DNA from: a virus
Virus record (IMG/VR): IMGVR_UViG_3300027788_001042
Span: 1-30,571 of that record
DNA: 30,571 bases
Strand: one strand, 5' to 3'
The notes beneath the pieces were generated by a model. That model was not told where the DNA came from. It did not search any database and was given only the letters and a program-made list of their open reading frames with translations. Below are positions 1 to 30,571 of the stretch, piece after piece. A program made the translations under genes and the position numbers. Within the stretch, counting starts at the first letter, position 1. Every line of letters begins with the position of its first letter.

Positions 1-83
1 CTCTTAATCAGATCAAAATCATTTCGTTTAAAGAAAAAGGCGAATGGGAATTGTCGGTTAAATATAACATCGGCAAGAAATAA
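1..83 (+). CDS. 3' end of an unknown gene (partial)
   Basis: An open frame enters from the left edge with its first whole codon at position 3 and stops at TAA 81-83. It encodes 26 residues ending ELSVKYNIGKK. The end is rich in lysine and has no recognisable motif, so the product cannot be named. The sigma-70-type promoter of the next gene begins 4 nt after the stop, so this gene probably belongs to a separate upstream unit. Confidence 0.5.
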   Translation, partial: LNQIKIISFKEKGEWELSVKYNIGKK

Positions 84-86
84 CTA

Positions 87-115
87 TTGACATTAATTGA
101 AATCTATTGTATAAT
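87..115 (+). promoter_or_regulatory. Perfect sigma-70-type promoter ahead of dUTPase
   Basis: TTGACA at 87-92 and TATAAT at 110-115 are separated by exactly 17 bp, which is the textbook vegetative sigma-factor consensus in both boxes and spacing. A second, overlapping TATAAT lies at 115-120. The dUTPase start codon follows at 139 with an AAGGA-type ribosome site near 126-130. In T4-like phages early genes use host sigma-70 promoters, so this unit is probably early. The timing is inferred. Confidence 0.8.
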
Positions 116-138
116 ATAATAGAAAAAGGAAATATATA

Positions 139-633
139 ATGAATGTATACAAATGTAGATCTAATGCAGAAATCCCTACTTATGGAACTGAAGGTTCAGC
201 ATGCTTTGATGTATCGGCATGTTTAACGACAGGTGAAAGAATTAGCGGCTATGATGCATGGAACAAAAAAGTTCCACTCGCCGTTAAGAATGATAAAATA
301 ACAATTCAGCCAATGCAAAGAGTACTTATTCCAACAGGTCTAATCTTTGATATACCAGATGGTCATTGTATTGAAATGTTTATTCGTTCGAGTGTAGCAA
401 CAAAGAAAGGCTTAACATTAGTTAACAGTGTTGGAATCATTGATAGTGATTATGTTGAAGAGTCTCATATTATCGTACACAACGTATCAGACAGTCTATG
501 TACTGTAGAACACGGTGAACGATTAGCTCAGTGTAGATTAACAGAAGTAACCACATCTGAGTTTAACGAAATTACAACAAGACCAGTACAAAAAACTGAC
601 CGGAACGGCGGCATAGGTAGTACTGGAGTATAA
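139..633 (+). CDS. dut: dUTP diphosphatase (trimeric dUTPase)
   Basis: Hydrolyses dUTP to dUMP and pyrophosphate, keeping uracil out of phage DNA and supplying dUMP for thymidylate synthesis. The five motifs of trimeric dUTPases appear in order: I, SACFDVSA (20-27); II, RSSVATKKGL (83-92); III, NSVGIIDSDY (96-105), with the catalytic Asp region and the Tyr that lines the uracil pocket; IV, HGERLAQ (125-131); V, RNGGIGSTG (155-163). Length is 164 residues, slightly long for the family because of an insert around residues 30-52. Motif V carries Ile159 where most members have an aromatic residue, and is one residue shorter than the usual form. The gene stands behind a consensus promoter and heads the dUTPase, Hsp20, peroxiredoxin series. 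Identity is firm. Confidence 0.95.
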   Translation: MNVYKCRSNAEIPTYGTEGSACFDVSACLTTGERISGYDAWNKKVPLAVKNDKITIQPMQRVLIPTGLIFDIPDGHCIEMFIRSSVATKKGLTLVNSVGIIDSDYVEESHIIVHNVSDSLCTVEHGERLAQCRLTEVTTSEFNEITTRPVQKTDRNGGIGSTGV

Positions 634-638
634 ATAGA

Positions 639-665
639 TTGTAGGATGCCGAAAGGGTCTTACAA
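639..665 (+). other. GNRA-loop hairpin between dUTPase and Hsp20 genes
   Basis: TTGTAGGA (639-646) pairs with TCTTACAA (658-665) through 8 pairs including one G-U. The stem continues inward with GCC against GGG and one bulge, closing on a GAAA tetraloop. No T-run follows, so this is not a standard intrinsic terminator. It may protect or process the transcript between the two genes. The function is inferred. Confidence 0.5.
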
Positions 666-671
666 CTAACC

Positions 672-688
672 GACGGGTATATACCGTC
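672..688 (+). other. Second small hairpin upstream of Hsp20
   Basis: GACGG (672-676) pairs with CCGTC (684-688), with a GTATATA loop that can pair partly with itself. It lies 7 nt after the preceding hairpin and 36 nt before the Hsp20 start codon, and is followed by AT-rich sequence without a clean T-run. It may help set transcript stability or Hsp20 translation; nothing more can be shown from sequence. Confidence 0.35.
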
Positions 689-723
689 AAATAATAATAT
701 CTAGCTATATTTAGGAGATACGC

Positions 724-1170
724 ATGACTGGATTAAACATAAACCACCTGACACCCTTTTCTGTCGGCTTCGAAAATCTTTTCGAACGACTAGGGGAGTT
801 TCCACCACCTCAACAGAATCAAGGCTTTCCGCCTTATAATATTCGTAAGATAGACGAAGAGCATTTCACTATTGAACTTGCCCTCGCTGGTCTATGCGAA
901 GAAGATGTTGAAATCGAAGTAAAAGAAGGCGTACTAGTGATTCGTTCTATATGGGATGAAAAGAAAGACGCTGACGAAGAACATCAATTATTACATAGAG
1001 GGATTTCATTTAAGAAATTTACTCGCAGCTTTACATTAGCTGACGACCTCAATGTTGATGGAGCTAACTTCAAAAATGGTCTTTTAACAATAGGTTTGGA
1101 AAGAATCATACCTGAGCACAAGAAGGCTAAAAAGATTAAGATTGGCAAAAAGGAATACCTTAAAGGTTAA
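724..1170 (+). CDS. Small heat-shock protein (Hsp20, alpha-crystallin domain)
   Basis: ATP-independent holdase chaperone that binds unfolding proteins and keeps them soluble. The alpha-crystallin domain spans about residues 36-140: a first strand block (FTIELALAGLCEEDVEIEVK), EGVLVIR, and then the signature FKNGLLTIGLER near the C-terminal side of the domain, equivalent to the family A-x-x-x-N-G-V-L motif. The N-terminal 35 residues are proline-rich and variable, as usual. At 148 residues it is typical of bacterial IbpA-type and phage Hsp20 proteins. The ribosome site GGAG lies a few bases before ATG 724. Hsp20 genes are common in marine T4-like phages. The phage role (protecting virion assembly or host proteins) is inferred. 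Confidence 0.93.
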   Translation: MTGLNINHLTPFSVGFENLFERLGEFPPPQQNQGFPPYNIRKIDEEHFTIELALAGLCEEDVEIEVKEGVLVIRSIWDEKKDADEEHQLLHRGISFKKFTRSFTLADDLNVDGANFKNGLLTIGLERIIPEHKKAKKIKIGKKEYLKG

Positions 1171-1184
1171 TCTTTATTTAATGA

Positions 1185-1204
1185 GAGTGGTCGCAAGGCC
1201 ACTC
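1185..1204 (+). other. GCAA-tetraloop hairpin between Hsp20 and peroxiredoxin genes
   Basis: GAGTGGTC (1185-1192) pairs with GGCCACTC (1197-1204), 8 pairs including one G-U, closed by a GCAA tetraloop. No T-run follows, so full termination is unlikely. It could attenuate transcription, stabilise the upstream message or mark a processing site. The peroxiredoxin ribosome site and start lie just downstream. Confidence 0.5.
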
Positions 1205-1227
1205 AACTATTGATAGGAAAGTAAATT

Positions 1228-1737
1228 ATGAGACAAGTACCAAACGTAACATTTAAACTTCGAACGCGTAATGAAGAATCAGGCGAGTTCGATTGGTCGC
1301 ACCCAACTACAGACGATTACTTTAAAAATAAAAGAGTCGTTGTATTTTCACTACCCGGTGCATTTACCCCAACATGTTCAAACAACCAAGTACCAGGGTT
1401 TGATGTATTATATGATCAAATCGTAGCAGAAGGAGTTGACGAAGTATACTGTGTTTCGTGTAACGATGCTTTTGTAATGAATGCTTGGGCAGAAGATCTA
1501 AGAATCAAGAATGTTAAACTAATTCCTGATGGCAGTTGTGAATTCACTAACGGTATGGGAATGTTAGTAGCTAAGGATAATCTTGGATTTGGACAAAGAT
1601 CTTGGAGATATGCTATGGTCGTAGACGATGGTATTGTTGAAAGGATGTTCGTTGAGCCAGGACAAGAAGATGACTGTGGTACAGATCCTTATGGAGAATC
1701 TGCACCTGAGAAAGTTCTTGAATATCTAGCAAGTTAA
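1228..1737 (+). CDS. Peroxiredoxin (Prx5-type, AhpC/TSA superfamily)
   Basis: Thiol peroxidase that reduces hydrogen peroxide and organic peroxides using a reactive cysteine. The active-site segment PGAFTPTCS places the peroxidatic Cys at residue 50, with the family Pro and Thr in the P-x-x-x-T-x-x-C pattern. Further Prx5 features are the CNDAFVMNAW segment (about 77-86) and the QRSWRYAMVVDDG segment carrying the conserved Arg. A second Cys-x-x-Cys (VYCVSC) and a C-terminal Cys are candidate resolving cysteines. Length, 169 residues, matches bacterial Prx5. The reductant would be host or phage thioredoxin/glutaredoxin, not visible here. The gene closes the short cassette and is followed at once by a strong terminator. 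Identity is firm; protection of the infected cell from oxidative stress is inferred. Confidence 0.94.
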   Translation: MRQVPNVTFKLRTRNEESGEFDWSHPTTDDYFKNKRVVVFSLPGAFTPTCSNNQVPGFDVLYDQIVAEGVDEVYCVSCNDAFVMNAWAEDLRIKNVKLIPDGSCEFTNGMGMLVAKDNLGFGQRSWRYAMVVDDGIVERMFVEPGQEDDCGTDPYGESAPEKVLEYLAS

Positions 1738-1750
1738 TTAGAAAAAATAG

Positions 1751-1772
1751 AGGATCCTTCGGGGTCCTTTTT
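1751..1772 (+). terminator. Rho-independent terminator with UUCG loop, probably bidirectional
   Basis: AGGATCC (1751-1757) pairs with GGGTCCT (1762-1768) through 7 pairs including one T-G, closed by the very stable TTCG loop. A run of five T follows (1768-1772). On the other strand the same stem is followed by six T (complement of A 1742-1747). It lies between the convergent peroxiredoxin and tape-measure genes, so it can end both transcripts. Confidence 0.9.
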
Positions 1773-1777
1773 AATTA

Positions 1778-3643
1778 TCATGGTTGGACAAGGTTACCTG
1801 AAGCAGCATCGGGGTTATTAAAGTTAGTTAAAAAGTTAGTGTACGTGTCTTTCTTACTACCGTCAATTATAGTATCACCTTGCACAGCACCACCAACATA
1901 TTGATTAATAACAGTAGGAGCTCCTGTAGCAGTAAAGCTAGAATCTGCTATCATATCAACAAGTAATGCTTTGAATTCTTTCGTTTCTTTAACTTCTTGT
2001 ATTGACGGATCTTTCTCACCAAACATTGATTTAAACCACCCAGGACCCATTTCCTCCTTCATTCTATCAGCGAGAACAGTTTCCATAATTTCCACCCCGA
2101 CGTTCTGCCCAGTAAGATCTTTACGCATAGCAGTTGTCTCAGCTTCTAATATTTTGATCTTCTTATCATTCCTAGCCTTTTCAGCAGCCTTCTCTTCTAA
2201 AGTTGTATTACGCATGTAACCAGTCCCTTGACCAGTGGACTCATAAACCTGTTCCGTCAAGTTATTATTCTTATCCTTTAGTTTCGCAATTGTTGCCTCA
2301 TTCTTATCAGCGTTAGCTTCCGTATCAATTGCTAACGCAGCTACAGCCGCTTCTCTTGCATCTTGTAGCTCTATTAACGTGCCGAATTCCCTGTCAAGCT
2401 CTGTAGCTAACTTATCAGCGCCCATTGAGTCTGCTAATTCTGTTTCCATCTTAGCTCGTAGCGCAATCGTTTCTTCAATCTTGGCAAGATTTGCTCGGCT
2501 TGCTATAACCTCCTGACCACCAGTAACATCGTTCATTTTTTTAATTGCACCTAACGCAGCAGCACCAGTTCCAATAACAATACCTGCTATTGCACCAACC
2601 AACGCGCCTTTAGGTCCAAACATCATTCCAATAGATGCGCCTTGTGCTGCGTTACCTAATATGTCTAAACCAGTAGAAGCACTAAAGAATTTAGGATCTG
2701 CTTTTGCATTCTTAATATCTTGTTCTGTCATTCCAAATACGCTTTTCTTTATAGCGTTTTTAACCATAGGCAGCGCAGCAGTTATTGCCATAAACAATAA
2801 CGATGCACCAATTGGGCCAAGCTTCATTCCTTTAGCCATACCACCAGCAGCTGCAGGCAATCCTTCTACAGCAACTTTTGCCATACCCATTTTTGCTAAA
2901 GCACCGCCAATTCCTGCACCAATAAGATTTGGTAATATAGCTCCAACACCTAGCGCAGCAATAGCAGCAAGGCCAATGCCGATCTTAGTCCATGGAGCTT
3001 CTGATAATATTGTACCAAACTTTGAAAGGTTAGCACCAATTGCTTTCCAATCAATAGTTTCAACAAATTCTTTTATAGCCGTACCTGCCGAAGAAAGGAT
3101 TGCACTAAACTTGCCATCAGTAAACTGATCAAGTGCACCTCTTATTATTTGAAACCCAGCGTATCCAAGTAGACCATATTTTAGTATACTCATTTTATTG
3201 TTTTTGGCAGCGTTAAATAGTCCGCCTTTAAACATTTTTGAATCTTCTTTAGTTTTAGCTTTACGATCATCTTCGGCTTGCTTTTGCGCAATAACCTTTT
3301 CTGCCAGTTCTGCTTTATTTAATAAGGCTTCATCTTTAGAGTTAGATATTTGTAATTGAGCAGCTTCAGTTTGTAGTTTAACATATTCTTCATCTAATCC
3401 AAACGCAGCTGCAATATCTGACTGTTTATTTGAATCATCAATCATAGCCTTTCCAACCATTTGTCCAACTTTTTCATTAAGTTTTCCAATGCCTAGATCG
3501 ATGCTATTAAACACATCACCAAATTTATCAAGACGGACATTTACTGAGCGTATAGAATTAGTCCGCATATCATTTCTGGTAAGCTTACCTTCATTTATTA
3601 GACTATCAATAATTGCCTGAGTGTCGTTGCTTATAGTTGCCAT
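1778..3643 (-). CDS. Tail tape-measure protein (T4 gp29-like)
   Basis: Sets tail length, organises the hub and may leave the tail with the DNA. The 621 residues show the classic layout: a helical, charged N-terminal third, then a hydrophobic Gly/Ala-rich centre with three likely membrane-active stretches (about 219-258, 276-296 and 333-367), then a long charged coiled-coil segment (about 380-500). Length is close to T4 gp29 (590), so a tail of roughly T4 length is expected. The start codon lies 12 nt after the stop of the gp26 frameshift extension, a tight layout typical of tail chaperones and tape measures. It is the last gene of the leftward operon and ends at the bidirectional terminator. 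No peptidase motif was seen. Sequence similarity to gp29 itself is weak; the call rests on composition, length and position. Confidence 0.82.
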   Translation of the reverse strand: MATISNDTQAIIDSLINEGKLTRNDMRTNSIRSVNVRLDKFGDVFNSIDLGIGKLNEKVGQMVGKAMIDDSNKQSDIAAAFGLDEEYVKLQTEAAQLQISNSKDEALLNKAELAEKVIAQKQAEDDRKAKTKEDSKMFKGGLFNAAKNNKMSILKYGLLGYAGFQIIRGALDQFTDGKFSAILSSAGTAIKEFVETIDWKAIGANLSKFGTILSEAPWTKIGIGLAAIAALGVGAILPNLIGAGIGGALAKMGMAKVAVEGLPAAAGGMAKGMKLGPIGASLLFMAITAALPMVKNAIKKSVFGMTEQDIKNAKADPKFFSASTGLDILGNAAQGASIGMMFGPKGALVGAIAGIVIGTGAAALGAIKKMNDVTGGQEVIASRANLAKIEETIALRAKMETELADSMGADKLATELDREFGTLIELQDAREAAVAALAIDTEANADKNEATIAKLKDKNNNLTEQVYESTGQGTGYMRNTTLEEKAAEKARNDKKIKILEAETTAMRKDLTGQNVGVEIMETVLADRMKEEMGPGWFKSMFGEKDPSIQEVKETKEFKALLVDMIADSSFTATGAPTVINQYVGGAVQGDTIIDGSKKDTYTNFLTNFNNPDAASGNLVQP

Positions 3644-3655
3644 CTATCCTAATCT

Positions 3656-3831
3656 CTATTGTTGTTGTTTTGCATTCTGAGTTTCTATAAAATCAATTAA
3701 CATATCAAAGTATAAATCTCTTTCGTACGGCATCAAGTTTTCAATATCTGCAATTGACCACTTATGATGCTGAGCGAGCGAAAACACTATTTTATAAAAA
3801 TGGCTGAGAGTTATGTGACTCAGCCCTAGAT
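3656..3831 (-). CDS. -1-frame extension of gp26 (tail assembly chaperone, made by frameshift)
   Basis: A 58-codon frame overlaps the end of gp26 in the -1 frame and stops at 3656-3658, 12 nt before the tape-measure start. It has no ATG with a ribosome site near its beginning; its first ATG is 34 codons in. Starting from the slippery run, the frame reads YLGLSHITLSHFYK and then HHKWSIADIENLMPYERD. The aromatic, helical pattern resembles the T extension of lambda-type G/GT tail chaperones. The predicted fusion is 232 gp26 residues plus 58, or 290 in all. The likely role, inferred from position and analogy, is holding the tape measure ready for tube polymerisation, possibly covering the job of T4 gp51. 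Confidence 0.72.
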
Positions 3832-3838
3832 AAAAAAA
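3802..3838 (-). promoter_or_regulatory. Programmed -1 frameshift signal (slippery T7 plus hairpin)
   Basis: In the gp26 message the codons AGT TTT TTT ATC TAG give the heptamer T TTT TTT (complement of 3832-3838) in the X XXY YYZ phase. After a 6-nt spacer (3831-3826) comes a perfect 7-bp stem: GGCTGAG (complement of 3825-3819) pairing with CTCAGCC (complement of 3808-3802), with a 10-nt loop. The gp26 stop codon lies in the spacer. All three elements fit the standard -1 frameshift model, and the shifted frame is the open one. Confidence 0.75.
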
Positions 3839-4527
3839 CTGCGTATGCCTTCGATCACAAATGTTTGCTCATTACCATTACTATTTGTATATTTTATTTC
3901 GTGTCTTAACTTAGGTAGTGTCTCAAAGAACTTCTGTATTTGTTTTATTGAACCACCGTCTATACCATCCATGAAATCGTCAATCTCTTCTGGTGTATAG
4001 TCAGAGAAGTTATGGACTTCGTCATCAGATGCAAGCTTATCTAAACACGCACACATAATAAAGTAATTTGTTAATGGATCCTTTGGATCTAATGTTAATA
4101 CTTTAGCAAATTCATCAATCGTTGGATGTTTTAAATACAGAACATAATCTTCGTTAATTCTTACTTCTTTTGAATGAGTCTCATCCTTTACACATTCAAC
4201 TTTATCAATGTCTAATGCCAATTCTACTGATTCACCAGTCTCCGGATCCTTAACTGTAAACATAGTTAAATTATCAACCGACGAAGAACGTAATTTTAAA
4301 AATACATATTCTAAATCAATCATTGCTAGATCGTCTACGGTGCCTTCAACTAGACAATTATTAATTATCTGTTTGATTGCCATCATCTCTACGATTGCGT
4401 CGTTTGATTCTCCAGCGATTAAAAGAATCTTTTCTTCTTTAACTGTAAAAGATCTTGTCTTTATTTTCTCACCTGTACTCGGTAAAATCAATTCCGAGAT
4501 TGGTAAGTTAATTTTTGGTAGTGCCAT
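3826..4527 (-). CDS. 26: Baseplate hub assembly protein gp26 (T4_baseplate family)
   Basis: Hub assembly factor of T4-like phages. The N-terminus reads MALPKINLPISELILPSTG and then KIKTRSFTVKEEKILLIAGE, the hallmark opening of the gp26 family (Pfam T4_baseplate): a short beta segment with PSTG, then a helix starting at KEEK. The C-terminal half (about 120-225) is acidic and helical. Length is 233 residues against 208 in T4. A strong ribosome site (AGGAG) precedes the start. It sits between the tube/initiator gene and the tape measure, the slot held by lambda gpG-type chaperones, and its last codons form the slippery site of a predicted -1 frameshift. Identity as gp26 is firm; its action as a tape-measure chaperone is inferred from the layout. 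Confidence 0.88.
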   Translation of the reverse strand: MALPKINLPISELILPSTGEKIKTRSFTVKEEKILLIAGESNDAIVEMMAIKQIINNCLVEGTVDDLAMIDLEYVFLKLRSSSVDNLTMFTVKDPETGESVELALDIDKVECVKDETHSKEVRINEDYVLYLKHPTIDEFAKVLTLDPKDPLTNYFIMCACLDKLASDDEVHNFSDYTPEEIDDFMDGIDGGSIKQIQKFFETLPKLRHEIKYTNSNGNEQTFVIEGIRSFFI

Positions 4528-4553
4528 TATATACTCCTGTTAATTATATATTG

Positions 4554-5324
4554 TTAAATGTTATCACTTAAGGAACCGAAAGAATCACCTACTCGGTTTA
4601 ATTTGTTTATTGCGTCTTGAATATTTTGAGGCTTGCCATCTTTTAAAGTACCTCTTACGGTATCAGCAAACCCAGCTATATCTCCAAGGATATCTAAAAG
4701 ACCTGAACCTCTTGAACTGTTTCCAGGGCTAACGCGTTTATCACTTGAAAAGTATACGTCTTCAATTGCGAACGAAACATCAACTGTAAGGACTGAATCG
4801 TTATCTGCCCAAGATAATACTAATGGGCTTACTGTTATTGGATAAGCCTTTATACATGTAGCTTCGTAAAAGTCAAATGCTTTGTTATTTGTTGTATAGT
4901 GTTTAATACCAAGGTCACATGAATAGTTACTTTTAAATCCAACTTCATGTGGAAGCTTACCACCGTATTCACCAAACGAACCGTTCTTTTTACTAAAGTT
5001 AGCAACTTCTCGTATCCAAGCATGAAAGAACGCTAATGTATGATGATCACTATCAACCATGAATGTACAAGTAATAGGACCTGGGTTAGTAACAGCACTT
5101 GGAAAGGACTTTGACATTTGACCAACATAGTCTGCTGTTGTTTCGTTAACTACTACACCTGGCATAGTAACATTAGAACAAAACAAACTGAACTCTCTAG
5201 TACCAAAGAAACTATTTGAATGGCTTCTTCTAGGATTAGTCATTGTAACTTCAAATAGGTTTGCCCTCGCAGGACCACCTAGTCTTTCAAAAGTTGACTT
5301 AAATTTGCTTATATTAAATGCCAT
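4554..5324 (-). CDS. 54: Tail-tube-type protein: probably baseplate tube initiator gp54, or gp19 paralogue
   Basis: A 256-residue protein of the T4 tail-tube fold family. The opening FERLGGPARANLFEVTMT matches the gp19/gp54 start, where a P-A-R-x-N-L-F-type segment leads into the first strand. Next come FSLFCSNVTMPG (about 46-57), GPITCTFMVDSD (about 82-93), and a final AYPITVSPLVLSW then VDVSFAIEDVYF, the usual end of the tube barrel. About 50 further residues, rich in Gly, Ser, Leu and Asp, follow the barrel; T4 gp54 also has a helical C-terminal tail, while gp19 ends at the barrel. I therefore prefer gp54, which starts tube growth on the gp48 cap. T4 gp54 is 320 residues. A stop-to-start gap of 3 nt ties it to the upstream gene. 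Confidence 0.7.
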   Translation of the reverse strand: MAFNISKFKSTFERLGGPARANLFEVTMTNPRRSHSNSFFGTREFSLFCSNVTMPGVVVNETTADYVGQMSKSFPSAVTNPGPITCTFMVDSDHHTLAFFHAWIREVANFSKKNGSFGEYGGKLPHEVGFKSNYSCDLGIKHYTTNNKAFDFYEATCIKAYPITVSPLVLSWADNDSVLTVDVSFAIEDVYFSSDKRVSPGNSSRGSGLLDILGDIAGFADTVRGTLKDGKPQNIQDAINKLNRVGDSFGSLSDNI

Positions 5325-5327
5325 TGG

Positions 5328-5942
5328 TTACCCTTTTATAATTCTTCTTGAGTCTGCCCAAACTTTGGCTGACCCAGCTTTCTGGAAACTTTGTACTGGT
5401 AGGAATAATGCAGTGTCCCACTCAGACGCTTCGATTTTAATAAACCTAGACTTAACATGTGAACTTAAATAATGTTTAACACAAGGTGCAAATAATTGAA
5501 ACTTCGAAGATGAAGCTAATAATTTATAACTCATTGCTAATCGTGTCTTTTCATTATAATTGTTATCAGTTGTTAAACTATATAACGCATCCATCAGTTG
5601 TGCTCTAAGCATAGGTGGTAAATAATGCATATTTAATCCAATGATACCACCCTTTGCTTTATTTATTGGAAATATGAGTGGAAATCTATCGTAATATGGT
5701 AATGTTTCTTTATGCTTAGGATCGTATTCAAAAAAGTACATTGAACCAATAAACGCGTTCCCAGTTAATCTTGCCTTCGCTCTACCTTTATCTTTGGTGT
5801 TCAATAAAGTCTCGGCAGTAATCTCTTTACCTGCCGCGGTCTTAGCTTGTTTACGATACCATTCTATCGCACTTTTAGAACGCCCAGGAAGTTCCCCTCG
5901 TCTAACGCCCTTTGCTAATATGTCTGAGAAAAGTGTTGCCAT
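5328..5942 (-). CDS. Conserved T4-like phage protein of unassigned role
   Basis: Not firmly recognised. The 204 residues open with a basic helical region (about 10-60, with many Arg and Lys). A striking segment follows, YFFEYDPKHKETLPYYDRFP (about 69-88), then LIFPI and GIIGLNMHYLPPMLRAQLMD. Proteins with this Y-D-P...LPYYDRFPL pattern recur in marine T4-like phages as virion or unknown proteins, from general familiarity only. The C-terminal part is mixed helix and strand, ending in a basic tail. It lies 3 nt downstream of gp4 and 3 nt upstream of the tube-type gene, so it is made with late morphogenesis proteins. A head-tail joining, DNA-end or baseplate role is possible; position does not decide. 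Confidence 0.6.
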   Translation of the reverse strand: MATLFSDILAKGVRRGELPGRSKSAIEWYRKQAKTAAGKEITAETLLNTKDKGRAKARLTGNAFIGSMYFFEYDPKHKETLPYYDRFPLIFPINKAKGGIIGLNMHYLPPMLRAQLMDALYSLTTDNNYNEKTRLAMSYKLLASSSKFQLFAPCVKHYLSSHVKSRFIKIEASEWDTALFLPVQSFQKAGSAKVWADSRRIIKG

Positions 5943-5945
5943 TGA

Positions 5946-6404
5946 TTATTTTCCGTATATTTCTTTTTCTGTCATGATTGTAAATAGCCATCCTCGGTCT
6001 GCGCAAAAATTTCTAGCTGCTTTCCATTTAGCATCGTTTACGCCCCAAGTTTTAACTTCATTCAAGTATCTTCTTGATACTCTACCCGTCTTTGTTTTAT
6101 TTCTATTCGCTGGGTTCGGTGGTTTACACTGAGCAGCTGGTTTTATTTCAACCATAATTGTCTGAGTAGTTTTAAGTCCATCCTTTTTATGTATAATAAC
6201 ATCAGGATAGTACCTATGCATTCTTCCGTCAATTGGTGAACGATAAGGTACAACTACTTCTTCAGACTGCCACCAAATAACATCAGGGTGCACATCAACC
6301 CATCTAAATACTTTAAATTCCCACAAAGACCTATAAATAATCTTAGACGGATCGCCCTTATACTTAGTAGGGTTCTTCGGCCTGAATTTACCACTATATG
6401 CCAT
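5946..6404 (-). CDS. 4: Head completion protein gp4 (T4 gp50/gp4)
   Basis: Late head-completion protein needed to finish DNA-filled heads before tail joining. The sequence from the chosen start, MAYSGKFRPKNPTKYKGDP and then KIIYRSLWEFKVFRWVD, closely follows T4 gp4 (MAYSGKWVPKN and so on). The later segments YYPDVIIHKK, IMVEIKPAAQC, YLNEVKTWGVNDAKWKAA and WLFTIMTEKE also match the family. The D...E-x-K pattern (YPDV, then VEIKP) resembles PD-(D/E)XK nucleases, to which gp4 is thought related. Length is 152 residues against 150 in T4. The frame stays open upstream to 6500, but the family start at 6404 has a GGAA ribosome site 8 nt away and lies behind a leftward late promoter box. It heads the leftward operon. 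Confidence 0.92.
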   Translation of the reverse strand: MAYSGKFRPKNPTKYKGDPSKIIYRSLWEFKVFRWVDVHPDVIWWQSEEVVVPYRSPIDGRMHRYYPDVIIHKKDGLKTTQTIMVEIKPAAQCKPPNPANRNKTKTGRVSRRYLNEVKTWGVNDAKWKAARNFCADRGWLFTIMTEKEIYGK

Positions 6405-6425
6405 AATGTATTTCCGTTCCAATTG

Positions 6426-6433
6426 TATAAATA
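6426..6433 (+). promoter_or_regulatory. T4-type late promoter box, rightward
   Basis: TATAAATA at 6426-6433 is an exact match to the T4 late promoter box, recognised in T4 by gp55-sigma with gp33 and the clamp gp45. It lies 60 nt before the gp48 start and would drive the long rightward baseplate operon. No -35 box is expected for this class. Confidence 0.75.
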
Positions 6434-6453
6434 AATAAAATATCCGTATACTA

Positions 6454-6461
6454 TATTTATA
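6454..6461 (-). promoter_or_regulatory. T4-type late promoter box, leftward
   Basis: The plus strand reads TATTTATA at 6454-6461, so the minus strand carries an exact TATAAATA. It lies about 50 nt upstream of the gp4 start at 6404 and would drive the leftward gp4 to tape-measure operon. It faces the rightward box 20 bp away, so the two start sites fall between the boxes and the transcripts would overlap by a few bases at their 5' ends. Confidence 0.75.
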
Positions 6462-6493
6462 AGAACTCGACGGACAATCAACAGGATTAAAGA

Positions 6494-7510
6494 ATGCCAA
6501 GACCAGACTTATTCATGCAAGAGCGAAGAGAGCAGACTGACACACGGCTAGCCTTCCCTAACGCGCCATTCCCTCACGCGATTCAATTCATATTTAAAAA
6601 GTATGATTACAACGAGTATGTGACTAATAGCAGGACTGGTAATCTAAACGGTGATGGCGATGGTTCTGTATCAACGCAATGGGCTAATGCAAAATCTAGG
6701 CGAGTAGCAGCGTTAGAGAAAGAAAGTACAGTTATCGAATTACCAATGCCACAAAATCTTACGGATGCTACTGGCTTGCAGGTAGGTGGTTTTGAACGTT
6801 CGATGTTAGAGGCGTTTATAGGCGAAAGGGCAGGAGCTCTATTAGCTGATGGCGGTGTTAGCAGTCTCACCACTGCACTTCAAGGATTAGGTGGCAACAT
6901 TGCCAGTCTAATAAGCAATAATAACGGTGAACGCGCAGCCTTTGGTAAGAGCTTAGGGGTTGGTGGGGACACCGTTAAGAAAGTATTTGCGGCTATTGGT
7001 AAACAAGCATTATCGAGTGTCGCAGGCGAAAAAAATATGGCTGCTGTAACAGGAACAGCAACGAATCCTCAAGAAACATTATTCTTTAGCGGTGTTGATT
7101 TAAGATCATATCAGTTTGATTTTAAACTCTTTCCTGAAAGTCCTGAAGAAGCGGAAACAATTAGAAAGATTATTAGAACAATTAAAAGACAAACATTGCC
7201 TACTGTTAGAGATATGACTAACGGTAATGAATCAATCGCAGAGTTTGGTGGTAGTGCATTTACTAAAGCATACTTAGAATACCCAGCAATAGTATTAGTT
7301 AATCTATTAGGTATAGATGAAAGACATTTTACAAAATATAAACCATGTATGATTAAATCGTTTGACGTTTCGTACAGTTCAACAATTGCAGAAGGTGGTG
7401 TACCTGCGCAAGTCGATATACAAATATCTCTACAAGAAATAGAAATACAGACTGCAGAAGATTATGGTGCAGGGAATGATAAAGGGTCAGTTGACGCGGG
7501 GAGTAACTAA
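6494..7510 (+). CDS. 48: Baseplate tail-tube cap gp48
   Basis: Caps the central hub and, with gp54, provides the platform for tail-tube polymerisation. The 338 residues (T4 gp48: 364) have a variable N-terminus, a Gly/Ala/Ser-rich helical middle (about 95-180), and a C-terminal tube-like domain. In that domain DLRSYQFDFKLFPESPEEAE (about 202-221) and KPCMIKSFDVSYSS, then VDIQISLQEIE, match the gp48 family, including the typical final strand before a short charged tail. The ribosome site AGGA lies 7 nt before ATG 6494. It is the first gene of the rightward late operon, behind an exact late promoter box. Its stop overlaps the gp53 start by one base (TAATG), so translation is probably coupled. 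Confidence 0.82.
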   Translation: MPRPDLFMQERREQTDTRLAFPNAPFPHAIQFIFKKYDYNEYVTNSRTGNLNGDGDGSVSTQWANAKSRRVAALEKESTVIELPMPQNLTDATGLQVGGFERSMLEAFIGERAGALLADGGVSSLTTALQGLGGNIASLISNNNGERAAFGKSLGVGGDTVKKVFAAIGKQALSSVAGEKNMAAVTGTATNPQETLFFSGVDLRSYQFDFKLFPESPEEAETIRKIIRTIKRQTLPTVRDMTNGNESIAEFGGSAFTKAYLEYPAIVLVNLLGIDERHFTKYKPCMIKSFDVSYSSTIAEGGVPAQVDIQISLQEIEIQTAEDYGAGNDKGSVDAGSN

Positions 7511-7890
7511 TGGGAACTAAATATTTTGAAAACTTTCCTATCATAAATTACGAAGGTAGAAAGGTACGAGACATTACTCGAAGAGCGTCATTCATCGGTG
7601 CAGTTAAGAATAACCCTTACGTCTATTATCCGTATACAGTTAAAGAAAACGAAAGAGCTGAAGATATCGCATTAGCATATTATGGTTCTGCAGATTATAT
7701 TTGGCTGGTATATATGGCAAACAATATTATAGATCCTTATTACGAATGGACTATGAGTTCACAAACCTTTAACGATTACTTGGTAGCAAAATATACAGCA
7801 GAATCAGGTCAAACTGGTGAAGATGTTATTGATTGGACAAAAGACACCACGATTGATGAAAACATTTTGTATTATATAAAAACAGTTTAG
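7510..7890 (+). CDS. 53: Baseplate wedge protein gp53
   Basis: Joins wedges together around the hub. The segment VYYPYTVKENERAEDIALAY (about 38-57) then YGSADYIWLVYMANNIIDPY (about 58-77) is the gp53 core: a LysM-like domain with the family W-L-V-Y-M-A-N-N...DPYYEW block. T4 gp53 has the equivalent A-x-x-x-Y-G...YWVLLMCNDNYDPYYGW. At 126 residues it is shorter than T4 gp53 (196) and lacks the C-terminal extension. The start overlaps the gp48 stop (TAATG). LysM is used here as a fold name; sugar binding is not implied. Identity is firm. Confidence 0.88.
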   Translation: MGTKYFENFPIINYEGRKVRDITRRASFIGAVKNNPYVYYPYTVKENERAEDIALAYYGSADYIWLVYMANNIIDPYYEWTMSSQTFNDYLVAKYTAESGQTGEDVIDWTKDTTIDENILYYIKTV

Positions 7891-7900
7891 GAATTAGCAA

Positions 7901-8158
7901 ATGGCAGTTGATAGCATTATCTTAGCACCGGAATCTTTCCGAACAATTTATCTTCGTCGTGAGGATCGCGTGATTATGCGAACTGAGCGTGGTCAGAAGA
8001 TTATTATTAAAAGAATTGTTCCTGAGGACTGGGTTGCTTATCGTATCTTTGAACACGAAACATTAACGAACGAAAATAAGAAAGAAATATTTTTGTTTGA
8101 TAATACATACTTAAATCAATTATCTGCGCAATTTAAAGCCAGTGTAAGTAATCAATAA
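7901..8158 (+). CDS. Small unknown protein in baseplate operon
   Basis: An 85-residue protein with no family I can name. It is basic in the middle (RREDRVIMRTERGQKIIIKR, about 19-38) and ends in a helical, acidic to polar segment. It looks like a beta-rich first half followed by a helix. It has a GGA ribosome site just before ATG 7901 and its stop overlaps the start of the hub gene by one base (TAATG). This coupling to gp53 and the gp27-like hub suggests a minor baseplate component or assembly helper, which is inference from position only. No signal peptide or membrane segment is seen. Confidence 0.6.
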   Translation: MAVDSIILAPESFRTIYLRREDRVIMRTERGQKIIIKRIVPEDWVAYRIFEHETLTNENKKEIFLFDNTYLNQLSAQFKASVSNQ

Positions 8159-9507
8159 TGGAAACATTTAACCCTGGGTACTGTACAGTCGAAGGTGCGT
8201 TACTTCAATCACACGATGGCGAGCAAAAAGAAATAGCCCCATTAATATCTGCGGTTAACCTTGCTCAGGGTTTAGATAGGGCATCTTATAGAGTATCTAT
8301 CTTAATAGCTGATTCTATTGGATTGTTACATAACTTTCCAATTAAAGGTGAAGAAAAGTTATACATGAGTTTAAAGTCGCATGACCTTCAAACTAAAATG
8401 GATTTAAACCTTCAGTTAGTAGGCGTTAGAGACGTACAGCAAGCTGGCGAAAAAATGACGTATACTATTGATTTACTTTCGACAAGTTCTTATGGGGCAA
8501 GCTTAAAGCATATCACTACTGCGTTTAGAGATAAGTCCGCAAAGTATTGTGCAACACAGCTATTTAAAAGTGGCTATGGTAATGTAACAGAAACAGGAAA
8601 GGCTGAAACTGCAACTCTATACAAGTTTACTAAAGATGCGGACCGAGTATTTGTTGCTGAAGAATCGACAGGTAAAATGAAAGTAACAATTCCACATTAC
8701 CCGCCTGCTTCTGCAATGAACTTTATGGCAAGAAAAGCATATAGCTCGAAGTCGCTATCTTCTATGTTTAGATTCTTTGAAACTGTTAAGGGATACTTTT
8801 GGGTAACCGACGAATGGTTATTACAAAATGGTAAACGATCAGGTGTAAAGAAACTAAGCTACTCTGCTGGAACACTTATTCCATTAGATCCAAGAAAAGG
8901 TAGTGCAATTATAGAAAGTATTGAATCGTTAAACTTTAACGAGCAAGTAAACACAATGGCTGATCTTGGCGGTGGTGGTTATAAAAATAAAGTCGTTGAG
9001 ATTGATTTAGTTCAGCATACTAAAAAAGTTCATAGTTATGATTATCTAAAAAGTAAAAGATCATATAAAGGTATGGGTGGTGAAGCACCAACTGCTGAAG
9101 GTCAAAAACATTCTAATAAGTTTATTAAAGAAACCTTTACAGACTCAAACGCACCAACTACTTTTATTATAAGAGATTGGTCAGCACCAGGTTTTGAAGC
9201 AAAGCCAGAGAGTGCAGTTAGAGAAGAACAATTTAATCATGAGATCATGTCTAATAGAATTGCGTATAATTATCATTTAACAGATTCTTCTGCGACCGCT
9301 ACTATAAAAGGCAGATTAGATATTAAGCCGGGAGATATTATTGATGTTACAGTACAAGAACCCGACGTTTCGTTAGGTGAAGGAATGAATAAAAGACAAA
9401 GCGGTTTGTATTTAGTGTTTGGCACTGAACACAGTATTGTTATGGAAGAACTAACCACATCGTTTAGTTTAGTTAAATATGATTGGGATAAAGGTTATGC
9501 TGGGTAA
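8158..9507 (+). CDS. Baseplate hub protein, gp27-like
   Basis: Likely forms the trimeric hub ring above the gp5 spike. The 449 residues (T4 gp27: 391) begin with strand-rich segments (ISAVNLAQGLDRASYRVSIL, then LYMSLKSHDLQTKMDLNLQL), fitting the tube-like domains of gp27. The middle has a helical segment (HITTAFRDKSAKYCATQLFK), also seen in gp27 and gpD-type hubs. The end LYLVFGTEHSIVMEELTTSF matches the last strand of hub proteins before the spike gene. It lies directly upstream of gp5, as hub and spike genes do in many phages, and overlaps it by several bases. The specific gp27 name depends on structure more than sequence, so I leave the symbol blank. Confidence 0.72.
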   Translation: METFNPGYCTVEGALLQSHDGEQKEIAPLISAVNLAQGLDRASYRVSILIADSIGLLHNFPIKGEEKLYMSLKSHDLQTKMDLNLQLVGVRDVQQAGEKMTYTIDLLSTSSYGASLKHITTAFRDKSAKYCATQLFKSGYGNVTETGKAETATLYKFTKDADRVFVAEESTGKMKVTIPHYPPASAMNFMARKAYSSKSLSSMFRFFETVKGYFWVTDEWLLQNGKRSGVKKLSYSAGTLIPLDPRKGSAIIESIESLNFNEQVNTMADLGGGGYKNKVVEIDLVQHTKKVHSYDYLKSKRSYKGMGGEAPTAEGQKHSNKFIKETFTDSNAPTTFIIRDWSAPGFEAKPESAVREEQFNHEIMSNRIAYNYHLTDSSATATIKGRLDIKPGDIIDVTVQEPDVSLGEGMNKRQSGLYLVFGTEHSIVMEELTTSFSLVKYDWDKGYAG

Positions 9508-11221
9508 TAGCGGAGTATCAACTCCACAATTCTTTATTGGCGTTGTAGAAAACAATGTTGATAAAACAATGGAAGGCAGAGTTCAAGTAAGAGCTTTTGG
9601 TTTGCATGGTACACACGAAGATATCGAGACGCAAGATTTGCCTTGGGCAATTTGTGCGGCAGGTAATTACGACCCAAACAATTTCATTCCTCCACTTAAT
9701 TCTTTTGTTTATGGTTTATTCATTGATGGAAGATTAGCACAGCATCCAATGGTTCTTGGTTTAATCCCAGGAACATATAACAAAGAAGCAGATCCTGCTG
9801 TGGATGGCTTTGGCGTTATCGCAGAAAAAGACGGTGATTTATTAGGAAGAGGATATGGACCTAGAGACTTTAACTCCGGGGGTGGTCCTGATAAGTTAGC
9901 TCGTGGTGAAAATCTATTAGAAACATATCTATTAAGTATGGCAGCTAATAGAGTCCACGATCAAAAGATTGCTGAATCAGACGAAACGTGGGCAGAGCCA
10001 CCACCAGCTTACGCTGCAAAGTATCCATATAATAAAGTTTTAAAAACAGCAAATCATAGTATTGAATTAGATGATTCTCCTGGTGCTGAACGTATTATGA
10101 TTCATCACAGAGCAGGTTCTTATATTCAAATAGACTCTATGGGTACTGTATCTGAAAGAGCACAAGGAGACCGTTATGAAATTAACATCGGAACGAAACA
10201 TGAATCGTCAGGTCATAGTGCTATTACGATTAACGGTAATGCTCATGTCTATGTTAAAGGTAATAAGACAGAAGAAATAGAAGGCGATTATAAAATGCTT
10301 GTTCATGGCAATGCCGAGTTTGGTGTTGGTGGACAATTAAATCTAAACGGTGGTACACAAACTCAAATTCGTGGTGGTGACGTTAAGATCGAAGCAAACG
10401 TCGGTATTATGACACTGATGGGTAAAAAGGAAATACAGTTTGAAGCAACGAATCAATTAAACTTTGTTTCTCAAAATATAAAGAACACTGCGCTATTAAG
10501 TTATGATGTATATTCTAATAAGAGTATTAAATTTACTTCTATAATGGATATACATAATGTTGCTTCTAACATTGTTAACTTTGCGAGTGGTTTACTTCCA
10601 CCATCACCTTTAAGTGGTAGTGCAGGATTACCTATAAGTGCTGGGTGGAGTTTAACTACTCCTGCTGTACATATTGCTGCGATAACAGGATCCTTTAGTG
10701 GAATATGGAATGCAGGTGTTATAAATGGTGGAGTAGGTACGTTCACTGGACTTAATGCAACAGGTGCTGCACTAACTACTTTGAATGCTACCACTATTAA
10801 TGCCTCAGCAGTGAATACAACTATACTTGCTGCTCCTCTACCTTCAGGAGCTGTTACTGCAAATGCTACTCGTCTTATTGCATTACCTACAGCGCCAACA
10901 ATTGCTATACCTACTCTTCCTGCTATTACGATACCTGCTACAAGTATACCACTTGCGTTACCTGTCCCTGGTGCTAGTTCAGGTTGGGCTTATCCTACAG
11001 GTAATAGTCCAGTGTTCTTTGCTAAAGTATTAACAAGTCCATTCTCATTGATTACAAACTTTCCTCCATTAGGAAGAGGTGCATGGGGTATGACCGAAGT
11101 TAAAATGCCTGAACCACCAAGTTATTCAATGTCTTGTTTAGCTCCTGGGTATTTCTCTCAGGGTTGGGCAGGCGGTTATTTGTCTCCGACTGATGATTCT
11201 GCTAAAGGAGAAATATTCTAA
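9497..11221 (+). CDS. 5: Baseplate central spike gp5, without lysozyme domain
   Basis: Trimeric needle below the hub that pierces the outer membrane. Residues 1-110 form the OB-fold: FFIGVVENNVDKTMEGRVQV, RAFGLHG, DLPWAICA, then PMVLGLIPGTYN, as in gp5 and VgrG spikes. A linker follows, then a repetitive beta-prism/helix part (about 190-330; YIQIDSMGTV, AITINGNAHVYVKG and QLNLNGGTQTQIRGG turns). T4 gp5 carries a lysozyme of about 165 residues between these parts; here there are only about 70 linker residues and no lysozyme motif. The final 200 residues are unusual, rich in Ala, Thr, Ile and Pro with TIPATSIPLALPVPG-like segments. ATG 9497 has a GGATAAAGG ribosome site; an ATG at 9479 in frame lacks one. 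Stop overlaps the next start (TAATG). Confidence 0.85.
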   Translation: MLGNSGVSTPQFFIGVVENNVDKTMEGRVQVRAFGLHGTHEDIETQDLPWAICAAGNYDPNNFIPPLNSFVYGLFIDGRLAQHPMVLGLIPGTYNKEADPAVDGFGVIAEKDGDLLGRGYGPRDFNSGGGPDKLARGENLLETYLLSMAANRVHDQKIAESDETWAEPPPAYAAKYPYNKVLKTANHSIELDDSPGAERIMIHHRAGSYIQIDSMGTVSERAQGDRYEINIGTKHESSGHSAITINGNAHVYVKGNKTEEIEGDYKMLVHGNAEFGVGGQLNLNGGTQTQIRGGDVKIEANVGIMTLMGKKEIQFEATNQLNFVSQNIKNTALLSYDVYSNKSIKFTSIMDIHNVASNIVNFASGLLPPSPLSGSAGLPISAGWSLTTPAVHIAAITGSFSGIWNAGVINGGVGTFTGLNATGAALTTLNATTINASAVNTTILAAPLPSGAVTANATRLIALPTAPTIAIPTLPAITIPATSIPLALPVPGASSGWAYPTGNSPVFFAKVLTSPFSLITNFPPLGRGAWGMTEVKMPEPPSYSMSCLAPGYFSQGWAGGYLSPTDDSAKGEIF

Positions 11222-12765
11222 TGGAAGTATGTATTGATAGAGATGATCAAACAACTTTAAATAAGTTAGCTCTCACAAAACTAAATGTCGTTGATTCTGA
11301 AGGTAGATTTAATCTTTCTCAAATAGACGCAATTACAGAAGATCTTGCTAAGAACATTATTCTTGAAGCTGAAACAAATCCTCTTATAGTAGCAAAGAAC
11401 AAATACGGTGATGGAATATATACTGCCACTGATTATTTAAATGGATTACTTAGACAACAAATCGGTAGTCTTACACAGTTCCCTGATTTAGATGCAAGAT
11501 GGAATAAAGGTAATATCTCTAGTCTTGAAACTGCTGATTTCCTTAAGGCATATAATTATACTCCTTCTGGTTTTACAGAGGAAAGCGATTCTCAAAAGTT
11601 AGCACGAAATCTAGATTCGTATTATAAAAACGATTTCAGTTCAAGTATACTTGGTGGATTCTGTGATAGGTTTGAATCTGTCTTTGCTTCAATAGACGCG
11701 TTCTTCGATCTAATTGGAGTAGTTGAAGGTCTCATAGCTGATGTATTAGATTTTGTTGAAAAAGTAAGAACATACGATGGCTTGAAAGATCTAACGGCTA
11801 AAGGTGTAATTGAAAAACTTATTAAACAAATAAAGAAAAAGATTGAAGATGTAATAGATAAGATCTTTACAGAAGTTCAGGATATGGTTGCTAACTTTGA
11901 TCCATCTAAGATTACTGAAGGTTTTGAAACTTATGTAGATAAATCTGTTGTGAAAGGGATAATGACAACACGCGAACAAATGTGCGCATTGTTTACGGAC
12001 GAAAATAAGAAAGGCATTAAAGATAAAGTATTAGGTTTAATTGATTACGCAGTTAGTTTATTTGAGAGTCCTGGGATTGAAGAAATTCAATTCATTATCG
12101 CAAGAGTATGTGCAATGGCTGCAAACATCGAAGCTTTAATACGAGACATCAATTCACCGCTTGATAACTACGCAAATAGATATGGTCAAATCGTAAATAG
12201 ACTTAAGAATATATCAAATGTTAATAGCGGTGGCGCAATTGCAGCTGGAGCGATACGTTTCTCTCCAACAACTAGGCAATCTGTAATAAATAGATTAGAA
12301 GGCAGATGGACTAAGCCTGATGGGAAGTCTATTACAAATACAGGTAAGGCTCCTACTAATATTGTTCCTATTACTGCTAAGGATTATAAAGATCTTCCAA
12401 GATGTGGTAATGTATTTAAAGGAACTGATACAGTCTTTGGTGTTGAAGGAGATAGCTTCGATGAAAAGGATGGCATTGGAATTTACGCCTATACTCGCGT
12501 TGATCTTGATGTTAAGGTCTATCTAAAGAGAGTACAGAAGCTGACGGGAAGCAAGCTTATAATTGTTGACGGCTGGGTAAGTAAAGCCTATAACAAGAAG
12601 ATAAAGGGTGACGAACAAAACAGTCACTTAAGTGGTCTTGTTGTTGATATTAAAAAGGATATGGCCGATCCTGCCAAGTTTATAGAGGACGCGTATTTAA
12701 ACGGGTTCAAATATGTTAAAGAATACGATACACACATTCATTTAGATATAAGAGAAATAATTTAA
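11221..12765 (+). CDS. Baseplate hub protein with C-terminal M15-type peptidase domain
   Basis: Probable virion-borne cell-wall hydrolase. The 514 residues split in two. The N-terminal 340 are mostly helical with coiled-coil stretches (for example DLTAKGVIEKLIKQIKKKIE, about 189-208) and look structural. The C-terminal 120 carry Zn-peptidase marks of the M15 (VanY/M15_3) fold: NSHLSGLVVDI, with His469 and Asp476 in the S-x-H-x-x-G-x-x-x-D pattern, and HIHLDIR, with His507 in the H-x-D-x-R pattern. These would be the zinc ligands of an L,D- or D,D-type peptidoglycan peptidase. The usual Arg of the Y-R-S segment is not seen (VDGWVS). The gene follows gp5, which lacks its lysozyme, and starts on the gp5 stop (TAATG). 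The activity is predicted, not shown. Confidence 0.78.
   Translation: MEVCIDRDDQTTLNKLALTKLNVVDSEGRFNLSQIDAITEDLAKNIILEAETNPLIVAKNKYGDGIYTATDYLNGLLRQQIGSLTQFPDLDARWNKGNISSLETADFLKAYNYTPSGFTEESDSQKLARNLDSYYKNDFSSSILGGFCDRFESVFASIDAFFDLIGVVEGLIADVLDFVEKVRTYDGLKDLTAKGVIEKLIKQIKKKIEDVIDKIFTEVQDMVANFDPSKITEGFETYVDKSVVKGIMTTREQMCALFTDENKKGIKDKVLGLIDYAVSLFESPGIEEIQFIIARVCAMAANIEALIRDINSPLDNYANRYGQIVNRLKNISNVNSGGAIAAGAIRFSPTTRQSVINRLEGRWTKPDGKSITNTGKAPTNIVPITAKDYKDLPRCGNVFKGTDTVFGVEGDSFDEKDGIGIYAYTRVDLDVKVYLKRVQKLTGSKLIIVDGWVSKAYNKKIKGDEQNSHLSGLVVDIKKDMADPAKFIEDAYLNGFKYVKEYDTHIHLDIREII
12403..12762 (+). other. M15-type peptidase domain (part of the 11221-12765 gene)
   Basis: Codons about 395-514 of the gene. 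Predicted zinc ligands are His469, Asp476 and His507. The spacing and the flanking G473 and R511 agree with Pfam Peptidase_M15_3. The catalytic acid cannot be assigned with certainty; Asp503 and Glu501 are candidates. Confidence 0.7.
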
Positions 12766-13184
12766 TGTCAATAGCAACATATCTATCGCCAACAAAGAAA
12801 AAGATCAGTTTAAATGCTGACTTTAGAAAAGACTTGCTTATTAGCCCAGTCTCGAAAGATCTTGCTATACTTAAAGATGAAGACGCAGTTAAAGAATCAA
12901 TAAAGAATCTTATTCTTACAGATCGTGGTGAACGTTTAATGCAACCTTATTTAGGTGGCAATATAAGAGCAATGCTTTTTGAGAACTTAACACCAGGAAC
13001 ACTGAAATTAATTAAAGACAGAGTAACAACTACAATTGAAACGTATGAGCCTCGAGCACAGTTAATAGACGTATTCGTTTCAGGTGATATGGACACAGCT
13101 AATGTTTCCGTAAGAATTACCTTTTACATTCGCAACGCAGAGCAACCAATTCAGTTAGATGTTATTTTACAAAGGAACAGATAG
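12765..13184 (+). CDS. 25: Baseplate wedge protein gp25
   Basis: Small wedge protein with a lysozyme-like-named but structural fold (GPW_gp25 family), linking the sheath to the baseplate. The 139 residues (T4: 132) contain DEDAVKESIKNLILTDRGER (about 39-58) and then LMQPYLGGNIRAMLFE, the family core R-G-E-R...P-x-x-G-x-x-x-R-x-x-L-F-E. The TYEPR motif (about 93-97) follows, the EPR loop shared by phage gp25 and type VI TssE. The start overlaps the previous stop (TAATG). Identity is firm; no hydrolase activity is expected. Confidence 0.93.
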   Translation: MSIATYLSPTKKKISLNADFRKDLLISPVSKDLAILKDEDAVKESIKNLILTDRGERLMQPYLGGNIRAMLFENLTPGTLKLIKDRVTTTIETYEPRAQLIDVFVSGDMDTANVSVRITFYIRNAEQPIQLDVILQRNR

Positions 13185-13186
13185 AG

Positions 13187-15052
13187 ATGGCAAATCCAAA
13201 GACTCCAATTACAGAACTTGACTTTGATAGTATCAAGGAACAGCTAAAACTGTATTTACAAACGCAGACACAATTCAAGGATTATAACTTTGAAGGGTCG
13301 AACATGAGTGTTCTTCTCGACGTGTTGTCGTTTAATAGTTATCAGAATAACTTCTATACTAATATGGCAATTAACGAAATGTTTCTTGACTCTGCCGTCC
13401 TTAAGAATTCAATCGTTTCACACGCAAAAGAATTGAACTATCTTCCAAGATCTCGTAAATCAGCAAAAGCAACGATCACTGTTACTATTACAGATAACAC
13501 TGCAACTGCATCAACTATTACGATTCCTCAATATGCGCCTTTTAGTTCAACGTATCAAGGTGAGACTTATAACTTTGTAACTAATAAGTCATATACGGCA
13601 AGAAGAACTGAACTGGGTAAATATGTAGCAGAGAATGTTGATATTTACGAAGGTGAAATGTTAGTCAGTTTCCAAAAAGAAGGATTTATTGTAGACTCTG
13701 ATGGAGTCTTGAGAGTTAACTTAACAAACAATGAAGTAGATACTGATTCACTTGTAGTGTTTGTTGATGCTGAAGCAACTGACGATCAGAATATCTTTAT
13801 AAGATCAAATACAATCTTTGGTGTTAAACCATTAGATAAAGTATTTTATGTTGAACCTTATCTTGATGATAAGTATGCTGTTTACTTTGGTAAGAATAGT
13901 TTTGGATTACAGCCTGAAGAATTCGAAGATGTAAGAGTACGATATAGAATTACATCTGGTGAAGAAGCTAACGGTGCATCCACTTTTAACGCAACCTTTA
14001 TTGAAGGTGCAACTATTTCTAATACAACAACTGCTGCGGCTTCGGGTGGTGCTGAAAGAGAATCAATGGAAAGTATTAGATACTTCGCTCCTAAGGCATT
14101 ACAGATTCAAGAAAGAGCAGTTACTACATCTGATTACGAAATACTATTAAAACAAGCTTTCCCTGAAATTACTGCTGTGTCTGCATACGGTGGCGAACAG
14201 TTAGATCCACCACAATATGGAAGAGTAGCAATTTCAGTTTATTTAAATGATCAAACAGAAATTATTTCTAGTACATTATCTAATTCGTATATCGCGTATT
14301 TAGATGAAAGAAGTCCATTAGGAATAGAACCTATATTTGTTCAGACTCAATTCGTATATGCTGATATGTCAATTAGAGTTAAGTATACTAGAAAGACTAC
14401 GGAAAAGACAGAAGCTGATCTTGAGGCTTTAGTAAGAACTGCAGTTGCTGCTTATTCGGATAACAATTTAGAAGACTTCAATAAAACGCTAAGATCGTCA
14501 AAGCTTTCTAGTGTTATTGATGCATTGGATACTGGAATTGAGAGTAATGAAATAACAGTAACACCTATTATTGAATATTCTCCACCTCTTAATTATAATA
14601 CGAATCCAACGTTTAAGTTTGAAACTAGTTTAGTTAAGCCTTATCCTTTTAAGAGTACAAGTGGTTTCACAGATTATAAACCTGCTATTAAATCAAGTGT
14701 GTTTGATGTTAAAGGTACTTGTGTATTTTTACAAGACGATGGTTTAGGAAACATGATGTTAGTTACTGATGAAGTAACAAATCCACAGATCACTAATCCT
14801 ACTGCAGGTACGGTTGATTATACAACAGGGTTAGTTAAGCTAACAAACTTTGAAGTAGAATCGTTTACAGGTAGTGCAATTAAGATTACAGCGAAAACAA
14901 TAGAAAACGATATTAAAGCTCCAAAAGGTCGAGTGTTTATTATACGAGATACCGATGTTAAAATAGCAATGGATTTAGAAGAGTTTAAATCTCCAGTAGC
15001 AACTCAGTCGGCAACGAATCCACCTAACACTACTATTAATACAGCTTACTAA
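13187..15052 (+). CDS. 6: Baseplate wedge protein gp6
   Basis: Forms the dimeric iris that holds the wedges together around the hub and drives the baseplate switch. The 621 residues (T4: 660) open with TPITELDFDSIKEQLKLYLQ then QTQFKDYNFEGSNMSVLLDV, followed by SFNSYQNNFYTNMAINEMFL, the gp6/BaseplateJ-type N-terminal signature. LKNSIVSHAKELNYLPRSRK continues it. The segment ERAVTTSDYEILLKQAFPEI (about 305-324) is the classic J-like core motif. It follows gp25 by 2 nt, the conserved gp25-gp6 order also seen in TssE-TssF and W-J modules. Identity is firm. Confidence 0.93.
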   Translation: MANPKTPITELDFDSIKEQLKLYLQTQTQFKDYNFEGSNMSVLLDVLSFNSYQNNFYTNMAINEMFLDSAVLKNSIVSHAKELNYLPRSRKSAKATITVTITDNTATASTITIPQYAPFSSTYQGETYNFVTNKSYTARRTELGKYVAENVDIYEGEMLVSFQKEGFIVDSDGVLRVNLTNNEVDTDSLVVFVDAEATDDQNIFIRSNTIFGVKPLDKVFYVEPYLDDKYAVYFGKNSFGLQPEEFEDVRVRYRITSGEEANGASTFNATFIEGATISNTTTAAASGGAERESMESIRYFAPKALQIQERAVTTSDYEILLKQAFPEITAVSAYGGEQLDPPQYGRVAISVYLNDQTEIISSTLSNSYIAYLDERSPLGIEPIFVQTQFVYADMSIRVKYTRKTTEKTEADLEALVRTAVAAYSDNNLEDFNKTLRSSKLSSVIDALDTGIESNEITVTPIIEYSPPLNYNTNPTFKFETSLVKPYPFKSTSGFTDYKPAIKSSVFDVKGTCVFLQDDGLGNMMLVTDEVTNPQITNPTAGTVDYTTGLVKLTNFEVESFTGSAIKITAKTIENDIKAPKGRVFIIRDTDVKIAMDLEEFKSPVATQSATNPPNTTINTAY

Positions 15053-15067
15053 TTAGAGAGAACAGAT

Positions 15068-17746
15068 ATGCCGCAAGGTAATATAGAAAAGAATCTATCG
15101 CTTTTTATTAAGCAACAATTTCCGGCGATATATCGTGAGAACGGACCTGAACTCGTTCAATTAACTGAAGACTATTATAAGTTCTGTGAAACTCAAACGA
15201 AGCAGTCTATATATCATCAGCGAAGAATATTTGAGCATAAAGATATTGATAGTACTCTTGAGAGTATGATTATATTCTTTAAAAAGAAATACCTTGATAA
15301 TCTTCCTCTTAAAGCTAACATAGTTAAATTTGTAGTTAAAAACATTCTTGATCTTTATCGTTCAAAAGGTACTAAGCGCGGTATAGAATTATTCTTTGCT
15401 ATATTCTACGAAGAGTTTGATATTGAAATACTTTACCCAGCTGAAAGAATGGCTAAGGTTTCTGATAGTGAATGGAGACAAGGTGTATACCTTCAAATGT
15501 TTCCAAACGATGGAGTGTTCTTATCTAAGACTGGCGTAGAGTATACTTACTTTGATATACTATCTCGTAATATTACTGGGTCTGTTTCAGATGCAAAAGC
15601 TGCTGTAAGATCAGTTAACTTCTTTATTCTAAATAACATTAGAACTCCTGTTATATATCTTGATGATATTAAAGGAAACTTTACTAAGTATGACGATGCA
15701 TACACAATCATTAATGGTGAGTTAGTTAACTTCGGTAAAATTAATGGTTCTCTTTCAAACTTTGAAGTTGATACAAATGACGCAGCTGTAACTGGAATTG
15801 AGATCGGCGCTGTTTATAATGTTAAACAAAAAGACGGCAACGCAGGTAAAGCAATTGTTACAGAAATTTCAGACGAGATTACTGGTAAGGTAGAATATGA
15901 TTTAGAAGATGGCGGTTATGGCTATCAGTTAAACAACACAAGGTTATTGGTTTCTAATCAGTCTATCATTACAAATAATGGTATAGGTGGTTATAACGAA
16001 GGATTTATTCAGTATGAAGTAGTACAAGATCAACTTGGTAACTCTGGTGTTGTTATTGGTCAGAACGAAAGCTCTATCGGTATTAAGATGGATAGCAATG
16101 ATGCGTTTACATTCGCAAGTGTTGTGACAACGGTTAGGCCAGCTATTGATGGTGTAGCTCAAACTCAATTAACAATTACTATTGCTTCAAACGGTAACGA
16201 AGTAACTACAAGAAACGATACTTCTCCCGGTCCGTTATATCCAGATACATCTGATATTTCTCATGTTAAAGTTAGTGCTTTAGTAAATACTTCGGTTGCG
16301 TCTGTTATTACAGATCCTATAGCACCACATCTAGGAACAGCACTTAATGCTGGTGATTATGAAAGTATAGCAGCAATGTCAGGTACTGCTTCTCCAGTTA
16401 ATTTAACAACGCCACTTAATACTGCGTTTGCTATTCAAGATCTTACTATTGGTGAAATTGCTGGGTTTGAGAATATCAACCCTGGTGCTGGTTATAGAAA
16501 CGATGTGTTTGTTGCTATTCAAGATAATATATTTAAGAACTTTGAGCGAAGGAATCAGGTTATACGATTCACTGATGCTGGTGATGCTGGAAGTTTCTCA
16601 ATAGGCGATAGTATTACAGAAGTAAGCGCAGCGGCAACCAAAGGTCGTATTGTAGCCATTAATTCAAACAGTGGATCCATTACAGTAATTCCATTTAGTT
16701 ATAATGGATTTAACGGAAGTGATATAAAGCTTACAAACTCTGTAGGAGCTAATAGATCAGTATCTGGTGTTGGATACGATTATTCTGTTGGGGCTAGAGT
16801 AATGGGTGATAACGCTATCATGGATGCTGAAACTAAATTTGCATTCGGTAGAACTAAATCGGTTAGTATACTATCATCAGGATTCGGTTATGTTGATTAT
16901 GGAAAGCCAGTAGCTGACGATGATAATATTGCATTCTCACTTGGTAAGGGTTGGTTAACTGACGACAGCGATAATGTAATTGCTAAAGGTTGGATATCTA
17001 ATGATAAACAAGGTGTTACTGAAGGTTACTGGGCTGGAGAGAATAGCCACCTAAGTGGATATATTCAAAAGAGTGTTACTTCATCTGAAACAATATTACC
17101 TAATTCAAACTTTGCGCTTGCGGTAACGGCAGTTGCTGTAGGTACTGATCCTATTGCGTCTGTGGGAGACTTAGCACCGGAATTTAGAAACTGGTTAAGC
17201 AGTATAGCATCGGATGGTTATACTTACGGTGATATTAATATGGACGGCTCAATTACTTCAGCCGATGCATTAGAATTTGCTAAGCTTCCAGCAGGTGCGG
17301 CTACAGCAGCATCTGTAGCAAGATGGAACAATATCATTGCTCCTAATATGAAAGGTAGAAGTTGGTATAAACTACAAGAAAATATAATCTGGGTAACAGA
17401 TGTAGAGACTAACGTATACGATCAAGAATACTATGACTCAGGAGTAAGAGTACAAGATAGTGATTACTTCCAAGAGTATTCATACCAAATTAAATCTTCT
17501 ATGCCACTTCAGGAATACGAAGAATTATTAAAACAAAATGTTCACTTAGCAGGTAGTAAACTGTTTGGTGACTTTATATTCAAAGCCGAAGTTGCTTCGA
17601 CAATCCAACCTAGATTCTTAAGACTGTTCAATGATGATGGTTATGGGTCTGCGTTCGACATTGCTAATACAAGTTTACTTGAAGCATCGGTTACAAACTT
17701 TACTGTTGATAGCACGTTTGTTAGTGCTGACCACGAACCAGTATAA
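15068..17746 (+). CDS. Baseplate wedge protein, gp7-like, with dockerin-type loop
   Basis: Outer wedge protein. The first 140 residues match the C-terminal part of T4 gp7: LVQLTEDYYKFCE (about 29-41) and then DLYRSKGTKRGIELFFAIFY followed by EEFDIEILYP, like the FCEAYIQYLSDGY...STKGIEASYKFLFKVLYNEEVEIEIES portion of gp7. T4 gp7's N-terminal 600 residues have no counterpart. The remainder (about 180-890) is beta-rich with repeated glycine turns. Residues 722-733 (DINMDGSITSAD) form a perfect dockerin/EF-hand-type calcium loop. The C-terminus returns to a helical QEYSYQIKSSMPLQEYEELL (about 807-826) segment. Length is 892 against 1032 in T4. It lies directly after gp6, as gp7 does in T4. Marine phages often have this gene under other names. 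Confidence 0.75.
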   Translation: MPQGNIEKNLSLFIKQQFPAIYRENGPELVQLTEDYYKFCETQTKQSIYHQRRIFEHKDIDSTLESMIIFFKKKYLDNLPLKANIVKFVVKNILDLYRSKGTKRGIELFFAIFYEEFDIEILYPAERMAKVSDSEWRQGVYLQMFPNDGVFLSKTGVEYTYFDILSRNITGSVSDAKAAVRSVNFFILNNIRTPVIYLDDIKGNFTKYDDAYTIINGELVNFGKINGSLSNFEVDTNDAAVTGIEIGAVYNVKQKDGNAGKAIVTEISDEITGKVEYDLEDGGYGYQLNNTRLLVSNQSIITNNGIGGYNEGFIQYEVVQDQLGNSGVVIGQNESSIGIKMDSNDAFTFASVVTTVRPAIDGVAQTQLTITIASNGNEVTTRNDTSPGPLYPDTSDISHVKVSALVNTSVASVITDPIAPHLGTALNAGDYESIAAMSGTASPVNLTTPLNTAFAIQDLTIGEIAGFENINPGAGYRNDVFVAIQDNIFKNFERRNQVIRFTDAGDAGSFSIGDSITEVSAAATKGRIVAINSNSGSITVIPFSYNGFNGSDIKLTNSVGANRSVSGVGYDYSVGARVMGDNAIMDAETKFAFGRTKSVSILSSGFGYVDYGKPVADDDNIAFSLGKGWLTDDSDNVIAKGWISNDKQGVTEGYWAGENSHLSGYIQKSVTSSETILPNSNFALAVTAVAVGTDPIASVGDLAPEFRNWLSSIASDGYTYGDINMDGSITSADALEFAKLPAGAATAASVARWNNIIAPNMKGRSWYKLQENIIWVTDVETNVYDQEYYDSGVRVQDSDYFQEYSYQIKSSMPLQEYEELLKQNVHLAGSKLFGDFIFKAEVASTIQPRFLRLFNDDGYGSAFDIANTSLLEASVTNFTVDSTFVSADHEPV
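17231..17266 (+). other. Dockerin/EF-hand-type calcium loop in the gp7-like protein
   Basis: Codons 722-733 read D-I-N-M-D-G-S-I-T-S-A-D, with acidic or Asn ligands at loop positions 1, 3, 5 and 12, Gly at 6 and a hydrophobic residue at 8, as in type I dockerin repeats. A helix-like ALEFAKL follows. Only one clear loop is visible; cellulosomal dockerins have two. Confidence 0.65.
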
Positions 17747-17752
17747 TAAATA
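17745..17752 (+). promoter_or_regulatory. Candidate late promoter box (AATAAATA) before the cupredoxin pair
   Basis: AATAAATA overlaps the gp7-like stop codon and lies 32 nt before the start at 17785. It differs from T4 TATAAATA only at the first base and fits the NATAAATA form described for cyanophage late promoters. The same 8-mer occurs within coding sequence elsewhere, so the call rests on its position. Confidence 0.45.
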
Positions 17753-17784
17753 TTTAAAACAAAGATTCTCTTTAGGAAAAGGCC

Positions 17785-19659
17785 ATGACAAAACAAGTAG
17801 TTAATTTAGGTGCAAGCGCAAACGATGGGACAGGTGATCCAATACGAATTGCGTTCGATAGAGTAAACGACAACTTTAATGAAGTTTACAACGCATTGGG
17901 TAATTCACAGAATCCAATAGATTTGTTTGATAACGCAGGCGCGCTTGATCTGAATGGCAAACCACACAAAGTATCTTTCTTATATGCTACTAAAGCATTA
18001 GTCGATGCAGTGTCGCCTTCAACTTATCATGGTGCTATGGCGCATGCACACGATACTGGCGCTGTGTATTATGCACATGGTTCATGGAGAGGATTGCTTT
18101 CTGATAACTCTGCTGGTGATATTACAAACTACGTTGACCCGTTAAATCTAATATCATATAAATCCAATGTTACTAACGAAGATAATTCTGCAAATACTGC
18201 AAACCTTGTTCTTAAGACAGTTGGTGATGGTACTTATACATGGGCACTTCCATCAGCAGATGCAATAACTCTTAATACTCCTACTGATGTTACTATTAGT
18301 AATCCAGCGTTAAATCAAGTATTAACTTACAATGGTTCCGCATGGGTTAACTTAGCAGCACAAGGTGGCGGCGGTGGCGGTGGAGATTATGATAATGCAG
18401 CCGTAGATACTCATTTAAATACTGGGTCAGCTAGTAATAATCAAGTATTAGGTTGGACAGGATCTGATTACGATTGGATTACTGCCGCAAGTGGTTCAAC
18501 AACTTTACTTGCATTAACTGATGTTGGTTCTGATGGAACTAACGGGCAAGTACTTACTACAGATGGCAGCGGTAACTTTTCGTTTACAACAATAGGTGGT
18601 GGTGCTGGTGGGGATTATGCTGATTCTGATGTTAGTGCTCATCTAAATACAAGTGCAGCTTCTGCAGATCAAATTTTAAGTTGGACAGGTTCTGACTTTG
18701 CTTGGGTTGCAGATCAAACAGGTGGCAGTTCATACACTAACTCAAATGTTGATACTCATCTAAATTCTAGTACTGCATCATCAAGCGAAGTATTAAGTTG
18801 GGATGGTTCTGATTATGCCTGGGTTGCTCAATCAGGAGGTGGTGCTTCTACACTTAGTGCTTTAACTGAAGTTGCTCTCGCTGATCTTGATGTCCACGAT
18901 ATAGCATATCCTGCGTCTGCAGTTCATGTTATGACACCTAATGGTTCGTCTGCTTATAGATCAGATTATCATGGAACTACAGATAACCCAACATTGTATG
19001 TAAATGCTGGTGAAACGATTGCGTTTGATTTAACAGATGTAACAGCTTCACATCCTTTCCAAATTCAAACAACTGGAGACGTAGCATATAACACTGGTCT
19101 AATTCATGTTGCACCTGACGGAACAAAGACAAGTGGTAGTGCTGCAAATGGTAAAACAAGTGGTGTTCTTTATTGGAAAGTCCCAGGTTCAATAAGTGGT
19201 GACTATGAATATATTTGTACTGTACATGCAGGTATGAAAGGAACTATTACAATTAAAGATCCTTCTGCATCTGCAGGTGGGGCAGCAAGAGTTACTGAAA
19301 CTGAAACAACAGCTTCTATCGGTGCAGGAACTACAGGCAATGTTTCTTTTGCCACACTAGGTAAGTCATTCGCAATACAAAAAGTAACTGCTGAAAAAGA
19401 ATCATGGATACGAATATATTCTGACACTGCTTCAAGAACGGCTGATGCAAGTAGAACTCAAGGAACAGATCCTGCTGATGGCTCTGGTGTTATTGCTGAG
19501 TTTATTGCCACTTCAGCTAACACGGTATTTAAAGTTACTCCTTCTATTTACGGTTGGCTTGACGATGGCGAAGCAACGGTTCCAGTAGCAATACAAAATA
19601 ACACGGCAGGTACAACCACAACATCGGTTACTATTCAAGCATTAAAGATAGAGTCTTAA
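17785..19659 (+). CDS. Fibre-like virion protein with three repeats and a cupredoxin domain
   Basis: Probably a tail-exposed structural protein. The N-terminus VNLGASANDGTGDPIRIAFD, then RVNDNFNEVYNAL (6-38), is a widespread phage tail-fibre attachment segment. Gly-rich residues 194-200 lead into three related repeats (about 201-236, 277-312, 317-350), each with a D-x-H-L-N...LSW-G-S-D-x-x-W core. Residues about 365-495 form a cupredoxin (plastocyanin/amicyanin-like) domain with all four type 1 copper ligands in place: His423 (ASHPFQI), Cys478, His481 and Met484 (ICTVHAGM). The C-terminal 125 residues form a Ser/Thr-rich beta region. It is not present in T4 and lies between the gp7-like and gp8 genes. 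A ribosome site (AGGAAAAGG) precedes the start. Copper binding is predicted; the biological use is unknown. Confidence 0.75.
   Translation: MTKQVVNLGASANDGTGDPIRIAFDRVNDNFNEVYNALGNSQNPIDLFDNAGALDLNGKPHKVSFLYATKALVDAVSPSTYHGAMAHAHDTGAVYYAHGSWRGLLSDNSAGDITNYVDPLNLISYKSNVTNEDNSANTANLVLKTVGDGTYTWALPSADAITLNTPTDVTISNPALNQVLTYNGSAWVNLAAQGGGGGGGDYDNAAVDTHLNTGSASNNQVLGWTGSDYDWITAASGSTTLLALTDVGSDGTNGQVLTTDGSGNFSFTTIGGGAGGDYADSDVSAHLNTSAASADQILSWTGSDFAWVADQTGGSSYTNSNVDTHLNSSTASSSEVLSWDGSDYAWVAQSGGGASTLSALTEVALADLDVHDIAYPASAVHVMTPNGSSAYRSDYHGTTDNPTLYVNAGETIAFDLTDVTASHPFQIQTTGDVAYNTGLIHVAPDGTKTSGSAANGKTSGVLYWKVPGSISGDYEYICTVHAGMKGTITIKDPSASAGGAARVTETETTASIGAGTTGNVSFATLGKSFAIQKVTAEKESWIRIYSDTASRTADASRTQGTDPADGSGVIAEFIATSANTVFKVTPSIYGWLDDGEATVPVAIQNNTAGTTTTSVTIQALKIES
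18385..18837 (+). repeat. Three coding repeats in the fibre-like protein
   Basis: The repeats start near 18385, 18613 and 18733. They encode YDNAAVDTHLNTGSASNNQV, YADSDVSAHLNTSAASADQI and YTNSNVDTHLNSSTASSSEV, each followed by L-x-W-x-G-S-D-x-x-W. Repeats 1 and 2 are separated by an unrelated Thr/Gly-rich spacer; 2 and 3 are almost adjacent. Such units usually form trimeric fibre shafts. Confidence 0.75.
18877..19269 (+). other. Cupredoxin domain 1 (in the 17785-19659 gene)
   Basis: Codons about 365-495. Predicted type 1 copper ligands are His423, Cys478, His481 and Met484. The C-x2-H-x2-M spacing is that of amicyanin-like proteins. The preceding strand NPTLYVNAGETIAFDLTD (about 401-418) matches the family pattern ahead of the first His. 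Confidence 0.75.
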
Positions 19660-19662
19660 TAT

Positions 19663-21864
19663 ATGAGTAAGAAACTTTATAACCTAGTTCTTCAGCCTGG
19701 GACTGACGAAGCTGCCTTTCTTAGTAATGAAGCAGCGGGTATGGATGTACACGATAATCTTAACTTATTCGATATGCTTCTATGTATGATGCTTACTGAA
19801 GAAGAAGCTGCTACGTTAAAAGCTAGTGAAAAAGTTTTTGAAATAGAAGCTGAAAGACAAGTTATAGAAACTTCTTATCCAACAACCACCCCCAGATATG
19901 AATCTACTGGTGCTACTTTTAGAACAAGAACATATCCGCCAACGTCTGGTAATGGTAAAAATTATACTGGAATGAATATGTTTTTCACCAGTGAATTTGA
20001 TCCTGCATCAGGGTTTGCTGGGTCTTCGGCTGGTTACTTTGGTGATTTCAATTTTGACGATTCAGTTAAATCTAATTTCCTTGGAGAGTATGTTGATATA
20101 GTCGCAATTGAAGCAGGTACTCCAACCTCAGCGTATGATGGACATGAAAATCACGTTGACTTTCAAGAATTTGATTCTACGAATTCTAAGTTTGTTAAAA
20201 TGGATTGGTCTACTTATAACGGATCTGCCTCTGCTGTTGAAAACAACCAAGTAACGAATCCAAGTGGTCCTTTTTGGACTGCACATGCTGCTGGTGTATT
20301 AAGCGCGGCTGGTGGTAAATATTGCGGTTGGGGTAAAAAATCAACGTTAAGAGTAATATATTTAAGTAACGGAACTAACACCGCCTATTATTCTGTTCTG
20401 CAATGGCATATCTCCAAGGCAGTTAATCCTGCGACTGGTGTTAGGAATGCTACTGTCGTAACAGGAGCTTGGGGTTATACAGGTCTTGAACACGAAGAGT
20501 TTTTTATAATAGATGATATTGCCTCTATGACCGTACAAGGTGGTAGTGTAGTAACTAATAGACCAACAGGAACAGGTTCTGCACAAGCGTTAAGCTTTAC
20601 GGCTGCAGCTTCTGATTCATCTAATTATCAAGTAAGTGGAACTGATAGGAATGGTTCTGTTTCTGGTAATGACCCAACAATTAATATGGTTGTTGGTGAT
20701 ACTATTAATATGACAAACAATGCTAGCGGCGGCCATCCAATGTATTTTAAAACGGCTGCTACGACAGGTACAGGAAATCAAGTTTCTGGTGCTACAGGAC
20801 AAGGCTCTGGAAGTATGAGTTGGACTCCAAGTGCAGCAGGAACATATTATTACATTTGCCAATATCATAGTGGCATGGTTGGAACATTAACTGTCACTGC
20901 AGCTACGCCAGCAGGTTGGGGTACAGACTTAACACCATTTACAAGTAATGGTATTATTCCTAGAGTAATTAACGATCCTGCTGATAACACAGATAAGTGG
21001 ATGTTATCTATTCCTTACCAATCAAGATTCTCTTCCTTTGATACTGTTATGGGTACCTTTAATAATTATAATGGAATATATTGCTTTAAGAGTGCAGGTA
21101 ACAATTCTCACATTGCTGTTAATCCTCTAGATACGGAATGGAATAACTATGTTACACCTGATGGCGGATATAGAGTACTTAATACTTTAGATAGCGAAGG
21201 TAAAAATCAATTTACTTCGTCAAGTCAATCAGATAGTAATCAATATGTTTTAAGAACTGCAATTGACGGTGGTCCTGATCAGTTTACAATCGCTGCTTGC
21301 CAACAAGATGATACAAATAGATTATTAGATGATTATAGTAATCGAGGGAAGATGATTGACTTTGCTTCTTACGGTGCATATACTTGGACAAGCAACCCGT
21401 CGTTTACATATTCAGATGGTAAATGGGGATACTTTAGTGGAACAAGTTGTGCTGCACCAGTTGCCGCAGGTTGTGCCGCTGTATTCTTAGATCATTGGTT
21501 TACACAAAGAGGTGTATATCCATCTCTTGCTCAATTAAAATCATTAATGATTAAAAACGCAAAGGCTAATCTAATCGGTGAAGATCTAATTGACTTTACG
21601 AATATACCAACCGCTGCCGATATATCATCAACTAAATTATATAGCTCAACCGAAGTAAACAGAGTTAAAGACGATGATTATCAAAACGGTGGTGCAGATC
21701 TATCAGAATTATATGGAACACCAGCATTAAGAGTTCATATTCCTTGGGGAATTAGAATGGGATCTGGTAAATACATCGCAGGTGGTTCTGAACAAACTAC
21801 CGAAGGAAGACGTCCTCTATCGGGTCGAGCGTGGCCAAGAAGCAAGACATCGTTTTCTTCTTGA
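19663..21864 (+). CDS. Subtilisin-family (S8) protein with an inserted cupredoxin domain
   Basis: Predicted virion serine protease or protease-derived structural protein, 733 residues. Residues 1-70 resemble an I9-type propeptide (MLTEEEAATLKASEKVFEIE). S8 landmarks follow: His208 in FWTAHAAGVLSA, oxyanion Asn480 in FKSAGN, and Ser595 in FSGTSCAAPVAAG. The catalytic Asp motif is not normal: VDIVAIEAGT has Glu150 where the D-T-G Asp is expected. Residues about 305-414 form a second cupredoxin domain, inserted between the His helix region and SAGN, with His358 (GGHPMYF), Cys399, His402 and Met405 (ICQYHSGM). The C-terminus is Arg/Ser-rich. The start lies 3 nt after the previous stop with a weak ribosome site, so the two genes are probably translated together. 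Activity is uncertain. Confidence 0.8.
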   Translation: MSKKLYNLVLQPGTDEAAFLSNEAAGMDVHDNLNLFDMLLCMMLTEEEAATLKASEKVFEIEAERQVIETSYPTTTPRYESTGATFRTRTYPPTSGNGKNYTGMNMFFTSEFDPASGFAGSSAGYFGDFNFDDSVKSNFLGEYVDIVAIEAGTPTSAYDGHENHVDFQEFDSTNSKFVKMDWSTYNGSASAVENNQVTNPSGPFWTAHAAGVLSAAGGKYCGWGKKSTLRVIYLSNGTNTAYYSVLQWHISKAVNPATGVRNATVVTGAWGYTGLEHEEFFIIDDIASMTVQGGSVVTNRPTGTGSAQALSFTAAASDSSNYQVSGTDRNGSVSGNDPTINMVVGDTINMTNNASGGHPMYFKTAATTGTGNQVSGATGQGSGSMSWTPSAAGTYYYICQYHSGMVGTLTVTAATPAGWGTDLTPFTSNGIIPRVINDPADNTDKWMLSIPYQSRFSSFDTVMGTFNNYNGIYCFKSAGNNSHIAVNPLDTEWNNYVTPDGGYRVLNTLDSEGKNQFTSSSQSDSNQYVLRTAIDGGPDQFTIAACQQDDTNRLLDDYSNRGKMIDFASYGAYTWTSNPSFTYSDGKWGYFSGTSCAAPVAAGCAAVFLDHWFTQRGVYPSLAQLKSLMIKNAKANLIGEDLIDFTNIPTAADISSTKLYSSTEVNRVKDDDYQNGGADLSELYGTPALRVHIPWGIRMGSGKYIAGGSEQTTEGRRPLSGRAWPRSKTSFSS
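20575..20907 (+). other. Cupredoxin domain 2, inserted in the subtilisin-family protein
   Basis: Codons about 305-415. Predicted copper ligands are His358, Cys399, His402 and Met405, with the same C-x2-H-x2-M spacing as domain 1. The final strands YYYICQYHSGMVGTLTV and YEYICTVHAGMKGTITI are clearly alike, so the two domains are homologous; a direct duplication is possible. Confidence 0.75.
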
Positions 21865-21872
21865 GTTTTTTG

Positions 21873-21880
21873 AATAAATA
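21873..21880 (+). promoter_or_regulatory. Candidate late promoter box (AATAAATA) before gp8
   Basis: AATAAATA lies in the 47-bp gap after the subtilase gene, 31 nt before the gp8 start. It is the same 8-mer at almost the same distance as the box before 17785. This could restart late transcription after the inserted gene pair. It is one base from the T4 consensus. Confidence 0.45.
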
Positions 21881-21911
21881 AACTAAAATACAGAAGAGTT
21901 AAAGCTGAAAC

Positions 21912-23894
21912 ATGGAAATTTTAACAAATAATTTTAATAGCGACATCAATAAGATGTTCGTTACAGACACAGTAGCTAATCAAGATTACTATATGTTTGT
22001 GTCTAAGATCGGGTCGTTTACCCCAGTAGACTCTGCTGTCTCTCAAAATGAATTCCTAGAGAATACATTATTTGGTAAAAAGATACACAACGATGATATA
22101 AACTATATGATTAAATACTATCCTTGGCAAAGAGGAACAGTATATATTCAGTACGATGATACTATTGATCTTGACGGTCTAAAGTTTTATTCTGTAGTTG
22201 GTCCTAACGATAATGATACTGGTGATTACCGAGTATTTAAATGTTTAGCGAATGGAAATGGTTCATCTGCTGAATCACCTCCTACATGGGACGCGGCTAA
22301 CGTAACTCAAATTTATGAAACTGCTGACGGTTACGTATGGAAATATATGTATCGTCTAACTACTCTACAATTTGAAGGATATAACGCTTTAGGTTATATT
22401 CCAATCGACCCATCTGCTAATGCTAATCCTGCTGAAGTGCAAGGTGGCGGAGTTTCTGAAGTTGTAGTTAATAACCCGCTTGATAATCAGGGTTATGAGG
22501 AAAAGATTGCTGTCCTAGATGTTATTATTGGAAGATCAGGACAAACACAAGGTGACAATAGGCTAATACTTGATCCTACTACATTGGATTGGGCTGAAGG
22601 CGCAAGTTATTATGTTGGTCAGTACTGTTATATAACGAATCCAAGTTCAAGTGTAACTAATCTATTTAAAGTATTAAGTTATACATTTAATACAACTTCA
22701 GGTAATGCTGAGATTAGAGTTGGCTCAGAGCTTACAAATCCTTCAAGAGGAAATATTACAGGTATCACTGCTGCAAACCCAGTCGTGGTTACTTCAGTTG
22801 GTCACGGTCTTGTTGACGGACAGCCTATACGGTTTGGTGATGTTGGCGGAATGACTGAACTAAATTATGTTACAGGCAATCCTTATTATGTTAAGACGGT
22901 AGATCTTGATTCGTTTGAAGTTTATACAACAGGTGTTATGAATCAGGATGGCGTAACATGGGCTACCTCTAATAATAGTAATGGATTAAATGGTTCTGCA
23001 TTTACTGCTTGGACGGCAGGCGGAACGTATAACGCAGATAAAGATTTACTCGTTGCTGGTGTATTAACAAATGCAACAGTAAAAATATTTCCAAGACTCG
23101 ATATTATTGGTGATGGTGTTGGAGCTATCGCAATTCCTAATGTAATTGGCGGACGTATTAAATCAGCTACGATATTAAATAGAGGTTCAGGTTATAACAA
23201 CTCTATCGCTACTGTAGTTAAGCCATCACAAGGATTTTTAGATGTAGTAGATATCACAGCAACATTGAGAGTAATACTTGAACCTTCTGGTGGACATGCA
23301 TATAATTTATTAGAAGAATTCAGATGTAAACATTTTTCATTCTATGCTTATATTACAGCTTCTGATAATACTCACTTAGGTGGAGTTAATACTTATGGTT
23401 CTATTGGTATTGTAAGATCTCCTTCCTTTAGAGATGGTCCACTTGCTTCAACTCCTGGTCCTAACTGGAGAAGTACTTCAGCGTTAGGTTTAAAACCAGA
23501 AGTATTTGATAATAGAATCGCAATTGTAACTAATGACCATGTTAGCTTAACTGCAAATAGCACTATCACACAAATTGACGTAGATAACAATGTAACATTT
23601 AAAGCTCAAGTACACGAAATTGATGCAACATCCAACACCGTATACCTCGCAGAGTATATGGGCCCGTACCCAAACAGAAAAGTTGTGGGTAATGGCGATA
23701 CTTCTTTTAATCCTGATTCTGATATTACTTCAGACTCGGGTCAGAAGATCGCAATAAATAATCCAGTAGCTAGTAATGTTACATACTCAGATTATATACA
23801 ACGAACGGGTGAAGTATACTTCATGGAAGACTTTTTCCCATTAGCACGAACTGAACTTTCTCGAGAAGAATTCAAGTTCGTATTAGAATTTTAA
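21912..23894 (+). CDS. 8: Baseplate wedge protein gp8, with a large insertion
   Basis: Wedge component joined to gp6, gp7 and gp10 in T4. The N-terminal part reads DYYMFVSKIGSF, then YYPWQRGTVYIQYDD and DTGDYRVFKCLAN, matching the gp8 beginning (FITFGRS, R-D-W, GWLVYRCLD in T4). DGYVWKYMYRLTT (about 138-150) is equivalent to T4 GDGYVWEYLFEIPP. The ending RTGEVYFMEDFFPLARTELS then REEFKFVLEF corresponds to T4 HSGEMIYMENRPPIIMAMDQ then EEINILFTF. At 660 residues it is about twice T4 gp8 (334). The extra middle part includes a GHGL-type beta unit (about 282-341: VVTSVGHGLVDGQPIRFG). The gene follows the cupredoxin pair, not gp7 directly as in T4. Identity is firm on the two ends. Confidence 0.85.
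   Translation: MEILTNNFNSDINKMFVTDTVANQDYYMFVSKIGSFTPVDSAVSQNEFLENTLFGKKIHNDDINYMIKYYPWQRGTVYIQYDDTIDLDGLKFYSVVGPNDNDTGDYRVFKCLANGNGSSAESPPTWDAANVTQIYETADGYVWKYMYRLTTLQFEGYNALGYIPIDPSANANPAEVQGGGVSEVVVNNPLDNQGYEEKIAVLDVIIGRSGQTQGDNRLILDPTTLDWAEGASYYVGQYCYITNPSSSVTNLFKVLSYTFNTTSGNAEIRVGSELTNPSRGNITGITAANPVVVTSVGHGLVDGQPIRFGDVGGMTELNYVTGNPYYVKTVDLDSFEVYTTGVMNQDGVTWATSNNSNGLNGSAFTAWTAGGTYNADKDLLVAGVLTNATVKIFPRLDIIGDGVGAIAIPNVIGGRIKSATILNRGSGYNNSIATVVKPSQGFLDVVDITATLRVILEPSGGHAYNLLEEFRCKHFSFYAYITASDNTHLGGVNTYGSIGIVRSPSFRDGPLASTPGPNWRSTSALGLKPEVFDNRIAIVTNDHVSLTANSTITQIDVDNNVTFKAQVHEIDATSNTVYLAEYMGPYPNRKVVGNGDTSFNPDSDITSDSGQKIAINNPVASNVTYSDYIQRTGEVYFMEDFFPLARTELSREEFKFVLEF
22756..22935 (+). other. 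GHGL-type beta domain inserted in gp8
   Basis: Codons about 282-341 show VVTSVGHGLVDGQPIRFG, then GMTELNYVTGNPYYVKTVD and SFEVYTT. This pattern (V-T-x-x-G-H-G-L...G...G-M-x-x-L-N...Y-x-V...F-x-L) recurs in phage tail proteins and is often annotated as a ubiquitin-activating-enzyme E1 FCCH-like domain. It is absent from T4 gp8 and is probably a structural decoration. Confidence 0.5.
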
Positions 23895-23909
23895 GGAACG
23901 TAAGTAAAG

Positions 23910-26900
23910 ATGCCTATTAATAAAAATCTCAACCAAGCGCCGTACTTCGATGACTACGATATTGAGAAGCAATTCTACAAGGTTATGTTTAAGCCTGGGT
24001 TTGCTGTGCAGGCTCGTGAGCTTACGCAACTTCAAACTATGCTTCAAAATCAAGTTGAGCAGTTTGGCGATAATATATTTAAAGAAGGCTCAATTGTAAA
24101 GGGGTGTAACTTTACAGACCTAGACGATCTTGAGTTTGTTAAAATAAACGACGGTCCATCTGGATTTAATCCAACTGCATATATTAGTAAGACAGTTATA
24201 GAACCAATCCTCGGACAAGATGTTGAGCTTGATTATGTATACGAAGTTGTTGGCGCGAGTACAGGACTAAGAGCTACAATTATACAAGCATCAGTTGGAT
24301 TCCAAACAAGACCACCTGACTTACATACTTTCTATATTAACTATTTGAACACTGGTGCTACTGCAACTCAGTTCCAGGCTGGTGAACAACTTACAGTTAA
24401 TCTTTATAAATTTAAAGTAGGAACAACTACTAACGCGCTTGCCTCAATACCTGATGTACTGTCTACAACAGATGGATATGCAACAGGTATTAGTGTTTCT
24501 GCCGGAGTCTCAACTCCACACGTAGGAAGATCATTTGGTATCGAAGCCTCTCCTGGAATCATATTTCAGAAAGGACACTTTATCTTCGCTGCTGCGCAGA
24601 GATTGATCGTTGAAAAATACAGTAAATCTCCTGATGCAAAATCTGTTGGTTATACAGTAGCTGAAACACTAGTTAATTCGTTACAAGATGCAACATTATT
24701 TGATAACGCAAACGGATCTAAAAACGAAAACGCTCCAGGTGCTGATAGATTAAAACTAATTCCAACACTCAGCGTATATGCAACATCAGAAGCAAGAGCT
24801 GATTCAGACTTCTTTACACTAGTTCGTTACCAAACAGGCAACGCAATTACACTTCGTGACGTTTCTCAATACAATGTATTGGGCGAAGAAATGGCAAGAA
24901 GAACATACGAAGAATCAGGAAACTATATATTAGACAAGTTCCCATTACAAACTGATGATCGTGATGGTAAAGTTAATGTATTAGTAGGAACAGGCGTTGC
25001 TTACGTTAAAGGTTATAGAGTTGAAAATTCTGGCGAAAGATCATTTCCTATTGATGATGTAACAACTACTGAAACTATACAGAATCAAAGTGTTTCGCAT
25101 GACTACGGTAACTGGTTAAAAATTACTGGTTTTAACGGAAGAGTTGATATTGATTGGACTGACGTTACTCTACAAAATAGTAGCAGCCAAACGTTGGGTA
25201 CAGCAATCGCAACAAATATTACATCTGATAGAATTTATCTAACAGCTATTCGCATGAATGGTTCTTCTGATATTAATGATCTTGATAGAATCACTGACGG
25301 TAGCGGATATGTTTCAGTTACTAGTTCTAAACTTCAAGAAACATCTAAACGAGCAATGATATTTGATTCTGGTCTTAATAGTTTATATGCAACATCAGAT
25401 ACACTTGTACCTGTAAGAGCTCAGTTAGCAGCTACTCATTCGGGTGGTGTAATTACTCTTGCTGCTTCAACTAATAACGAAGATTTTAATTGTGATAACA
25501 GCGATATGCTTATCGTTGATAGTTCTTCAGTTCAATGGCCTGTCCTCTCACAGAATACTAGTTTAAATAATTCACAACTTAATATAACGATCTCTGCATC
25601 AGCCGCTACGAACGTAACAGTTTATTACAACAAACGTCTTATAAGTTCATCAGGCGGTGTTGAGCCTTATAACAAGGTATCTATACTTCCGTTTGTTAAA
25701 TGTAACTACACGTCTAGTACTTCAACTTATAGTTTAGGTTTACCTGATGTTTATAAGATTGTAAGTCTTGTTGATTCTGCAGGTGCTGATTATTCAAGCA
25801 GCTTTAGATTGAAGACAAATCAAAAAGATACTTATTACGACTTATCATATATTGAATACATTGAAGGTAGACCAAAACCTGCCGATGGCATTCTTACAAT
25901 TGGTATGGGCGTGTTCGAAACTACTACATCTTCTGGTAAGCCATTCTATTCAATTAACAGTTATCCTAATTCTCTTGATGAGTGGGAAATTCCAACCTAC
26001 GTGTCAGCTTCAGGTCAGATTTATAATCTAAGAGAATGTTTTGACTTTAGACCAATGATTGATAAAGATACTAACGCAAGCTATTCGGCATTAACTGCCG
26101 GCGCAGCAGGTACAGTAACAACACTAGTTGGTTCAAATAGCTTTAACTTTACTACTCTTTACGATATATCTGCTGGTTTAATTAAACCGCTAATACCTGC
26201 AGTAGGAAACGCAACGACAACTGATCTTGAATATTATATGTCAAGAATTGATACTGTCGTATGTGATTCTTATGGCGACCTAGCGTTGATTAAAGGCGAG
26301 GAAAAAAGAAATCCAAGGCCCGCTGAGATTGACCCAGATCAAGTTGTAATTGCTAATGTAATTATTCCTGGGTATCCTGCATTATCTAAAAAGCAAGCTG
26401 ATGTACTTCGTAAGAGTGAATACGCAATCAAGCCTAAATCGGCAGGCGTTAAAAATTACACCATGAAAGATCTTCATTCTTTAGAGAAGAAGATTGATAA
26501 CATGGCTTATTACATATCATTAAATCAATTAGAATCTGATACATCTAATCTTGTTATTAGAGATGAGAACGGTTTAAGTAGATTTAAAAATGGTTTTGTC
26601 GTAGATCCATTTAATGATCTAACGTTAGCAGAAATTAGTAATCCACAATTTAATGCTTCTGTTCCGTTTAATCAAAAGATTCTACAGCCTTCAGTTAAAA
26701 CGTTTCCACTTGATCTGATATATGAATCAGCGACAGGTTCATCTATATTCCCAAGTACAGATCTTGCTCAGGTAGCGACAATTGGCAGAAACTCAAATGT
26801 AGAGATTCTAGGCCAACCGTACGCTTCAGGTTATAGAAACTGCGTAAGTAACTTCTACAAGTATGTAGGTGATGGAATTATATCGCCTCCGTACGATGCT

Positions 26901-29321
26901 GCTTACGATACAACTGTTAACCCAGCTACTATTGATATTGATTTAACTACTCCGTTTAATGACTTCGTTGACTCAATACAACAATTCATTCCAATGACCG
27001 ACACAACTTCAACTACATCTTTTGAACAAGACGGAAGACGCGGTGCAGGAACAGAAACAACAACTACAACGACACAATCTAGTGAATTAGTAATTGATAA
27101 CAGTACAACAACTACTGAGTTCGTTGGTGAATTTGTTTCTAACTTCTCGTTTGAACCTTACATGGCAGGACGTGATATTAAAGTCTACATGTCAGGTTTA
27201 AGACCTAACCAAAGACATTACTTCTACTTCGATGGCGTTAACGTTGATGCTCATATTATGCCAGGGTCAATAACGGCAGACAGTGTTAATGAAGTTAATA
27301 GATATGGAGCTAAAGCAGCAATAGTTAAAACAGATGCAAACGGTGTATTAAGAGCAGTATTTGCTTTACCTCCTGAGACATTCTTTGTTGGTGATAGAGT
27401 ATTAGAAATTGCCGATGTTAATACGTATACAAGTATTGATAGTGCATCTACATCAAAAGGATTCGTTACTTATCGTGCATACAACTTTAATGTTGAAAAG
27501 ACTTCGTTAACGACTGCTACAAGAGCTCCTAACTTTGATGTTAATACTACAACGACAACAAGAAACGTTGCTCGACGTCGTAGAGGTAGAGATCCATTAG
27601 CTCAAACATTCTTTATTAAGAAAGGTATGGGTGCAGGATCTAATTCTGTTTACTTATCCGATATTGATATTTACTTCAAGCGAAAGCCTTCTACGACAGA
27701 TGGTGCAAGTGCAGCTGCTGCTCTAAACGGTGTATCAGTACAGATAAGAGAAGTACAAAACGGTTACCCAACAAATCAAATAGTTCCTTTCTCAGTTGTG
27801 CATAAATTGCCTGCTGATGTTAATGCATCGGAAACCGCATCTACTGCAACTAAGTTTACCTTTAATGCACCAATTCGTTTGGATGTTGAAAAAGAATATG
27901 CAGTTGTAATACAGCCTGATGCTTCAGATCCTAACTACCTTGTATATACTTCTAAAGTTGGTGGAGTTGATATTACTCCAGGAGATACTTTAGGTGCAGC
28001 GATTGTTCAAGATTGGGGTGACGGTGTTCTGTTTACTTCAACTAACAACTCTGCATGGAAATCATATCAAGACGAAGATATTAAGTTTAGTTTAAATAGA
28101 CATAACTTTAATTCTTCAACTGGTTCTGTTAGTTTAACAAATAATCATAACGAGTTCTTTACAGTAAGTAATATCACGGGTAGATTTACTGCTGGTGAAT
28201 TATGCTATCAAGTAACAACTAACTCCGTGGCTATAACTGCTACTACGGCAGTTGGTAGTAAGGTTATAACTGGTACAGGACTACATAGTAATTATTCAGT
28301 AGGCGATTACATTAAGATAGTTAATAGTGCGGGTACTGATATATTTAAAGTAACTAACTCAAGTACAGTAGATACATTAGTTGTAGATAAGCCTGCATGG
28401 TTCGCTGGTGCAGGAGCTTCAACAGCGGTAGTTGTTGGTGATCTTAGTTTCTACGATTTAAGAAATCCTTTTGAGATGCATCTTGAAGGAAGTAGTGTAT
28501 CACCTACTAAATTGTTTACTGTTAGCGGAACGTTATTATTAACTGGTTTGGATAGTGGTGCAACCGCACAAGTCGCATCTATTGATAATATTAATCTAAG
28601 TTATGTTCAACCAATGATTATGAAAGCATCTGATTCAAGTTCTAAGCTTACATTAAGTGGACAGTTTGTTTCGCCTGCTGCATTGAACTCGACGTATACA
28701 ACTGCAATGGCTTTCAATGATAATAACTTGTTCGCTCAAGAAGGTGTTGTACTTTATAGTAGATCTAATAACCCGTCAGGTTCGAAAGTATTCAGAATTA
28801 ATGTTGGTCTAACAAATGGCAGTAATGTAACATCATCGCCGTTTCTTGATATTGAATCTTCTAAGCTTATTGCATATCAGTATAAAATAACTAACACTGC
28901 AGTAGATACTTCAAAGTATATCTCAAAGACAATTGAATTAGCTGAGAGTTTAGACGCTGAAGACTTTAACTTGGTTGTTACTGGATATCGTCCAACAGGC
29001 ACAGATATTAAATGTTATATCAAGCCTCAGAATGCTTATGATAATGACGACTTCGATTCGTTACCTTGGATTGAGCTTGAACTATTTGAAGGCGTAGGAG
29101 TTTATTCTACAGTTTCTAATGTTAATGATTATAGAGAGTTTAAATATAGAGTTAATAAAGTAAACAAAGTTGGTTCTGTTGATTCCGGTGCATTAACCTA
29201 TACAAGCAATTCTGGTATCTTTACAGGATACAAGAGATTCGCGGTTCGTATAGATATGCTTTCTCCTAATATACATAACGCCCCGACATTGAAAGACTAT
29301 CGCGGCATCGCATTAACCTAA
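23910..29321 (+). CDS. Giant virion protein with DUF4815-like N-terminus
   Basis: 1803 residues, the largest gene here, probably a peripheral baseplate or fibre-network protein. The first 60 residues (APYFDDYDIEKQFYKVMFKP, then GFAVQARELTQLQTMLQNQV) match the DUF4815 N-terminus found in large tail proteins of marine T4-like phages. The central region is beta-rich. Around residues 1030-1070 is a Thr-rich stretch; then EPYMAGRDIKVYMSGLRPNQ and RHYFYFDGVNVDAH, then an Arg run (ARRRRGR) directly before DPLAQTFFIKKG (about 1227-1238), a motif common in these proteins. The C-terminal 400 residues are further beta modules. No hydrolase motif was seen. It has an AAGGA ribosome site and follows gp8 by 15 nt. 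In T4 the slot after gp8 holds gp9-gp10, for which this may substitute; that is inference. Confidence 0.75.
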   Translation: MPINKNLNQAPYFDDYDIEKQFYKVMFKPGFAVQARELTQLQTMLQNQVEQFGDNIFKEGSIVKGCNFTDLDDLEFVKINDGPSGFNPTAYISKTVIEPILGQDVELDYVYEVVGASTGLRATIIQASVGFQTRPPDLHTFYINYLNTGATATQFQAGEQLTVNLYKFKVGTTTNALASIPDVLSTTDGYATGISVSAGVSTPHVGRSFGIEASPGIIFQKGHFIFAAAQRLIVEKYSKSPDAKSVGYTVAETLVNSLQDATLFDNANGSKNENAPGADRLKLIPTLSVYATSEARADSDFFTLVRYQTGNAITLRDVSQYNVLGEEMARRTYEESGNYILDKFPLQTDDRDGKVNVLVGTGVAYVKGYRVENSGERSFPIDDVTTTETIQNQSVSHDYGNWLKITGFNGRVDIDWTDVTLQNSSSQTLGTAIATNITSDRIYLTAIRMNGSSDINDLDRITDGSGYVSVTSSKLQETSKRAMIFDSGLNSLYATSDTLVPVRAQLAATHSGGVITLAASTNNEDFNCDNSDMLIVDSSSVQWPVLSQNTSLNNSQLNITISASAATNVTVYYNKRLISSSGGVEPYNKVSILPFVKCNYTSSTSTYSLGLPDVYKIVSLVDSAGADYSSSFRLKTNQKDTYYDLSYIEYIEGRPKPADGILTIGMGVFETTTSSGKPFYSINSYPNSLDEWEIPTYVSASGQIYNLRECFDFRPMIDKDTNASYSALTAGAAGTVTTLVGSNSFNFTTLYDISAGLIKPLIPAVGNATTTDLEYYMSRIDTVVCDSYGDLALIKGEEKRNPRPAEIDPDQVVIANVIIPGYPALSKKQADVLRKSEYAIKPKSAGVKNYTMKDLHSLEKKIDNMAYYISLNQLESDTSNLVIRDENGLSRFKNGFVVDPFNDLTLAEISNPQFNASVPFNQKILQPSVKTFPLDLIYESATGSSIFPSTDLAQVATIGRNSNVEILGQPYASGYRNCVSNFYKYVGDGIISPPYDAAYDTTVNPATIDIDLTTPFNDFVDSIQQFIPMTDTTSTTSFEQDGRRGAGTETTTTTTQSSELVIDNSTTTTEFVGEFVSNFSFEPYMAGRDIKVYMSGLRPNQRHYFYFDGVNVDAHIMPGSITADSVNEVNRYGAKAAIVKTDANGVLRAVFALPPETFFVGDRVLEIADVNTYTSIDSASTSKGFVTYRAYNFNVEKTSLTTATRAPNFDVNTTTTTRNVARRRRGRDPLAQTFFIKKGMGAGSNSVYLSDIDIYFKRKPSTTDGASAAAALNGVSVQIREVQNGYPTNQIVPFSVVHKLPADVNASETASTATKFTFNAPIRLDVEKEYAVVIQPDASDPNYLVYTSKVGGVDITPGDTLGAAIVQDWGDGVLFTSTNNSAWKSYQDEDIKFSLNRHNFNSSTGSVSLTNNHNEFFTVSNITGRFTAGELCYQVTTNSVAITATTAVGSKVITGTGLHSNYSVGDYIKIVNSAGTDIFKVTNSSTVDTLVVDKPAWFAGAGASTAVVVGDLSFYDLRNPFEMHLEGSSVSPTKLFTVSGTLLLTGLDSGATAQVASIDNINLSYVQPMIMKASDSSSKLTLSGQFVSPAALNSTYTTAMAFNDNNLFAQEGVVLYSRSNNPSGSKVFRINVGLTNGSNVTSSPFLDIESSKLIAYQYKITNTAVDTSKYISKTIELAESLDAEDFNLVVTGYRPTGTDIKCYIKPQNAYDNDDFDSLPWIELELFEGVGVYSTVSNVNDYREFKYRVNKVNKVGSVDSGALTYTSNSGIFTGYKRFAVRIDMLSPNIHNAPTLKDYRGIALT

Positions 29322-29332
29322 GGTCAATTATA

Positions 29333-29518
29333 ATGAGCAATATACAAAGGGGCAGGAATAACGGTGCTATTTTAAATACCGACGCCGCCGCTCTCAATAA
29401 ATATAAAATAGAACGGAACTATTACCGTCAAACAGACAAGATTACATCAGATCTCTTAGATATTAAACGAAGTATCATTGACATCTACGAACGAATAGAG
29501 AAATTGGAAAAAACTTAA
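29333..29518 (+). CDS. Small coiled-coil protein, unknown
   Basis: 61 residues, no family recognised. The first half is basic and polar. The second half is a predicted amphipathic helix or coiled coil (KITSDLLDIKRSIIDIYERI, then EKLEKT). An AAGG ribosome site precedes ATG 29333. The stop is immediately followed by the ATG of the fibre gene (TAAATG). It is probably a linker or assembly helper for the neighbouring fibre proteins, inferred from position. The open frame is short but its position, ribosome site and coupling support it as real. Confidence 0.65.
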   Translation: MSNIQRGRNNGAILNTDAAALNKYKIERNYYRQTDKITSDLLDIKRSIIDIYERIEKLEKT

Positions 29519-30571
29519 ATGGCTAAACCAAACTTAGATTTAATAACGACATCGCAGACGTTCCAGAACTGGTTTGATAAAACAAACGAGATGGTTACGT
29601 TATTTAAGACGGATGCAATTACTGCGTCAAGCGGTGGTGATACTACGAACGGTAACGCAACTTTGGTTGGTACTTTTACTGGTACTAATATTGCTGCTAG
29701 CACATTGTTATCAACTGATGCTCTTGCCGCGAGAACTGGTTCTGTAATTGGTATCACTGATCCTATTACAGTTACATCGGCTTCTTCTATAGCTGCTACG
29801 TTTTCGTATTCAGGAACTGGTGGTCAAGCAAGATTTACTGACGGTGCAATTAGTTGGGACGTCGGAATGGATTCTGGTGGAAACAATAATTTCACAATTG
29901 ATACTGGTGTAGCACCTGCTAAGTTTCTTTTAACGCCGGCAGGAACTATGACAGTTCCAAATGCAGTTGTTACTGAAAACCTTACAGTAGGTAGTTTAAC
30001 AATTGGCTCAGGTGGTGCAGGCTTAAGTACTGACGATGTAACAGAAGGTTCATCTAATCTATATCATACAACGGCAAGAGTAAGAGCTGCAGTAACAGGC
30101 GGAGACGGTATTAACGTTAACGCTACAACTGGTGTGATATCATTTGACGGAGAAGGCGAACTAAACAGTTATCAAGGTAATAAGTTTATCGCAACTGGCT
30201 CAATAGGTTCTGGTGATGAAGCATTCATGTCTGGCAAGCAGACCGCAGGATCGCCGATTGGTGTATTAAACGCGACAACCGCTGGGAGTAATGTTGAATC
30301 GTTTTATTGGTCTGGTACAGGCGCAGGTGTTAATGGTGCGTTCGCAACGACTGGAAATATTCAAACAACTGGTGGAATTATTTATGTTAAGTCCGGCAGT
30401 ACTATTAAGGCTTCTATTGACCAATCAGGTAATGGATACTTTACTGGTGATGTAACGACAAACGGATCTGCATCAGACGAAAGATTAAAAGAAAATATTG
30501 TTCCTCTCGATAAAGGATTGGAAACGATAGAACAAATAAAGACATATACCTTTAACTATAAAAACAGACCT
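29519..30571 (+). CDS. Tail fibre protein with S74 chaperone domain (partial, runs off the right edge)
   Basis: 351 codons are present and the frame is open at the window end. The N-terminus MAKPNLDLITTSQTFQNWFD then KTNEMVTLFK is a short helical attachment segment. Beta-rich, Thr/Ser/Gly-rich shaft sequence follows, including GLSTDDVTEGSSNLYHTTAR (about 168-187), a repeat type common in marine phage fibres. At the end SDERLKENIVPLDKGLETIE then QIKTYTFNYK is the start of a Peptidase_S74 intramolecular chaperone. Such domains fold the fibre trimer and cut themselves off; the Ser/Lys pair of the endosialidase group (S-D-x-R-x-K) would be Ser319 and Lys324. The start lies directly after the previous stop. 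The rest of the S74 domain lies outside the window. Confidence 0.88.
   Translation, partial: MAKPNLDLITTSQTFQNWFDKTNEMVTLFKTDAITASSGGDTTNGNATLVGTFTGTNIAASTLLSTDALAARTGSVIGITDPITVTSASSIAATFSYSGTGGQARFTDGAISWDVGMDSGGNNNFTIDTGVAPAKFLLTPAGTMTVPNAVVTENLTVGSLTIGSGGAGLSTDDVTEGSSNLYHTTARVRAAVTGGDGINVNATTGVISFDGEGELNSYQGNKFIATGSIGSGDEAFMSGKQTAGSPIGVLNATTAGSNVESFYWSGTGAGVNGAFATTGNIQTTGGIIYVKSGSTIKASIDQSGNGYFTGDVTTNGSASDERLKENIVPLDKGLETIEQIKTYTFNYKNRP

Follow-up and report, generated by a model that had tools for sequence, protein, structure and literature searches.

A cupredoxin domain inserted in a subtilisin-fold baseplate protein of a T4-like phage, and its exchange among neighbouring baseplate genes

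What is a cupredoxin, the fold of small copper proteins, doing inside a subtilisin-like protein that a phage encodes among its baseplate genes? The question is raised by ORF 19663-21864 of a viral sequence of 30,571 nt (IMG/VR record IMGVR_UViG_3300027788_001042, positions 1 to 30,571), hereafter called the window. A first-pass annotation of this DNA reported the S8 landmarks His208, Asn480 and Ser595 and the copper ligands His358, Cys399, His402 and Met405, and all of these residue numbers are right; it listed no Asp. It described the product as a subtilisin-family protease carrying a copper domain without precedent, and proposed several roles for that domain, regulation of the protease among them. 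Coordinates of the features discussed below are collected in the table.

The 733-aa product of this ORF adopts, in an AlphaFold2 model, the fold of a complete pro-subtilisin. Peptidase_S8 (PF00082) scores above its cut-off over the half of the protein that runs from Asn to Ser (21031-21570; 33.5 bits, E 1.8e-10 in a six-frame search), and likewise in the insert-free relative L019 (35.2 bits). The mean pLDDT of the model is 74.5, with most of the S8 core at ~75-94 and most of residues 1-60 of the pro-domain at 82-92. Structural alignments with the pro-subtilisins 3afg, 3wiu, 4jp8 and 3whi begin at residue 1-3, and the alignment with 3afg extends over 333 residues from model position 1 to 718, pro-domain included (Z 23.6, rmsd 3.3). 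Since the match to pro-subtilisins spans the whole length of the model, the insert leaves the subtilisin fold intact, which answers a question that the first-pass annotation had posed.

Relatives were collected by scanning IMG/VR, which gave ~100 loci (some of them one contig fetched twice); 57 aligned long or full-length S8 sequences form the basis of the residue counts given here. Glu150, His208 and Asn480 are unvarying in all 57 sequences, and Ser595 is present in every row that reaches its position. The protein shares with pro-subtilisins a pro-domain, the subtilisin fold (structural Z 22-24) and the His, Asn and Ser landmarks, but differs from them in carrying Glu150, at the end of a modelled strand of residues 144-150, in place of the catalytic Asp, in having Cys after the Ser, in its 114-residue cupredoxin insert, and in being encoded among baseplate genes. 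Glu also occupies this position in relatives of cyanophage S-CAM1. Judged from these residues, a canonical S8 triad is not supported, and with Glu150 in place of the catalytic Asp we therefore regard the protein as a subtilisin-fold homologue and not as a proven S8 peptidase. Of the earlier designation as a subtilisin-family protease, the fold is supported and the protease status is not. Many subtilases have Met, not Cys, after the nucleophile Ser; Cys596 (21448-21450) is invariant beside this residue in the window and S-CAM1 families.

The inserted domain (aa ~302-418) is a cupredoxin by several measures. The plastocyanin/azurin family PF00127 matches residues 333-411 above its curated cut-off (23.8 versus 21.2 bits, E 6e-5), this part of the model has a pLDDT of ~90, and rusticyanin and plastocyanin are among the Foldseek matches of the 733-aa model. 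The ligand columns align with the ligands of amicyanin and plastocyanin. As the first-pass annotation had it, a complete type 1 ligand set has been inserted between the His and Asn segments of the S8 protein, at a discrete site. More precisely, the insertion point is the loop that follows the strand equivalent to the substrate-binding strand of subtilisin and precedes the oxyanion Asn.

The same annotation named free variation of the ligands among relatives as an observation that would speak against a copper site; instead, all four are unvarying in 39 of 39 full-length carriers, even though two of these domains can be as little as 26% identical. A second kind of cupredoxin, carried by the gp10-like protein encoded immediately upstream, is ~30% identical to the S8-borne kind, and the ligands are invariant in both. 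When the two kinds are aligned jointly, all four ligands fall within the 8 invariant columns of 117 (chance ~1e-5). Because the ligands are invariant, we infer that the domain would bind copper. It resembles plastocyanin/azurin cupredoxins in fold and in its His...Cys-x2-His-x2-Met ligands, and amicyanin in the ligand loop, but is not a free electron carrier, being built into virion proteins or joined to them.

Table. Features of the window and of related loci; positions are those of the window unless a locus is named.
Feature	Position	Strand	Evidence
Baseplate wedge protein; counterpart in L132-L135 has a C-terminal cupredoxin	15068..17746	+	homology
Upstream gp10-like protein (T4_gp9_10_N), with its own cupredoxin	17785..19659	+	domain match, HMM
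Cupredoxin of upstream gp10-like protein (HPFQ...CTVHAGM)	18901..19269	+	HMM E 5.6e-40
Subtilisin-fold baseplate/tail protein with inserted cupredoxin, 733 aa	19663..21864	+	phrog_15006 tail fiber E 1e-54, PF00082, AlphaFold2
N-terminal pro-domain (I9-like), aa 1-67	19663..19863	+	AlphaFold2 pLDDT, structural alignment
Glu150, at catalytic Asp position, end of strand 144-150	20110..20112	+	E in 57/57 relatives
His208, catalytic His position	20284..20286	+	57/57 relatives
In-frame insert, 349 nt	20565..20913	+	7 nt in L019 (= L020)
Cupredoxin (putative type 1 copper) domain, aa 305-416	20575..20910	+	PF00127, HMM, AlphaFold2, Foldseek
Predicted copper ligand His358	20734..20736	+	39/39 carriers
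Predicted copper ligands Cys399, His402, Met405 (C-x2-H-x2-M, amicyanin-length loop)	20857..20877	+	39/39 carriers
Asn480, oxyanion-hole Asn (SAGNN)	21100..21102	+	57/57 relatives
Ser595 at the nucleophile position, followed by Cys596 (GTSCAAP)	21445..21450	+	Ser in 56/56 rows reaching position
Downstream baseplate wedge subunit	21912..23894	+	phrog_438 E 5e-45
Third carrier gene, counterpart of window 15068-17746	L132 741-3701, L134 2-571, L135 738-3698

Genes for a gp6-like protein, a wedge protein, the gp10-like protein, the S8 protein and another wedge protein follow one another in the window as a T4-like baseplate cluster. Within the same region, 11221-12765 encodes a baseplate-region protein with an M15 peptidase domain at its C-terminus (PF08291), and genes for an HSP20 chaperone (724-1170) and a dUTPase (139-633) adjoin the tail cluster. 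A cyanobacterial host for the window phage was considered and not adopted, as the gp6-like protein is nearest to that of Sinorhizobium phage phiM12 (40%) and a 156-kb relative (L043) is without psbA.

Comparison among relatives revealed that the cupredoxin comes and goes as a unit. It is present in 39 of the 57 aligned sequences, in each case in the loop that separates the NRP and GWG motifs, and missing in 18. In L019, the DNA is ~98% identical to that of the window on both flanks of the insertion site, and 7 nt stand there in frame in place of 349 nt. L019 is a natural empty site that is without exactly the cupredoxin module. The module is thus exchangeable: genomes that are otherwise near-identical differ in having it, and its carrier gene varies. 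At another place in the S8 protein, three relatives (L022 4001-6802, L049 862-4029 and L094 407-3235) have an extra insert of ~300 aa before the Glu150 segment, for which no Pfam or PHROG match was found.

The cupredoxin of the upstream gp10-like gene is likewise present or absent between conserved flanks among relatives, and the two genes appear to cover for one another. Among 58 loci in which both genes could be read, 33 carry the domain in the S8 protein only, 16 in the upstream protein only and nine in both; no readable locus in the clade of the window lacks it in both genes. L094 and L126 were left out of this count because their sequences are too short, and L069 was entered as having both, its upstream cupredoxin having been missed by one HMM and found by BLAST. 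The search that yielded the loci used S8 motifs lying outside the cupredoxin, but from the second scan only the best-scoring 80 were kept, which biases the set towards carriers. A Fisher test on this table gives 2.6e-8, a naive value that ignores kinship.

Kinship was taken into account with a tree, obtained by a quick search, that was built from the S8 part with the insert excluded. On this tree, the S8 cupredoxin changes state at least five times and its upstream counterpart at least seven times. When the two traits were simulated as independent, 3743 draws had similar margins, and in only 21 of these (0.56%) was there no locus lacking both domains, where 8.1 such loci are expected. A dependent trait model was favoured over an independent one with a likelihood ratio of 13.1 (4 df); an independent-pairs test could draw on only a few pairs. 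Phylogeny-aware support for complementation between the genes is only moderately strong (p ~0.006). On a deeper branch, L132, L134 and L135 have no cupredoxin in either gene, and a third baseplate gene carries one at its C-terminus.

The first-pass annotation had regarded the fusion as unprecedented, a view that does not survive comparison with public cyanophage records, which hold similar fusions in S-BM3, S-H9-1, S-CAM1, S-CAM4 and P-HM1. S-BM3, with a canonical Asp/His/Asn/Ser S8 domain, and AG-345-F15 (L004) have the cupredoxin at the loop corresponding to that of the window. In S-H9-1 and S-CAM4 it lies C-terminal to the S8 domain. P-HM1 (L006 1967-7465) has two cupredoxins in one S8 protein, before and after the protease domain. 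The catalytic Asp is kept in S8 proteins of the S-BM3, P-HM1 and S-CAM4 types. These T4-like marine phages thus resemble the window in joining S8 and cupredoxin on one polypeptide, but differ from it in that their cupredoxin is mostly C-terminal, before the S8 domain, or permuted in another loop. The public annotations of these proteins are "subtilisin-like serine protease" in S-H9-1, "peptidase S8" in S-BM3, "putative proximal tail fiber protein" in S-CAM1, and hypothetical in S-CAM4 and P-HM1.

S-CAM1 (L001 5086-7338) was at first taken for a plain S8 protein without a cupredoxin, and this was rejected because a permuted copy is present in another loop. In this protein and its IMG/VR relatives the segment with Cys, His and Met comes first and the His segment follows. 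From this order of segments, the cupredoxins of S-CAM1 and its relatives are read as circularly permuted, a form unlike that of plastocyanin and azurin, and as nested in two S8 loops. One of these lies between the Glu and His segments; the other, occupied by a second permuted copy in L116-L119 and L121-L124, is exactly the loop used in the window. A model of L118 has beta-rich domains at both sites (pLDDT roughly 70-90). Foldseek with the permuted model returned subtilases alone among the best 50 matches listed, which says nothing against permuted domains.

Cupredoxins close in type to that of the upstream gene were found in 292 phage records, almost all from cyanophages, and most often in gp9, annotated as "baseplate wedge tail fiber connector" (phrog_677). 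This protein has the same kind of cupredoxin and resembles the product of the upstream gene of the window, but is without an S8 part. Cyanophages also encode a cupredoxin in petE (plastocyanin, an auxiliary metabolic gene), but its product is a free soluble electron carrier with no virion protein attached. Sullivan et al. (2010; PMC3037559), in the part of that paper drawn on here, mention only the S8 peptidase of P-HM1/P-HM2 and a separate petE. No account of phage virion proteins with a cupredoxin, or of copper in a tail, baseplate or virion, was found in the literature searched, which lay mostly outside subscription journals and preprints. Each fold is known, and their fusion can be read in public cyanophage genomes; the surprise lies in the movement of the cupredoxin from one gene to another and in its permuted copies nested in S8 loops.

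These distributions bear on function. Strict constraint on the ligands indicates that the metal site matters, and the exchangeability of the carrier protein indicates that what matters is the module on the baseplate, not the module on the protease. Because the cupredoxin swaps positions among baseplate genes, its job would belong to the whole virion and would require display on the baseplate periphery, with the S8 protein as one carrier. The simplest reading is a copper-loaded docking module at this periphery, proposed because the module is displayed and interchangeable, and we hold it to be evenly poised between right and wrong. Plastocyanin and amicyanin dock through the face around their His and Met ligands. 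By analogy, the copper-loaded domain would be stable and exposed, and as the phage adsorbs, the corresponding face would contact a partner on the surface of the host. The S8 part would probably mature by cutting off its own pro-domain, and may cut an envelope protein even with Glu in place of Asp. Other roles at the level of the virion, such as metal-supported stability or copper capture, would fit the evidence as well.

A different possibility is that the cupredoxin, situated beside the substrate cleft, gates access to it or alters the redox state of Cys596, so that copper or redox conditions switch the protease on at the host surface. This idea stays alive because the domain has been placed repeatedly in S8 loops and because Cys596 is invariant next to the catalytic Ser. 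Three divergent S8 hosts (the window family, AG-345-F15 and S-BM3 with its canonical Asp) have the insert at the corresponding loop, where relatives of S-CAM1 have a permuted one, and P-HM1, S-CAM4 and S-H9-1 also join the two domains in one ORF. In S-CAM4 and S-H9-1, however, the cupredoxin is merely appended after the S8 domain, and Cys596 is just as invariant in insert-free S8 proteins. In addition, 16 loci have a cupredoxin in the upstream protein and none in the S8 protein. The finding of the domain in the S8, gp10-like or third baseplate gene therefore favours a virion function, such as copper-dependent docking or adhesion, over a protease-specific switch, and the regulatory role offered by the first-pass annotation now seems unlikely to us.

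The module might instead be a structural decoration, a beta-sandwich whose metal does nothing but stabilize the fold. Ig-like domains are common on virions, and the modular insertion, permutation and reuse of the cupredoxin in many large virion proteins are in keeping with such a role. We nevertheless consider it improbable: the complete set of type 1 ligands is strictly kept in widely diverged domains, and the genes compensate for one another, which is more than neutral decoration needs.

A third proposal would have virion-bound copper engage a copper-uptake receptor of the host as a Trojan horse, by analogy with the hypothesis formulated for phage tails around the iron in HxH sites of T4 gp37 (PMC11705849). 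The invariant ligands and the baseplate gene context are compatible with this scheme. There is no known receptor, and a type 1 site, which is buried and holds copper tightly, is a poor fit to donation; we regard this explanation as unlikely. An assembly chimera or gene-calling artefact, for which no support was found, can be dismissed since the fusions are uninterrupted ORFs in dozens of separate metagenome contigs and in several cultured phages.

That related viruses retain one or more such domains within a set of three adjacent tail genes suggests a purpose for copper in the virus particle itself. A hypothesis on host entry and ocean metal cycling has grown from iron sites in tail fibres, and the present domain offers a comparable case for copper, with a textbook-like type 1 centre that, when lost from one gene, is found in another. 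As cultured cyanophages carry such domains, copper per virion is measurable now. The near-identical pair with and without the module, along with the permuted forms, amounts to a natural experiment on domain insertion into the subtilisin fold.

A bolder generalization is that the baseplate of one class of marine T4-like phages requires one or more type 1 copper sites, supplied by a module that moves between three adjacent genes and that is permuted and nested in two S8 loops in cyanophage relatives, and that the virion is a copper-dependent or redox-sensing machine at the host surface. We regard this as tentative and probably too strong. The notion that all marine T4-like phages possess a cupredoxin was rejected, since profile A4 detected none in S-PM2, S-WAM2, S-RSM4 or HTVC008M; the domain is therefore dispensable in these phages or has diverged. 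A related S8 protein, with Asp, is present in S-WAM2 and S-RSM4. The same profile found no cupredoxin in the non-marine controls phiM12, Cr30 and T4. Cupredoxin matches were also obtained in Melnitz-1 (L162, MZ577095.1 108836-109180) and Mosig (L163, MT647606.1 83341-83682), phages of Methylophilales and Pelagibacter.
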